A stretch of 55,164 nucleotides of DNA. Origin: Kordiimonadaceae bacterium (lineage in GTDB: Bacteria; Pseudomonadota; Alphaproteobacteria; Sphingomonadales; Emcibacteraceae). Position numbers and translations under genes: made by a program. Below are positions 1 to 55,164 of the stretch, one piece after another. Numbering within the stretch: position 1 is the first letter of the stretch; the number at the start of each line of letters is the position of its first letter. The notes below the pieces were generated by a model. That model saw nothing but the letters and a program-made list of their open reading frames with translations, was not told the DNA's origin and made no database searches. The stretch is from assembly GCA_018675425.1 (NCBI GenBank), contig JABGYD010000057.1:98339-153502 (forward strand). The letters run 5' to 3'.

Positions 1-654
1 TTCATTAGTTATAATTGAATCGAATGGGGGCGCTGATCCAGATAGTGTTACGGGAAATATTAATTTCTTTATTGTGCCACGATATTTCATTCTTGCCGTT
101 ACTTCCTGACCCACATAGCATCCTTTTTCAAAATCTACACCATTAATTTGTTCAAAATGGCCTTCAAGAATTGTACTTTTTTCCACAATAAAATCATGAC
201 TACCTTCTGGGATGCCAAGAGCAATTCTTCGGGTATGATAAGTATCCTCTTTGGCACCTTTAGTATCTATTTCTACTATAGCTCGGCAACCCATTTCCGA
301 ATGTCGAGGATCAGTAAAATTAAGATCGTAACCATTAATTTTTTTACTAGAAGTAATTACTGAAAAGTTTCTGCTACAATCGGTGATCTCAACTTTTGAC
401 CTTAGGCGATACATGAGTAGTCGGCGAAAAAGATCAGCTATTCGATCACGTTCACAGTCGAGGTAAATTATTTCATTATCCTCATAGAGAAAAAAATCAT
501 GTAAGAATTTCCCTTGGGGTGTAAGCAATGCAGCATAAAGACCTCGATCATTACCAAGGTGATTGATATTTGCAGTAATGATGCTCTGAAGAAGGTTTTT
601 TCGTTCTGGCCCAGCTAGCGTAATGATGGCCCTATTTTTATGTATTTCGATCAT
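1..654 (-). CDS. ygfZ: Folate-binding protein YgfZ (C-terminal end outside window)
   Basis: Reading leftward from an ATG at 654-652, the frame stays open for 218 codons and runs off the left edge, so the C-terminus is missing. The protein begins MIEIHKNRAIITLAGPER and carries the family signature KGCYVGQE (antisense of about 100-125), which marks the YgfZ/GcvT-like tetrahydrofolate-binding group. YgfZ proteins support assembly or repair of certain Fe-S enzymes such as MiaB, whose gene is also in this window. The gene is divergent from a dihydroorotase-like gene with an 87-bp gap, an arrangement I recall from other alphaproteobacteria. The family call is firm; the physiological role is inferred from the family. 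Confidence 0.88.
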   Translation of the reverse strand, partial: MIEIHKNRAIITLAGPERKNLLQSIITANINHLGNDRGLYAALLTPQGKFLHDFFLYEDNEIIYLDCERDRIADLFRRLLMYRLRSKVEITDCSRNFSVITSSKKINGYDLNFTDPRHSEMGCRAIVEIDTKGAKEDTYHTRRIALGIPEGSHDFIVEKSTILEGHFEQINGVDFEKGCYVGQEVTARMKYRGTIKKLIFPVTLSGSAPPFDSIITNE

Positions 655-741
655 CAAATAATACTCTATTTATTATTGCTATACGCTAGCATTTATTTAA
701 TGTAGTGAATAGAAAATAGTATAAAGAGAAGAGGAATATTC

Positions 742-2019
742 GTGTCGGTGAATTTAATAATACGTGGGGGTATTTGCGTAACTCATCGAGGTAAAATTTT
801 GGAAGATATTGCAATTCGCGATGGTATAATTGTTGCTATTGGTGATCTTTCATCTGTGGATGCCGAAAATTCGATTGATGCAAGTGGTCTTCATATTTTA
901 CCTGGTATTATTGATAGCGAATTTCATATGCGTTCAGAAATTAAAAATGATACTGCAGCAGCTGTCATAGGCGGTATTACCAGTATTTTATGTGTTTCCA
1001 ACTTACCTATAGAAGGTGAAGGATTTTATTGTGATTATGCTTATTTTAAAAATGCATCACTTGAAAATATTAAATATCTCTCTGAACTAGAAGTGGAGAA
1101 GGGCTGTGCGGGAATTAATTTGACCATGGCAAAAACAAATGGTTTTAGTTCAATAGAGGATGATAGGACATTACTTGAAGCACTTAAGAGTGGCCGTCGA
1201 CGGGTTATTATACATGCAGAAGACCAAAGTAGATTGGATATGCGAAAGTTCTATATCAAGCTAAATGATGTTAAATCACACACGGACTGGCGTGATCAAA
1301 AATCTTCTATTAATGCGACTAGGCGGATACTAGCGGTTGCACGGGTCGCGGGGCGTCGAGTTCATTTGCAACATATCAGCACAGACCGGGAAATGGCGAT
1401 AATAGCCGCTAACAAAGATATTGCGACTGCAGCAGTTTCACCAAATTATCTTTTTTTAAGTGGGCCAGATTGTTATGATCACTTTTATAATTACGCAAAG
1501 CTTGATCCTCCTATTCGAGATGAAGAAAACCGAATTGGACTTTGGAAGGCTCTAACGAACGGAATTGTTGATGTATTAGCTTCCGCGCATAATCCTATAC
1601 AGTTAAACGAAAAAGAGAAAAAATATCCAAATTGTCCATCTGGTGCTCCAAGTGCACAAACTATGGTACCTCTGATGCTTAATCAGGTAAATAAAGGGGT
1701 TATTTCTATTGAAACCCTTGTTGACCTTACTAGTACTAGTCCGGCACGGATATTCAATATTGCAAATAAAGGGCGGATCGCGGTTGGCTATGATGCAGAT
1801 TTTGCTGTTGTTGATCTAAATAAAAAATGGGAACTAGATGATGATAATGTAGAAAGCAGTTGTGGATGGGATCTGCATGCAGGCAGTAGTTTTACAGGAC
1901 AAGTGGTTGGTACCATTATTCGTGGTAAAAAAGTAGTTTGGGCTAGTAAGTTCTTAGGGCTACCATTTGGAGAAGTTATTAAATTTCAGGATACATATAA
2001 ACGGTATGTCTCAAAATAA
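742..2019 (+). CDS. Dihydroorotase-like amidohydrolase with degenerate active site
   Basis: The protein has 425 residues and the layout of the alphaproteobacterial PyrC-like dihydroorotases (cyclic amidohydrolases of pyrimidine synthesis). The N-terminal beta domain leads to LPGIIDSEFHMR at 53-64. IIHAED with His158 and LQHIST with His211 follow, then YPNCPSGAPSAQTMVPLML and the C-terminal segment IAVGYDADFAVVDL. Several usual catalytic or metal positions are changed: the first His of the HxH motif is Glu60, the Lys common in GIKxFM is Asn126, and the SDHAPH motif reads SAHNPI, losing the Asp (Ala282) and second His (Ile286). The fold is therefore dihydroorotase, but activity is doubtful. It may be a structural partner, as inactive PyrC' proteins are for aspartate transcarbamoylase, or act on another substrate. 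No pyrB is adjacent. It is divergent from ygfZ. Confidence 0.8.
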   Translation: MSVNLIIRGGICVTHRGKILEDIAIRDGIIVAIGDLSSVDAENSIDASGLHILPGIIDSEFHMRSEIKNDTAAAVIGGITSILCVSNLPIEGEGFYCDYAYFKNASLENIKYLSELEVEKGCAGINLTMAKTNGFSSIEDDRTLLEALKSGRRRVIIHAEDQSRLDMRKFYIKLNDVKSHTDWRDQKSSINATRRILAVARVAGRRVHLQHISTDREMAIIAANKDIATAAVSPNYLFLSGPDCYDHFYNYAKLDPPIRDEENRIGLWKALTNGIVDVLASAHNPIQLNEKEKKYPNCPSGAPSAQTMVPLMLNQVNKGVISIETLVDLTSTSPARIFNIANKGRIAVGYDADFAVVDLNKKWELDDDNVESSCGWDLHAGSSFTGQVVGTIIRGKKVVWASKFLGLPFGEVIKFQDTYKRYVSK

Positions 2020-2024
2020 GTATC

Positions 2025-3167
2025 TCACTGAGATGGAAATATTTCTGGTTTCTTTTGCTCAGAATTTGGTGAAAAATTTTCTATATAAATTGACTGGCTA
2101 GGATATGCAAATGCACTACCATTTTTTGCAACAATATCTTTAATAACTAGTGCTAACTCTTCCTTTATTTCAAGCCACTCTCCCCAAATTGTTGTTTTAG
2201 TAAAGCAATAAAGCATGAGATCAATTGAACTATCATTGAAACTATCTATACGTACGAAAGTAGAAACCTCTGGTGGTTTTGCAAAATCATCATTCTTTAA
2301 GATATATTGTTCGATTTCGGAACGTATTACTTTTAATTGATCAATGGAGGTATCGTATACAAGGCCAATTTTCCAATAAATACGTCTATGGCTCATTCTA
2401 GAGAAATTTACTGCGGCGTTATCGGAAAGTTTTGAATTTGGTACGTAAACAGGTGCTTTATCAAACTGAATGACAGTCGTTGTCCTAAAACCAATTTCCT
2501 CAACTGTGCCCTCAACAACACCGTTAATTTTGATCCAGTCACCTGGATTGAATCGACGTTCTGCAATGATAAAAAGACCAGAGATGAGATTTTTAAAAAG
2601 GTCTTGGGCACCTAGTGCGACGGCAACTCCAAAAAGACCAAGCCCGGCAATTAGTGGGGCTACTTGTATACCCCATATTTCAAGAACTGAAGCAATACCC
2701 AGGAATATAATAAGGCCGTGCATAGCTTTGATCAGCCATTTAATCATACTTGGGGAAAATATATCTTCAAGTTTTCCAAAGGTTAAACTTACCGGACCAA
2801 TAGTTTTATAGAAAGCCCAGAAGATATTGAAGGTAATTAACGAACGGTTCAGATTATCAGAACCAATAGCAATGTTTCCGCTTGGATTAAGAAGTTCTGT
2901 GGCAATAAAAATACCAAGCACAATAGGTAAGAAGCTCAAGGGGCCCTCAATGGCATCAATTATCTGATCATCAACAGTGTTTGTAGTTTTATCGACGAAT
3001 GCCTTGAGACGACCTATAACAAAACGGCTGAAAACGTGTCGTAGTAACAAGAAGGAAAGCAGTAGTAAAATTGCTATAAAAATTTGACCAACGGCAACGC
3101 CATAAAGCCCATTTTGCCAGACATTGACAACGAGCTGCCAAAATTCTTGGAACGAGTTCATGTTCAT
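2025..3167 (-). CDS. MscS-family mechanosensitive ion channel
   Basis: The 380-residue membrane protein has several N-terminal hydrophobic segments and then the pore-lining helix typical of MscS, rich in Gly and Ala (GLGLFGVAVALGAQDLFKN, roughly 175-195). A beta domain with NPGDWIKINGVVEGTVEEIG and a mixed C-terminal domain follow. MscS channels open under membrane tension and release solutes on hypo-osmotic shock. With four or more predicted helices it is longer than minimal MscS (about 286 residues). The ATG at 3167 was chosen; a second Met lies two codons in. The stop is 5 bp from the end of the convergent dihydroorotase-like gene. Confidence 0.9.
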   Translation of the reverse strand: MNMNSFQEFWQLVVNVWQNGLYGVAVGQIFIAILLLLSFLLLRHVFSRFVIGRLKAFVDKTTNTVDDQIIDAIEGPLSFLPIVLGIFIATELLNPSGNIAIGSDNLNRSLITFNIFWAFYKTIGPVSLTFGKLEDIFSPSMIKWLIKAMHGLIIFLGIASVLEIWGIQVAPLIAGLGLFGVAVALGAQDLFKNLISGLFIIAERRFNPGDWIKINGVVEGTVEEIGFRTTTVIQFDKAPVYVPNSKLSDNAAVNFSRMSHRRIYWKIGLVYDTSIDQLKVIRSEIEQYILKNDDFAKPPEVSTFVRIDSFNDSSIDLMLYCFTKTTIWGEWLEIKEELALVIKDIVAKNGSAFAYPSQSIYIENFSPNSEQKKPEIFPSQ

Positions 3168-3441
3168 AATTCATCCACGTTTAATTAAAATTAATTTACT
3201 TTTCCTCCACTATATAAATAAATCAATATAATCCAACTTAATTTGTGCTAAAGTTAAAGAATACCAATAAAATTACATAAAATTTACTTTAATAAATAAA
3301 ATGTGGGGACTTTTTTTGAATGCAGAGCCAGTCAAAACTAATATGAGAATTATTAGTGTAGGATCAGTTTATCAACTTTCAAATAAATAATAAGGTAATA
3401 TTTTTTAAGGTTTCAAAAATAATTTATTTTGGGGAAAATTT

Positions 3442-4758
3442 ATGACAGATATCGAAGGCCAACCATTATGGGTGGCAATTGTAGGTTCAGGTCCAGCAGG
3501 ATATTATACAGCAGAGGCTTTAACAAAGAATGCAGAGAATATTAGAATAGATATTCTGGATCGCCTACCTACCCCTTTCGGCCTCATTAGAGGTGGTGTT
3601 GCCCCAGACCATCAGTCGATTAAAGCTGTAGCTAGGAGGTATGAAAAAACAGCAGCCCAAAAAAATGTCCGATTTGTTGGTAATCTAAATATAGGGTCCG
3701 ACATCACAATTGATAACCTGCGATTGCTTTATGATGCTGTCGTATTAGCAAATGGTGCACCTCAGGACCTTAAATTAGGTCTCTCTGGTGAGGATAAAAT
3801 AGGTGTTATTGGTTCTGCAGAATTTGTTGGTTGGTATAATAGCCACCCAGATTTTGCGAGCCTTAACCCAAACTTAAATATTAAGGATGTTGTTGTAATT
3901 GGTAATGGTAATGTAGCGGTGGATTGTGCCCGTATTTTAGCAAAAACTGCCAAGGAAATGGCCAGTACGGACCTTGCACAGCATGCCGCAAAGCTTATCC
4001 ACACAGCACCTATTGAAAATATTTATTTAGCAGGACGACGAGGACCTCTTGAAGGAAAATTTACCCCAAAGGAATTAGGAGAACTTGGACAATTAGAAAA
4101 TTGTGTGGCACTTGTTGACCCTAAACAAATTCCAAATGACCTAATGGGTGTTGATCCAAAAGAATTAACCTTAAAAGGTAAAAACTTAAATCATTTAAAA
4201 AAGTTTATTGAAAACACTTCTTCCGAAAAACCTATTAATCTCCACATCATGTTTTATGCATCTCCTATTGAAATACTTGGAGGAGACCTGGTTACCGGCA
4301 TAAAATTCGAAAAAACAAAAGTAGAAGCTGGGAAGTGTGTTGGCCTTGGTGAATATTTTATAATTCCATGTAAAATGGTCTTATCGGCAATTGGTTATCA
4401 ATCCACTCCCATTTCTGGCGCACCATTTGATCCAAAGCGTGGCTGTTTTAAAAATGACAATGGTTTTATAGAAAATGGCCTTTATACGGTAGGTTGGGCA
4501 AAGCGAGGGCCATCTGGCACAATTGGAACGAACAAACCAGATGGTATTGCTGTTGCTAAACTCATTTTGGAACAATCATCACCTTCAGAAAAAAAAGGGC
4601 GCACCGGTCTCGATGAGCTCGTGAGTAAATGTGGGCTGAAAATAGTTACCTTTGAGGGCTGGAAGAAAATCGAAGAAGCTGAAGAAAACGCCGCCGAGGG
4701 ACTAGCACCACGAGCCAAGTTTAGTAATATAGAAGATATGTTAAGGATCATAGATTAA
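3442..4758 (+). CDS. fprA: Ferredoxin-NADP+ reductase, adrenodoxin-reductase (FprA) type
   Basis: The 438-residue flavoprotein has an N-terminal FAD-binding GxGxxG (VAIVGSGPAGYYTAEAL, 12-28), the family segment TPFGLIRGGVAPDHQ, an NADP-binding GNGNVAVDCAR near 154-164 and a C-terminal GWAKRGPSGTIGTNKPDG motif. These match adrenodoxin reductase/FprA enzymes, which move electrons between NADPH and ferredoxin in the cytoplasm. The length fits the family (about 420-460). The ATG is preceded by the purine stretch TTGGGGAAAA. The gene stands alone, 274 bp from the divergent mscS gene and convergent with the FKBP gene. A ferredoxin partner gene is not visible here. Confidence 0.92.
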   Translation: MTDIEGQPLWVAIVGSGPAGYYTAEALTKNAENIRIDILDRLPTPFGLIRGGVAPDHQSIKAVARRYEKTAAQKNVRFVGNLNIGSDITIDNLRLLYDAVVLANGAPQDLKLGLSGEDKIGVIGSAEFVGWYNSHPDFASLNPNLNIKDVVVIGNGNVAVDCARILAKTAKEMASTDLAQHAAKLIHTAPIENIYLAGRRGPLEGKFTPKELGELGQLENCVALVDPKQIPNDLMGVDPKELTLKGKNLNHLKKFIENTSSEKPINLHIMFYASPIEILGGDLVTGIKFEKTKVEAGKCVGLGEYFIIPCKMVLSAIGYQSTPISGAPFDPKRGCFKNDNGFIENGLYTVGWAKRGPSGTIGTNKPDGIAVAKLILEQSSPSEKKGRTGLDELVSKCGLKIVTFEGWKKIEEAEENAAEGLAPRAKFSNIEDMLRIID

Positions 4759-4965
4759 GTAATAAAGTAAAACTCTTTTATCTTTTATTTGGTTAAACCA
4801 ATAAGTAAGAGAATTATAGAAGCTGGCTGACATTAACTGGCAGATGACAACAAGTCAGAATGAGATTATTGAAACGCCTATAGTTTTCCCGATTTACTCA
4901 TAATAAAAAAATCAGAATTTTAAAAAAAGTAAACCGGGACTATATATTCTTTTATGAATTTGTAT

Positions 4966-5478
4966 TTAATTCACACGAATAAGTTCAACTGTAAAAATCA
5001 AATCTTCATTCTGGCCTATGGGACCTCCAGGTGTCCCACTTTCACCGTATGCAAGATCAGAAGGAATAAAAAACTTGTATTTGGCACCTTCCTTCATCAG
5101 TTGAACGCCCTCTGTCCATCCAGTTATTACACGGTTCAGTGGGAATTCAGCAGGTTGGCCCCGGGAAATACTACTGTCGAAGACTGTACCGTTTGTTAGT
5201 GTGCCTTCATAGTGCACAGTGACCATATCTGTAGATAATGGTTGCTTGCCTGAACCTTCAAGAAGAACTTTATATTGTAAGCCGCTTGCAGTAACAATTA
5301 CGCCATCTTTATTTTTATTTTCTTCTAAAAAATTTATTTCACTATTCATTTGTTGTTCCATTGTATCTTCATTTTTATTAGTTTCCTGCTCAGCTGCTTG
5401 CTCGGAACAAGATATGATTGAAATCGTAGCGATTAAAACAGCTGCGATTTTAGCTAATTTATTAAGAGTGAATGACAT
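4966..5478 (-). CDS. FKBP-type peptidyl-prolyl isomerase, predicted lipoprotein
   Basis: The 170-residue protein starts at the ATG at 5478, which has the Shine-Dalgarno GAGGAG about 7 bases upstream; an in-frame ATG 25 codons earlier lacks one. The N-terminus (MSFTLNKLAKIAAVL...ISIISCS) is a lipoprotein signal with a lipobox Cys at about residue 23. A charged linker (25-60) leads to a complete C-terminal FKBP domain with VTVHYEGTLTNGTVFDSS and IPSDLAYGESGTPG. It probably catalyses prolyl isomerisation and helps protein folding in the periplasm, anchored to a membrane. It lacks the long dimerisation region of Mip/FkpA proteins. Confidence 0.9.
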   Translation of the reverse strand: MSFTLNKLAKIAAVLIATISIISCSEQAAEQETNKNEDTMEQQMNSEINFLEENKNKDGVIVTASGLQYKVLLEGSGKQPLSTDMVTVHYEGTLTNGTVFDSSISRGQPAEFPLNRVITGWTEGVQLMKEGAKYKFFIPSDLAYGESGTPGGPIGQNEDLIFTVELIRVN

Positions 5479-5605
5479 TAAATAACTCCTCAACTTTATT
5501 TCATTCGATTTAAGAGACATGTCTGATATAAAGCAAAATTGTTGTAGTTCCAAGTTTGAATTTTGATAATGAAGATATTAGTGGTCTCATGTTACTGTTA
5601 AATGC

Positions 5606-5635
5606 TTGTCATAAATATGTTATATGATGTATAAG
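5606..5635 (+). promoter_or_regulatory. Possible sigma-70-type promoter for ino1
   Basis: A -35-like TTGTCA (5606-5611) and a -10-like TATAAG (5630-5635) lie 18 bp apart, 68 bp ahead of the ino1 start. Each box matches the consensus at five of six positions. In such AT-rich DNA chance matches are common, so this is tentative. Confidence 0.4.
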
Positions 5636-5702
5636 CTCTCAGGAAAATGGACTTTTACGTTAAATTCCTATTAATTATATAATAAATTCAAGGGTAAAAT
5701 AA

Positions 5703-6830
5703 ATGTCGAAAATTAAAATTGCCATTGCAGGTATCGGAAACTGTGCAAGTTCTCTAATTCAAGGTATTTATCACTATACTCCTGAGCGTGTCGGAGATAA
5801 AAAAATTGTGCCAGGTCTCATGCATTGGGAAGTTGCTGGTTACCGTCCTTGCGACATAGATGTCGTGGCTGCTTTTGATGTAGATGCTCGAAAAGTTGGT
5901 AAAGACCTTAATGATGCAATTTTTGAAAAACCGAATTGTACAACTGTATTTCATGATAAAATGCCAAAAAGTGGTACAATCGTTAAAATGGGTAATGTTC
6001 TAGATGGTGTTTCTGAACATATGGCTGAATTTGATGATAGTCGCACATTTATTGTTTCTGACCAACTTTCCGCAACTAAAGATGATATTGTTCGTGAATT
6101 AAAAGAGAGTGGTGCAGAAATTCTTACTAACTATATGCCTGTCGGTTCTGAAGAAGCCGCAAAATTTTATGCAGAATGTGCACTTGAAGCCGGTATCGCC
6201 TTTATTAATAATATGCCTGTCTTTATTGCTTCTAACCCAGAATGGGCCAAAAAATTTGAAGATGCAAACCTTCCTATCATTGGTGATGATATAAAGGCTC
6301 AACTTGGTGCAACAATCACTCACAGAACGCTAACAGATTTATTTGCGAAGCGTGGAGTTGTTCTTGAACGTACTTATCAACTTAATACCGGTGGTAATAC
6401 CGACTTCTTGAATATGAAAAACCAGGACCGACTTAAATCCAAGAAAATTTCAAAAACTGAAGCGGTTCAGTCTGTTGCCGGTACGCGCCTAGATGATGAT
6501 AATATTCACGTTGGACCAAGCGATTATATTCCATGGCAAAATGATAACAAAGTATGCTTCTTGCGGATGGAAGGTGATCTTTTTGGCGGTGTTCCAATGA
6601 ACCTTGAGATGCGTCTTTCTGTTGAAGATAGCCCAAACTCAGCCGGCGTAGCAATTGATATGATACGCTGTTGTAAGCTTGCACTTATGAATAACGAAGG
6701 CGGCATTCTCTCTGCTGCGTCAGCTTATTTTTGTAAACATCCACCCGTACAGTTTACAGACGATCAAGCCTACGACATGACTGAAGAATTTATCAAGTCA
6801 CGTGTTGCATCCGCGAATACTCTAAAATGA
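5703..6830 (+). CDS. ino1: Myo-inositol-1-phosphate synthase
   Basis: The 375-residue enzyme converts glucose-6-phosphate to myo-inositol-1-phosphate using NAD. The N-terminal Rossmann motif IAIAGIGNCASSLIQGI and the following HWEVAGYRPCDIDVVAAFDVD match the short actinobacterial/archaeal type of Ino1 rather than the longer eukaryotic form. Other signatures are NYMPVGSEEA, FINNMPVFIAS, GDDIKAQLGATITHR, LNTGGNTDFLNM and GGVPMNLEMRLSVEDSPNSAGV. The nucleotidyltransferase gene overlaps its end by 4 bp (ATGA), so the two are translationally coupled. This pairing suggests that the inositol phosphate made here is activated with a nucleotide by the next gene product. Confidence 0.95.
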   Translation: MSKIKIAIAGIGNCASSLIQGIYHYTPERVGDKKIVPGLMHWEVAGYRPCDIDVVAAFDVDARKVGKDLNDAIFEKPNCTTVFHDKMPKSGTIVKMGNVLDGVSEHMAEFDDSRTFIVSDQLSATKDDIVRELKESGAEILTNYMPVGSEEAAKFYAECALEAGIAFINNMPVFIASNPEWAKKFEDANLPIIGDDIKAQLGATITHRTLTDLFAKRGVVLERTYQLNTGGNTDFLNMKNQDRLKSKKISKTEAVQSVAGTRLDDDNIHVGPSDYIPWQNDNKVCFLRMEGDLFGGVPMNLEMRLSVEDSPNSAGVAIDMIRCCKLALMNNEGGILSAASAYFCKHPPVQFTDDQAYDMTEEFIKSRVASANTLK

Positions 6831-7543
6831 AGTGTTTGATCGTCGCTGCTGGACAAGGTAGCAGGATGAGAGATCAGGGGGATAGTAAGCCCCTTATAGA
6901 GATTGATGGAATTCCTATTCTAGAACGGGTTATCCTTAACTTACGTGATGGTGGCATTGATGATTTCTATATTGTTACTGGTTACCGTGGTACCAAAGTT
7001 AGAGCCTTTCTTGATGAACTTTCTGATCGAGAAAGCATTAAAATTAATCATGTAGTCAACGAAGAATGGCAACGGCCAAACGGCCTTTCAGTTTATGCTG
7101 CGAGAGATCACATTGATGGACCGTTTATTCTAACTATGTGTGATCATCTTTTTGACCCTGAAATTATTAGGGATGTTCTTTTAGCTGAACATGATGAGGG
7201 TACAGTAACCCTTTGTGTTGATTATAATATAGAAAATCCCGTTATTGACATAGATGATGTGACACGAGTAAATTGCACTGGGAACGAAATTAGGAATATT
7301 GGTAAAGTCATTCGCGACTATAATGCCTTCGATACCGGTATATTCTATTGTACCAGTGCTATGTTCGATGCTCTAGATAAAAGTTTTAAAGAAGGCGATG
7401 AAAGTATCACGGGCGCCATGAACGTACTTGGATCCCATGGAAAAGCACGGACTTTTGACGTCAAGGGTCGTTTATGGCTTGATGTTGATGATCCAATGGC
7501 TTTTGGTAAGGCTATTGTCTACGTCGCTGAAGGTAAGCTTTAG
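6827..7543 (+). CDS. Probable myo-inositol-1-phosphate cytidylyltransferase (NTP transferase)
   Basis: The 238-residue MobA-like sugar-phosphate nucleotidyltransferase has the nucleotide-binding loop VAAGQGSRM (6-14) and KPLIEI, then WQRPNGLSVYAARD, MCDHLFD (104-110, the acidic metal-binding position), IGK (158-160), DTGIF (169-173) and WLDVDDP. The pattern resembles the IPCT domain of the bifunctional IPCT/DIPPS enzymes of Archaeoglobus and Thermotoga, which makes CDP-inositol from CTP and inositol-1-phosphate. The 4-bp overlap with ino1 supports this substrate. Here the phosphatidyltransferase half is not fused; a separate CDP-alcohol phosphatidyltransferase lies at 10630-11529. The family call is firm. 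CTP and inositol-1-phosphate as substrates are inferred; a phosphocholine- or phosphonate-type substrate remains possible. Confidence 0.75.
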   Translation: MKCLIVAAGQGSRMRDQGDSKPLIEIDGIPILERVILNLRDGGIDDFYIVTGYRGTKVRAFLDELSDRESIKINHVVNEEWQRPNGLSVYAARDHIDGPFILTMCDHLFDPEIIRDVLLAEHDEGTVTLCVDYNIENPVIDIDDVTRVNCTGNEIRNIGKVIRDYNAFDTGIFYCTSAMFDALDKSFKEGDESITGAMNVLGSHGKARTFDVKGRLWLDVDDPMAFGKAIVYVAEGKL

Positions 7544-7552
7544 AAGGTTTTA

Positions 7553-7867
7553 TTATTCACTATCCAGAAAGCCTTTGTGGTGGTGAATAACTTCCTCAAT
7601 TATAAAATCTAGAAATTTTTCGGAAAAATTAGGATCAAGTTGAGCGTCCTCTGATAATTTTCGTAAACGAGATATTTGTTCGCTTTCGCGTTTTTTATCT
7701 GCAGGTTCCAGTTTGTGTTTAGCTTTGTGGGCACCAACTTTTTGAGTGATTTTAAAACGTTCGGCAAGCATGTTAATGACAGCGGCATCAATATTATCGA
7801 TACTCTTTCTATATTCGTCTAGCTTACTTTGTGCTTCTTCGCCGATTGGTTTGTTTGTATGGCTCAA
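7553..7867 (-). CDS. aroQ: Chorismate mutase, AroQ type
   Basis: The 104-residue all-helical protein has the AroQ pattern: YRKSIDNIDAAVINMLAERFKIT near 19-41, with the Arg and Asp of the first helix, then VGAHKAKHKLEPADKKRE and a C-terminal helix FLDFIIEEVIHHHK. AroQ converts chorismate to prephenate at the start of Phe/Tyr synthesis. The length is right for a stand-alone domain. It lies between the ino1 pair and the flippase gene on the opposite strand to ino1, and has no evident link to the inositol genes. Confidence 0.88.
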   Translation of the reverse strand: MSHTNKPIGEEAQSKLDEYRKSIDNIDAAVINMLAERFKITQKVGAHKAKHKLEPADKKRESEQISRLRKLSEDAQLDPNFSEKFLDFIIEEVIHHHKGFLDSE

Positions 7868-7918
7868 TTTAAATAACCTCTAATTTTGTAGTTTTATTGA
7901 ACTTAACAAATGTTTAGG

Positions 7919-9481
7919 TCAATTAGAAATATTTTTTTTAAATAGCTTATTTTTTATTTTAGTTTGGTCGCTTTTTTCCATTGTAAAGATGTAAACAGAG
8001 GTAAGGTATATAAAAGTTATAGTTGGAATACCTAATGCAATTCCTAAATTACTGTCGATATCATTTAGTACGTAATTTATTATAACTTTAAATGCTGCTG
8101 CTGCGATCAAAGCTGCAAATATTACTTTGAATATGCGCAAAGAAAACATGTTGATGCCAAATAATTTATTAATGATAATAACCCGAATGAAGTTCATTAT
8201 AAAATAGGTAAGACAAAGTCCTATAGCGATTCCAACCGGACCAAACAACGTGTGTTGAGTGAAAAAATAAGCAAAAATTATATAAATTGGGATCATAATT
8301 AAGGAAACTATAGGGTTAAAAAATGGTGCACGGTAAATGATTGGTAGGTCGGCCATCCCAAAACCACCATTTATAGTTTCACCAAGCATTAAAAAGAATA
8401 ATATAGATGCTCCAAGAAGTGGCATTGCTACATCGGCACCAGCTGGTAAAAGTGATCCAAAAATTGTGACGCCGTAAAAAAAGCATAATATGACTAAAAA
8501 CGACTGTATCATTAGTATCCAGCGAGCTACCATAATCATCTGATTTTCGACAGTTTTAAAATCTTTCTCTACTAGATTTTTTGCCATAACTGGTGCTAAG
8601 ATGGGATAAAAACTTTGGTATATTTTCTCAACCGAGGTGGCAAATTGCTGAGCTATCGTATAAATACCTAAAATTGCTTCAGAAAAGAAAAATTTAACAG
8701 CAAAAATATCCATCCTCATAAATATCAGCAAAGCTAGGTCGTGAAAAGCTGTTGGAACAGAAAAACTCATTAAGTTTTTCATAAGGTTGAGATCAGGCCT
8801 AGCTCGAATAGTATTTTTAATTGAATAAAGCTCAAAAAATCCCCAGATAGCATATATAAGGGCAGCTATTAACGCTATCGCATATGCCATAAGAAGGCCA
8901 TAGGTATCAAACCCCGTATAATATAACAGCAACATAGCGAAAAGTAGAATGTATGGTTCAATAATGCTGCGGGACACGACCTCATAGCGCATTTTACGGG
9001 TTGCGCGCGTACCTGCTAAAATTACATCTAGGGCAGTTATAACCATGATCATAGGGGCAAGTGTTGTTAATCCCGTTACCATCTCGGGATAGTTAAATAA
9101 CGAGGCGAGTAATCCCGCACACATCATAATAATCCCTGTAAATATGGCACCAATAATTAATGAACAAAGGATAGCAGACATCATCACTTGTTCTATTGTA
9201 TACTTTTCAATATATTTTTTATCATGAATAAATTTAAATAGGGATCTTTTGAAGCCAAATGTAGCAAATGCTGCACAAATTTCGACTGTCGTTATAGTAT
9301 AATTATATCTGCCGTAAAGCTCTGATCCGAATAGTGCTACTGCAATAATTAGAAACGGGAGACGCGAACCAAGCCTAATGATAAACCCAAGGAAGTTTAG
9401 GCTAGCACCCTGGGTAATATCCTTGTTATCTTGATCCGTTCGAGCGGCTTTTAGTTCTGCATTTTCGTCAGATAATGACAT
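7919..9481 (-). CDS. Polysaccharide/oligosaccharide flippase (Wzx/MATE-like)
   Basis: The 520-residue integral membrane protein has about 12-14 hydrophobic segments. A short charged N-terminus leads into LNFLGFIIRLGSRLPFLII, typical of the polysaccharide biosynthesis protein/Wzx branch of the MOP flippase superfamily. Such proteins move lipid-linked sugars or similar polar-headed lipids across the inner membrane. It is 20 bp downstream of the exported-protein gene and in the same direction as the CDP-alcohol phosphatidyltransferase gene. A three-gene transcript (phosphatidyltransferase, exported protein, flippase) is likely, and transport of an inositol-type lipid product is a reasonable but unproven role. 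Confidence 0.78.
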   Translation of the reverse strand: MSLSDENAELKAARTDQDNKDITQGASLNFLGFIIRLGSRLPFLIIAVALFGSELYGRYNYTITTVEICAAFATFGFKRSLFKFIHDKKYIEKYTIEQVMMSAILCSLIIGAIFTGIIMMCAGLLASLFNYPEMVTGLTTLAPMIMVITALDVILAGTRATRKMRYEVVSRSIIEPYILLFAMLLLYYTGFDTYGLLMAYAIALIAALIYAIWGFFELYSIKNTIRARPDLNLMKNLMSFSVPTAFHDLALLIFMRMDIFAVKFFFSEAILGIYTIAQQFATSVEKIYQSFYPILAPVMAKNLVEKDFKTVENQMIMVARWILMIQSFLVILCFFYGVTIFGSLLPAGADVAMPLLGASILFFLMLGETINGGFGMADLPIIYRAPFFNPIVSLIMIPIYIIFAYFFTQHTLFGPVGIAIGLCLTYFIMNFIRVIIINKLFGINMFSLRIFKVIFAALIAAAAFKVIINYVLNDIDSNLGIALGIPTITFIYLTSVYIFTMEKSDQTKIKNKLFKKNISN

Positions 9482-9501
9482 GCGTTTTTTTTCTAAATTT
9501 T

Positions 9502-10602
9502 TTATCTTCTATTTCTACGACGTTTTTTTTGTGAAGTTATAGTAGAGGAAGTAATATCAGTATATTCACTTAACGCCTTACTAGCAAAAGTTTTTTCCCC
9601 CTCGGCTGTTTTATATACCAAACTATAGTCAACAAGGTAGCGAAAACTGTTCACCAATGGATTTGTTTTAGAAATTGATTTTTCAAAGAAATTAAGGTGT
9701 TCATTAAGATTAAAGTGGGCGATTTTTTTTGTATATTTAAAAGTACCATTTAGATTCCCATTATTATTTTTTGCGGAAATATTAATTGTCGTGGGGTAAC
9801 TGACCCCTTTTTCAATAATAATATTATCAAAAGTAATATCCACATCCTTAAAGCTATCAAATTCTTCGTTAGCATTAAACAATTTTAAAATGATTTCTTC
9901 ATCACCATTTGGACGGGTAATGGAAGATAAAAATGGTTTTATATCAGCATTCCCTATACCTAATATGCGAACCCAATGTTTGATAAGTTGATCTGCAGTG
10001 TCGGTCATAATCACGTGAACCCCAAATCCTGAAGCCTGATCAATAGTTTGAACTGGTCCCATTGATTCAAATCCTGCTTCTGGCCCCAACTGCCATTTCC
10101 CGTTTCCTATTAATGATGGAGCGTAAAAACTTGTCTCCATAAAACCGTTACTGCTTGAGAATTTTTTGTGACTTAAAGGTAATTGATTTGATTTCAGCTG
10201 GAGGTCAATACTCGCCATTGAGTTTTCTAGGTGGATTGAGTAACCGTTATCTATAGTTTTGAGGCGGTGAGTATGAATAAAAAAATCGAGTTCTTTTTCG
10301 TTGTAACCCCAATTTTCACGGTTGCGACCATTTTTAATTACATAGAGCTTACCTTCAGGGGTTACTAAAGTTCCAAGCATAACGCCATGTTCATTTCCAA
10401 CCGGCCATGGAAAATTAGCTACAAGAAACTGACTAGTAATCAATGAACCATCACTAAGGTAGAAAAATTGCTCCCAGTATTCAGTATAATTTTTACTTTT
10501 TAGCATCAGCGGTTTATGGGAACCGAGTTCATCTGCAAGTCCGCTTGAAACTAAAAAAATAAATATGGTAAATAAACTGAAAAGTTTTGATTTAATGCGC
10601 AT
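9502..10602 (-). CDS. Exported protein of unknown function, possible CrtC/AttH-like lipocalin fold
   Basis: The 366-residue protein has a clear signal peptide (about 1-23, MRIKSKLFSLFTIFIFLVSS then ADE). The mature part is rich in beta-forming, aromatic stretches: YWEQFFYLSDGSLITSQFLV, NEHGVMLGTLVTPEGKLYVI, LGPEAGFESMGPVQTIDQ and HWVRILG. I recognise no catalytic motif. The early Trp/Tyr-rich segment about soluble or displayed substrate resembles the CrtC/AttH/Svf1-type double lipocalin proteins, but only loosely. The C-terminus is basic (KKRRRNRR). It lies between the CDP-alcohol phosphatidyltransferase (27 bp upstream) and the flippase (20 bp downstream), suggesting a periplasmic step on, or carriage of, the same lipid product. 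Confidence 0.55.
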   Translation of the reverse strand: MRIKSKLFSLFTIFIFLVSSGLADELGSHKPLMLKSKNYTEYWEQFFYLSDGSLITSQFLVANFPWPVGNEHGVMLGTLVTPEGKLYVIKNGRNRENWGYNEKELDFFIHTHRLKTIDNGYSIHLENSMASIDLQLKSNQLPLSHKKFSSSNGFMETSFYAPSLIGNGKWQLGPEAGFESMGPVQTIDQASGFGVHVIMTDTADQLIKHWVRILGIGNADIKPFLSSITRPNGDEEIILKLFNANEEFDSFKDVDITFDNIIIEKGVSYPTTINISAKNNNGNLNGTFKYTKKIAHFNLNEHLNFFEKSISKTNPLVNSFRYLVDYSLVYKTAEGEKTFASKALSEYTDITSSTITSQKKRRRNRR

Positions 10603-10629
10603 TCGAAAATTTCCTACTTTTCACTTGTA

Positions 10630-11529
10630 TTAGATAATTTCTTTAAGTTTCAACGTGAATATATTGTTGATTAATTTTTGTTTCTGAACCAAAAAAATTA
10701 GAGTTAAGTTTAATATCACTACTTCAAACCAAAAATAATATTGCGGTTCGCCAATAATAGACGCTGTAAATATGGCCAAAGTACGGTAGTTAGCACAAAG
10801 AAGCGACCAGCTATTTACAGCAGGTGTATACAATTCTCGATACAAAGTTCTGACTTCATTTTCTTTTTCAGGGGCGAGGGATAACACTTCCTTGAGAGAA
10901 TTACGAAAAGTGTGGTCAACGCCACTGAATGTATATTGCATTCTAATATAACCAATATGAATTTGGTTAGAAATTTTACCTATGGATGATTTATATTCTC
11001 CAGCTTTTATCATTTCATTAATGTTTGGCAAAGCCGCACTTTTTTTACCTTTTCCCCAAAAGTCGAATTCACTACGTTGCAACTCATAAGCACCTGATTG
11101 TATAGCATGACAGAGACCAGCAAATGCTGATAAATACCAGATTTCATTACCTATACTTTGGCTTAATGCAAGGGATATTCCTATATAAACACTTATGAAA
11201 GTTACATAATCGCAAATACCATCAATCACTCTACCAATTTCGGAAAAATTTTTGGTTGCTCTGGCCAATTGCCCATCAGCACCATCAAAGACATGCCACA
11301 TAAACATGAGTATAAAACCAACAAAGGCAAATAATGGAAATTGATAATTGTAGTAACAAATACCCGCCATAATACCGCAAACCATGCCAAATAAGGAAAC
11401 CATATTGGGAGTGATATTGTGCTTAATAAATTGAGGCACCAACCAGCTACTTATAGGATGAATAATATACGTGTTAGTAAATTCTTCAATTTCGCAGGTA
11501 CGTTTTATTTCATCAGTTGCATGTTCCAT
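10630..11529 (-). CDS. CDP-alcohol phosphatidyltransferase
   Basis: The 299-residue membrane enzyme has a perfect CDP-alcohol phosphotransferase signature at 82-107, D-x2-DG-x2-AR-x8-G-x3-D-x3-D, with Asp82, Asp85, Gly86, Ala89, Arg90, Gly99, Asp103 and Asp107. It is preceded by ITPNMVSLFGMVCGIMAG, the typical first transmembrane region, and has about six hydrophobic segments. An unusual soluble insert, about 140-215, is rich in charged residues. These enzymes replace CMP on a CDP-activated molecule with a second alcohol. With ino1 and an IPCT-like gene nearby, the donor could be CDP-inositol (as in DIPP synthase) or CDP-diacylglycerol with inositol phosphate as acceptor. The sequence alone does not decide. 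Confidence 0.85.
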   Translation of the reverse strand: MEHATDEIKRTCEIEEFTNTYIIHPISSWLVPQFIKHNITPNMVSLFGMVCGIMAGICYYNYQFPLFAFVGFILMFMWHVFDGADGQLARATKNFSEIGRVIDGICDYVTFISVYIGISLALSQSIGNEIWYLSAFAGLCHAIQSGAYELQRSEFDFWGKGKKSAALPNINEMIKAGEYKSSIGKISNQIHIGYIRMQYTFSGVDHTFRNSLKEVLSLAPEKENEVRTLYRELYTPAVNSWSLLCANYRTLAIFTASIIGEPQYYFWFEVVILNLTLIFLVQKQKLINNIFTLKLKEII

Positions 11530-11818
11530 ATTTTAACTTCTTTGTATGGTTTATTTATAAAGCTAGTAAGATTTTTAATGCTAATTTAACAGATTAGAAG
11601 TTTTAAATAAATTGTGGTCGATAAAACTATAATACTTAATCGAATCTATTTCTATTATTGTTAAGTAAGTTTTTGACTATTTAACTATTGTTATAATGAA
11701 ACATTTCAAAAACACTTATATTTTTTCTATAGTAATAATATCTCCATATATCAGGTTTTTGTAAATTTTTTAAGCTTATTTCTAGACGCTAAAATATAAT
11801 TCGGTCTATAATAGAATT

Positions 11819-12247
11819 ATGAAAAATAATTTTAAATCAAAGATCATAGTAATTAGCTTTTTTGCATTTGTAGTAAGTATTTATTCAGCGAGCTATTTTT
11901 ATACTAAAAACAATAATGAACGATTACTAGCTTCACCGCGAATTGTGATGCTAGTGGGTGCTGAAGCAGAAAAAAATGATCAGTTACTTGAACTCACAGA
12001 TGATCAACGTCGCGATGACATCAGATTACTTAATGCGGAAAAAAAATTATTTGTATTATCGCAAACTCAATTTAACGACGGGATAACAGATATAATTGAA
12101 TACTATGCAGGTCAATATATAGGAGAAAAATTGACTGTTGCAGACTGTATGGATTATAGTGAAAAATTAGAGCGGGCTATGATCAAGACTGAAAACAAGG
12201 CACTTAAATCAAGCTGGATATTCTCAGCATGTGGGCTTATTCCATAA
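11819..12247 (+). CDS. Hypothetical membrane-anchored or secreted protein
   Basis: The 142-residue protein has one N-terminal hydrophobic segment (about 9-27, IIVISFFAFVVSIYSASYF) acting as signal or anchor. A polar, charged, probably helical domain follows with Cys109 (VADCMDY) and Cys138 (FSACGL), which could form a disulfide outside the cytoplasm. I recognise no family. The start codon is the first ATG in the frame. The 3' end overlaps the convergent regulator gene by 11 bp. Upstream lie 289 bp of very AT-rich DNA shared with the divergent phosphatidyltransferase gene. A coding call is supported by length and membrane topology, not by homology. Confidence 0.5.
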   Translation: MKNNFKSKIIVISFFAFVVSIYSASYFYTKNNNERLLASPRIVMLVGAEAEKNDQLLELTDDQRRDDIRLLNAEKKLFVLSQTQFNDGITDIIEYYAGQYIGEKLTVADCMDYSEKLERAMIKTENKALKSSWIFSACGLIP

Positions 12248-13841
12248 GGCCAGCTTTTTTGAGACCTTTCAGATAAACGATTATATCTTCGTCCCGCTGA
12301 AACCATTTTTCACATTCAGACTTAGCGTGTTTGCTAAAATCAGGGTAAAGTCTCCTCAGATTATCGCATGCTAATGCAGCAGATTTTTCATTTCCTATTT
12401 GTGTGTAAATAATTGCTTGTAGTGCGTGAGGCCAAAACCAGTCTGGTGTTTTAATAGTGCTAATGTAGCTTTCCGACTTTTCATATTCCCCTTTAAGGAA
12501 ATGACTATGAAACAAAGCAAAATTACACCAACTTGGATGCAAAGGGTTTAAAGTCATGGCTTTTTTAACCAGTGATATTCCTTGATCAATTTTTCCCATT
12601 AAGCATAGATATACACCGCTGTCTGCAAGGACTGCAGGACTATTTTGCGCTATACTAAGGCCCATTTTAATATTATTTTTGAATTTTTTTAATTCTCCTT
12701 TGTGATAATGAATAATTGTCATTGCGTACCAAGCAATCGAAAATTGAGAACTTAAAGAAATAGATTTCTCAGCTAGCTTTTGCGCTCGGTCAAGGGCCTT
12801 TTGGGGATCATTTTTTTTATTGAAATTAAAACGATATTCATCAAGTGCGAGAAAGGCAAGCCCTGCCCAAGCATCGGAATAGTGTGGATCCAGATTAATG
12901 GCCTGTTCCAAGCTATTCCGCGCCTTTAGGTGTGATTTTTGAGAAAGTTCATATAGATAATTATGAAAGAGAAGCATACTTTTATAAGCTTCCATATATT
13001 CGGTGCTACTGCGTTTCATGTTAATGGCACTATTACGCATGATGGTGCCATATGCATCACCAATAGTAGCACTTACCTGACGACCAATTTCGTCCTGTAC
13101 GGTAATTATATTATCTGGGCTTAAAATACGGTCATATTTTTCCGTCCAGATAATTGCACCATTAATGCCGCTAATTAAAGTGGCACTTACTCTGACATTG
13201 TTGCCAGCCTGACGAATACTACCCTCTAATACGTAATGGGTCTCAAGTTCTCGGGACAACTCACGTATATCTAGAGCTTTATCTTTAAAAAGAGATGTAA
13301 TTTTACGGCTAATTACAAAAAGGCTAGGGCTCATGCTGAGCTGATTAATAATTTCTTCAGTTATCCCATCTGAAAAAATTCTCAGGTTTTCCTCACTACC
13401 TATAAATTCAAATGGCATGACCGCAATGGCCGGACCGGTAGGTGGGGATGCAGCAGCATTAAATATTGCATCATTGGAGATATTTGATGGATTTTCATTA
13501 TCATTAAAAGTGGGCTCATACTTTCCTTTTGGCAAGTTTATTATAATTGGATCATCTTTGCCTTCACTCATATAATAATGTTCTAGAAGACGTCGAAGTC
13601 TTCCAGCCTCTACACGGACGATTGCGTCTGTTGCTGGGTCGAAGGTTTCATCCTTGTCAAAGACTTCAAGGCCGAGGGTATAGCCTTTAATAAGTAACGC
13701 GTTTCCTTTTAGAGTTTCTTCTACTACATAAGATAAAAAACGCTTTAGGCGTAATTTATTTTTAAAAGTGGCACTTACCAGAATTCTATCCAACTGTGCA
13801 TATATATTTTGTTCTGACTTAGTTATAATAAAAATGACCAT
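12237..13841 (-). CDS. Winged-helix/TolB-like/TPR regulatory protein
   Basis: This 534-residue protein has three parts. Residues 10-110 resemble the DNA-binding-like module seen in rhizobial adenylate-cyclase relatives, with the signature DETFDPATDAIVRVEAGRLRR and then INLPKGKYEPTF. Residues 135-275 form a TolB/FlgO-like domain (IAVMPFEF, FSDGITEEIINQLS, YVLEGSIRQAGNNVRVSATL, WTEKYDR). Residues 285-530 are TPR repeats (for example YSDAWAGLAFLALDEYRF and SIAWYAMTIIHYHKGELKKF). No nucleotide-cyclase catalytic domain is present, although that architecture often carries one. It is probably a transcriptional or scaffold regulator; the target is unknown. No clear Shine-Dalgarno precedes the chosen ATG. 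Confidence 0.75.
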   Translation of the reverse strand: MVIFIITKSEQNIYAQLDRILVSATFKNKLRLKRFLSYVVEETLKGNALLIKGYTLGLEVFDKDETFDPATDAIVRVEAGRLRRLLEHYYMSEGKDDPIIINLPKGKYEPTFNDNENPSNISNDAIFNAAASPPTGPAIAVMPFEFIGSEENLRIFSDGITEEIINQLSMSPSLFVISRKITSLFKDKALDIRELSRELETHYVLEGSIRQAGNNVRVSATLISGINGAIIWTEKYDRILSPDNIITVQDEIGRQVSATIGDAYGTIMRNSAINMKRSSTEYMEAYKSMLLFHNYLYELSQKSHLKARNSLEQAINLDPHYSDAWAGLAFLALDEYRFNFNKKNDPQKALDRAQKLAEKSISLSSQFSIAWYAMTIIHYHKGELKKFKNNIKMGLSIAQNSPAVLADSGVYLCLMGKIDQGISLVKKAMTLNPLHPSWCNFALFHSHFLKGEYEKSESYISTIKTPDWFWPHALQAIIYTQIGNEKSAALACDNLRRLYPDFSKHAKSECEKWFQRDEDIIVYLKGLKKAGLME

Positions 13842-13915
13842 ATGTTATTTTTGATTACATTTAGCACACATTATAAGATTTTAATCTTTAATTTTAAAAG
13901 TTACTTTTAATAATA

Positions 13916-15100
13916 TTATATTAGTTCAATTGCTATGGCCGTTGCCTCCCCACCACCTATACAAAGACTAGCTATGCCACGTTTCTTTCCATAAGTTTCA
14001 AGTGCGGCAATAAGTGTAATAATAATCCGTGACCCTGATGACCCAATGGGGTGGCCAAGAGCACAGGCACCACCATGCACATTCACTTTATTATGGGAAA
14101 TATCAAGGTCTGCCATTGCTGCCATAGTAACAACAGCGAACGCTTCGTTTATTTCATAAAGATCTACATCCTTATCTGACCAATTTATTTTTTTATACAG
14201 CTTTTTTATTGCTCCTACAGGCGCCGTAGTGAACCAGTTCGGTTCGTGTGAGTAAAGGCTATGGCCAACAATTTTAGCGATGGGTTTTAAACTTCTTTTT
14301 TCTGCTTCAGAAGCCTTCATCATAACTACCGCGGAAGCGCCATCCGAAATTGAGCTAGAGTTTGCTGCTGTTACGGTACCTTTTTTTGCAAAGGCAGGCC
14401 TTAACGTCGGGATCTTTTCTAATTTAACTTTTCCCGGCTGTTCATCAGTATCAATTACGGCACTACTTTTTCGATTTTTCACCGTAACTGAACTTATTTC
14501 TCGTTTGAAATGACCTTGATTGATAGCGTTATTTGCTCGAGAGAGAGAGATAATGGAAAATTCATCTTGGGCTTCGCGGCTGAAGGAGTATTTTTCAGCT
14601 GTTTTTTCCGCAAATACTCCCATCAATTTACCTTGTTCGTAGGCATCCTCAAGCCCGTCATAGAACATATGATCTTTTACTTCTGTGTGGCCTATACGTG
14701 CACCAGAACGCATTTTAGGAAGAATATAAGGAGCATTAGTCATACTTTCCATGCCACCAGCAATAATAATACTAGATGCACCCGCCATGAGATTGTTATA
14801 AGCAAGAATTATAGCTTGCATGCCGCTACCACACATTTTATTTACGGTTGTGCACGATGTAGAAAAAGGGATGCCTGCACCGATTGAAGCCTGCCTAGCT
14901 GGAGCCTGTCCAATACCAGCAGTAAGAACACAACCCATAAATATTTCTTCAATATTTTTTGGATTTATTTTTGCTTCATCAATTGCTCCTTTGATGGCAA
15001 CCGCACCAAGTTCTGGTGCTTGAATTGCTGCAAAATCACCTTGAAAGGCACCCATTGGCGTTCGGGACATTCCAACGATGACAATAGGGTCTGTAGTCAT
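13916..15100 (-). CDS. Acetyl-CoA acetyltransferase (thiolase)
   Basis: The 394-residue thiolase has the nucleophilic Cys in TTVNKMCGSGMQ (about residue 90), the pair HGGACALGHPIGSSGSR near 347-363 and the second active-site Cys in CIGGGEATAI (about 383). The length and motifs match biosynthetic-type acetyl-CoA C-acetyltransferases (AtoB/PhaA), which interconvert two acetyl-CoA and acetoacetyl-CoA; a 3-ketoacyl-CoA thiolase role is possible. It is divergent from a TetR gene across a 126-bp gap holding a palindrome, so it is probably the regulator's target. Confidence 0.9.
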   Translation of the reverse strand: MTTDPIVIVGMSRTPMGAFQGDFAAIQAPELGAVAIKGAIDEAKINPKNIEEIFMGCVLTAGIGQAPARQASIGAGIPFSTSCTTVNKMCGSGMQAIILAYNNLMAGASSIIIAGGMESMTNAPYILPKMRSGARIGHTEVKDHMFYDGLEDAYEQGKLMGVFAEKTAEKYSFSREAQDEFSIISLSRANNAINQGHFKREISSVTVKNRKSSAVIDTDEQPGKVKLEKIPTLRPAFAKKGTVTAANSSSISDGASAVVMMKASEAEKRSLKPIAKIVGHSLYSHEPNWFTTAPVGAIKKLYKKINWSDKDVDLYEINEAFAVVTMAAMADLDISHNKVNVHGGACALGHPIGSSGSRIIITLIAALETYGKKRGIASLCIGGGEATAIAIELI

Positions 15101-15143
15101 AAAACTTTCTCCAAAATTTTAAGTATAGTATAAAATATAATTA

Positions 15144-15161
15144 TGTTACTATATGGTAACA
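15144..15161. promoter_or_regulatory. Candidate operator in the thiolase/tetR intergenic region
   Basis: The 18-bp element is TGTTAC-tatatg-GTAACA, an exact 6-bp inverted repeat around a 6-bp centre, located 44 bp before the thiolase start and 66 bp before tetR. TetR-family regulators usually bind such palindromes between themselves and a divergent target. Binding is inferred. Confidence 0.5.
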
Positions 15162-15226
15162 ACATATTCATGATTTGTGTTAGTAGCAACATGTATAAAC
15201 ATACTTTACCAGTTGGACGAACTTAA

Positions 15227-15823
15227 ATGCAACGAAACCTAACAAAAGATGAAAAACGTGAACAAAAACTTCACGTTATTCTTAGCAATGCTGCCAAAGA
15301 ATTTATAGAGCGAGGATATTACAAGACATCTCTTGATGATATTGCGCGAATGCAAAATGTAACCAAACCTACGCTTTATTATTACATAAAAAATAAGGAA
15401 GATATTCTTGTAAAATGTGAACAAATTACTTGCGGAAAAATTAATTCATTGCTTGATATTGTCATGGCTAGAGATATATCAAGTTTGGACATGATCCAGG
15501 AATTTATCAATGAGTATATTAAAATTATTACTGATGATGTTGCAAGGTGCCATGTTCGCCACAGAGGGCAGATGGAAAATAAAGAACTGGCGGCGAAGAG
15601 TATCAAAAATCATAAAAATATTGAGTTTAGGGTTAGGGAAATAATTCGCCGCGGCATAAATGATGGTTCCATACGTGACTGTAATTCTACTATTCTTGCA
15701 ATACTTTTGTTTGATAGCCTTAATGGGCTCACTTCATGGTATCATTCTGACGGTCAAGTAACCCTTGATGAACTTGCAGAGGAAATTATTGCTTTAGTGA
15801 CTAAAGGAGTAAGTGGCAGATAG
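15227..15823 (+). CDS. TetR/AcrR-family transcriptional regulator
   Basis: This 198-residue regulator has an N-terminal TetR helix-turn-helix (AAKEFIERGYYKTSLDDIARMQNV and then TKPTLYYYIKNKEDIL, roughly 22-62) followed by a divergent helical ligand-binding domain. The length is usual for the family. It is divergent from the thiolase gene, with a palindrome between, and meaB follows directly. The inducer is likely an acyl-CoA or related metabolite, judged only from the neighbours. Confidence 0.88.
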   Translation: MQRNLTKDEKREQKLHVILSNAAKEFIERGYYKTSLDDIARMQNVTKPTLYYYIKNKEDILVKCEQITCGKINSLLDIVMARDISSLDMIQEFINEYIKIITDDVARCHVRHRGQMENKELAAKSIKNHKNIEFRVREIIRRGINDGSIRDCNSTILAILLFDSLNGLTSWYHSDGQVTLDELAEEIIALVTKGVSGR

Positions 15824-16790
15824 CATGAGCGAAATTAGTAATAAAATTAGAGCTGGAAACCGCCGCGCCATTGGAAAGGCAATAACTTTAATCGAATCGT
15901 CACGCCCCGATCATCAAAAGGAAGCGCAGGATCTTCTCTCTGAACTCCTGCCCTATACTGGATGCGCTATGCGAATAGGTATAACTGGCGTTCCTGGTGT
16001 AGGTAAGTCCACTTTCATAGAAAGCTTTGGTAAGATGCTCACAAAGCTGGATATTAAGGTAGCCGTTTTGGCTGTGGATCCATCGTCGAAAATTTCTGGA
16101 GGATCAATCCTTGGTGATAAAACGAGAATGGAAGAGCTGGCCCGTGATGATATGGCTTTTATTCGCCCTACACCTTCTAAAACAACTCTCGGAGGCATTG
16201 CTCGTTATACTCGTGAAGCTATGTTGGTATTGGAAGCTGCAGGATACGAAGTAGTTATTATTGAGACTATAGGTGTTGGTCAATCTGAAGTGGCAGTAGC
16301 TGATCTTGTTGATATGTTCCTTTTACTGCACTCTCCTGGTACGGGTGATGAGTTACAGGGAATAAAGCGCGGAATTATGGAACTTGCTGATCTAGTTGTA
16401 GTCAACAAGGCTGACGGAGATTTTTTGAATGCTACTAAAATAGCGGTGAGTGAACTCAGGAATGCATTACATTTTATGAAACCCAAAAATTCAAAATGGT
16501 CTGTAAAAGTTCTTGAAGCAAGTGCGTTAAAAAGAACCGGCCTTAAGGAAGTTTGGGAAAATATCAAGGTTTTTAAAGAATTTATGACTAAAGAGGGTGA
16601 GATAGATCGCCGTAGAGCTACTCAAAATGTCTTGGCTATTTGGTCTGAATTAGGTGAGTTGGTTAATGATCAGATTAGGATTCATAAACCTAAAAATATT
16701 AATGAACTCGAGACGGCTGTCAGGAACGCAAAAATAACACCTCAAGCCGCGGCTAAAGAGCTTCTGAAATACCTTCTTAAGGATATATAA
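15813..16790 (+). CDS. meaB: MeaB/ArgK-family GTPase (methylmalonyl-CoA mutase chaperone)
   Basis: The 325-residue G3E-type P-loop GTPase has ITGVPGVGKSTFIESFG (Walker A, about 54-70), AVDPSSKISGGSILGDKTRM, ETIGVGQSEVAVADLVD and the guanine-specificity NKAD. MeaB loads and protects adenosylcobalamin in methylmalonyl-CoA mutase. Two starts compete: GTG at 15813, only 3 bases after GGAG, and ATG at 15825, just after the tetR stop but 15 bases from GGAG. I list the GTG. Either way it is translationally linked to tetR. No mutase gene is in the window; its presence elsewhere is expected. Confidence 0.9.
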   Translation: MADSMSEISNKIRAGNRRAIGKAITLIESSRPDHQKEAQDLLSELLPYTGCAMRIGITGVPGVGKSTFIESFGKMLTKLDIKVAVLAVDPSSKISGGSILGDKTRMEELARDDMAFIRPTPSKTTLGGIARYTREAMLVLEAAGYEVVIIETIGVGQSEVAVADLVDMFLLLHSPGTGDELQGIKRGIMELADLVVVNKADGDFLNATKIAVSELRNALHFMKPKNSKWSVKVLEASALKRTGLKEVWENIKVFKEFMTKEGEIDRRRATQNVLAIWSELGELVNDQIRIHKPKNINELETAVRNAKITPQAAAKELLKYLLKDI

Positions 16791-17099
16791 GACTAGCGTT
16801 TATAACCTATAACTTTATATCAACTAATTATGGTACTAAGTACTAACAATGCTAAAATACAAGGGTAGGGAGGGACCGCCGTTGTAATAGATTAAATTTG
16901 TTTAGAATAACCCGTCAACGCGGAAAAATTATATTTTGATATAGATTATTTAATTGAATATTTTTTATTAAAATGTGGTTATATTTGTTGACGTATATAG
17001 CCCTATCCCCTATATACCGATTTCAAGTTTTTTAGGGCACTAAGACGATTCTTAATTAAGTGTTCTTTTGATATAAGAATTTAAGCTAAGGAAAAAACG
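16791..17099. other. Intergenic region before rpmB
   Basis: These 309 bases contain no plausible gene on either strand. The only element I can support is the rpmB promoter at 16988-17016, with a leader of about 75 bases ending in AAGGAA before the rpmB start. A GC-richer patch at 16861-16880 is unexplained. Confidence 0.6.
16988..17016 (+). promoter_or_regulatory. Sigma-70-type promoter for rpmB
   Basis: TTGACG (16988-16993) is separated by exactly 17 bp from TATATA (17011-17016), placing a likely transcription start near 17023, about 75 bases ahead of rpmB. This is the best promoter match I found in the window. It fits a strongly expressed ribosomal protein gene transcribed alone. Confidence 0.65.
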
Positions 17100-17387
17100 A
17101 TGTCACGTGTATGTGAACTAACAGGAAAAGCTGTAATGAGCGGTAATAATGTGAGCCATGCGCTTAACAGGACCCGTCGTAAATTCCGCCCTAATCTAAC
17201 TAAAGTCACTCTAATGTCCGATGTTCTTGGCCAATCTGTAAAGATGAGAATTTCTGCCCACGCACTTCGTAGTGTAGAACATAATGGTGGACTTGATAAC
17301 TTTTTAGTGAAAGCAAGTGATCTCAAACTTTCACTAAAAGCCAGAAGATTGAAAAAAAATATTAAGACAAAATTAGCAGTTGCTTAA
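17100..17387 (+). CDS. rpmB: 50S ribosomal protein L28
   Basis: The 95-residue basic protein has the L28 pattern: [21 protein letters not shown], then [16 protein letters not shown] and the C-terminal basic tail [13 protein letters not shown]. The length matches alphaproteobacterial L28 (about 95-100), longer than the E. coli form (78). It has its own promoter at 16988-17016, the Shine-Dalgarno AAGGAA, and a hairpin-plus-T terminator just downstream, so it is a single-gene transcript. Confidence 0.97.
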
Positions 17388-17410
17388 TTCTCTCTTAAAT
17401 AATTATATTT

Positions 17411-17447
17411 AAAAGCTGCTGAATTTTCAGGGGCTTTTTTTTATTTT
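17411..17447 (+). terminator. Rho-independent terminator of rpmB
   Basis: AAAAGC-TG-CTGAA pairs with TTCAG-GG-GCTTTT around a short TT loop with one internal mismatch, followed by T8 and further T. It begins 24 bases after the rpmB stop. Confidence 0.8.
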
Positions 17448-17716
17448 AGGTAAAAAGAGAAAAATATTTTTAATTAAATAAAAATAAACCTTATTTCCAT
17501 AATTTATTATCATCCTTGATGCCCATTTTTTATTGGGGATACTTGTATGGTTTATTGAGAATGATATAATTTGTTTAATAGAACCCATGATTAATAATTA
17601 TGTATCTAAAACTCTATTAATTAAATTTTTACTCAGATAATATTTCGATAGGTATGAATATTTAATTGGCCTTGACCTCAATACAATGATAGGTCACCCT
17701 ACAAAAAAATAATCTA
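17448..17716. other. Intergenic region before the AmpG-like gene
   Basis: There are 269 AT-rich bases after the rpmB terminator with no gene. One small inverted repeat, TGACCT (17673-17678) and AGGTCA (17691-17696) with a 12-bp spacer, lies about 20 bp before the next gene and could be an operator, but it is short enough to be chance. Confidence 0.4.
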
Positions 17717-19108
17717 TTGAGAAATTTATTGTCGCCGATCAAACTTAGGAATAAAAATTTATCAAGTTCCCTTAAGGTCTATTTAAAACCACGGGTTCTT
17801 GCCATTCTCTTTCTTGGTTTCTCATCAGGTGTGCCCTACGGTGTTCTTACAGGAGCGCTAAGTTACTGGGTTTCTAAAATTGATCTTACTCCTAGTGAAA
17901 TAAGTCTTCTTATTGCTGCAGGGTTTCCTTATACAATCAAGTTTCTTTGGTCACCTATTATTGATCAGGTAAAGCTTCCTATTCTTCATAATTTCTTTGG
18001 TCAGAGACGGAGTTGGTTACTTTTATCACAGTTACTTTTAGCGGCGAGTATCATTTGGTTAGGGTTCACCTCCCCAACTCAGGATTATTCTGAAACATAT
18101 TTTGTTGCGTTTTTGATAGCATTATTCGGTGCTACTCAGGATATTGTTATTGATGGGTTTAGGATTGAAGTTCTTGAGGACGATGAACAGGCAGCTGGAG
18201 CAGCAATCTATATATATGGCTATAGGATAGCAGGTATAATTTTTTCTATTGGTGTGATTTATATTTATAACCTCATGGATATTGATTGGTCGCTACTTTT
18301 TATAATAGGAAGTTCTACTATGTTAGTAGGCATATTAGCAGCATTATTAATTAAAGAGCCAAAACCTAGGGTCACTGAAGAAAAAATAAAAATTAGAAAA
18401 GAACTGGACAAAATTTTACAAAAAAAAGATTTAAAAGAAGGTAGATTTAAAGAGTACTTTGCTTGGATTTATATGAGCGTAATTGCACCGTTTCGGGAAT
18501 TTTTAACAAGACGAGGTTGGTTTGTTTTCCTTCTTTTTGCTATATTTTATAAGCTTGGAGATAGCATGGCCATATCACTTCAAACTAAATATTTTTTATC
18601 TCTTGGTTTTGATGATCTTGTGATTGCTAACTCAGGAAAGGCAGTCGGGTTTTGGGCGTTGTTAGCTGGATTGGCTGTCGGTGGGGCAATGATGAATAAA
18701 GTGGGTCTTTGGAAAGCACTCCTTATTTGTGCTATACTGCAGCTAGTTTCAAATTTATCGTTTTCGGCACTTTATGTGATTGGTGCTAATGCGTATTTCT
18801 TAGCATTTACAATGGGCTTTGAAAATTTTGCGACTGGCATGGGTGCAACCGTTTTAGTTGCTTATCTCTCATTGCTCTGTAATCGCTCCTTTACGGTTAC
18901 TCAATTTGCTCTTCTAAGCGCACTTACCCAATTTACAACAAAAATTTTATCTTCACCAAGTGGATATATTGTAGAACTTATTGATTGGTTTTGGTTTTTT
19001 ATTGTTACCGCAATCTTGGCGGTTCCAGGAGTATTACTTCTTTTTTGGATTAGAAGGATCCAGAATTTTGATACAGCGTATTCAGATTTTACGAACGGTA
19101 AGGTTTAA
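17717..19108 (+). CDS. AmpG-like MFS transporter
   Basis: The 463-residue polytopic protein has about 12 hydrophobic segments. Family segments are LGFSSGVPYGVLTGALSYWV, AAGFPYTIKFLWSPIIDQ, FGQRRSWLLLSQ and ATQDIVIDGFRIEVLEDDEQAAGAA (split here by comment, about 134-158), which match the AmpG/acetyl-CoA transporter (PAT) branch of the MFS. AmpG imports anhydromuropeptides for cell-wall recycling; whether this copy has that substrate is not shown. The listed start is a TTG; a second TTG lies four codons on and no strong ribosome site precedes either. Its end overlaps the convergent small gene by 27 bp. Confidence 0.8.
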   Translation: MRNLLSPIKLRNKNLSSSLKVYLKPRVLAILFLGFSSGVPYGVLTGALSYWVSKIDLTPSEISLLIAAGFPYTIKFLWSPIIDQVKLPILHNFFGQRRSWLLLSQLLLAASIIWLGFTSPTQDYSETYFVAFLIALFGATQDIVIDGFRIEVLEDDEQAAGAAIYIYGYRIAGIIFSIGVIYIYNLMDIDWSLLFIIGSSTMLVGILAALLIKEPKPRVTEEKIKIRKELDKILQKKDLKEGRFKEYFAWIYMSVIAPFREFLTRRGWFVFLLFAIFYKLGDSMAISLQTKYFLSLGFDDLVIANSGKAVGFWALLAGLAVGGAMMNKVGLWKALLICAILQLVSNLSFSALYVIGANAYFLAFTMGFENFATGMGATVLVAYLSLLCNRSFTVTQFALLSALTQFTTKILSSPSGYIVELIDWFWFFIVTAILAVPGVLLLFWIRRIQNFDTAYSDFTNGKV

Positions 19109-19555
19109 TGTGTTTGAAAACCGAGACCTTCTGTTAATGAATTGAAAGCCGTTCTGCTCAAGAAGAAACATGATATTTTTTGATTTAAAAAAATTAATTT
19201 GACCGGGTATGGGTTGAGGGGACCTATAAAATCTCGAAACGCTTACTACTAACTCAAAAGTGTCTCCTTTCTCAAGGTTATTATGTTTATCTCTAAAATA
19301 TTTATTTATGTCACTTACAAATATTAGCTCTTTATTATTTTTTAAACCTATCTGCCCGAGTTGCTTCTCAAAGCCACAAAATGAGCATTTAAACCTTTGC
19401 TTAATTTGGTTAGAGTTACCTCCACAAACGTCACATTTTAATGCAAGCGTATTTTCAAAATTGTCCATAGAATTACTTGTAATCCACTTATCTTGTCTCA
19501 GTAAACAAAAAGAACTAAAAAAATGTTTGGTACCTGCTTCAATTAGCGATATCAT
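19082..19555 (-). CDS. Small zinc-ribbon protein, possible methyltransferase remnant
   Basis: The reading frame of 157 residues contains a zinc-ribbon-like CDVCGG...CSFCGF (about 40-61). The C-terminal part, INFFKSKNIMFLLEQNGFQF, strongly recalls the last strands of class I SAM methyltransferases, where a phrase like hl-FFs-sl-LLe-aGF is typical. The intervening SAM-binding Rossmann core is absent; only about 50 residues separate the two parts. It may be an internally deleted zinc-ribbon methyltransferase or an unrelated small protein. A later Met at 19468 would place the zinc ribbon near the N-terminus. It overlaps the AmpG-like gene tail-to-tail by 27 bp. Confidence 0.5.
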   Translation of the reverse strand: MISLIEAGTKHFFSSFCLLRQDKWITSNSMDNFENTLALKCDVCGGNSNQIKQRFKCSFCGFEKQLGQIGLKNNKELIFVSDINKYFRDKHNNLEKGDTFELVVSVSRFYRSPQPIPGQINFFKSKNIMFLLEQNGFQFINRRSRFSNTLNLTVRKI

Positions 19556-19595
19556 TTCTTCTTTTCATTGAGAAGGTAAGGCCATATGGCATATA

Positions 19596-22325
19596 ATGAG
19601 TAATCAGAAAAAAGATCAAAATAATAAACAAAATAATAAAAAGGGGATGGTAAAAACAACCCCGATGATGGAACAGTTTCTGAAACTTAAGGAAGCACAT
19701 TTTAAGTATTTACTTTTTTATCGAATGGGGGATTTTTATGAGCTTTTTTTTGATGATGCGGTAAAAGCTTCTGCAGCTCTTGATATTACTTTGACGAAAC
19801 GCGGAAAACATATGGGTGAAGATATTCCCATGTGCGGCGTTCCAGTGCATGCGGCAGAAAATTATCTATCTCGCCTTATAAGTAAGGGCTTTAAAGTTGC
19901 GGTCTGTGAACAAATGGAAAACCCTGCTGAAGCAAAAAAACGTGGTAATAAATCAGTGGTAAAGCGGGATGTTATTAGGCTTGTTACCCCAGGGACTATA
20001 ACTGAAGAAAATCTTCTTGATGCGCGCTCGCATAATTACTTAGCCTCCCTTTCTTTCGCTAGTGGTAATTATGCACTTTCCTGGCTCGAAATAACCACTG
20101 GAGAATTTTTTGTTAGTTCTGTATCTGTTACTAATCTGGACGCGGAGTTGGGCCGCCTTAATGTTGGGGAAATGATAGTACCTTTCAGTTTGATAGATAA
20201 TGAGCAGATTTCTGATGTGCTTACTGACTGGCAACATATTATAAGTCCTATTGAAAGTTCATTTTTCGATAGTGCAGGAGCAGAAAAAAAATTAATGGAT
20301 TTATTCGAGGTTAGTGTCCTCGATGGTATCGGCTCGTTTGGTAAAGCGGAGCTTGCTGCGTGCGGAGCGCTAATTAATTATTTAGACGAAACTCAAAAAG
20401 GAAAATTACCAAAACTACGATATCCAAAATTAGTCTTTGAAAAAAGTTCGATGGTGATGGACAGCGCAACAAGGCGGAGCCTAGAGTTAAACATTACACT
20501 TTCAGGAGAAAGAAAAGGAAGTTTACTTTCTACTATTGATGAAACCATAACAGGTGCTGGAGCCAGATTGCTCAGAACTTATTTGAATGCACCGTTAACA
20601 GACCCTAAGCAGATAAATAAACGCCTTGACCTTGTTGCATATTTTTTAAATGGAGAAGGCCTTCGTATTGAGATTCGTAATTTGTTCAAGAGATGTCCTG
20701 ATTTAGAGCGTTCCATGTCACGCCTTGCGGTTGGGCGGGGTGGCCCCCGAGATCTTGCGGCGGTTAGAGATGCACTTTACCAAGCAATTAAAATAAAACA
20801 AAAAATTAAAAAATCTCTTTTAACTTCTAGAGATAACCTAGGTGGATACCATAATGAATTAGAAGCCGTTCTAATAAAATTTAGTGATCATACTCATATT
20901 ATTGATGAACTACATCGCGCGTTGTTGCCTGATCTTCCTATCCTTATTAGAGAGGGTAATTTTATAGCTAAAGGTTACGACCTTCACCTTGATGAGTTTC
21001 AAATTTTAAAAAGTGAAAGTAAAAAACTGATAGCGGCACTTGAAAGTAACTATAAGAAACAAACGGCTATAAATGGCTTAAAAGTTAAATATAACAACGT
21101 CCTTGGTTATTTTGTAGAAGTAACAGCTCTTCATTCTGAAAAATTAATGACTTCACCTCTAAATGAGGAATTTATTCATAGGCAAACTCTCGCCAATGTG
21201 GTTCGGTTCAATACAACAAAACTTGCGGAACTAGCCGGAAAAATTGGTCATGCAGCTGATCATGCCTTAAATCTTGAACATGAAATTTTTGATAAACTTG
21301 TGATTAAAGTAATTGATAACTGGCAAAACATTATTCAAGTAGCATCCGCGCTAGCAAAACTTGATGTGGGGTCGTCACTTGCCCAGCTTGCTGCTGAAAA
21401 CAACTATAAACGACCTCAAGTTGATGATAGCCTTTCATTTGATATTAAAGGAGGACGTCACCCCGTAGTCGAGGGGGCAATAAAAAAAAGCTTGGAAGGA
21501 AAGTTTGTTGCGAATGATTGTGATTTGGGTGAGAAAAATAGATTGTGGCTTATAACGGGTCCTAATATGGCAGGTAAGAGTACATTTTTACGCCAGAATG
21601 CTTTGATTGCGGTACTTGCCCAAATGGGGAGTTTTGTCCCCGCACTAAAGGCTCACATTGGTGTTGTTGACCGGTTGTTTAGCCGAGTAGGGGCATCGGA
21701 CGATTTAGCTAGAGGTCGATCAACCTTCATGGTTGAAATGATTGAAACTGCTGCTATTCTTAATCAATCTTCAAAAAAATCACTTGTAATCTTAGATGAA
21801 ATAGGAAGGGGTACCTCTACTTATGACGGCCTATCGATTGCCTGGGCGGCAGCAGAGCATCTCCATGAAGTAAACAAAACACGTGGCTTATTTGCGACAC
21901 ATTATCATGAAATGACAGCCTTAGCATCAAAACTTGAGAATTTAGCTCTTCACTTTATGAAAGTTAAGGAATGGAAAGGTAAGGTTATTTTTCTTCACGA
22001 GGTGGCAGAGGGAACAGCAGATCGGTCATATGGTATTCAGGTAGCAAAATTAGCTGGACTTCCAAACTTAGTGGTTGAGCGTGCTACTCAGGTTCTTAAT
22101 ATTTTAGAACAGGTTGGGGCAAATGGCCAGGGTGTTGCGCAAGGACAAAAAATGTATACTTTGAATGCTGATTTGCCGTTATTTTCAGCTGTGCAAGAAA
22201 AAATGATGTGTATAAAACCTGATTTTTCTGAGCTTGAAAAGGCTATAAAAGAGATAAGGCCGGATGAGCTGAGCCCGAAAGAGGCATTGGATATGCTATA
22301 TAAACTTAAAGAATTGCAAATATAA
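19596..22325 (+). CDS. mutS: DNA mismatch repair protein MutS
   Basis: The 909-residue protein has a polar N-terminal leader, then [14 protein letters not shown] and the mismatch-binding [15 protein letters not shown] (Phe-x-Glu loop). Connector, lever and clamp domains follow, then the ATPase with [13 protein letters not shown] (Walker A, about 656), [14 protein letters not shown] (Walker B) and FATHYHE. MutS recognises mispairs and starts repair with MutL. The length is slightly above E. coli MutS (853). It heads the order mutS-glnD-murJ-trpS seen in alphaproteobacteria; glnD begins 5 bases after its stop. Confidence 0.98.
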
Positions 22326-22329
22326 CTTT

Positions 22330-25059
22330 ATGATTAAAATAAAAAAGCATCGTGAAATTTTTAATAGAAAAATACAAGCTGAAAAACTTGAAGTTTTGAA
22401 AGCTGATTTTTCTCCTGATCAAATCAGAGGACCTCTTCTTTTATTAATAAAGGAGGCCTATGATAATGGGTTCTTGAATATTAAAAACCGTGCTGATGAG
22501 GGTGAAACAGGTGTTAATCTGGCTAATGCCCAAAGTTTTCTGACCGATGAGGTAATTCATTTGCTTTACGATGTAGTCACGGAATATATTTATCATGTGC
22601 CTAACCCGACTAAGAGTGAACAACTATGCCTTGCCGCTTTTGGCGGGTATGGACGTCAGGAAATGGCGCCTTACTCTGATATAGATCTTCTTTTTATACT
22701 TCCTTATAAGAAAACTGCCTGGAGCGAGCAGGTTGTTGAATATATACTTTACATACTTTGGGATATGGGTCTCGATGTAGGTCATGCAGTGCGCAATGTA
22801 GACGAATGCATCCGTCTTTGTGGTACAGATCTCATCGTTAAAACATCTCTTTTAGAGATGCGTTATATTTGGGGAAAAAAGCAGCTTTTTGATGAACTTA
22901 TATCTCTTTATGACAATAAAATTGTTAAGGGTAATGCCCCTGAATTCACGGAACTTAAGCTTGATGAAAGGGATAACCGACATAAAAGGCTAGGGGATAC
23001 GCGCTATGTGGTTGAGCCAAACCTTAAAGAGGGTAAGGGTGGGCTTCGTGATCTTCACACCCTTTTCTGGATCGCAAAATTTATTTATAAAGTTCATAAA
23101 GTTAGTGAGGTTGTTAAAAAAGGTGTTTTTACAGCAGAAGAATATCGAGAGTTCCGTGTAGCGGAAGAATTTCTATGGGCAGTGCGGTTTCATTTACATT
23201 ATTTTGCGGTTCGGGCTGAGGAACGTATTACGTTTGATGTACAAAAAGCTCTTTCAGAAAAATTAGGGTATGCCGACCGTCCAAATATGTCTGGTGTTGA
23301 ACGTTTTATGAAGCATTATTTTTTAACCGCAAAAAATGTAGGTGACCTAACACGAATTTTTTGTGCCTACCTTGAAGAGAAGCATAAGCGAAAACCGCCA
23401 CTTCGGCTTTCTAGTTTTTCATTTCGATCAAAATTTGTTGATGGTTTTCCTCTAACCGGCGGTCGTATTAGCATCAAGAATAAAAAAGATCTTAAAGATG
23501 ATCCTGTGAAAATGATTAAAATCTTTAATGTGGCCCAGAAATTTGGACTTGATATTCATCCAAATGCACTCAGAATTATAAGGCAAAACCTAAAACTTAT
23601 TAAAGGGCGAACAAGAAACAACGAAAAGGCCAATGCCCTTTTTCTAGATATTCTTACTTTTAAAGATGGCCCGGGCTTTGCATTAAGACTAATGAATGAA
23701 GTTGGTGTTCTAGGTCGGTTCATTCCAGACTTTGGGCGTGTCGTAGCACAAATGCAATATGATATGTATCATGTTTATACCGTTGATGAACATACTATAC
23801 GGGCTATTGAATTAACCTCTGAGGTCGAGCGAGGTACTTTGGCTGAGGAGCATCCGCTAGCTAATAAAATAATCCATAAAGTGCTATCGCGAAAAGTCCT
23901 TTATCTCTCGGTTTTCCTCCACGATATAGCAAAAGGTCGCAAAGGTGACCACTCTAAACTTGGCGAAGAAGTTGCACATAAATTATGCCCTCGCTTTGGC
24001 CTGTCAGCGGCAGAAACGGAAACTGTTGCTTGGTTAGTACGGTGGCATCTTTTAATGACATTATCAGCATTTAAAAGAGATTTAAGTGACCCTAAAACAA
24101 TCTCTGACTTTGCAGTCCAGGTTCAAAGTCCCGAGCGACTAAGACAGCTTTTAGTTCTTACGGTAGTTGATATTCGTGCGGTTGGTCCAAAGGTATGGAA
24201 CGGCTGGAAGGGACAACTGCTTCGTGACCTTTATACTAGAACCGAGGAATATTTACTTGGTGGTCAGGTGCAATATGAAAATAAACACCATGCTGATGGC
24301 ATTAAGGCTGAACTTAGGACGATACTCAAGGAATGGTCCGATGAAAAATTTGAGAATTACACAGCACGCTTTCATAACACTCATTGGCAAGCGGTATCTC
24401 TTGAGGATCATAAAAGAAATGCTGTTATGATTGATACGGCAGATAAAGATAATAATGAATTTATAGTAAATATTCATACTGATGAATTTAAAGGTATATC
24501 CGAGGTAAGTATTTATACTAAAGACCGTTCGGGGCTCTTTTCTTATCTTACTGGTGCTATTGCTCTGAGCGGTGCATCTATTCAAGATGCACGGATTTTT
24601 ACTACTAAAGATGGAATGGTCCTGGATACTTTTATAATTCAAAATGCAGAGGGCGAAGTCCTTAATGATAAAGAAAAGCTTGTAAAGCTAAAACAGAATA
24701 TTAAAAACTCCCTAACAGGCAAGCTTAAACCGAGAGAAATTTTTGATAGGCGTCGTGTTAAGAAAAAACGTACTGATATATTTAAGGTGGAGCCGCGCGT
24801 ACTGATTGACAACAAAGCAAGTAACAGTAGAACAGTTATTGAAATAAACGGTCGGGACCGGATTGGTTATCTTTTTGATCTTAGCGTGGTTCTTATTGAT
24901 TTAAAAATGTCTATTAATTCTGCTCATATAGCGACATATGGTGAACGTGCGATTACGGTATTTTTTGTTCGCGATTCGTTTGGACATAAAGTAATAAATG
25001 ATAAAAAAATTGCACAGATTGAAAAAAAATTAATGAACGTTTTGGTTTTGGAAAATTAA
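22330..25059 (+). CDS. glnD: PII uridylyltransferase/uridylyl-removing enzyme GlnD
   Basis: This 909-residue bifunctional enzyme senses glutamine and modifies PII proteins. The nucleotidyltransferase motif FGGYGRQEMAPYSDIDLLF is at 104-122, the HD domain (VFLHDIAKGRKGDHS) near 530-545, and two ACT domains lie at about 720-795 (VSIYTKDRSGLFSYLTGAIA) and 830-909 (VIEINGRDRIGYLFDL). All domains are intact. It starts 4 bases after mutS and abuts murJ with no gap, so it is cotranscribed. Confidence 0.97.
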   Translation: MIKIKKHREIFNRKIQAEKLEVLKADFSPDQIRGPLLLLIKEAYDNGFLNIKNRADEGETGVNLANAQSFLTDEVIHLLYDVVTEYIYHVPNPTKSEQLCLAAFGGYGRQEMAPYSDIDLLFILPYKKTAWSEQVVEYILYILWDMGLDVGHAVRNVDECIRLCGTDLIVKTSLLEMRYIWGKKQLFDELISLYDNKIVKGNAPEFTELKLDERDNRHKRLGDTRYVVEPNLKEGKGGLRDLHTLFWIAKFIYKVHKVSEVVKKGVFTAEEYREFRVAEEFLWAVRFHLHYFAVRAEERITFDVQKALSEKLGYADRPNMSGVERFMKHYFLTAKNVGDLTRIFCAYLEEKHKRKPPLRLSSFSFRSKFVDGFPLTGGRISIKNKKDLKDDPVKMIKIFNVAQKFGLDIHPNALRIIRQNLKLIKGRTRNNEKANALFLDILTFKDGPGFALRLMNEVGVLGRFIPDFGRVVAQMQYDMYHVYTVDEHTIRAIELTSEVERGTLAEEHPLANKIIHKVLSRKVLYLSVFLHDIAKGRKGDHSKLGEEVAHKLCPRFGLSAAETETVAWLVRWHLLMTLSAFKRDLSDPKTISDFAVQVQSPERLRQLLVLTVVDIRAVGPKVWNGWKGQLLRDLYTRTEEYLLGGQVQYENKHHADGIKAELRTILKEWSDEKFENYTARFHNTHWQAVSLEDHKRNAVMIDTADKDNNEFIVNIHTDEFKGISEVSIYTKDRSGLFSYLTGAIALSGASIQDARIFTTKDGMVLDTFIIQNAEGEVLNDKEKLVKLKQNIKNSLTGKLKPREIFDRRRVKKKRTDIFKVEPRVLIDNKASNSRTVIEINGRDRIGYLFDLSVVLIDLKMSINSAHIATYGERAITVFFVRDSFGHKVINDKKIAQIEKKLMNVLVLEN

Positions 25060-26604
25060 ATGTCAATACTAAAATCAGTAGCAATATTCGGTGGGTTCAC
25101 GATGATAAGCCGCATACTTGGTTTTGCTCGTGATATTCTTATGGCTGCAGTTCTTGGTGCGGGCGCTTTGACTGATTGCTTTGTTGTTGCCTTTAAGTTG
25201 CCTAACTTTTTTAGGAGGTTGTTTGCAGAGGGGGCATTCAGTGCATCGTTCGTTCCTATGTTTTCTATTACTCTTGAACAAGGGGGGCGACAAAAGGCAC
25301 TGCAGTTTGCTGAAGAAGCGTTTGTTTTCCTTGCAGTGGGTCTTTTTTTATTGGTTGGACTGGTGGAGTTTTTTACCCCAGCGCTTGTTTACATTATGGC
25401 TAATGGGTTTACTGATGATCAAGAAAAATTTAACCTTGCTGTTACCCTGACCCGGTTCACTTTTCCATTTATATTTTTTGTCTCTTTAGTTTCGCTTCTT
25501 GCAGGTGTTTTAAATTCATTAGGAAGATTTGCTGAAACAGCAGCGATGCCAATAATATTAAATATGTGCTTGATAATTTCTTTGATGTTTGGCGAACACA
25601 TAATGGAAACACCGGCACATATACTGTCTGTAGCAATAAGTGTAGCGGGTTTTATCCAATTGGTTCTTCTTTACTGGGTCTGCCAGAAGGCAGGATATAG
25701 AATTAAAATAAGAAGGCCAAAACTGACGCCTAGGATTAAAAAACTATTAATTATTATGGGTCCCGCGGCTCTTGGTGCGGGGGTTATTCAACTTAATTTA
25801 CTTCTTGATATGATTATAGCCTCGCATCTTCCAGATGCTTCCATGTCTTATCTTTACTATGCTGATCGTCTTAATCAGCTCCCAATAGGAGTTATAGGTG
25901 TTGCCTTGGGCACGGTACTCCTTCCATTTCTTTCTCGTAGCATAGCAAATGGTGATGAAGCACAAGTGATGAAGAGCCAAAACCAGGCGATTGAATTGTG
26001 CTTGTTTTTTACAATCCCAGCGGCTGTGGCATTTCTAGTTATTCCTTTTGATCTTGTAGGGGTCCTATTTGAGCGTAGTAATTTTTCACCAGAAGCAACT
26101 ATTCAAACCTCCCTTACTCTTGCGGCATACGCGACAGGTTTGCCAGCTTATGTCTTGGCAAAGGTATTTGTAACAGGTTACTTTGCGCGCGGAGATACTA
26201 AGTCTCCTCTTAAGTTTGCAGTTGTTTGTTTAATTATAAATGTGGCTCTTAATATTATATTAATGCAATATTTTGTTCATGTTGGCCTAGCAATAGCAAC
26301 ATCTATCTCAGCTTGGGTCAATGTATTGATGCTTTGTGGCGGCCTAATTCTGCGAGGACATTATGGGATAGAAAAAAAATTGATAAACAGGCTTTTAAAA
26401 TTTACAATATGTTCCCTCTTTATGGGTGTTGTTCTATGGTTTGTGCAAAAACAGGTTCATTTCTTTATAAAAGGTGAAACCTATCAGCAAATCTTTGGAT
26501 TGATAATTTTGATTTTTAGCGGTATTGCGGCATATATAATTGCAACATTCACTACTCAAGCCGTAAAAAAAGATGAATTACGTGACTTGTTTTCAAAGGG
26601 GTAG
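25060..26604 (+). CDS. murJ: Lipid II flippase MurJ (MviN)
   Basis: This 514-residue membrane protein has about 14 hydrophobic segments and the MurJ N-terminal signature FTMISRILGFARDILMAAVL (12-31), then DCFVVAFKLPNFFRRLFAEG and AFSASFVPMFS. MurJ flips lipid II across the inner membrane for peptidoglycan synthesis. The start ATG follows the glnD stop directly. It belongs to the MOP superfamily like the flippase at 7919-9481 but has the MurJ motifs. Confidence 0.97.
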   Translation: MSILKSVAIFGGFTMISRILGFARDILMAAVLGAGALTDCFVVAFKLPNFFRRLFAEGAFSASFVPMFSITLEQGGRQKALQFAEEAFVFLAVGLFLLVGLVEFFTPALVYIMANGFTDDQEKFNLAVTLTRFTFPFIFFVSLVSLLAGVLNSLGRFAETAAMPIILNMCLIISLMFGEHIMETPAHILSVAISVAGFIQLVLLYWVCQKAGYRIKIRRPKLTPRIKKLLIIMGPAALGAGVIQLNLLLDMIIASHLPDASMSYLYYADRLNQLPIGVIGVALGTVLLPFLSRSIANGDEAQVMKSQNQAIELCLFFTIPAAVAFLVIPFDLVGVLFERSNFSPEATIQTSLTLAAYATGLPAYVLAKVFVTGYFARGDTKSPLKFAVVCLIINVALNIILMQYFVHVGLAIATSISAWVNVLMLCGGLILRGHYGIEKKLINRLLKFTICSLFMGVVLWFVQKQVHFFIKGETYQQIFGLIILIFSGIAAYIIATFTTQAVKKDELRDLFSKG

Positions 26605-26688
26605 TTGACCAATTGTTTGTTTGTGGTCATATAGGTTACTTATTTGAAACTAATGAGGATATGTCCAATGTATCCATAAGGAATGATG

Positions 26689-27699
26689 ATGAAAGATTTC
26701 AAACAGCGCGTATTTTCAGGTGTTCAACCCTCCGGCGACCTGACACTTGGTAATTATTTAGGTGCCATAAAAAACTGGATTGGTCTTCAGGATACATATG
26801 AAACTATATTTTGTGTAGTTGACTTGCATGCCATAACAACTTGGCAAGAACCAGATATTCTTCGTAATGCGACCCGTGAAGTTGCTGCCGGAATGATAGC
26901 TAGTGGGATTGATCCTAAGAAAAGTATCATATTCAATCAAAGCCAAGTGTCTGCTCATGCTGAACTTGCGTGGATATTTAATTGTGTTGCTCGAATGGGG
27001 TGGCTTAACCGAATGACACAGTTTAAGGAAAAAGCAGGGAAAAATAAAGAGCGTGCCAGTGTTGGTCTCTATGTATACCCTGATTTAATGGCGGCTGATA
27101 TTTTAACATATCGTGCAACCCACGTTCCAGTGGGTGCGGATCAAAAGCAACATCTTGAACTTACTCGAGATATTGCACAGAAATTTAACAGCGACTATGG
27201 TGTGGATTTTTTTCCAGAAGTGGAGCCGCTTATTTTTGGTGCAGCAACTAGGGTAATGTCACTTCGTGACGGTAATATAAAAATGTCAAAATCAGACCCA
27301 TCTGAAAATAGCAGAATTAATCTGACTGATAATCGTGATTTAATTTCAAAAAAAATCCAAAAAGCACGCACAGACAGTGAACCACTTCCAGCTACATTGT
27401 CTGAACTTGGTGATCGTGCGGAGGCAAAAAATTTAATTAATATTTTTGCAGCTCTAAGTGAAAGAGATGCTGAGGCCGTTTGTTTGGATTATGAAGGTAG
27501 AGGTTTTGCCGAATTTAAGCGAGACCTTGCGGATTTAAGCGTTTCAGTTCTTGGGCCTATAACTGAAGAAATGGCACGTTTAATGAATGATAAAACGTAT
27601 CTTGATGGCATATTAAGTGAAGGAGCTAATAATGCGAATAAACTCGCCTCGCCTATTTTAAAGCAAGTTCAAGAAATTGTTGGCTTTCTTCGGCCCTGA
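26689..27699 (+). CDS. trpS: Tryptophanyl-tRNA synthetase
   Basis: The class I aminoacyl-tRNA synthetase has [20 protein letters not shown] with the HIGH-equivalent GNYLG, and [12 protein letters not shown] as the KMSKS loop. It charges tRNA-Trp. Three consecutive ATGs start at 26683; the Shine-Dalgarno AAGGA (26678-26682) touches the first and is 6 bases from the third, so I choose 26689 (336 residues). The length matches bacterial TrpS. A weak -35-like TTGACC just after the murJ stop may give it an extra promoter. Confidence 0.96.
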
Positions 27700-27759
27700 T
27701 CATGCCATAATGTTCAATTAATATTTGAAAATGAGTGGTTAAGGATATAAGGTGAAGGT

Positions 27760-28470
27760 ATGGATAAATTTCTTAAAATTGTTGCGTTATTTCTAATAAT
27801 TAGTTTTGTTGCATCCTGCAAACAATCTATCCGCAGTAATGTGATGCGGTTCCATCAACTTCCTATGCCCTCGGGTGAAAAAATTATGATTGTGCCATTG
27901 AATTCGGCTAATAATGGGAGCATTGAATTTGCTAATTATGCGACCCTTGTCGGGAATGCACTTGGTAATTTAGGTTACCTGCCTGCAAATGGTGAAGCAC
28001 CAGACTTAATTGTGGAGTTAGACTATGGGGTAGATGATGGACAAAAAATAGTTCGTTCCTCACCATCATCTTTCGGATACTTGGGGTATGCGGGCCACTA
28101 CAATGCCTACTATAATCCCTGGTTTTCCTATGGAAATCGTTACTCCTACCGCGGGGGTTACTCGCCCTTATTTTATGGTGGTTACTATGGTAGTCATTAT
28201 GGTCCTCTCGGGATGGGTAGTCATTATGGTCCCCTTGGAATAGTTGCTAGAGAGAGAGTTTATACTCGCTACACTAGACATTTAAAATTGATTATTAAAC
28301 CAAACCAAGAAGGCGCACAAAACCTTTATGAGGGTGAGGCAAAAAGTATTGGTCGTAATAACCGCCTACATGATGTTATGCCTTACATGGTTGAGGCAAT
28401 ATTTACTAATTTTCCTGGGGAAAGTGGATTTTCTGAACAAATAATAGTAGATGTTCCAGAAAACTCCTGA
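27760..28470 (+). CDS. DUF4136-type lipoprotein
   Basis: The 236-residue protein has a lipoprotein signal, MDKFLKIVALFLIISFVASC, with Cys20 as the lipidation site. The mature domain has IVPLNSANNGSIEFANYATLVGN, an early beta-strand pattern resembling DUF4136 proteins, then a Tyr/Gly-rich stretch (about 100-165) and ARHLKLIIKPN-like sheet segments. A 9-residue unit GSHYGPLGM/I is tandemly duplicated. The role is unknown; such proteins sit in the outer membrane or periplasm. It is a single gene between trpS and a universal stress protein gene. Confidence 0.65.
   Translation: MDKFLKIVALFLIISFVASCKQSIRSNVMRFHQLPMPSGEKIMIVPLNSANNGSIEFANYATLVGNALGNLGYLPANGEAPDLIVELDYGVDDGQKIVRSSPSSFGYLGYAGHYNAYYNPWFSYGNRYSYRGGYSPLFYGGYYGSHYGPLGMGSHYGPLGIVARERVYTRYTRHLKLIIKPNQEGAQNLYEGEAKSIGRNNRLHDVMPYMVEAIFTNFPGESGFSEQIIVDVPENS
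28189..28242 (+). repeat. Two 27-bp tandem repeats inside the DUF4136-type gene
   Basis: Positions 28189-28215 and 28216-28242 encode GSHYGPLGM and GSHYGPLGI in frame. They differ by only a few third-position bases plus the last codon, which points to a fairly recent in-frame duplication. Confidence 0.85.
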
Positions 28471-28583
28471 ACTCAATGTGGCTAACAGTATTCTATTGAC
28501 ATAATTATGCTCTTGCTAAATGGTCAAATAGGATGGCACTATAGTATTCTAAAATAAAAATGTTTAAAGGTAAGGAATTTATT

Positions 28584-29057
28584 ATGTCCGAGCAGGACAG
28601 TAAGTGGAAATTTCTGATTATCGCTGATGATACGCCAGAATTTTCTAAGGTGCTACGCCTTGCTAGTAAACGAGCCGAAAAAGTAGGGGGCAGCATACTA
28701 TTATTGCATATAATTCCCCCAGCTGATTTTCAACATTGGACATCAGTTAAAGATATTATGGAAGAAGAATCCATGAAAGAAGCTCGTGAACAAGTAAATA
28801 AACATGTTCAAGAAATTATGAAAATTTCAGGATTAGATGCTGAAACCGAAATTCGTAAAGGAAAGCCGGAAGATGTGATATCAGAAATTGTTGCAGAAGA
28901 TCATGATATTCATTTGCTTGTACTTGGTGCTGAAGTAGAAGGTGATCCAGGTCCATTGATGGGAAGTTTTCGTGAAGTGCTTCTAAATGTTCTTCATATG
29001 CCAGTGCTGGTTGTTCCTTCAAATATGACTGATGAAGAAATAGATAAATTCGCTTAA
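28584..29057 (+). CDS. Universal stress protein, UspA family
   Basis: The 157-residue protein has the Usp alpha/beta layout: WKFLIIADDTPEFSKVLRLA at the N-terminus, GSILLLHIIPP, and the C-terminal LLVLGAEVEGDPGPLMGSFRE with LNVLHMPVLVVP, a version of the GxxG-(9-10)-G(S/T) ATP-binding loop. The start at 28584 is favoured because AAGGA lies 7 bases upstream; an earlier in-frame ATG at 28560 lacks such a site. Its place before nfuA is common in alphaproteobacteria. Function in stress tolerance is inferred from the family. Confidence 0.88.
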   Translation: MSEQDSKWKFLIIADDTPEFSKVLRLASKRAEKVGGSILLLHIIPPADFQHWTSVKDIMEEESMKEAREQVNKHVQEIMKISGLDAETEIRKGKPEDVISEIVAEDHDIHLLVLGAEVEGDPGPLMGSFREVLLNVLHMPVLVVPSNMTDEEIDKFA

Positions 29058-29062
29058 TTAAT

Positions 29063-29091
29063 TTAATGCAATAATCTTGATTATTCATTAA
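29063..29091 (+). terminator. Possible hairpin terminator after the Usp gene
   Basis: TTAATG-c-AATAATC pairs with GATTATT-CATTAA around a TT centre, with one bulged C. It starts 6 bases after the stop. The stem is almost all A-T and the following T content is modest, so function is uncertain. Confidence 0.3.
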
Positions 29092-29136
29092 TTCATCATT
29101 ATCTAAAGTAGTAATCAAATAATAAGGAAAGAATTT

Positions 29137-29685
29137 ATGTTTATCCAAACGGAACAAACACCTAATCCAGCTACTCTTAAATTTATACCTGGTGAAGTTG
29201 TGCTAGATAGCGGTACAATGTTTTTTGAAAGTAAAGATGCAGCAAGTATTTCACCACTTGCAGAGGTTCTTTTTGATGTTGAGGGTGTTTCTGCAGTATT
29301 TTTAGGGTCTGATTTTATTACTGTTGAAAATAATGGTGCTGATTGGAATGTTTTAAAACCATCTATACTTGGCATTATTATGGAACACTACACTGCGGGA
29401 CTTCCTATAGTGACCGGAGAGGCTAAAGTAGAAGTAGCTGATGATGATGCCGATCCGGAGATTGTTGCGCAAATCATGGAACTTCTAGATACTCGTGTTC
29501 GGCCTGCAGTTGCTCGCGATGGTGGTGATATTACTTATCATGGTTTCAAGGATGGTGTTGTATATTTACGTATGCAGGGTGCTTGTTCTGGATGTCCAAG
29601 TTCAACGGCTACCTTAAAACACGGCATTCAAAACCTACTTAAGCATTATATCCCTGAAGTAGAGAGTGTCGAGCCCATTGAGTGA
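29137..29685 (+). CDS. nfuA: Fe-S cluster carrier, NifU-like (Nfu type)
   Basis: This 182-residue protein has an N-terminal Nfu domain beginning MFIQTEQTPNPATLKFIPG (1-90) and a C-terminal NifU-like domain with RDGGDITYHGF and the CxxC metal site in GACSGCPSSTATL. Nfu proteins carry [4Fe-4S] clusters to target enzymes; the MiaB and Fe-S photolyase encoded in this window would be possible clients. The architecture is the usual alphaproteobacterial and mitochondrial one. It is convergent with the deacetylase gene, 5 bp apart. Confidence 0.95.
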   Translation: MFIQTEQTPNPATLKFIPGEVVLDSGTMFFESKDAASISPLAEVLFDVEGVSAVFLGSDFITVENNGADWNVLKPSILGIIMEHYTAGLPIVTGEAKVEVADDDADPEIVAQIMELLDTRVRPAVARDGGDITYHGFKDGVVYLRMQGACSGCPSSTATLKHGIQNLLKHYIPEVESVEPIE

Positions 29686-29690
29686 ATTCT

Positions 29691-30734
29691 TTAATTACTA
29701 CCTAAATTAAAAAATGGTATTCCGTACCAGTACCAGCGTCCATCGAAAGCAGGCATGGTGCAGTTTACCCTGTGGCGCCCTGATGGAAAAGGCTTATCAA
29801 ACCTAACCTCAATTTTGTTTTTCTCAATACGATTAATACCAGCAGGTATATTCATATGGGAAGGAAAGCAATTGAGAGCCTCGAGATTATCAATATTACT
29901 ATCAACCGTAAACCCAATAGCTGGGGGATTAATTTCAAGTATTGGTGACCGTGGTTTAACATCCTTAACGGATAAAGCTCTTGAATTTACAATCAATTTA
30001 AAGCGCTCAATATTAGAATATTTTTCGTTTAGGGAAAATCTTGGCAGGGCCATTAAATTACTATTGCTGTTTGCTACACTTGAATATTGTGCAAGAGCTG
30101 CATGATAATTCTTAACTTTTATTGTCTTAAGTAAGTTTTCTGAATATTCTCCGTAAGGAAAGGCAAAAATATTTGGAATATAACCAAGCTCACGTTCAAA
30201 TATTTCATCTGCGGCAGCGATGTCAGTTAAAGCTTCTGAGGGTGTGATGTTAGTCATATGAGCGTGTGCGTGACCGTGGTGACCTATATCGACAAGGGGT
30301 TCCGCATCAAGCTCGCGAATATTTTCCCAGGTTAGGTATCTTTTATTTTGTTCATCTATTGATCCTGTTGAAATAAAAATTGTAAAGGGAATTCCAGCCT
30401 TTTTTAGTCTTGGCCAGGCTTCTGTATAACTAGAGATATACCCATCGTCGATGGTAATTGCGATTGTGCGTGGCGGCAGTTTCAGGCTATTTTTAAAAGC
30501 TTCTATAATTGTTTTAAATGAAACAATATTGTATTTTTCTTTATTAAGTTCCTCGATATGTTGCTCAAATTTTTCAAGTTTCACATTTGTGCTAGGAAAG
30601 TCATTTTCACCGAAGCGATGATACATAATAATAACAGCGCTATCTTCACTTACTTGATCTTGTGCCTCCGCTAAAGGGGTGTATATTGTATGAATTGAAA
30701 CTATAAAACAAAGGTGAATTATTAAATTTTTCAA
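29691..30734 (-). CDS. Exported polysaccharide deacetylase (NodB domain)
   Basis: The 347-residue protein has a signal peptide (about 1-25, MKNLIIHLCFIVSI...AEA). The NodB homology domain follows with TIDDGYISSYTEAWP (motif 1, catalytic and metal Asp pair), DIGHHGHAHAHM (motif 2, metal His) and FAFPYGEYSE (motif 3). A C-terminal beta-rich segment (about 255-347) ends FDGRWYWYGIPFF. It probably removes N- or O-acetyl groups from a cell-envelope polysaccharide in the periplasm. Specificity cannot be read from the sequence. It is divergent from tsaB. Confidence 0.85.
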   Translation of the reverse strand: MKNLIIHLCFIVSIHTIYTPLAEAQDQVSEDSAVIIMYHRFGENDFPSTNVKLEKFEQHIEELNKEKYNIVSFKTIIEAFKNSLKLPPRTIAITIDDGYISSYTEAWPRLKKAGIPFTIFISTGSIDEQNKRYLTWENIRELDAEPLVDIGHHGHAHAHMTNITPSEALTDIAAADEIFERELGYIPNIFAFPYGEYSENLLKTIKVKNYHAALAQYSSVANSNSNLMALPRFSLNEKYSNIERFKLIVNSRALSVKDVKPRSPILEINPPAIGFTVDSNIDNLEALNCFPSHMNIPAGINRIEKNKIEVRFDKPFPSGRHRVNCTMPAFDGRWYWYGIPFFNLGSN

Positions 30735-30831
30735 TATTATTCCTTAAAGTTTTTGTTTTATAATTACATAATAAATAACAAAAAGACTATAACAGAAAGA
30801 ATATTAAGATATTAGGAAATAAATTTATTGC

Positions 30832-31524
30832 ATGACTTACACTTTAGCTATTGATACAACCCTAGGGGCATGCTCGGCTGCTCTGACAAAAGGTACCAAA
30901 TTGCTCTCATTTCAGCGTGAATTGCGCGCGCGAGGCCATGTGGAGAGGTTATTACCTATGATTGATGAGGTATGTTTGGTGTCAAATATAAATGTTTCTG
31001 ATTTAGATCAAATCGCAGTGACTGTTGGTCCTGGTACATTTGCAGGTGTTCGCATAGGTCTTGCGGCGGCGAAAGGGATGGGTCTTGCCCTCGATATTCC
31101 ACTTATTGCGATTACAACTCTTGAAGTTATAGCTTATCAATATGCCTGTGATCATAAAGATTTTTCCGGTAAAATGGCAGTTGCAATTGATGCTAGACGC
31201 GGAGAAATTTACCTGCAATGTTTTAAAGTTAATAATGGAGCTTGCATAGCTATTGGGGAACCCTCAGCCGTTCCTATTGCCTTGTTATCTAGTGTGTTTA
31301 AGGATGATGTTATTTTAATAATTGGCAGTGCTTGTGAGGTTTTAAAAGATTTGAATATAAATTTTATGCATGGATATGAGTGCCCTGACGCAGTCTACGT
31401 AGCAAAAATGTCGATCGGACTTTTGGAACGAGCAGCAATTGGGGATGATATTTCACCGCTATACCTCAGAGCACCCGATGCAGTAAAGCCGGCTCCACTT
31501 AATATGATAGTTCGCGGTGATTAA
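30832..31524 (+). CDS. tsaB: tRNA t6A synthesis protein TsaB
   Basis: The 230-residue ASKHA-fold protein has LAIDTTLGACSAAL at 4-17 and VTVGPGTFAGVRIGLAAAKG near 63-82, the TsaB signature. TsaB works with TsaD and TsaE to make threonylcarbamoyladenosine at position 37 of ANN-decoding tRNAs, which include the tRNA-Thr encoded in this window. Its length is typical. Its end overlaps the GTG start of rimI by 8 bp, the usual alphaproteobacterial pair. Confidence 0.95.
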   Translation: MTYTLAIDTTLGACSAALTKGTKLLSFQRELRARGHVERLLPMIDEVCLVSNINVSDLDQIAVTVGPGTFAGVRIGLAAAKGMGLALDIPLIAITTLEVIAYQYACDHKDFSGKMAVAIDARRGEIYLQCFKVNNGACIAIGEPSAVPIALLSSVFKDDVILIIGSACEVLKDLNINFMHGYECPDAVYVAKMSIGLLERAAIGDDISPLYLRAPDAVKPAPLNMIVRGD

Positions 31525-31996
31525 AACGCCCAAAATTATCGTTGATGTAATGGGAGTGGAGAGCACAAGGATCCTTGCTGAAATTTATTCAGAGGCATTT
31601 AAAAATATGCCAGAACAAAAATGGGGGTTTTCAGAATTATTTGAGTTATTTTCAATAAGAGAAATAATAAGCTTTGTTATATGTCTTGACGCAAAACCAA
31701 TTGGTTTTGCGCTCCTTCGCATTTTAGCTGATGAAGGAGAAATAATTACATTTTGTATATTGCCTAAATGGTGCAATAATGGGTATGGTAAAATTCTTTT
31801 AGAGCGAATTGTAGATATATTAAAAAAACGTTCTATAAAAAAATTATTTTTAGAAGTACGTGAAAATAATAAAGTGGCTATTAAGCTCTATAATAATTGT
31901 TCATTTAAAGTTATCGGCCGACGAAAAAAATATTATAAAAATAATCAGGTTGAAAAAATTGATGCGTTGGTTATGCAGTATCAGTTTATTAAATAA
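31517..31996 (+). CDS. rimI: Ribosomal protein S18 alanine N-acetyltransferase RimI
   Basis: This 159-residue GNAT acetyltransferase has the acetyl-CoA loop WCNNGYGKILLERIVD (about 91-106) and then LEVRENNKVAIKLYNNCSFKVIGRRKKYY, the usual RimI ending. The family acetylates the N-terminus of ribosomal protein S18; some members act on other proteins. The start is a GTG inside the end of tsaB. Sequence is more AT-rich and Lys-rich than typical RimI. Confidence 0.88.
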   Translation: MIKTPKIIVDVMGVESTRILAEIYSEAFKNMPEQKWGFSELFELFSIREIISFVICLDAKPIGFALLRILADEGEIITFCILPKWCNNGYGKILLERIVDILKKRSIKKLFLEVRENNKVAIKLYNNCSFKVIGRRKKYYKNNQVEKIDALVMQYQFIK

Positions 31997-32054
31997 TTAA
32001 ATTAACAATATAATTTATTTAATAATTATAGGTAATTATAAAGAACGGAGACTA

Positions 32055-32468
32055 ATGATGACATCGGCAATAGAAAAACTATGTATAGAAAAAAATATGC
32101 GCATGACTGACCAGCGTCGTGTCATTGCTCGTGTTCTCTCTGATGCCGAAGATCATCCTGATGTTGAAGAAGTTTACAAGAGATCCACTGATATTGATGA
32201 TCAGATCAGTATCGCTACAGTTTATCGAACGGTACGTTTATTTGAAGAAGCGGATATTCTTGAACGTCATGATTTTCGTGACGGTCGTTCGCGATACGAG
32301 TTAGTTACTGAATCTCATCATGATCATATGATAGACATAGAAAGCGGAGAAGTGATTGAGTTTTTTGATGACGAAATTGAACAACTTCAAAAGGTCATAG
32401 CCAAGAAACTTGGTTATAAACTTGTAGATCATCGTATGGAATTATATGGCGTAAAAGAGAAGACCTAA
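32055..32468 (+). CDS. fur: Fur-family metal-dependent regulator
   Basis: The 137-residue protein has a winged helix (MRMTDQRRVIARVLSDA, ISIATVYRTVRLFEEADIL) and the metal-site segment HHDHMIDIESGEVIEFFDDEIE. It lacks the CxxC structural zinc site of E. coli Fur, as many alphaproteobacterial Fur/Mur proteins do. In these bacteria such proteins often sense manganese or iron. The position tsaB-rimI-fur-plsC-miaB is the conserved alphaproteobacterial one. GGAG lies a few bases upstream of two adjacent ATGs. Confidence 0.92.
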   Translation: MMTSAIEKLCIEKNMRMTDQRRVIARVLSDAEDHPDVEEVYKRSTDIDDQISIATVYRTVRLFEEADILERHDFRDGRSRYELVTESHHDHMIDIESGEVIEFFDDEIEQLQKVIAKKLGYKLVDHRMELYGVKEKT

Positions 32469-32591
32469 TATGTGGTTTGTGGGCAATAGTATTGATAGCT
32501 ATTTATATATTTGAATGGTATAGACTGCCTCTCTGTTTAGGTCATTCTTAACAGTTTTTTTTGTTTAAGGTTACGAATGGTGAAAATTTAA

Positions 32592-33389
32592 TTGCGGAAG
32601 TATTTTAAATTATTAAAGCTAGTAATTTATCTTGGCGTTCTTCTTCCGCCGACTATATTGCTCAAAAAGCTTAAGTGTCCAGGCTATAAAGCTTGGCCAC
32701 ATTGGGTGCATAAATCTATCTGTCTTGCGCTTGATATTCGTGTAAAAAAATACGGTAACGCTCTTGAGTGCTCCCCAACGCTGTTTGTCAGTAATCATGT
32801 ATCCTACTTAGATATTATAATTCTAGGGCATGCGATCAAAGGCTGTTTTGTGGCTAAGCGAGATATGATTGATTGGCCTATTTTGGGTTACTTATCTACG
32901 CTGCAAAGAACTATTTTTATAGAACGTGAAAAGCGAACGGAAGTAAATAATCAAAGGCAGGAAATGCAGGATAGGATTAGAGGGGGCGACAGTCTTATTC
33001 TGTTTCCAGAGGGAACAACAGGGACGGGTGGTAGGGTTCTCCCATTTCAAAGTTCTCTTTTTGGTGTGACAGAAAATTATATTCATCCTATGACGGATGA
33101 TGAAGGGAGACCTCTTGACTTGATGGTGCAGCCGGTAAGCATAATCTACAAAAGAATTAATTGTATGCCTACTAACCGTTCTAACCGGTCGTGTGTAGCC
33201 TGGTATGGTGATATGAACATTGGTGAACACTTTAGGAAATTTTTAAATCTTCAAAATGTAGAAGTAGAAGTTCATTTCCATGAGCCAGTATCAAGAAATT
33301 TGTTTAAAACTAGAAAAGAACTCTCTGCTTATTGCCACCGTACCATTGAAAAGAAAGTTGAACAACGTCTTAGACGTTGTGACGATTAG
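32592..33389 (+). CDS. plsC: 1-acyl-sn-glycerol-3-phosphate acyltransferase
   Basis: The 265-residue protein has an N-terminal hydrophobic segment (LVIYLGVLLPPTILL) and the acyltransferase motifs NHVSYLD (NHxxxxD catalytic pair, about 70-76) and LFPEGTTGTGGRVLPFQ. It adds the second acyl chain to lysophosphatidic acid at the inner membrane. The start is a TTG at 32592; an ATG at 32577 in the same frame meets a stop codon at once, so no upstream ATG is available. The gene order between fur and miaB supports the call. Confidence 0.9.
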   Translation: MRKYFKLLKLVIYLGVLLPPTILLKKLKCPGYKAWPHWVHKSICLALDIRVKKYGNALECSPTLFVSNHVSYLDIIILGHAIKGCFVAKRDMIDWPILGYLSTLQRTIFIEREKRTEVNNQRQEMQDRIRGGDSLILFPEGTTGTGGRVLPFQSSLFGVTENYIHPMTDDEGRPLDLMVQPVSIIYKRINCMPTNRSNRSCVAWYGDMNIGEHFRKFLNLQNVEVEVHFHEPVSRNLFKTRKELSAYCHRTIEKKVEQRLRRCDD

Positions 33390-33400
33390 GAAAAAAAGAA

Positions 33401-34759
33401 GTGAAAAAGAAGTTATATATTAAGACTTATGGTTGTCAGATGAATGTGTATGACACAGAAAGAATGGTCGATGTTATGGCCCCAGAAGGTTATGATCAGG
33501 TTGATACGCCTGACGGTGCCGACCTTGTAGTTCTTAATACCTGTCACATTCGAGAAAAGGCAGCGGAAAAGGTTTATTCTGATATTGGCCGTATTCGAAA
33601 AATGAAAGATAAAAAAAAGAATAATGGTGAAGAAATGGTCCTTGCCGTTGGGGGATGTGTTGCTCAGGCTGAAGGGGCGCAAATAATGAGGCGAGCCCCC
33701 ATCGTTGATATGGTGTTCGGTCCGCAAACGTATCATAATCTACCCAAAATGGTTGAAAAATCTATATCTTTGAAGGAACGTGGTAAGAAATCAAGAATTC
33801 TAGATACTGACCTTTCTGTAGATGAAAAATTTGAGCATTTATCTAAAAAGGACGTAAAAAAGAAGTCAACAGCGTTTCTAACCATTCAGGAGGGGTGTGA
33901 TAAGTTCTGCACTTACTGTGTAGTTCCGTATACTCGGGGTGCTGAATTTTCGCGGGATATTGAAGACGTCATGCAGGATGCAAAAAAATTGGCAGCCGCT
34001 GGCGTAGTAGAAGTTACTTTGCTTGGCCAAAATGTAAACGCTTACCATGGGCGATCCAAAAATTTAGATGAATGGGGACTTCCTGAGTTGATAAGGCAAC
34101 TTGCTAAAGTTGATGGTTTTGAGCGGATTAGGTACACCACTTCTCATCCACATGATATGACTGATGAGCTTATCAGGGTCCATGCTGATGTAAAAGAATG
34201 TATGCCATATTTGCACCTCCCTGTTCAGGCAGGTTCAGATAAAATACTGAAAGCTATGAACCGATCACATGATAGTGCCTCATATAAAAAGATTATTAAT
34301 CAACTTCGTGAGATCAAGCCAGATATTGCTATTTCTGGTGATTTTATTGTTGGTTTCCCTGGTGAGACGGATGAAGATTTTGAAGAAACAATGGAACTAG
34401 TGCGATCAGTCACATATGCACAAGCTTATAGTTTTAAGTTTAGTCCCCGTCCCGGAACACCAGCAGCGATAATGGAAAATCAGGTGCCTGAAGAGGTAAA
34501 ATCATTTCGCCTGACAAGGCTTCAGGCCCTTCTAAAGGAACAACAAATAGCATTTAATAATTCGGTGGTTGGTAAAACCTTGCCAGTGCTTATTGAAAAT
34601 ACAGGTAAAACAGCAGGATCTGCTTTCGGACGCAGTCCATATATGCAAGCGGTTCAGGTTCATATTGGTGATACTTCCTTTGATGATCTAAATGGTAAGA
34701 TCTTTAATGTTAATATTAAAGAAGCTGGGCCATTTAATATTCAAGGCGTACTTGCATGA
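33401..34759 (+). CDS. miaB: tRNA-2-methylthio-N6-dimethylallyladenosine synthase MiaB
   Basis: The 452-residue radical-SAM methylthiotransferase begins MKKKLYIKTYGCQMNVYDTE with the first auxiliary cluster Cys. NTCHIREKA and GGCVAQAEG carry the next two; the radical SAM motif is CDKFCTYCVVP, CxxxCxxC, near 163-173. A TRAM domain forms the C-terminus. It adds a methylthio group to i6A37 of tRNAs. The start codon is GTG, 11 bases after plsC, with AAAGAAG upstream. Confidence 0.97.
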   Translation: MKKKLYIKTYGCQMNVYDTERMVDVMAPEGYDQVDTPDGADLVVLNTCHIREKAAEKVYSDIGRIRKMKDKKKNNGEEMVLAVGGCVAQAEGAQIMRRAPIVDMVFGPQTYHNLPKMVEKSISLKERGKKSRILDTDLSVDEKFEHLSKKDVKKKSTAFLTIQEGCDKFCTYCVVPYTRGAEFSRDIEDVMQDAKKLAAAGVVEVTLLGQNVNAYHGRSKNLDEWGLPELIRQLAKVDGFERIRYTTSHPHDMTDELIRVHADVKECMPYLHLPVQAGSDKILKAMNRSHDSASYKKIINQLREIKPDIAISGDFIVGFPGETDEDFEETMELVRSVTYAQAYSFKFSPRPGTPAAIMENQVPEEVKSFRLTRLQALLKEQQIAFNNSVVGKTLPVLIENTGKTAGSAFGRSPYMQAVQVHIGDTSFDDLNGKIFNVNIKEAGPFNIQGVLA

Positions 34760-34781
34760 TATTTTTGGATTAATTTTAAAA

Positions 34782-35786
34782 ATGAGTCAGGAAAAAGATA
34801 ACAACATTAAATCGAGTATTCTTGAGTTTGAGGATAATCTATTGCTGCTAGCTCTATTTGGGGAGCACAATATTAATCTAATGCGAATTGAGAATGAGCT
34901 TGGTTGTACTCTTTCTGGTAAAGGAAACTTGCTATCAATAGAAGGATCAGAAGAAGCGTGTAATTTATCACGAGATGTTCTACTTAGCCTCTACAGTAAA
35001 TTAGAACAAGGGAATGAGATAACTATTTCTGATGTAGACGGTGCCCTACGTTTAGCAGCTATGCTCGATAGTCCTCAAGCGCAACCTACTAGTTCAAGAG
35101 GGGGTATTATAAATAATCAAAATGTTATTCGCACTCGAAAGGTAACAATTTCACCACGCTCTGTAAACCAAGCAAAATATATTGAAGCACTTAAAAATAA
35201 AAATATGACGTTTGGCCTTGGCCCTGCAGGTACGGGAAAAACATTTTTAGCAGTTGCAATGGCTGTATCTCACTTGCTCGAAGGAAAAGTAGAGAGAATT
35301 ATTTTATCCCGACCAGCTGTTGAGGCGGGTGAAAAACTTGGATTTCTTCCGGGTGACCTTAAAGAAAAAGTTGATCCTTATCTACGCCCTCTATACGATG
35401 CATTGGGTCAGATGATATCTACGGAACAGACTGAAAAAAGACTTGAACGTGGTGAAATTGAAGTTGCACCCTTAGCTTTTATGCGTGGTCGCACCCTTTC
35501 TGATGCATTTGTTATTTTAGATGAAGCACAAAATACTACACCCATGCAGATGAAGATGTTTCTCACTCGTTTTGGTCAAAACTGTCATATGGTAGTTTGT
35601 GGTGATCCGTCGCAGGTTGATTTGCCAAGCGGATCTTTATCTGGCCTTAAGGATGCAATAAACACACTTAAAAACATCGACGATATTGCTTTTATCGAAT
35701 TTGATGCTTCCGATGTGGTCCGACATGAATTAGTCGGTAAAATCGTTCAGGCTTATGATGTGAAAGAAAGAAAACTGTTAAAGTGA
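34782..35786 (+). CDS. phoH: PhoH-family ATPase (YbeZ)
   Basis: The 334-residue protein has an N-terminal KH-like region and the P-loop FGLGPAGTGKTFLAVAMAV, LSRPAVEAGEKLGFLPGDLK, and the Walker B AFVILDEAQNTTPMQMKMF. PhoH/YbeZ works with the RNase YbeY in rRNA maturation. I place the start at ATG 34782 (MSQEKDN); an in-frame extension upstream would run far into miaB and is not expected. The next gene, ybeY, overlaps its stop by 4 bases, which supports a functional pair. Confidence 0.95.
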   Translation: MSQEKDNNIKSSILEFEDNLLLLALFGEHNINLMRIENELGCTLSGKGNLLSIEGSEEACNLSRDVLLSLYSKLEQGNEITISDVDGALRLAAMLDSPQAQPTSSRGGIINNQNVIRTRKVTISPRSVNQAKYIEALKNKNMTFGLGPAGTGKTFLAVAMAVSHLLEGKVERIILSRPAVEAGEKLGFLPGDLKEKVDPYLRPLYDALGQMISTEQTEKRLERGEIEVAPLAFMRGRTLSDAFVILDEAQNTTPMQMKMFLTRFGQNCHMVVCGDPSQVDLPSGSLSGLKDAINTLKNIDDIAFIEFDASDVVRHELVGKIVQAYDVKERKLLK

Positions 35787-36316
35787 AAATTCCCATAGGT
35801 TTGAACATAGACATTTCTATTAGTTCGTGCCACTGGCAGGAGCACAATAAAGATTATAAGGATATAATCACATCATGTTGCGCGTTGATTTGTCAAAATG
35901 TTACCGAAGGAAAAGCACTTAATAAGTTTACACAAATTGAGTTAGGCGTTGTATTATGTGATGACGATATTATTCATAAGCTAAATAATAATTATAGAAA
36001 AAAAGATAGTGCAACAAATGTATTATCCTTTTGTGGCTTTGATCAAGACGAAATTGAAACTTATCTTCGCAGCGAAAGCGTTGCTCCTTCCAGACCATTT
36101 TCACTTGGAGAGAGTTATATTTCTTTTGAGACGCTGAATAACGAAGCTAAGGCGGCAGGAATACTATTTAATGAGCACTTTAGCCATCTAGTTATACATG
36201 GTATTCTGCATTTACTGGGATATGATCATATTCAGGATAACGAAACAGAAATTATGGAAGCTCTAGAAGTAAAAATTCTCGCTATCCTTGGTATTGACGA
36301 CCCTTATGCGGCGTGA
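35783..36316 (+). CDS. ybeY: rRNA maturation endoribonuclease YbeY
   Basis: The 177-residue metalloprotein has the zinc-binding HGILHLLGYDH (about 143-153) and NYRKKDSATNVLSF, both family hallmarks. YbeY takes part in 16S rRNA 3' end processing and ribosome quality control. The start GTG overlaps the phoH stop (GTGA). Its C-terminus overlaps the corC start by 11 bases. Length is usual for alphaproteobacteria. Confidence 0.95.
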   Translation: MKIPIGLNIDISISSCHWQEHNKDYKDIITSCCALICQNVTEGKALNKFTQIELGVVLCDDDIIHKLNNNYRKKDSATNVLSFCGFDQDEIETYLRSESVAPSRPFSLGESYISFETLNNEAKAAGILFNEHFSHLVIHGILHLLGYDHIQDNETEIMEALEVKILAILGIDDPYAA

Positions 36317-37241
36317 AATAGTAATCTTTGATAAACATAAAGAAAGGCTCCAGTTAAAAAATATGGCACCAACATCAAAACCTGACGATAAACCTTATTT
36401 GAATATTGGGTTTTGGGAGAGAATAAAAAAATTATTTATCCCATCAAATATTGATCAAGAACTTAAAGAAAGCCTTGAAGAGGTTATTGAGGAAATTGAG
36501 GCTGACGAGGGAACTCTTGGCCATGAAGAACGTTCTATCATCATGAATACTCTCTCATTTGGTGATAAGCGAGTGGATGATGTCATGGTACCGAGAGCCG
36601 ATATTGTTGCAATAAATGAAAATTTACCATTTGATGAAATGATGGGTGTTTTTGTTGATGCAAGTACCTCAAGATTGCCGGTCTACCGTGATACTTTGGA
36701 TGAAGTTATTGCAATGGTCCACCTAAAAGATGCCTTCAGAACCTTTACTAAAATTAAGAAAAATAAAAAACTACCTTCTGTAAAATCTATTCAGCGACCA
36801 ATTTTGTTTGTTCCCCCCTCCATGAAATTAATTGATTTACTTACTAAAATGCAAAGGACTCACATTCATATGGCACTTGTCGTTGACGAATATGGTGGAA
36901 CGGATGGGCTTTTAACTATTGAAGATCTAGTTGAGCAGATTGTAGGTGACATTGAAGATGAACATGATGTGATTGAGGCTGTATTAATGAGGGAGCTTGT
37001 TGATGGTAATTTACATGTTGACGCGAGGTTACCTATTGTAGAACTTGAAGATTTACTAGGGCTCGACTTTCTAAGTGATGTTCAGGATAATGATGTGGAT
37101 ACAATTGGTGGGCTTGTTTTTACTCTTGCGGGCCATATTCCTCAAAAAGGTGACGTAATAGAGCATGAAAATGGCATCCGTTTTGAAATAATGGAAGGTG
37201 ATACACGTCACATTAAATATATTCTTGTGCACCGAAAATAA
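36306..37241 (+). CDS. corC: HlyC/CorC-family CBS-domain transporter-associated protein
   Basis: The 311-residue protein has two CBS domains (HEERSIIMNTLSFGDKRVDD, VMVPRADIVAINE, ASTSRLPVYRDTLDEVIAMV; HIHMALVVDEYGGTDGLLTIEDLVEQIVG) and a C-terminal CorC_HlyC domain. It lacks the membrane DUF21 domain, so it is the short YbeX/CorC type linked to Mg/Co efflux and ribosome homeostasis. The start ATG 36306 lies in the end of ybeY. An in-frame ATG at 36363 is an alternative. Confidence 0.93.
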   Translation: MRREIVIFDKHKERLQLKNMAPTSKPDDKPYLNIGFWERIKKLFIPSNIDQELKESLEEVIEEIEADEGTLGHEERSIIMNTLSFGDKRVDDVMVPRADIVAINENLPFDEMMGVFVDASTSRLPVYRDTLDEVIAMVHLKDAFRTFTKIKKNKKLPSVKSIQRPILFVPPSMKLIDLLTKMQRTHIHMALVVDEYGGTDGLLTIEDLVEQIVGDIEDEHDVIEAVLMRELVDGNLHVDARLPIVELEDLLGLDFLSDVQDNDVDTIGGLVFTLAGHIPQKGDVIEHENGIRFEIMEGDTRHIKYILVHRK

Positions 37242-37246
37242 TTTAA

Positions 37247-38839
37247 ATGAAAAAATCAGATATTTCCATTGAGTATATTACTCACTTATTTGAAAAACCG
37301 TCTGAGTTTCAAAAATATATTATTCTTTTATCCGTCGGATTATTTTCAACATTGTCATTTGCGCCAATTTATTTTTTCCCATCCTATATTGTTGCATTTC
37401 CAGTTCTTTTAATTTTTTCTGTGAAGAGCGAAAGCTCTCAAAAAGCTTTTCTATATGGTTATATATTTGGTTTTGCGCATTTTTTTGGAGGGCTCTATTG
37501 GATAGGAAATAGTTTTGCCGTCGAGGAGTCAATTCCTGACGGGCTAGGTTACTTCATGGTAGCGTTTTTAAATCTCTACTTATCTGTCTTTCCTGGTATT
37601 GTTTCATGTGGCCTGAAACTAATTCATAAAAACCATGATTTAACTAAACACCTTTTTAATATTATATTAAGCTTTAGTATATTATGGTCCATGTCGGAGT
37701 GGTTGCGTGGATATTTATTTACTGGTTTCCCTTGGAATTTGAGTGGCTATATTCTCGGTTTTTCAGATATAATGCTTCAGTCAACTGCGGTTTGGGGAAT
37801 ATTCACGCTCGGATTTATAGTCTTACTCCTCACTTTTATTCCATTTTTAATGTTAGAGGTCCGCTATAGAATTATTGCACCATTTTTAGGTGTAGCTGCA
37901 GTTATGGGGCTATATTTTTATGGGAGTGAACGTTTATCGGGTGAAACTGAGTACGTGGAAGGCGTTAATCTACGTATTGTCCAAGCTAATATCAAACAAC
38001 AGGATAAATGGCCTTATCAAAATTGGGGTAAAAATCTAGTAACCTACATGAACCTGAGTGAAAGTGAAAATAAGAATGGAACAACCCATATTATTTGGCC
38101 AGAATCGGCAGTTATTTATTCACTTTCTGAGGAGCCTTCAAGACGTCAACTTATATCAAAAGTTTTAGGTAAGGGCGGTACTATATTTACGGGTTTTCCA
38201 CGCCGTGAACGTAGCGGTGGAAAAACAAAGCTTTATAACTCATTAATTGTAATAAATGAAGATGGAGAAAATGTTGCAACTTATGATAAAAGTCACCTTG
38301 TTCCATTTGGTGAATATATACCAGCTTTTATCAGAGCATTATTTATACCACTTGGTTTGGATAAGTTGTTTTCGGGAGGACAAGATTTTTTAGAAGGTGA
38401 AGGCCCTAAAACACTGAATATTGTAGGGTTGCCGCCTGTTGGAGTTTTGATCTGTTATGAAGTTATTTTCCCGGGCCAGATCACTGATCCGTTAGATAGA
38501 CCCGATTGGCTTCTAAATATAACGAATGACGCGTGGTACGGCGATAGTAGTGGACCCCGCCAGCACCTTCTTCAAACTCGTGTCAGAGCAATTGAGGAAG
38601 GGCTTCCAATTGTTCGTTCTGCAGGTACAGGTATCTCAGCCCTTATTGATCCCTATGGTAGAATTTTAGATCAGGTTCAGTTAAATACGCAGGGAATAAT
38701 AAGTAGTGAATTACCTGAGAAAATTCTAACTTCTACAATTTATTCTGTTTATAAGGAATGGATATTTACTTTTATGATTTTTATATTGATACTCTTAAAT
38801 TTAATATTGTTTAAAAAGAGATCTACGTTAAGAAGATAA
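37247..38839 (+). CDS. lnt: Apolipoprotein N-acyltransferase Lnt
   Basis: The 530-residue membrane enzyme has an N-terminal block of about six hydrophobic segments (roughly 25-225) and a periplasmic nitrilase domain with the Glu in IIWPESAVIYS, the Lys in YDKSHLVPFGEYIP and the Cys in VLICYEVIFPGQ, plus a last hydrophobic segment (about 500-520). It adds the third acyl chain to lipoproteins; several predicted lipoproteins are encoded in this window. It starts 5 bases after corC. Confidence 0.96.
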   Translation: MKKSDISIEYITHLFEKPSEFQKYIILLSVGLFSTLSFAPIYFFPSYIVAFPVLLIFSVKSESSQKAFLYGYIFGFAHFFGGLYWIGNSFAVEESIPDGLGYFMVAFLNLYLSVFPGIVSCGLKLIHKNHDLTKHLFNIILSFSILWSMSEWLRGYLFTGFPWNLSGYILGFSDIMLQSTAVWGIFTLGFIVLLLTFIPFLMLEVRYRIIAPFLGVAAVMGLYFYGSERLSGETEYVEGVNLRIVQANIKQQDKWPYQNWGKNLVTYMNLSESENKNGTTHIIWPESAVIYSLSEEPSRRQLISKVLGKGGTIFTGFPRRERSGGKTKLYNSLIVINEDGENVATYDKSHLVPFGEYIPAFIRALFIPLGLDKLFSGGQDFLEGEGPKTLNIVGLPPVGVLICYEVIFPGQITDPLDRPDWLLNITNDAWYGDSSGPRQHLLQTRVRAIEEGLPIVRSAGTGISALIDPYGRILDQVQLNTQGIISSELPEKILTSTIYSVYKEWIFTFMIFILILLNLILFKKRSTLRR

Positions 38840-38960
38840 AACTTGAAGTTAACTGACATCATTTATAAATCACATGTATAATTTCAAAATTAGTATCTCC
38901 TGTTTTGGAATTTGAAAGTAACTAAATATAATAAATTAGTAAGGTACCTTTAAATTGAGT

Positions 38961-39386
38961 ATGACTAAATCAACACCAAATCCTATAGATATTTATGTTG
39001 GGTCCAGATTACGCTTGAGACGGGCTTTAATTGGTATGAGCCAAGAAAAATTAGGCAATGCTCTTGAGATAACATTTCAGCAGGTTCAGAAGTATGAACG
39101 CGGAACTAATAGGATTAGCTCCAGCCGTCTATTCCAAATTTCAAGGATCCTTGATGTTTCTGTATCTTTTTTCTTCGATGATATGGACACTGAAATAATT
39201 AAACAAACAGAAGGAATGGCAGAAATTAATAAGCAGGTACTTCAAGTGGATAAACTATCCCGCAGAGAAACACTTGAGTTTGTCCGTGCCTATTATAAAA
39301 TTACTGATCCAATGGTCAGAAAAAAAATATTTGAAATGGTTAAGGCTATTGGTAATTCTGAGATTGGATCTAACAACAAAATTTAG
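38961..39386 (+). CDS. XRE-type helix-turn-helix regulator
   Basis: This 141-residue protein has PNPIDIYVGSRLRLRR and then GMSQEKLGNALEITFQQVQK, YERGTNRISSSRLFQISRIL and VSFFFDDMD, a common alphaproteobacterial XRE regulator that usually sits between lnt and metK. The ATG at 38961 is favoured over a TTG two codons upstream. Here the following genes are DUF952 and pyrD, so the usual metK is not adjacent. The target genes are unknown. Confidence 0.9.
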   Translation: MTKSTPNPIDIYVGSRLRLRRALIGMSQEKLGNALEITFQQVQKYERGTNRISSSRLFQISRILDVSVSFFFDDMDTEIIKQTEGMAEINKQVLQVDKLSRRETLEFVRAYYKITDPMVRKKIFEMVKAIGNSEIGSNNKI

Positions 39387-39454
39387 CGCTGACTAATATT
39401 TTAATAAATAAGATATATTAGATCTAAATTAGAGAGCTATTTTTTTAAGATAAA

Positions 39455-39772
39455 ATGATGATTGAAATTAATGTAATATATAAAATTTGTTCAAAGGATG
39501 AATGGAGTGTAGCGCTTAAAAAAGGTGTTTATAAGGGCTCTGCCGATGACCTTAGAGATGGCTTTATTCATTTTTCAACTTTTAATCAAGTGACGAATAC
39601 TTTGAATAAACATTATAAGGGGCAAAAAAATCTGTTAATACTTAAAGTATCTACAGAACATCTTTTTCCGTCAAAACTTAAATGGGAAATATCAAGGGAT
39701 AATCAAAAGTTTCCTCATTTATATGGTGATCTAAATCTAGTTGCTGTAATAAGTATTAATGGAATTCCTTAA
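39455..39772 (+). CDS. DUF952-family protein
   Basis: The 105-residue protein shows the DUF952 pattern: VIYKICSKDEWSVALKKGVY, then DGFIHFSTFNQV, and FPHLYGDLNLVAVISI near the C-terminus. No enzymatic function is established to my knowledge. It precedes pyrD by 34 bp in the same direction, a pairing common in alphaproteobacteria that may reflect cotranscription. Confidence 0.88.
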   Translation: MMIEINVIYKICSKDEWSVALKKGVYKGSADDLRDGFIHFSTFNQVTNTLNKHYKGQKNLLILKVSTEHLFPSKLKWEISRDNQKFPHLYGDLNLVAVISINGIP

Positions 39773-39806
39773 TATTGATAATTCAGAGGAACAGTAGAGG
39801 CGCTAA

Positions 39807-40862
39807 ATGAGTTTATATGATTTCGCCAAACCATTTCTATTTATGCTTTCAGCAGAACGTGCACATAGTTTAGCTATTTCTGCACTTAAAATTGGTATCC
39901 TTCCGCACAGGAATATTAATAATTCTAATATACTTTCTCAAAATATATGGGGATTAAATTTTCCGAACCCTATTGGACTTGCTGCTGGTTTTGATAAAAA
40001 TGCTGAAGTGTATTCTTCTATGTTAAAAAAGGGTTTTGGTTTTGTTGAAACGGGTACAGTTACGCCTTTGCCACAGTCAGGAAATACAAAGCCTCGTGTA
40101 TTTCGTTTAAAGGCGGACCAAGCAATTATAAATCGTCTTGGATTTAATAATCTCGGACTTGATTATTATACTAACCAATTAAAGAAACGCTTGAAAGAAA
40201 ACGGTATAGTTGGAGCTAATATTGGTGCCAATAAGCTTAGCAGTGATCCGGCTAATGATTATGTTATCGGGCTGGGTAGGGTTCTGGGATTAGCAGATTA
40301 TTTTACCATTAATGTTTCTTCACCAAATACACCAGGATTGCGGGCCTTGCAGGGTAAAGAGGCACTAGACGATCTACTTCTAAAACTTAAAACTCTAAGG
40401 GACGAATTTTCTGTAAATTCTAAGTCTCCACTACTTTTAAAAATTGCTCCAGATTTAAATAAATATGAATGCGAAGATATAGCAGAAATAATCTTAAAGC
40501 ATGAAATTGATGGTTTAATCATAAGTAATACCACGCTATCAAGAGAGGGACTAAAATCACAATTAAAAGACCAAGACGGCGGTCTAAGTGGTGGGCCATT
40601 ATTTGAACTTTCTACACGAGTACTATCAAATATGTATAAACTCACCAAAGGTAATGTCCCTTTGGTTGGTGTGGGTGGTATCAGCAGTGGTTTAGGAGCT
40701 TATAAAAAAATAAAAGCAGGCGCTTCTCTGGTGCAGTTATATTCTGCGCTTGTTTACCATGGTCCAGGATTAGCGTCGAAAATTGCTGATGAACTTGAGA
40801 TTTTGTTAAAAAAAGATGGCTTCAGTAATATTACTGAAGCCATCGGTTTAGATCATAAATAG
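39807..40862 (+). CDS. pyrD: Dihydroorotate dehydrogenase (quinone), class 2
   Basis: This 351-residue enzyme oxidises dihydroorotate with FMN and quinone at the inner membrane. Signatures are NPIGLAAGFDKNAE, ETGTVTPLPQSGN, PRVFRL, NRLGFNNLG, INVSSPNTPGLR with the catalytic Ser, and LVGVGGISSG for FMN phosphate. The N-terminal helical extension (about 1-45) is the membrane-association part of class 2. Its last 15 codons contain a perfect palindrome that acts in the opposite direction (see the terminator at 40808-40844). Confidence 0.97.
   Translation: MSLYDFAKPFLFMLSAERAHSLAISALKIGILPHRNINNSNILSQNIWGLNFPNPIGLAAGFDKNAEVYSSMLKKGFGFVETGTVTPLPQSGNTKPRVFRLKADQAIINRLGFNNLGLDYYTNQLKKRLKENGIVGANIGANKLSSDPANDYVIGLGRVLGLADYFTINVSSPNTPGLRALQGKEALDDLLLKLKTLRDEFSVNSKSPLLLKIAPDLNKYECEDIAEIILKHEIDGLIISNTTLSREGLKSQLKDQDGGLSGGPLFELSTRVLSNMYKLTKGNVPLVGVGGISSGLGAYKKIKAGASLVQLYSALVYHGPGLASKIADELEILLKKDGFSNITEAIGLDHK
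40808..40844 (-). terminator. Rho-independent terminator for the DsbB-like gene, inside the pyrD 3' end
   Basis: Positions 40815-40844 are a perfect 30-bp palindrome (GATGGCTTCAGTAAT and its exact complement). On the minus strand it is followed at once by seven T (40814-40808). It lies 31 bp past the stop of the leftward DsbB-like gene. On the plus strand there is no T run, so it should stop only leftward transcripts. The bases are also coding sequence of pyrD. Confidence 0.8.
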
Positions 40863-40874
40863 AGTTAAATATTT

Positions 40875-41273
40875 CTATTTGTTTTTGTTCAAAAATATAA
40901 TCCATACCTGGGCTGTAATTATACATATGGCAAAGAAGGAAAGCATCCAGCTATTAAGATACCATTGTTCACCAAAGCTAAACTCACCACGCTGAATAGC
41001 AACCCAACCTCTGAAATGTTGGTTTCCAGCAACCATTAATCCATAAAAACCAAGAATGCTCGTTATATAACGTAAAATGAAGTGACTTGTTCCCGGTAAA
41101 GTAAGAAAAATACCTAAAATAAGAATCACGGTTCTTTGTGCACGACAAAACGGACAAATATAGACGAGATCGAATATATCCATTGCCCATGTTCCTACGC
41201 CAACCAATATTGTTAGGACACCAATTAATTTAATATTCTCTAAATAGAACTCTAATTCAAATAATTTATTCAT
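40875..41273 (-). CDS. DsbB-like small membrane protein
   Basis: The 132-residue protein has four hydrophobic segments and a CxxC placed as in DsbB (VYICPFCRAQRTVILILG, about 38-55; DsbB has CxxC followed by QR). DsbB reoxidises DsbA with quinones. The second periplasmic Cys pair of classical DsbB is not present; only one other Cys occurs, in the last hydrophobic segment. It may be a minimal quinone-linked thiol oxidase or a divergent relative. It is convergent with pyrD, and its terminator lies in the pyrD coding region. Confidence 0.6.
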   Translation of the reverse strand: MNKLFELEFYLENIKLIGVLTILVGVGTWAMDIFDLVYICPFCRAQRTVILILGIFLTLPGTSHFILRYITSILGFYGLMVAGNQHFRGWVAIQRGEFSFGEQWYLNSWMLSFFAICIITAQVWIIFLNKNK

Positions 41274-41400
41274 CTCATTTTCCCTGTTAATAATTAATGT
41301 TGATAAGCCAAATTATAATACAATGTTATATCATAACAATAAAGATATTTTTCAAATCCCTGAAAAAAATATACAATCATTTAAATATATGTCAAATATT

Positions 41401-42933
41401 TCATTCTTTATTTCCTAAGATGCAAATAAAGAATGAGACTGCCGTTCCTATACATAATTGCCAAGTAAAGGCTATATTTGTCCACGATACTGGTAAGCCT
41501 AAGAGCTCAACAATATATGCCTGTTGGAGAAGGGTTGTTATAAAACCAGCAATTAAGGCTAAAATAACTGACGGTGTTGAGCCTCTGTTAGTAAAAATTA
41601 CTGTGAAATAAACACCCAGAAGTCCCGAGTATGCGAAAACCATTACAGAGAGGGCAAAGTCAATCAAAGGTAGTCCGGAATACCTTTGCCAATAGAAGCA
41701 AATAACCGACATTGCAAAAAGAATGAAACCCACTAGCCCCATTCCAATCTGTCCCGCACGCACATAGTGTATTTCGGATTTAGTGGAGCGCCTCTCGGTC
41801 CATGGTCGATAAAAATCTTGTACTAGAACCGAGGACATGGAATTAAGACCAGAATTGATAGTGGACACGGCAGCAGCTATTACTCCAACAGTAACAAGTC
41901 CCTTTAAACCGGACGGAAGTTGGTTCAAAATATAATGCATGAATATGGTAATTTTTTCACCCTTAAATTCTGAATTTATGGTTCCGCCTATCATCAAATC
42001 AGGTCTGTCGTAAAATATATACAGTGCCTGACCAACAGAAATAAATAACCAAACAATTGGAATTCCAATAATGGCAGAAACGATAAGAGCTTTGCTACCA
42101 TCTGTGTCTTTTCGGCATGTAAGAAGTCGTTGAGTAATATCTTGATCAAGGCCAAAGCTAGCAATATAAAGTAGTGTCATTCCTGTAAATATAGAAATAA
42201 GAGCGTAAGGTTTTGATAAATCAAAATTAAAGTCTAGCAGTAATAATTTATTCTGTCCTTCGGGAGTTTCAGCTAGGGCGGATATAATTTCTGGCATAGT
42301 TAAGGGTATTGTGTTTAAAAGAAAGTAAAGCACTCCAGCTGCTGATAAAACATACATAAAAAATTGCAGCAAATCGGTCCATATGATCGACCTTATACCA
42401 CCAAGAAAAGTAACGGAAAAACCAAGTATAACTAAGATTAGGGATGAAATTATAATGTTGTTAGCATCAATATTAGAAAATAAAATCATCGACACTGCAA
42501 TAGCAGCAAGATATAGGCGAGAACCGCTAGCTAAAAACCTTCCTATTATATACATTAGGCCGGCTGCACGCATGGCTCTAATGCTATATCTTTGGTTAAG
42601 AAGTTCATAAACCGTAGTCGATTTAAGAGCATAAAAGCGTGGGATTAGTGTGCGGGCAACAAAAATAGAACCAATTATTGCCGCAATGCTGGTTGCAAGA
42701 TAAGTATAATCACCCCGATAGCCCTGATCCGGTCCACCTAGAAATGTGGCTGCCGATTGAGTAGTAGCGATTACAGAAATTGCGACCACCCATGGCGCCA
42801 TATCATTACTACCCAAGAAGTAATCTTTTACGGTCTTTAATTTTATTCTGGAAAAAAACCACCCAATACTGAGAAGAAGTATTAAATAACCAATTACAAT
42901 TATCCAGTCTAAAGTTGTAAATGTCCCTGACAT
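41401..42933 (-). CDS. Sodium:solute symporter (SSS family)
   Basis: The 510-residue protein has about 13 hydrophobic segments and SSS-family motifs: an early KTVKDYFLGSNDMAPWVVA, GGIRSIIWTDLLQFFMYV and GLDQDITQRLLTCRKDTDG (the DQ-x-QR-x-L segment), and VSTINSGLNSMSSVLVQDFYRPW. It is probably a Na+-coupled importer of a sugar, amino acid or other organic solute. Substrate cannot be deduced. It is divergent from the photolyase operon with a 234-bp gap of AT-rich DNA in which I see no clear element. Confidence 0.9.
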   Translation of the reverse strand: MSGTFTTLDWIIVIGYLILLLSIGWFFSRIKLKTVKDYFLGSNDMAPWVVAISVIATTQSAATFLGGPDQGYRGDYTYLATSIAAIIGSIFVARTLIPRFYALKSTTVYELLNQRYSIRAMRAAGLMYIIGRFLASGSRLYLAAIAVSMILFSNIDANNIIISSLILVILGFSVTFLGGIRSIIWTDLLQFFMYVLSAAGVLYFLLNTIPLTMPEIISALAETPEGQNKLLLLDFNFDLSKPYALISIFTGMTLLYIASFGLDQDITQRLLTCRKDTDGSKALIVSAIIGIPIVWLFISVGQALYIFYDRPDLMIGGTINSEFKGEKITIFMHYILNQLPSGLKGLVTVGVIAAAVSTINSGLNSMSSVLVQDFYRPWTERRSTKSEIHYVRAGQIGMGLVGFILFAMSVICFYWQRYSGLPLIDFALSVMVFAYSGLLGVYFTVIFTNRGSTPSVILALIAGFITTLLQQAYIVELLGLPVSWTNIAFTWQLCIGTAVSFFICILGNKE

Positions 42934-43167
42934 GTTACCCCTATTGTTGTTTCGGTAGAGATTATATTAATATATATACGCGGTTGTCCTTAGGGTGACA
43001 ATCTTCACTTAAATAAAATATCTAAGTATTAGTTTTATTGAAAATTTTAGCTGTATAAGATATTGAATGATTGTAATATATGCTCTGGTGATTGAAAGCT
43101 TAAATAATTTTTTAGTAAAAATATTATTTCTTTTAAACCTAATAAAATTATTTGGTGTTTCTTTATT

Positions 43168-44592
43168 ATGACAAAAAATATTGTAATTCATTGGTTCCGA
43201 AAAGATTTGCGATTATTGGACAACCCAGCCCTTGTTCTAGCAGCTGAGCAGGGTAAGGTTTTACCTATTTATATTCTTGATAATGATAATGCTGGAGACC
43301 ATGCTATTGGTGCGGCAAGTAGATGTTGGCTTCATCACTCTTTAAAGTCACTAAATGCATCGCTGGGTGGTAATTTAGCGGTTTACAAGGGTAACCCCCT
43401 CGATATTTTCAAAAAAATTATTGCTATTCATGATGTTAAGGCTGTTTATTGGAACAGATGTTATGAGCCTTGGAGTATGGTGCGTGATCAAATTATCAAA
43501 GAAGATTTAAATGCAAGCGGCATTAAGGTGCAAAGTACGAATGGCTCGCTACTTTGGGAGCCATGGGAAATAAAAAAGGACGATGGTACTCCTTACAAAG
43601 TATTTACCCCGTTCTACCGCAATGGATGCCTGCAAGAAAGGTTCCCCCGAGAACCTTTGCCCGTTCCCGCTAATTTAGAATACTATAAGGATATAGACGG
43701 TTCTCTTAGTATAGATCAAATTAAGTTACTACCTGATGTCGGTTGGGATAAGAAGTTTGAACCATTTTGGACTATTGGAGAGGCGGGGGCGCAGTTGCGT
43801 TTCCAACACTTTAAAGATAAAGGCTTATCTCAATATAAAGATGGAAGAAATTTACCATCTAAACCCTATGTTTCAAGACTATCTGCTCACCTTCATTTTG
43901 GTGAAATATCTCCAAATCAACTTTGGTACGATGTTAAAAGCCTTGGGGACGATAAAAATATCGACCATTTTTGTAGTGAATTAGGGTGGCGTGAATTTTC
44001 TTACAGTCAACTTTATCATAATCCTGACTTGCCCACAAAAAACCTGCAGAAGAAATTTGACACTTTTCCCTGGTTAGAAGACCAAATATTATTAAATGCA
44101 TGGAAAACTGGACAAACAGGCGTGCCAATGGTTGACGCTGGTATGAGAGAACTCTGGCAAAGTGGGTACATGCATAATCGTGTGAGAATGATTGTAGGTT
44201 CCTTTTTGATAAAGAACTTATGTCAACATTGGCACCACGGGGAGAGATGGTTTTGGGATACATTAGTTGATGCTGACCTTGCTAATAATAGTGCAAGTTG
44301 GCAATGGGTTGCGGGCTGTGGAGCTGATGCAGCACCGTATTTTCGAATTTTTAATCCTGTTAAGCAAGGGCAAAAATTTGATCCTGAGGGGAAATATGTA
44401 CGACAATTTATTCCAGAAATTTCTTCTTTGCCTGATAAATATCTTTTCAATCCATGGGAAGCCCCAGAACATATTTTAAAAGACTCCGGTGTAAAACTGG
44501 GAGTGGATTATCCGAAACCTGTGATTAATCTAAAAGATTCTCGTAATGCTGCGCTAGAGGCTTTTCAGTCCTTAAAGCAGGATATATCATGA
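43168..44592 (+). CDS. phrA: Deoxyribodipyrimidine (CPD) photolyase, class I
   Basis: The 474-residue enzyme starts IVIHWFRKDLRLLDNPAL, the typical antenna-binding domain. The FAD-binding half has SRLSAHLHFGEISPNQLW, WREFSYSQLYHNPDLP, GQTGVPMVDAGMRELWQSGY (the Arg-Leu/Trp region), MHNRVRMIVGSFL and ADLANNSASWQWVAGCGADA. It repairs cyclobutane pyrimidine dimers using blue light. The next gene starts 4 bp before its end (ATGA), so it forms an operon with a second photolyase and a DUF2805 gene. Confidence 0.95.
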   Translation: MTKNIVIHWFRKDLRLLDNPALVLAAEQGKVLPIYILDNDNAGDHAIGAASRCWLHHSLKSLNASLGGNLAVYKGNPLDIFKKIIAIHDVKAVYWNRCYEPWSMVRDQIIKEDLNASGIKVQSTNGSLLWEPWEIKKDDGTPYKVFTPFYRNGCLQERFPREPLPVPANLEYYKDIDGSLSIDQIKLLPDVGWDKKFEPFWTIGEAGAQLRFQHFKDKGLSQYKDGRNLPSKPYVSRLSAHLHFGEISPNQLWYDVKSLGDDKNIDHFCSELGWREFSYSQLYHNPDLPTKNLQKKFDTFPWLEDQILLNAWKTGQTGVPMVDAGMRELWQSGYMHNRVRMIVGSFLIKNLCQHWHHGERWFWDTLVDADLANNSASWQWVAGCGADAAPYFRIFNPVKQGQKFDPEGKYVRQFIPEISSLPDKYLFNPWEAPEHILKDSGVKLGVDYPKPVINLKDSRNAALEAFQSLKQDIS

Positions 44593-46112
44593 GCGTACTG
44601 CGCCTTATATTAGGTGATCAGTTATCACATTCCATTTCTAGCCTTGATGATTGTGATACCTCAAAAGATATTATTTTGATGTGCGAAGTATGGGACGAAG
44701 CGACCTACGTCAAACATCATAAAAAAAAGATAGCTTTTTTATTCTCAGCCATGCGCCATTTTGCAATAGAATTGGAGCAATTGAATTATAAAGTAGAATA
44801 TACAAAACTTGATGATGAAAATAATGCAAATTCCTTCAGCGGTGAGGTTAGCCGTGCATTGAAGAGGAGTGCCATTAATCGTATTATAATTACTCACCCT
44901 GGTGAGTATCGCGTATTGAAAGAAATGTTGGGTTGGGAGAAAGAATTTGGTATACCCGTTGAAATCAAGGTGGATAACCGCTTCTTATGTACGTTAGAAA
45001 ATTTTGCTGATTGGACGATAGGTCGCAAACAATTACGAATGGAATACTTTTATCGTGAAATACGAAAGGAGTATTCCATTTTGATGGAAGATAGCGGTCC
45101 AATTGGTGGTCAATGGAATTATGACGCTGAAAATCGCAAACCCCCCAAAGATGGACTTAATATTCCCAGACCCTATTCTAATGAAATAGATGCTATAACG
45201 AACGGTGTCATTGACCTTGTTAAAGATTTTTTTCCCGACCATTTCGGCGATTTAGAGCCTTTTTACTTTGCTGTCACCCGGGATCAAGCACTTCAGGCAT
45301 TAGAATTATTCATCGAGAAGCGTCTTAGTCAATTTGGGGATTATCAAGATGCGATGATTGAAGGTGAACCGTGGATGTATCACTCGCATATTGGTTTTTA
45401 TTTAAATTGTGGTTTATTGTTACCTTTAGAGTGTGCAATGGCGGCTGAAAATGCTTATCACCAAAAAAAAGTCCCACTTAATGCTGCGGAAGGTTTTATC
45501 CGACAAATAATTGGTTGGAGGGAATATGTGCGCGGTATTTACTGGCTAAAAATGCCTGAATATGCCGAAGAAAACTTTTTTGAGGCTAAACGCGACTTAC
45601 CCAATTTTTATTGGACGGCTAACACCAAAATGAATTGTTTGCGGCAATCTGTAATAGAAACAAAAGAGAATGCCTATGCACATCATATACAGCGACTTAT
45701 GGTACTTGGTAATTTTACACTTTTGGCAGGTATTGATCCAAAGCAGGTGAATGAGTGGTTTTTAACCGTATATGCTGATGCTTATGAATGGGTTGAGCTA
45801 CCAAATGTTTCTGGAATGGCTCTATTTGCTGATGGTGGCTACTTGGCGAGCAAGCCATATGCTGCAGGAGGGAATTATATTGATAAAATGTCTGATTATT
45901 GCAAAAAATGTAGTTATAAGGTTAAAAAGAAGACTGGCTCAGATGCCTGTCCTTTTAATTACTTATATTGGGACTTTTTGGCTAGAAATCGAAAAAAACT
46001 TCAAAATAATTATCGAGTTGGTATGATGTATAAAATTTATGATCGGATGGATGATAATAAAAAGCAGACTATTAGTAATGATAGCCAACTTTTTTTAGAG
46101 AGTGAAAAATGA
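44589..46112 (+). CDS. phrB: Iron-sulfur bacterial (6-4) photolyase/cryptochrome, PhrB type
   Basis: The 507-residue protein begins MSVLRLILGDQLSHSISSL, the start of the FeS-BCP family. Four Cys sit at 350 (KMNCLRQ), 438 and 441 (YCKKC) and 454 (DACPF). These residue numbers are exactly those I recall for the [4Fe-4S] ligands of Agrobacterium PhrB, a protein of the same length. FAD-binding segments include GFIRQIIGWREYVRGIYW and NVSGMALFADGGYLASKPYA. It should repair (6-4) photoproducts in light, with a lumazine-type antenna in characterised members. Stop-start overlaps with both neighbours show an operon. Confidence 0.95.
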   Translation: MSVLRLILGDQLSHSISSLDDCDTSKDIILMCEVWDEATYVKHHKKKIAFLFSAMRHFAIELEQLNYKVEYTKLDDENNANSFSGEVSRALKRSAINRIIITHPGEYRVLKEMLGWEKEFGIPVEIKVDNRFLCTLENFADWTIGRKQLRMEYFYREIRKEYSILMEDSGPIGGQWNYDAENRKPPKDGLNIPRPYSNEIDAITNGVIDLVKDFFPDHFGDLEPFYFAVTRDQALQALELFIEKRLSQFGDYQDAMIEGEPWMYHSHIGFYLNCGLLLPLECAMAAENAYHQKKVPLNAAEGFIRQIIGWREYVRGIYWLKMPEYAEENFFEAKRDLPNFYWTANTKMNCLRQSVIETKENAYAHHIQRLMVLGNFTLLAGIDPKQVNEWFLTVYADAYEWVELPNVSGMALFADGGYLASKPYAAGGNYIDKMSDYCKKCSYKVKKKTGSDACPFNYLYWDFLARNRKKLQNNYRVGMMYKIYDRMDDNKKQTISNDSQLFLESEK

Positions 46113-46330
46113 CATTAAAAACTAATAATCAATTGACAGAATCTCAGGTTAGTGAAGTTATTCAAATGGCCCTATCTGATCAAATATCTTTCAAAAATAT
46201 TAAGTTGCAATATGGGCTTGCCGAAAAGGATGTAAAGGTTCTTATGCGAACAAACTTAAAGGCAGGATCTTACAGGGCCTGGCGTAAAAGAATTCGAGAT
46301 TTTGGGTCTCGCCGAGAGCATTATAAATAA
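46109..46330 (+). CDS. DUF2805 protein of the photolyase operon
   Basis: The 73-residue protein has VSEVIQMALSDQISFKNIKL and then YGLAEKDVKVLMRTNLKAGSY, RAWRKRIR and GSRREHYK, the whole DUF2805/TIGR03643 pattern. It looks like a small helix-turn-helix-like domain with a basic tail, so nucleic-acid binding is possible. Function is not established as far as I know. The gene starts 4 bp inside phrB. The family commonly neighbours photolyase genes, so a role in photorepair is inferred. Confidence 0.88.
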   Translation: MTLKTNNQLTESQVSEVIQMALSDQISFKNIKLQYGLAEKDVKVLMRTNLKAGSYRAWRKRIRDFGSRREHYK

Positions 46331-46491
46331 TTTAATTCGGTTTCAGACTAATAAATTATTAATTTCAAATAATGAATAAATCATTGAAATTACATCATAA
46401 AAAATTGAATGAATTTTATTTTACTTTCATGGATACTTTTAATATTTTACATTAATTGGTAATAAATAATTTTTATTAGGAATAAAAGCAG

Positions 46492-47613
46492 ATGAAAGTC
46501 GAAATTCATAAATTATTTGAAGTCTTATTAAAGGCACAAAAAGTGAAACCGGAAACATCTGTTATTCATTCACTTGCAAAACCACCTATTTTAGGTGATT
46601 TTTTAGATGACTTAGATCCAAACCTTGTTCTAGATTGGTCGGATAAATCTTTTCACGGACTTCCATCCCTAAGAGAGAAAGTCGTTGAACGATTTTCTTA
46701 TTCACCAGTATGTACTGCCGAGGATGTTTTAATAACGGCAGGGACAGCTGAGGCTAATTTTTTAGCTATTAGTAATTTAGTCAGTCCGGGTGATGAAATG
46801 ATAGTAGATGTCCCAGGGTGGCCTCAGCCTTTAGTATTAGGAAAAGCTATTGGAGCAATAGTTAAAAAATTAGAAAGACATGAAGATAATGGCTGGATGT
46901 TTGATTTTGATCAGCTGGAAGAACTCATAACTAAAAAAACAAAATTAATTTTTTTATGCAACCCTAATAATCCGACCGGACATGTTTTAAACGAAGAGGA
47001 ACTTCTTCGTATAGCAAAGTTGGCGGACAAAGTTGGTGCTTATGTTTTGACCGATGAAGTTTACCGCAATATGGAATGGTATTGTCCTTTAACACCCAGA
47101 ATGGCAACGTTATATGAACGAGGGATTAGTACGGGAAGTGTATCTAAAGTGCTTGGACTACAGGGCCTTAGAACTGGATGGATGATTAGTAAGGACAAAA
47201 AATTATTATTTGATAGTATTGTTTTAAGAGAAGATACCAGCGAAATAATGAATATTATGGGCGAAGCAATAGCAGATATTGCCTTGAGAGAAAGTAGGTT
47301 TGAAGTTGCTGTCGCAAAAGCAAGAAAGTCTGCTAAAGAAAACCTATCAATATTAGATGAATTTATAAAAATTCATTCGGAATTATCATGGGTTCGGCCT
47401 GTTGCTGGGTTAATTGGCTTATGTAATTTAAATATTGATCAAGATTCTACTAAAGTATCAGAAATATTACTAGAAAATCCCTACAGCTTAATGATTATGC
47501 CTGGAAGTGCTTATGGATACCCTAACCATATTCGGGTTGGTGCTGGGGGAGGTAGTAAGGATGACTTAGAAAAAGGGTTAGCGAGATTAGATCAGTTTTT
47601 TAAAGCAATTTAA
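46492..47613 (+). CDS. PLP-dependent aminotransferase, class I/II fold
   Basis: The 373-residue fold-type I enzyme has NPNNPTGH (about 162-169), TDEVYRNMEW (Asp-x-x-Tyr for the cofactor), the Schiff-base Lys in GSVSKVLGLQGLRTGW (about 222) and the carboxylate-binding Arg in HIRVGAGGGS near the C-terminus. It is complete. It could be an aminotransferase, or a related deaminase or oxidase, as some members of this group are. The TauD-type dioxygenase gene follows 58 bp on in the same direction, so both may act on one amino acid. Substrate is unknown. Confidence 0.85.
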   Translation: MKVEIHKLFEVLLKAQKVKPETSVIHSLAKPPILGDFLDDLDPNLVLDWSDKSFHGLPSLREKVVERFSYSPVCTAEDVLITAGTAEANFLAISNLVSPGDEMIVDVPGWPQPLVLGKAIGAIVKKLERHEDNGWMFDFDQLEELITKKTKLIFLCNPNNPTGHVLNEEELLRIAKLADKVGAYVLTDEVYRNMEWYCPLTPRMATLYERGISTGSVSKVLGLQGLRTGWMISKDKKLLFDSIVLREDTSEIMNIMGEAIADIALRESRFEVAVAKARKSAKENLSILDEFIKIHSELSWVRPVAGLIGLCNLNIDQDSTKVSEILLENPYSLMIMPGSAYGYPNHIRVGAGGGSKDDLEKGLARLDQFFKAI

Positions 47614-47671
47614 CCTTGCATAGACAGCTAGAAATCTTAAATTAAATAATTGATGAATAAAGGTATTAGTT

Positions 47672-48565
47672 ATGGCAATTGGAAATAATCAAACTTCTCT
47701 AACATCCTCCGGCTTTGGTCTCGAGCTCAAAGACATAGACCTTGCCGAACTTGATGATAATACTAAAAGTATTCTGGTTGAGGGCTTTTACGCAAGTGGT
47801 GGTGCTATCTTGATCCGTAATCAACAGCATTTAACTCCAAAACAGTTATGTGATTTTGTTTCCCTCTTCGGTTCGGTTGAGAAAAATGAAAAATATGATC
47901 CCAATTTCCTTGAACCTGATTTTCCAGAAGTCCTTCGCATAGGAAATTTAATGGAGGATGGTCAACGGAAAGCACTGTGGATTAAATCAGACGAAGAACG
48001 ATTATGGCACAGCGATGACACTTTCCGACATCCGCAGCCGATCGGCTCATGTTTATTCTGCGTGACTGCGCCTCCGACGGGCGGTGAAACTTGGTTTGCG
48101 GGAATGGGGGAAGCTTATGACGACTTAACATTCGAAATTAAACAAAAGATAAAACCATTGACGGCATTACATTCATATAATCATTTAAATGAATTTCTTC
48201 GTAAAACAAATCCCCATCGCCCTCCCTTAAGCAGCGAAATGCGAAAAAATTTACCGCCCATTACACGACCACTAGTTGTAGAGCACCCTGTAACTCATAA
48301 AAAAGCACTTTGCGTAACAAATATTCATATTGAGGCAATAAGTGATTTAGATGAAACAGAAGCAAGAGTGTTATTAAACGACCTTTTAGATCATGCAACA
48401 AAACCAGAATTTGTATTCTCTCATGCTTGGAAACCAGGAGATTTGATTGTGTGGGATAATCGCTGTGCGATGCATGCGCCATCACCATTTGATGAGAATA
48501 AATATAATCGTCTAATGTATCGCCTTACGATGAATGGGGAACAAGTAATACCTGATGGAAACTAA
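47672..48565 (+). CDS. TauD/TfdA-family Fe(II)/2-oxoglutarate dioxygenase
   Basis: The 297-residue protein has the iron ligands in LWHSDDTF (HxD, about 111-114) and the distal His in WDNRCAMHAPSPF (about 268), plus the 2-oxoglutarate Arg in RLMYRLT. Other segments, ALHSYNHLNEF and HPVTHKKALCV, fit the TauD/TfdA group. The group hydroxylates or cleaves taurine, aryloxyacetates, amino acids and other small acids. The neighbour aminotransferase hints at an amino-acid-type substrate. A terminator at 48603-48644 ends the unit. Confidence 0.88.
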   Translation: MAIGNNQTSLTSSGFGLELKDIDLAELDDNTKSILVEGFYASGGAILIRNQQHLTPKQLCDFVSLFGSVEKNEKYDPNFLEPDFPEVLRIGNLMEDGQRKALWIKSDEERLWHSDDTFRHPQPIGSCLFCVTAPPTGGETWFAGMGEAYDDLTFEIKQKIKPLTALHSYNHLNEFLRKTNPHRPPLSSEMRKNLPPITRPLVVEHPVTHKKALCVTNIHIEAISDLDETEARVLLNDLLDHATKPEFVFSHAWKPGDLIVWDNRCAMHAPSPFDENKYNRLMYRLTMNGEQVIPDGN

Positions 48566-48602
48566 ATTCAAAGGATTTTATAGTAAAATTTTGTAACTTG
48601 TG

Positions 48603-48644
48603 TTTAAGTCAAAATAAATATTCTGATTTGGCTTAAAATTTTTT
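48603..48644 (+). terminator. Rho-independent terminator after the TauD-type gene
   Basis: TTTAAGTCAAA (48603-48613) pairs with TTTGGCTTAAA (48627-48637) through 11 positions with one G-U wobble, over a 13-base loop, followed by T6 (48639-48644). It is 38 bp past the stop. Confidence 0.7.
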
Positions 48645-48712
48645 AGTTATATAAGCGAATTTAATTATGTGGATATGTGGTGGCAATGAATAATTTGAAG
48701 GGAAAATAAACT

Positions 48713-50392
48713 ATGAGCAAAGTATGGATTTTAATAGCATTTTGTTTCACAAGTTTGGTGATGGGTTGCAGTAATGAAAACAAAATAGATGATGATCTAG
48801 AGGAGGTTTCAAATAACTCTATTGGGCCAAAATTTGATCTCCTGACCACTCCGGTAGGTGATGTTAATTTTCCAACTAGTTGTTCTGCAGAGGCAAGTCC
48901 CTTGGTTGAGCGCGGTGTGGCGCTCATGCATAATATGATGTATCCAGAAGCCCAGTTTGCTTTTTCGATGGCTGATGATGTGGACGCTAATTGTGCTATG
49001 TCATATTGGGGGCAAGCAATGGTAATGATCCACCCGCTTTGGGGAGATGATTTATCGGCGGCAGATTACAAGCGTGGTTTAGAACTCACAAGAAGAGGCC
49101 AATCAATAGAAAATATTTCAGAACGTGAGAGAAATTTTTTAAAGACTACAGAAGCCTTTTATTTAGAAAGTGCGGATTTGAATATGGTTAATGGCTTTGC
49201 GAAGATGTCGGCTATTTGGGAAGATATTTCAAATAAAATGCCCGATGATATGGATGCTATGGCCTTTAATGCACTTTTTAAAGTAGCTATCTCTAAAAAT
49301 GATACAGAAAGACTTAAAGCGGGGCAAATTGCACTTGACGTACTTAAAGTTATGCCAAACCATCCGGGAGGGCACCACTATGTTATTCATGCCTATGATA
49401 CAGCTGATCTTGCAATTGGTGCGCTTGAAGTCGCCGACCACTATGGCACAATAACGCCAAAGGTGCCTCATGCCTCTCATATGATGACGCACACATACAC
49501 ACGTTTAGGTAGGTGGGATAGTGCAATTGAATGGAATAATATTTCTGCTGGCACTGCACTTGAAATTTGCTTTGATAACGGTGCTGTAAATTCCCACTAC
49601 CCCCACGCAATGGACTATTTAGTATTTGCTCACCTGCAAAAAGGTGATGATGAAGCGGCTGCGAAACTTGAGAGAGAATTATTTTCTCTTGATATTAAAG
49701 AGTATGAAAAAAGTGGACAACGTGGCATTGCTTATGCTTTTACGGCAATTCCTGCTAGGAATTCACTTGAACAAAAAGATTGGGAAACAGCTATTACTCT
49801 GGCGCCAAAAACACCTACATATTTTCCGTGGGTGGAGGCAGATAAGAGAGATATTGGCAATACACATTTTGCAAGAGCTATGGGATTTTCCCGGCTTGGG
49901 CGTCCTGATGAAGCAGAGGCAGATATTAAGCAATTAGCTTATATGGCAGAAACATTGCCCGCTATGAGTGGCCTCGAATATTATAGAATGAAAATAGAAA
50001 GTCAGCTACTTGGTGCCCGTGCCTGGCAATCTTTTGCCCGGGGTGACCATGAAAATGCTCTTTCTTTAATGAAGGAAGCTTCCGAACAAGAGGCATCAAG
50101 CAAGAATGCTCCTTCAAACCCAGGTGACATTTTACCTGCTGAAGAGTTACTGGGTGATATGCTTTTAGAGTTATCGCAAATAGAGGATGCACATGCAGCT
50201 TATAAGCTCTCTTTAAAAAGATCTCCTGGCCGCTATAATAGCATTTATGGGGCAGGTACGACAGCCTATAAACTAGGTGATTTGGAAACTGCAAAGAAAT
50301 ACTTTTCTCTTCTCATTACAAATGCGGAGGGTGGAAGCTCTAGTCGCACAACTCTTGAAGATGCCCGCACCATACTTGCTACACTTAACTAA
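48713..50392 (+). CDS. TPR-repeat lipoprotein with conserved His segments
   Basis: The 559-residue protein has a lipoprotein signal, MSKVWILIAFCFTSLVMGC, Cys19 being the lipid anchor. TPR-like repeats follow across the whole chain, with EAQFAFSMADDVDANCAMSYWG near 80-100 and several His-rich segments (NHPGGHHYVIHAYDTADLA, VPHASHMMTHTYTRLGRW). This combination is a recognisable but uncharacterised TPR family. The His clusters could bind metal. It should lie in the periplasm or on the outer membrane. The MhpD-like gene starts 12 bp downstream, so the two are probably cotranscribed. Confidence 0.72.
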   Translation: MSKVWILIAFCFTSLVMGCSNENKIDDDLEEVSNNSIGPKFDLLTTPVGDVNFPTSCSAEASPLVERGVALMHNMMYPEAQFAFSMADDVDANCAMSYWGQAMVMIHPLWGDDLSAADYKRGLELTRRGQSIENISERERNFLKTTEAFYLESADLNMVNGFAKMSAIWEDISNKMPDDMDAMAFNALFKVAISKNDTERLKAGQIALDVLKVMPNHPGGHHYVIHAYDTADLAIGALEVADHYGTITPKVPHASHMMTHTYTRLGRWDSAIEWNNISAGTALEICFDNGAVNSHYPHAMDYLVFAHLQKGDDEAAAKLERELFSLDIKEYEKSGQRGIAYAFTAIPARNSLEQKDWETAITLAPKTPTYFPWVEADKRDIGNTHFARAMGFSRLGRPDEAEADIKQLAYMAETLPAMSGLEYYRMKIESQLLGARAWQSFARGDHENALSLMKEASEQEASSKNAPSNPGDILPAEELLGDMLLELSQIEDAHAAYKLSLKRSPGRYNSIYGAGTTAYKLGDLETAKKYFSLLITNAEGGSSSRTTLEDARTILATLN

Positions 50393-50403
50393 TTGGTAGC
50401 ATT

Positions 50404-51363
50404 ATGAAAATATTAAATATAATAAACGTATTCCTCTTTTTCGCCACACTTTATACATTCTTTAGATATGATAATTCTGCAATACAGAACTATGACTTAA
50501 ATGACCCTATTGACCAGAAAAAGCTTGCCATTAGTTTTGTTGATAACTTCAATCAGGCAAAACCGATTTCTCCTATAGCCGCAGATGATTTATCTGAAAA
50601 AAATGCTTATCAGATAGCAGATTTATATGTAGCTGAATTGTTAAAAACTGAAGGAGTTGTCGCGGGGTATAAGGTTGGTACATTTGCTAAAGGCGAATAT
50701 GATAATGGGCCAGTGAATGGATTAAGCGGCCCCGTTACAGCAGTAATGTTTTCAAAGGGTATTCATGATAGTGGAGCCCATATTTCAATTGATTGTTGCA
50801 ATATGAGTTTTATTGAAGCTGATTTTGCTGCGGTTGTGGGAAGTGATGAAATCAATTATGCAAAAACAGATATGGAGGTTCTTGCCGCTTTATCTGGTTT
50901 CTTACCATTTATTGAGATGCCTGATTTGCTTCAACCATCCGAGGGTAGTTCTAATGTTGGCGGCATAGCGACAAACTATGATTTTAGAAATGCTATTATT
51001 GGTAACTTGATCAAAACACAATCGAGCGCTGAATGGATTAAAAGGCTCAATAATTTTCAATTTAAAATGACTAATGAAGAAGGTGAAATTCTTGCTGAAG
51101 GTTCGATTAAAAATGCCTATGATCCCCTTTATCGCGTTAGACATCTTCGTAATCAGCTATTAAAACGTGGAAAGAAATTGAAGTCAGGTGATTTGCTTTC
51201 ACTAGGTAATATGGGGGCAATCAGACCATTAAAGCCCAATCTTTACTTTGATCCCTCAATACGACCAATTTTCAGAGGTAACATTGCAACCGTTAGTTAT
51301 ATTGGTCTTGATCCGGCTGGGCCTCAAACCGTCGAGGTAGTGATTGACCGAAGTTCTAAATGA
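50404..51363 (+). CDS. Apparently exported 2-keto-4-pentenoate hydratase/FAH-like protein
   Basis: The 319-residue protein has an N-terminal hydrophobic segment (about 4-19, LNIINVFLFFATLYTF) serving as anchor or signal. The MhpD/hydratase-decarboxylase-like domain follows: VVAGYKVGTFAKGEYDNGPV, FIEADFAAVVGSDEI with the acidic metal pair, FLPFIEMPDL and LSLGNMGAIRPLKP. Known MhpD-type enzymes are cytoplasmic and hydrate 2-oxopent-4-enoate during aromatic breakdown; no other such gene is present. An envelope location is unusual. It follows the TPR lipoprotein gene by 12 bp. The reaction is unknown. Confidence 0.72.
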   Translation: MKILNIINVFLFFATLYTFFRYDNSAIQNYDLNDPIDQKKLAISFVDNFNQAKPISPIAADDLSEKNAYQIADLYVAELLKTEGVVAGYKVGTFAKGEYDNGPVNGLSGPVTAVMFSKGIHDSGAHISIDCCNMSFIEADFAAVVGSDEINYAKTDMEVLAALSGFLPFIEMPDLLQPSEGSSNVGGIATNYDFRNAIIGNLIKTQSSAEWIKRLNNFQFKMTNEEGEILAEGSIKNAYDPLYRVRHLRNQLLKRGKKLKSGDLLSLGNMGAIRPLKPNLYFDPSIRPIFRGNIATVSYIGLDPAGPQTVEVVIDRSSK

Positions 51364-51423
51364 CTAGTACCGATTGTAGGCAAAGAAACTCTGATAATGT
51401 GTGAATTTCACTAAAATATGGAG

Positions 51424-51445
51424 GGCCGAATGTTTGCTTTCGGCC
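51424..51445. terminator. Hairpin between convergent MhpD-like and arsR genes
   Basis: GGCCGAA (51424-51430) and TTCGGCC (51439-51445) form a 7-bp stem with an 8-base loop, lying between the two convergent stops. There is no T tract on either side, so it may be a weak or Rho-assisted terminator. Confidence 0.4.
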
Positions 51446-51483
51446 ATAAGCGGACACTTGATAATCAGAAATCTAAACTATGT

Positions 51484-51798
51484 TCATTTGGTCAAAGTAC
51501 AAATTTCAGGATGTCCGTCACAACAATCCTTTACAAGGTAATCAATAAAATTTTTTGTCGCTTCTATTTCAACGGTGTAAATTAAACTACGACCTTGTCG
51601 TTCAGGTTTTATTAAGCCTGCATTTGACAAAAGGTTTAGGTGTGAAGATAATGTATTTTGTGGAACTTTCAATTTTTCCGCTATTGCACCAGCTGCCAAA
51701 CCTTCTTGATTATATTTCATCAACAAACGGAAGACACCGAACCGCGTAGGCTGAGCAAGCGCTGAAAGAATTTTTACAGCAACAGGGTCGTTCATCAT
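51484..51798 (-). CDS. arsR: ArsR-type arsenic-responsive repressor
   Basis: The winged-helix protein has NDPVAVKILSALAQPTRFGV, the recognition region VPQNTLSSHLNLLSNAGLI and the C-terminal Cys cluster KDCCDGHPEIC, an arsenite-binding arrangement seen in proteobacterial ArsR. I start it at the ATG at 51798 (104 residues), 16 bp after the arsJ stop; an in-frame ATG at 51840 would overlap arsJ by 26 bp. It is the last gene of GAPDH-arsJ-arsR. It probably represses the operon from the palindrome at 54118-54175 and releases it on arsenite. Confidence 0.93.
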   Translation of the reverse strand: MMNDPVAVKILSALAQPTRFGVFRLLMKYNQEGLAAGAIAEKLKVPQNTLSSHLNLLSNAGLIKPERQGRSLIYTVEIEATKNFIDYLVKDCCDGHPEICTLTK

Positions 51799-51814
51799 AT
51801 CGTGTCTTTCTTTT

Positions 51815-53038
51815 TTAATCGGCTTTCTCATCTCTAACATTTCCGAGAGGAAAAGTAAGTACTAAAGCAATGAGCACCATAATACTTGAAATAATAAGAC
51901 AAGCCAATAACCCCCAATATTGGAAAATAAAACCAGATAAGAACGTACCTATTAGACGGCCTAAAGCGTTTGCCATATAATAAAAGCCAATACTTAATGA
52001 CGGTTTGTCAGCATCAGAGTATGCGACAATCAAATATGAATGGACTGTTGAGTTTACGGCGAATACGACACCAAATATCGCCAATCCAATCATAAGCCAC
52101 AAAGCTGGATTATATTCAATCTCTTGACCTGACAACCAGTCACTAACAATGTTACTTAGGCCTAGAGCAATAAGGATAGGAATGAATAGTAAGATAAAGC
52201 ACCACAGCTTTGCGGAAAACGTAACATGGCTTAAGCTTGAACGGTGACGAAGTAAATTAGGTACATATGCTTGAACAATGCCGTATCCAATAATCCAACT
52301 CGCCATGGATGCTCCGACCTGATTATAATTCCATCCAGCAGTGCTCGCTAGAAAGACAGGGACACCGACAACAAACCAAACATCTCGACTGGCAAACAAA
52401 AAGATACGTGCCGCAGAGAGGTAATTAATTTCTCTTGTCTTCGAAAACATTTCTTTGAACGTTACATTCTTTTCGGATTTACCCAAATCGTCTTTGAGTA
52501 AATGCGTACAAGCCAGAAGTACCACAAACAGTCCACCAGCCATAAGATTTAATGCGCCTTGAAAACCAAACTCTTGCAACAAAAGTCCACCAATAAAAAA
52601 ACCTGCACCCTTAAGTGCATTTTTAGAGCCTGTCAAAATAGAAACCCACTTGAATAATGTACCTTGATCATCCTCAGCTACGACTACTTTAACGGCCGAC
52701 TTTGAACTCATTTTCGTTAAATCTTTGGCAACACCGGAAAGCGCTTGTGAAGTCATTACATAAACTACCGACAAACTAATCGTAATATCGGTGGGCATTG
52801 CCGATAACATAAGCAACGCAACTACTTGAATGAATAACCCTGCAAATAAGGTCAACCTAAGACCGAAGCGCACACCAAGCCATCCACCAAACAGGTTCGT
52901 AATAATCCCCATCGCTTCATATAAGAGAAACAAAATTGCCAAATCTAATGGTTTATATCCAAGAGTGTGGAAATGTAACAGGACAAGCATTCGAAGCGCA
53001 CCATCTGTTATGGTAAAGCCCCAATAGGACGCTGTCAC
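51815..53038 (-). CDS. arsJ: Organoarsenical efflux MFS transporter ArsJ
   Basis: The polytopic protein (407 residues from the GTG at 53038) has about 12 hydrophobic segments and the ArsJ start TASYWGFTITDGALRMLVLL, then LFLLYEAMGIITNLFGGWLG. ArsJ exports 1-arseno-3-phosphoglycerate made by the partner GAPDH. The start is doubtful: homologous residues VRNYAVV continue upstream in frame, and a strong AAGGAG lies 7 bases before an in-frame ATT at 53065, while the ATG at 53070 is out of frame. The true protein may begin at 53065 or carry a one-base frameshift. Confidence 0.92.
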   Translation of the reverse strand: MTASYWGFTITDGALRMLVLLHFHTLGYKPLDLAILFLLYEAMGIITNLFGGWLGVRFGLRLTLFAGLFIQVVALLMLSAMPTDITISLSVVYVMTSQALSGVAKDLTKMSSKSAVKVVVAEDDQGTLFKWVSILTGSKNALKGAGFFIGGLLLQEFGFQGALNLMAGGLFVVLLACTHLLKDDLGKSEKNVTFKEMFSKTREINYLSAARIFLFASRDVWFVVGVPVFLASTAGWNYNQVGASMASWIIGYGIVQAYVPNLLRHRSSLSHVTFSAKLWCFILLFIPILIALGLSNIVSDWLSGQEIEYNPALWLMIGLAIFGVVFAVNSTVHSYLIVAYSDADKPSLSIGFYYMANALGRLIGTFLSGFIFQYWGLLACLIISSIMVLIALVLTFPLGNVRDEKAD

Positions 53039-53076
53039 AACGGCATAGTTTCTAACGTCAGAAATGCCATCTCTCC

Positions 53077-54087
53077 TTATAACGATTTGGCAATCATCTC
53101 GGTTAAATCAGCCATGCGGTGAACATAGCCCCATTCATTATCGTACCAAGCATAGACTTTTAATTGTGTGCCATTAATTACCATAGTGGATTGTGCATCA
53201 ATGATACTTGAGCGTTTGTCGTTCAGATAATCTGCTGAAACTAAAGGCAGGATTTCGTAACCTAAAATATCCGCAAGGTATGTATCAGCGGCATCCTTGA
53301 ATAGATCATTCACTTCCTCAACGGTTGTTTCGCGTTTCAATTCAAAAACACAATCAGTTAAAGAAGCATTCAATAATGGAACTCGGACGGCGTGACCATT
53401 TAAAAGGCCTTTTAACTCAGGATAAATAAGTGATATTGCCGTTGCTGATCCTGTTGAAGTAGGGATCAAAGAGTTGACACAAGATCGGGCACGACGCAAA
53501 TCTTTATGCGGTGCATCAACAATAACCTGAGTATTGGTTATGTTGTGTATTGTTGTTATGCAGCCATGCTTAATCCCTAACTTTTCATGAACGACCTTAA
53601 CAATTGGCGCAAGACAATTTGTGGTGCACGAAGCCGCGGTTATGAGGTCGTGTTCACTTGCATTATAAAGGTGGTGATTGATCCCCATAACCAAGTTAAG
53701 AGCGCCTTCTTCACTTACAGGAGCTGAGACAAGTATTTTCTTAATGCCATTATCATAATATGGTTGGAGTGCTGAACGAGATTTGAATTTACCGGAACAT
53801 TCAATTACTAAATCAACCCCATCTGATCCCCAACCAATAGCTGCAGGTGTGTCCGCTTTGGAGTATAAAATATCCTGACCATCGATAGTAATATTTTCAT
53901 TTTTACAACTGATTTCGCGTGACCATCTGCCGTGGACACTATCAAATTCAATTAGGTGGGCGGAGGTTTCTGGTGAAGAAAATGGCTCATTAATAGCCAC
54001 AATAGATATATTTGGATGAGCCCAAATTGAGCGAAGAAATAATCTTCCAATTCTTCCAAAACCGTTTATCGCAATTCGAACATTCAT
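53077..54087 (-). CDS. ArsJ-associated glyceraldehyde-3-phosphate dehydrogenase
   Basis: The 336-residue enzyme has the NAD-binding [18 protein letters not shown], catalytic Cys in [11 protein letters not shown] (about 153), the His in TIHNITNTQ and the C-terminal WYDNEWGY. As the neighbour of arsJ it most likely uses arsenate in place of phosphate to make 1-arseno-3-phosphoglycerate, which ArsJ exports; this is established for ArsJ systems. The gene is the first of the operon, 38 bp before the listed arsJ start. It is distinct from the glycolytic copy expected elsewhere. Confidence 0.93.
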
Positions 54088-54117
54088 ATTTTTTTCTCGT
54101 GGCTATTTATATTTCTG

Positions 54118-54175
54118 TGATTAATAATTATTATATCTATATATGCCGATATATAGATATAATAATTATTAATCA
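54118..54175. promoter_or_regulatory. Perfect 27-bp inverted repeat upstream of the arsenic operon (candidate ArsR operator)
   Basis: Left arm 54118-54144 and right arm 54149-54175 are exact reverse complements across a GCCG spacer, ending 30 bp before the GAPDH start. Each arm contains TAATAATTATTA, itself a palindrome, and the centre is ATATAT-GCCG-ATATAT. On the minus strand TATAAT (54135-54130) would serve as a -10 box, so a bound repressor would cover the promoter. No T tract follows on either strand, which argues against a terminator. ArsR binding is inferred. Confidence 0.65.
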
Positions 54176-54352
54176 ATAAAATATTTTATGCACCAATTTA
54201 TACTAGTTAAAATCATATTTTTTATGTGAATGACTACCCCTGCACTGCGTGGGGTTGATTTTAAAAAGAGTAGGGGGGTAGGTGGTTTCGGGAAGAGAAT
54301 ATATCTAGTTTTATTTCTTTAGCTTGTTGCTAATTTGTAGCTATAAATAAAT
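54176..54352. other. Intergenic region between the arsenic operon and tRNA-Thr
   Basis: There is no gene here. It holds a G-rich patch on the plus strand (54250-54290) with pairing potential: CTACCCC (54234-54240) with GGGGTAG (54275-54281), or ACCCC with GGGGT (54251-54255). I find no matching second copy to call an attachment site. Confidence 0.4.
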
Positions 54353-54381
54353 AATGACTTAGCATTTTCTACTAAGTCATT
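54353..54381 (-). terminator. Terminator of tRNA-Thr
   Basis: AATGACTTAG (54353-54362) and CTAAGTCATT (54372-54381) form a perfect 10-bp stem with a 9-base loop, 9 bases past the tRNA 3' end on the minus strand and followed by ATTTATTTAT. The interrupted T run makes the call fairly, not fully, secure. Confidence 0.65.
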
Positions 54382-54389
54382 GATTTTAA

Positions 54390-54465
54390 TGGTGCCCCCA
54401 CGCGGACTCGAACTGCGGACCTACTGATTACAAATCAGTTGCTCTACCAACTGAGCTATAGGGGC
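54390..54465 (-). tRNA. tRNA-Thr (UGU anticodon)
   Basis: The minus strand folds as a complete tRNA of 76 bases with encoded CCA. The acceptor is GCCCCTA with TGGGGGC, the D arm AGCTCAGTTGGTAGAGC, the anticodon stem CTGAT/ATCAG with loop TTTGTAA, and the T arm GCAGTTCGAGTCCGC region. Anticodon TGT reads ACA and related Thr codons. No introns or mismatches beyond one G-T pair in the acceptor stem. Confidence 0.97.
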
Positions 54466-54567
54466 ATCCACTAAATACTTACGCCAATAAATGATGAAAG
54501 TAGGCGCAAGTTAGTGTTGTTTTTTTTCAAAATCAAGTTTTATTTTAGCTTATTGGTAATTTTACAA

Positions 54568-55164
54568 TTAAGCGGAAAAAACATATAGAGCTATAGCAGC
54601 TGCGTTTGAAACATTCAGACTTTCTATTGCCCTGCTAATAGGCAATTTTACCAGTCCATCACAATGATCGGCAGTTCCTTTACGAATACCTTTTCCTTCG
54701 GCCCCAAGCACAAGGGCAATATTATCACCAAAGTCAGCTTCTTCTATAATCTGTTTGGCCTGACCATCTAACCCGACACGCCAATACCCCATTGTAGCTA
54801 ATTGGTCTAATGCTCGGCTTAAATTTGTAACTCGCACCCAAGGAAGAGCTTCTAATGCACCTGACGCTGATTTTGCTAAAACGCCTGATTCAGGTGGCGA
54901 GTGTCGGTCTGTGGTGATTATGGCTTTAGCGCCGAAGGCGGCAGCGCTTCGGATAATAGCTCCCACGTTATGAGGATCAGTGACTTGGTCAAGAATAATT
55001 ACTAAATTCTTTTCCCCTTTAATGATTGTGCAACATTCATCCATATGTGCGTCTGGAAGAGGTTCAGTCAACAGTGCAATACCCTGGTGAACTGCATCGT
55101 TTGGTAGATTTTTATCGAAGACCTCAATAGTCGCAATTTCAGGATGTAATGCACGATGTTGCAG
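54568..55164 (-). CDS. rlmB: 23S rRNA 2'-O-methyltransferase RlmB/TrmH family (N-terminus outside window)
   Basis: The frame is open to the right edge, giving 198 codons; the start lies outside. It carries LPNDAVHQGIAL, DQVTDPHNVGAIIRSAAAFG (SPOUT motif 1), LVLGAEGKGIRKGTADHCDG (motif 2) and the knot-forming LPISRAIESLNVSNAAAIAL (motif 3). RlmB methylates G2251 of 23S rRNA in E. coli. A TTG at 55071 is internal and not the start. It lies immediately upstream of tRNA-Thr in transcription direction, a common arrangement in alphaproteobacteria. Confidence 0.94.
   Translation of the reverse strand: MQHRALHPEIATIEVFDKNLPNDAVHQGIALLTEPLPDAHMDECCTIIKGEKNLVIILDQVTDPHNVGAIIRSAAAFGAKAIITTDRHSPPESGVLAKSASGALEALPWVRVTNLSRALDQLATMGYWRVGLDGQAKQIIEEADFGDNIALVLGAEGKGIRKGTADHCDGLVKLPISRAIESLNVSNAAAIALYVFSA

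Follow-up and report, generated by a model that had tools for sequence, protein, structure and literature searches.

A perfect inverted repeat with 27-bp arms lies over the likely promoter of a GAPDH-arsJ-arsR operon in this Kordiimonadaceae genome, and the whole is probably an ordinary operator with an unusual, accidental extension. In the joint explanation that we consider likely, the core operator would repress a single promoter, while the outer arms and the symmetry would be recent, most likely the product of a template switch. Below, we describe the repeat and its operon, the evidence that the core is an ArsR operator, and the evidence on the outer arms.

The repeat and its arsenic operon

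The window, that is, the whole stretch of 55,164 nucleotides that was analysed, extends to the end of contig C63 of a 94-contig assembly, and the repeat lies about 1 kb from that end. The order on the minus strand is tRNA-Thr (54390-54465), its likely terminator (54381-54353), the repeat, the gene for an ArsJ-associated GAPDH (53077..54087; NF033735, 551 bits against a cut-off of 450), arsJ for the organoarsenical efflux transporter (51815..53038; NF033734, 550 bits, cut-off 400), and arsR for a repressor with a C-terminal CC...C triad (51484..51840; NF033788 for ArsR/SmtB metalloregulators, 64 bits, cut-off 55). The repeat is 30 bp upstream of the operon, whose last gene, arsR, overlaps the end of arsJ. 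GAPDH and ArsJ make and export 1-arseno-3-phosphoglycerate. We also observed a terminator-like hairpin on the plus strand at 54238-54254 (CCCTGCACTGCGTGGGG then TTGATTTTAA), located between the terminator of tRNA-Thr and the repeat; no plus-strand gene was seen to end there.

Among solved structures, 6j05 is the closest by sequence to the ArsR encoded here (E 6.5e-17), and the alignment includes the C-terminal CC...C. The cysteine triad was kept in all 18 of the alignment rows that reach the C terminus (20 rows in total, two being cut by the end of the locus), and by its own C-terminal triad the operon's ArsR is AfArsR-like. In A. ferrooxidans ArsR, the triad cysteines are at positions 95, 96, and 102, according to the available part of the source (PMC6555750). 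The triad points to As(III), rather than As(V), as the likelier effector.

Reading of the sequence and repeat searches gave a 27-4-27 inverted repeat at 54118..54175, in which the arms (54118-54144 and 54149-54175) are exact reverse complements over 27 bp with 0 mismatches, around a GCCG loop as read on the plus strand. When mismatches were allowed, the arms grew to 36 nt (92%; 54109-54144 and 54149-54184). An earlier note on this DNA had described such an exact repeat overlapping the promoter, with a smaller palindrome in each arm, and both descriptions were right: the sequence and coordinates are correct, the repeat does lie across the likely promoter, and TAATAATTATTA, a 12-bp palindrome, occurs at 54122-54133 and, by symmetry, at 54160-54171.

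Among 450,502 bases of the genome (the window and 20 other stretches), the 27-bp arms form the longest perfect inverted repeat with a loop of 0-10, the next longest perfect arms being 16, 15, 15, and 14. The longest perfect arm in 3000 first-order Markov sequences trained on 54086-54225 was 14. Arms of 27 bp are far beyond chance expectation. Two other repeats were noted in this genome: a loopless perfect palindrome with 15-bp arms at 40815-40844 of the window (GATGGCTTCAGTAATATTACTGAAGCCATC), and the second longest perfect inverted repeat seen, which has 16-bp arms and a 1-base loop and is directly followed by AATATGGAGG (L128:3440-3472). When the whole genome was searched on both strands with a 141-base query, the repeat region was found at a single place, and we therefore rejected an origin from a mobile element or as one copy of a repeated sequence.

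The core as a predicted ArsR operator

An ArsJ-associated GAPDH scored above the cut-off in 19 of the 32 genomes of the family, our own genome counted, and 80 further loci were kept from public genomes, out of at least 490 confirmed candidates. The upstream comparison drew on 99 loci, two of which were too short. The regions upstream of the operon in relatives contain a homologous AT-rich dyad, such as TTCTATATTTCAACGATTATTGAAATATAGAA in L013 of the same genus, whose site is identical to that of L048 (Kordiimonadaceae UBA4441); in arsR-first operons such as L005, the dyad TATTTCTATATTTCTGGAAATATAGAAATA lies upstream of arsR. Seven other genomes of the genus have the operon's GAPDH, and six of them have the site; the exception is L012, in whose contig just 146 nt precede the matched part of GAPDH. 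In L012 and L004, GAPDH-arsJ is present but no site could be recognised (the best scores being 1.5 and 0.2 bits, respectively), and no ArsR was found within the stretch available for either; the regulation of GAPDH-arsJ may differ in these two. Among the listed matches, no site common to the distant loci (cyanobacterial, verrucomicrobial, and others) was seen by eye. The 400-nt upstream stretches miss or partly reach the sites of the arsR-first loci L003 and L020, the L003 site being seen in the 21-site comparison described below, and the 400-nt stretch and score of L015 were left out, that stretch having been taken from the wrong strand.

The predicted operator core, TATATCTATATATC-GG-CATATATAGATATA on the minus strand (54132..54161), was placed with a weight matrix of relatives' sites and with the aligned sites themselves. 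It has a 14-2-14 layout with a C/C mismatch adjoining the centre. With a 28-nt weight matrix built from eight relatives, our own site excluded, the core scores 24.4 bits at 54161(-), which ranks first when both strands of the window, and of the 450 kb, are scored at every position; the best score outside the repeat in the 450 kb is 16.7 bits. The eight training sites, which were picked and anchored by eye (L012 being excluded as having no site seen, and L048 because it duplicates L013), scored 8.9-31.7 bits when left out singly in a jackknife; for L010, the reverse strand gives a better fit to the matrix (28.2 bits, versus 8.9 bits in the forward register). In the ArsR half-site model, the two halves of the core scored 15.5 and 13.1 bits.

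The site resembles the operators of relatives' ArsJ operons (Kordiimonadales and other Alphaproteobacteria, e.g. TATTTCTATATTTCTGGAAATATAGAAATA) both in place, lying between the first operon gene and its upstream neighbour and over the promoter, and in its core sequence. The longest perfect arms among the relatives' operators seen are 13-14 bp, as opposed to 27 bp here. The SmtB/ArsR 12-2-12 repeats, as far as the available text of the reports goes (PMC8790569, PMC6555750), are likewise imperfect dyads that lie over or close to the promoter of the operon they regulate. Compared by hand with their consensus, TAxAxTCAAATAxxTATTTGAxTxTA (PMC6555750), the site matches only 10 of the 20 fixed positions, short of the E. 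coli/SmtB-type 12-2-12 pattern, and its arms are extended to 27 bp.

From these sequence comparisons, we consider it very probable that the inner 30 bp or so is the operator of the operon's own ArsR. An ArsR operator at the promoter had been claimed for the repeat as a whole; the claim holds for the core, a conserved site in relatives, but not for the outer arms. A pattern scan of the genome for other sites of the same ArsR gave 105 matches versus 121 for the reversed control, none above chance. The other exact pattern match, in L034, was rejected as an operator, since by eye it seems to lie within a coding sequence.

The promoter was placed by its register in the relatives. TTGATT (54171..54176, minus strand) is the predicted -35 hexamer, with a TTG hexamer at identical spacing in six of eight relatives, and TATATC (54148..54153, minus strand), within the operator, is the predicted -10 hexamer. 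The resulting TTGATT-17-TATATC at 54176-54148 (-) has the 17-nt spacing from TTG to a TATWTC-like element that those six relatives also have, and transcription would start near 54141, inside the repeat. The earlier note had pointed to TATAAT in the arm as a candidate -10 element; this hexamer is present, but 17 nt upstream of it lies ATCTAT, with one of six positions matching TTGACA by hand, and the register backed by the relatives is the one given above instead. The dyad centre is about 4 nt apart between L006, L013, and L042 on the one hand and L002, L008, and L009 on the other, with the -10 element fixed. Half-site spacing is therefore uncertain, and it seems to differ from one genome to another.

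The outer arms and the origin of the exact symmetry

The outer extensions of the two arms (54118..54131 and 54162..54175) are not conserved in relatives. All 14 of the pairs 15-28 from the centre are matched here, compared with 1-6 of 14 at 20 other sites, where outer pairing did not exceed the cross-pairing of left and right arms taken from different genomes. Co-evolution of the outer arms across genomes was rejected, as there was no excess of self-pairing (2.40 and 1.60 of 7, our own site excluded) over cross-pairing (2.39 and 1.98). These counts are from 21 sites (our own and 20 others) chosen by eye from the 99 loci, with L017, L019 (near-copies), and L047 omitted; for L011, L043, and L015, the automatically set dyad centre seems misplaced (offsets -11, -14, and +12), and their outer counts weigh less. 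The TAATAATTATTA dyads and the outer arms are absent at the 20 other sites compared, and arms of 27 bp were seen in our own genome only among these sites. No further ArsR half-sites were found in the outer arms, where the best score, 4.8 bits, is at background level; over 200 positions of the window score at least 5.2 bits in the half-site model.

The best explanation of these data is that the outer 13 bp or so of each arm would add nothing specific to ArsR binding. The suggestion that three nested dyads bind several dimers is unsupported because the outer arms are neither conserved nor hold half-sites. Conservation of the arms in relatives that keep the operon had been proposed as a check, and here the two parts of the repeat separate: the core is kept and the outer arms are not.

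The nearest relative is L002 (GAPDH 82%, and ArsJ 86% over 144 residues on its contig). Among core pairs 1-14, pairs 3, 4, 8, and 9 differ between L002 and our genome. The four differences lie exclusively on the right side, and each of them restores pairing to the unchanged left side. An imperfect repeat in the nearest relative with pairing-restoring differences is the pattern of a quasi-palindrome correction, seen here against one relative. The right side of L002, CGAATAAGGAT, resembles that of L043, CGAATATGGAT, so that the right side in our own genome is probably the derived one. For the outer arms, our sequence and L002 agree at just 2 and 3 of 12 positions, and no earlier state could be traced.

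Template switching turns quasi-palindromes perfect, as described in the available text of PMC7202029. In such mutations, going by the parts available (PMC7202029; PMC8794818), one arm is copied and an imperfect repeat is thereby perfected, as would be the case here; the difference is that the event at our site is reconstructed from one near relative. We regard a template-switch origin of the outer arms themselves as an evenly balanced proposition. Perfect conservation of the arms had been taken to suggest selection or recent origin, and of these two the data favour recent origin in the case of the outer arms, which are unconserved in relatives.

Rival readings and proposed regulation

Could the whole 58-bp dyad have been selected, with at least two ArsR dimers binding cooperatively and repressing more tightly? 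The arms are perfect over 54 bases, and the core already has tandem half-sites about 8 bp apart, like the relatives' TATTTCTATATTTCTGGAAATATAGAAATA. Such an extended operator is nevertheless unlikely, given that the outer arms are missing at the 20 other sites and score at background in the half-site model. We hold it very unlikely that the repeat acts as a cruciform or structured leader and not as a protein site. As single-stranded DNA, it does fold perfectly (-20.1 kcal/mol, z -12.3), but the promoter placed by the relatives would start transcription inside the repeat, and therefore the RNA would carry one arm only. In addition, the fold of the predicted leader is no better than those of shuffled sequences (z 0.29), the stem is AT-rich and lacks the GC stem and U tract that a terminator would have, and the matches to the repeat in Rfam are microRNA models below threshold (of four Rfam matches, the tRNA alone was above its gathering score, and the other three were below theirs).

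The position of the repeat near the end of a contig in a fragmented, 94-contig assembly would suit a foldback artefact that created the symmetry, but on each side of its centre the core agrees with relatives, and the sequences on either side (the operon and tRNA-Thr) are unlike each other, and we give an artefact very little credence. Taken more generally, function in the outer arms, either as a 58-bp super-operator loading at least two ArsR dimers or as a cruciform switch under supercoiling, seems doubtful; if true, it would mean tighter or sharper arsenic control for the lineage.

We therefore return to the core operator with a recent extension. ArsR bound at 54132-54161 would cover the -10 hexamer and the start region and so block RNA polymerase. 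Arsenic at the C-terminal cysteines would free ArsR from the operator, leading to derepression, and upon this release GAPDH, ArsJ, and ArsR itself would be expressed from the single promoter. The outer arms and the exact symmetry would most likely have come from a recent template-switch (quasi-palindrome) correction during replication.

The closest system is the V. cholerae var operon (arsR-varG-varH-arsJ, that is, arsR-GAPDH-varH-arsJ), in which, according to the available portion of the report (PMC9601151), GAPDH and ArsJ are under one promoter, as here. That promoter lies upstream of arsR, is induced by arsenate, and is constitutive without arsR, and repression by the operon's ArsR was established with lacZ fusions and an arsR mutant. 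In the same portion, arsR is the first gene of the V. cholerae operon, whereas it is the last here, and the operon includes a putative phosphatase gene, varH; no operator sequence was seen there.

Taken together, the analysis offers a model of the predicted operator and promoter in the GAPDH-ArsJ arsenate-efflux operons of Kordiimonadales, in which the half-sites and their spacing are directly testable. The repeat is also a plausible natural example of template switching rendering a regulatory site perfectly symmetric, and symmetry that reaches past a conserved core is no necessary sign of added function.
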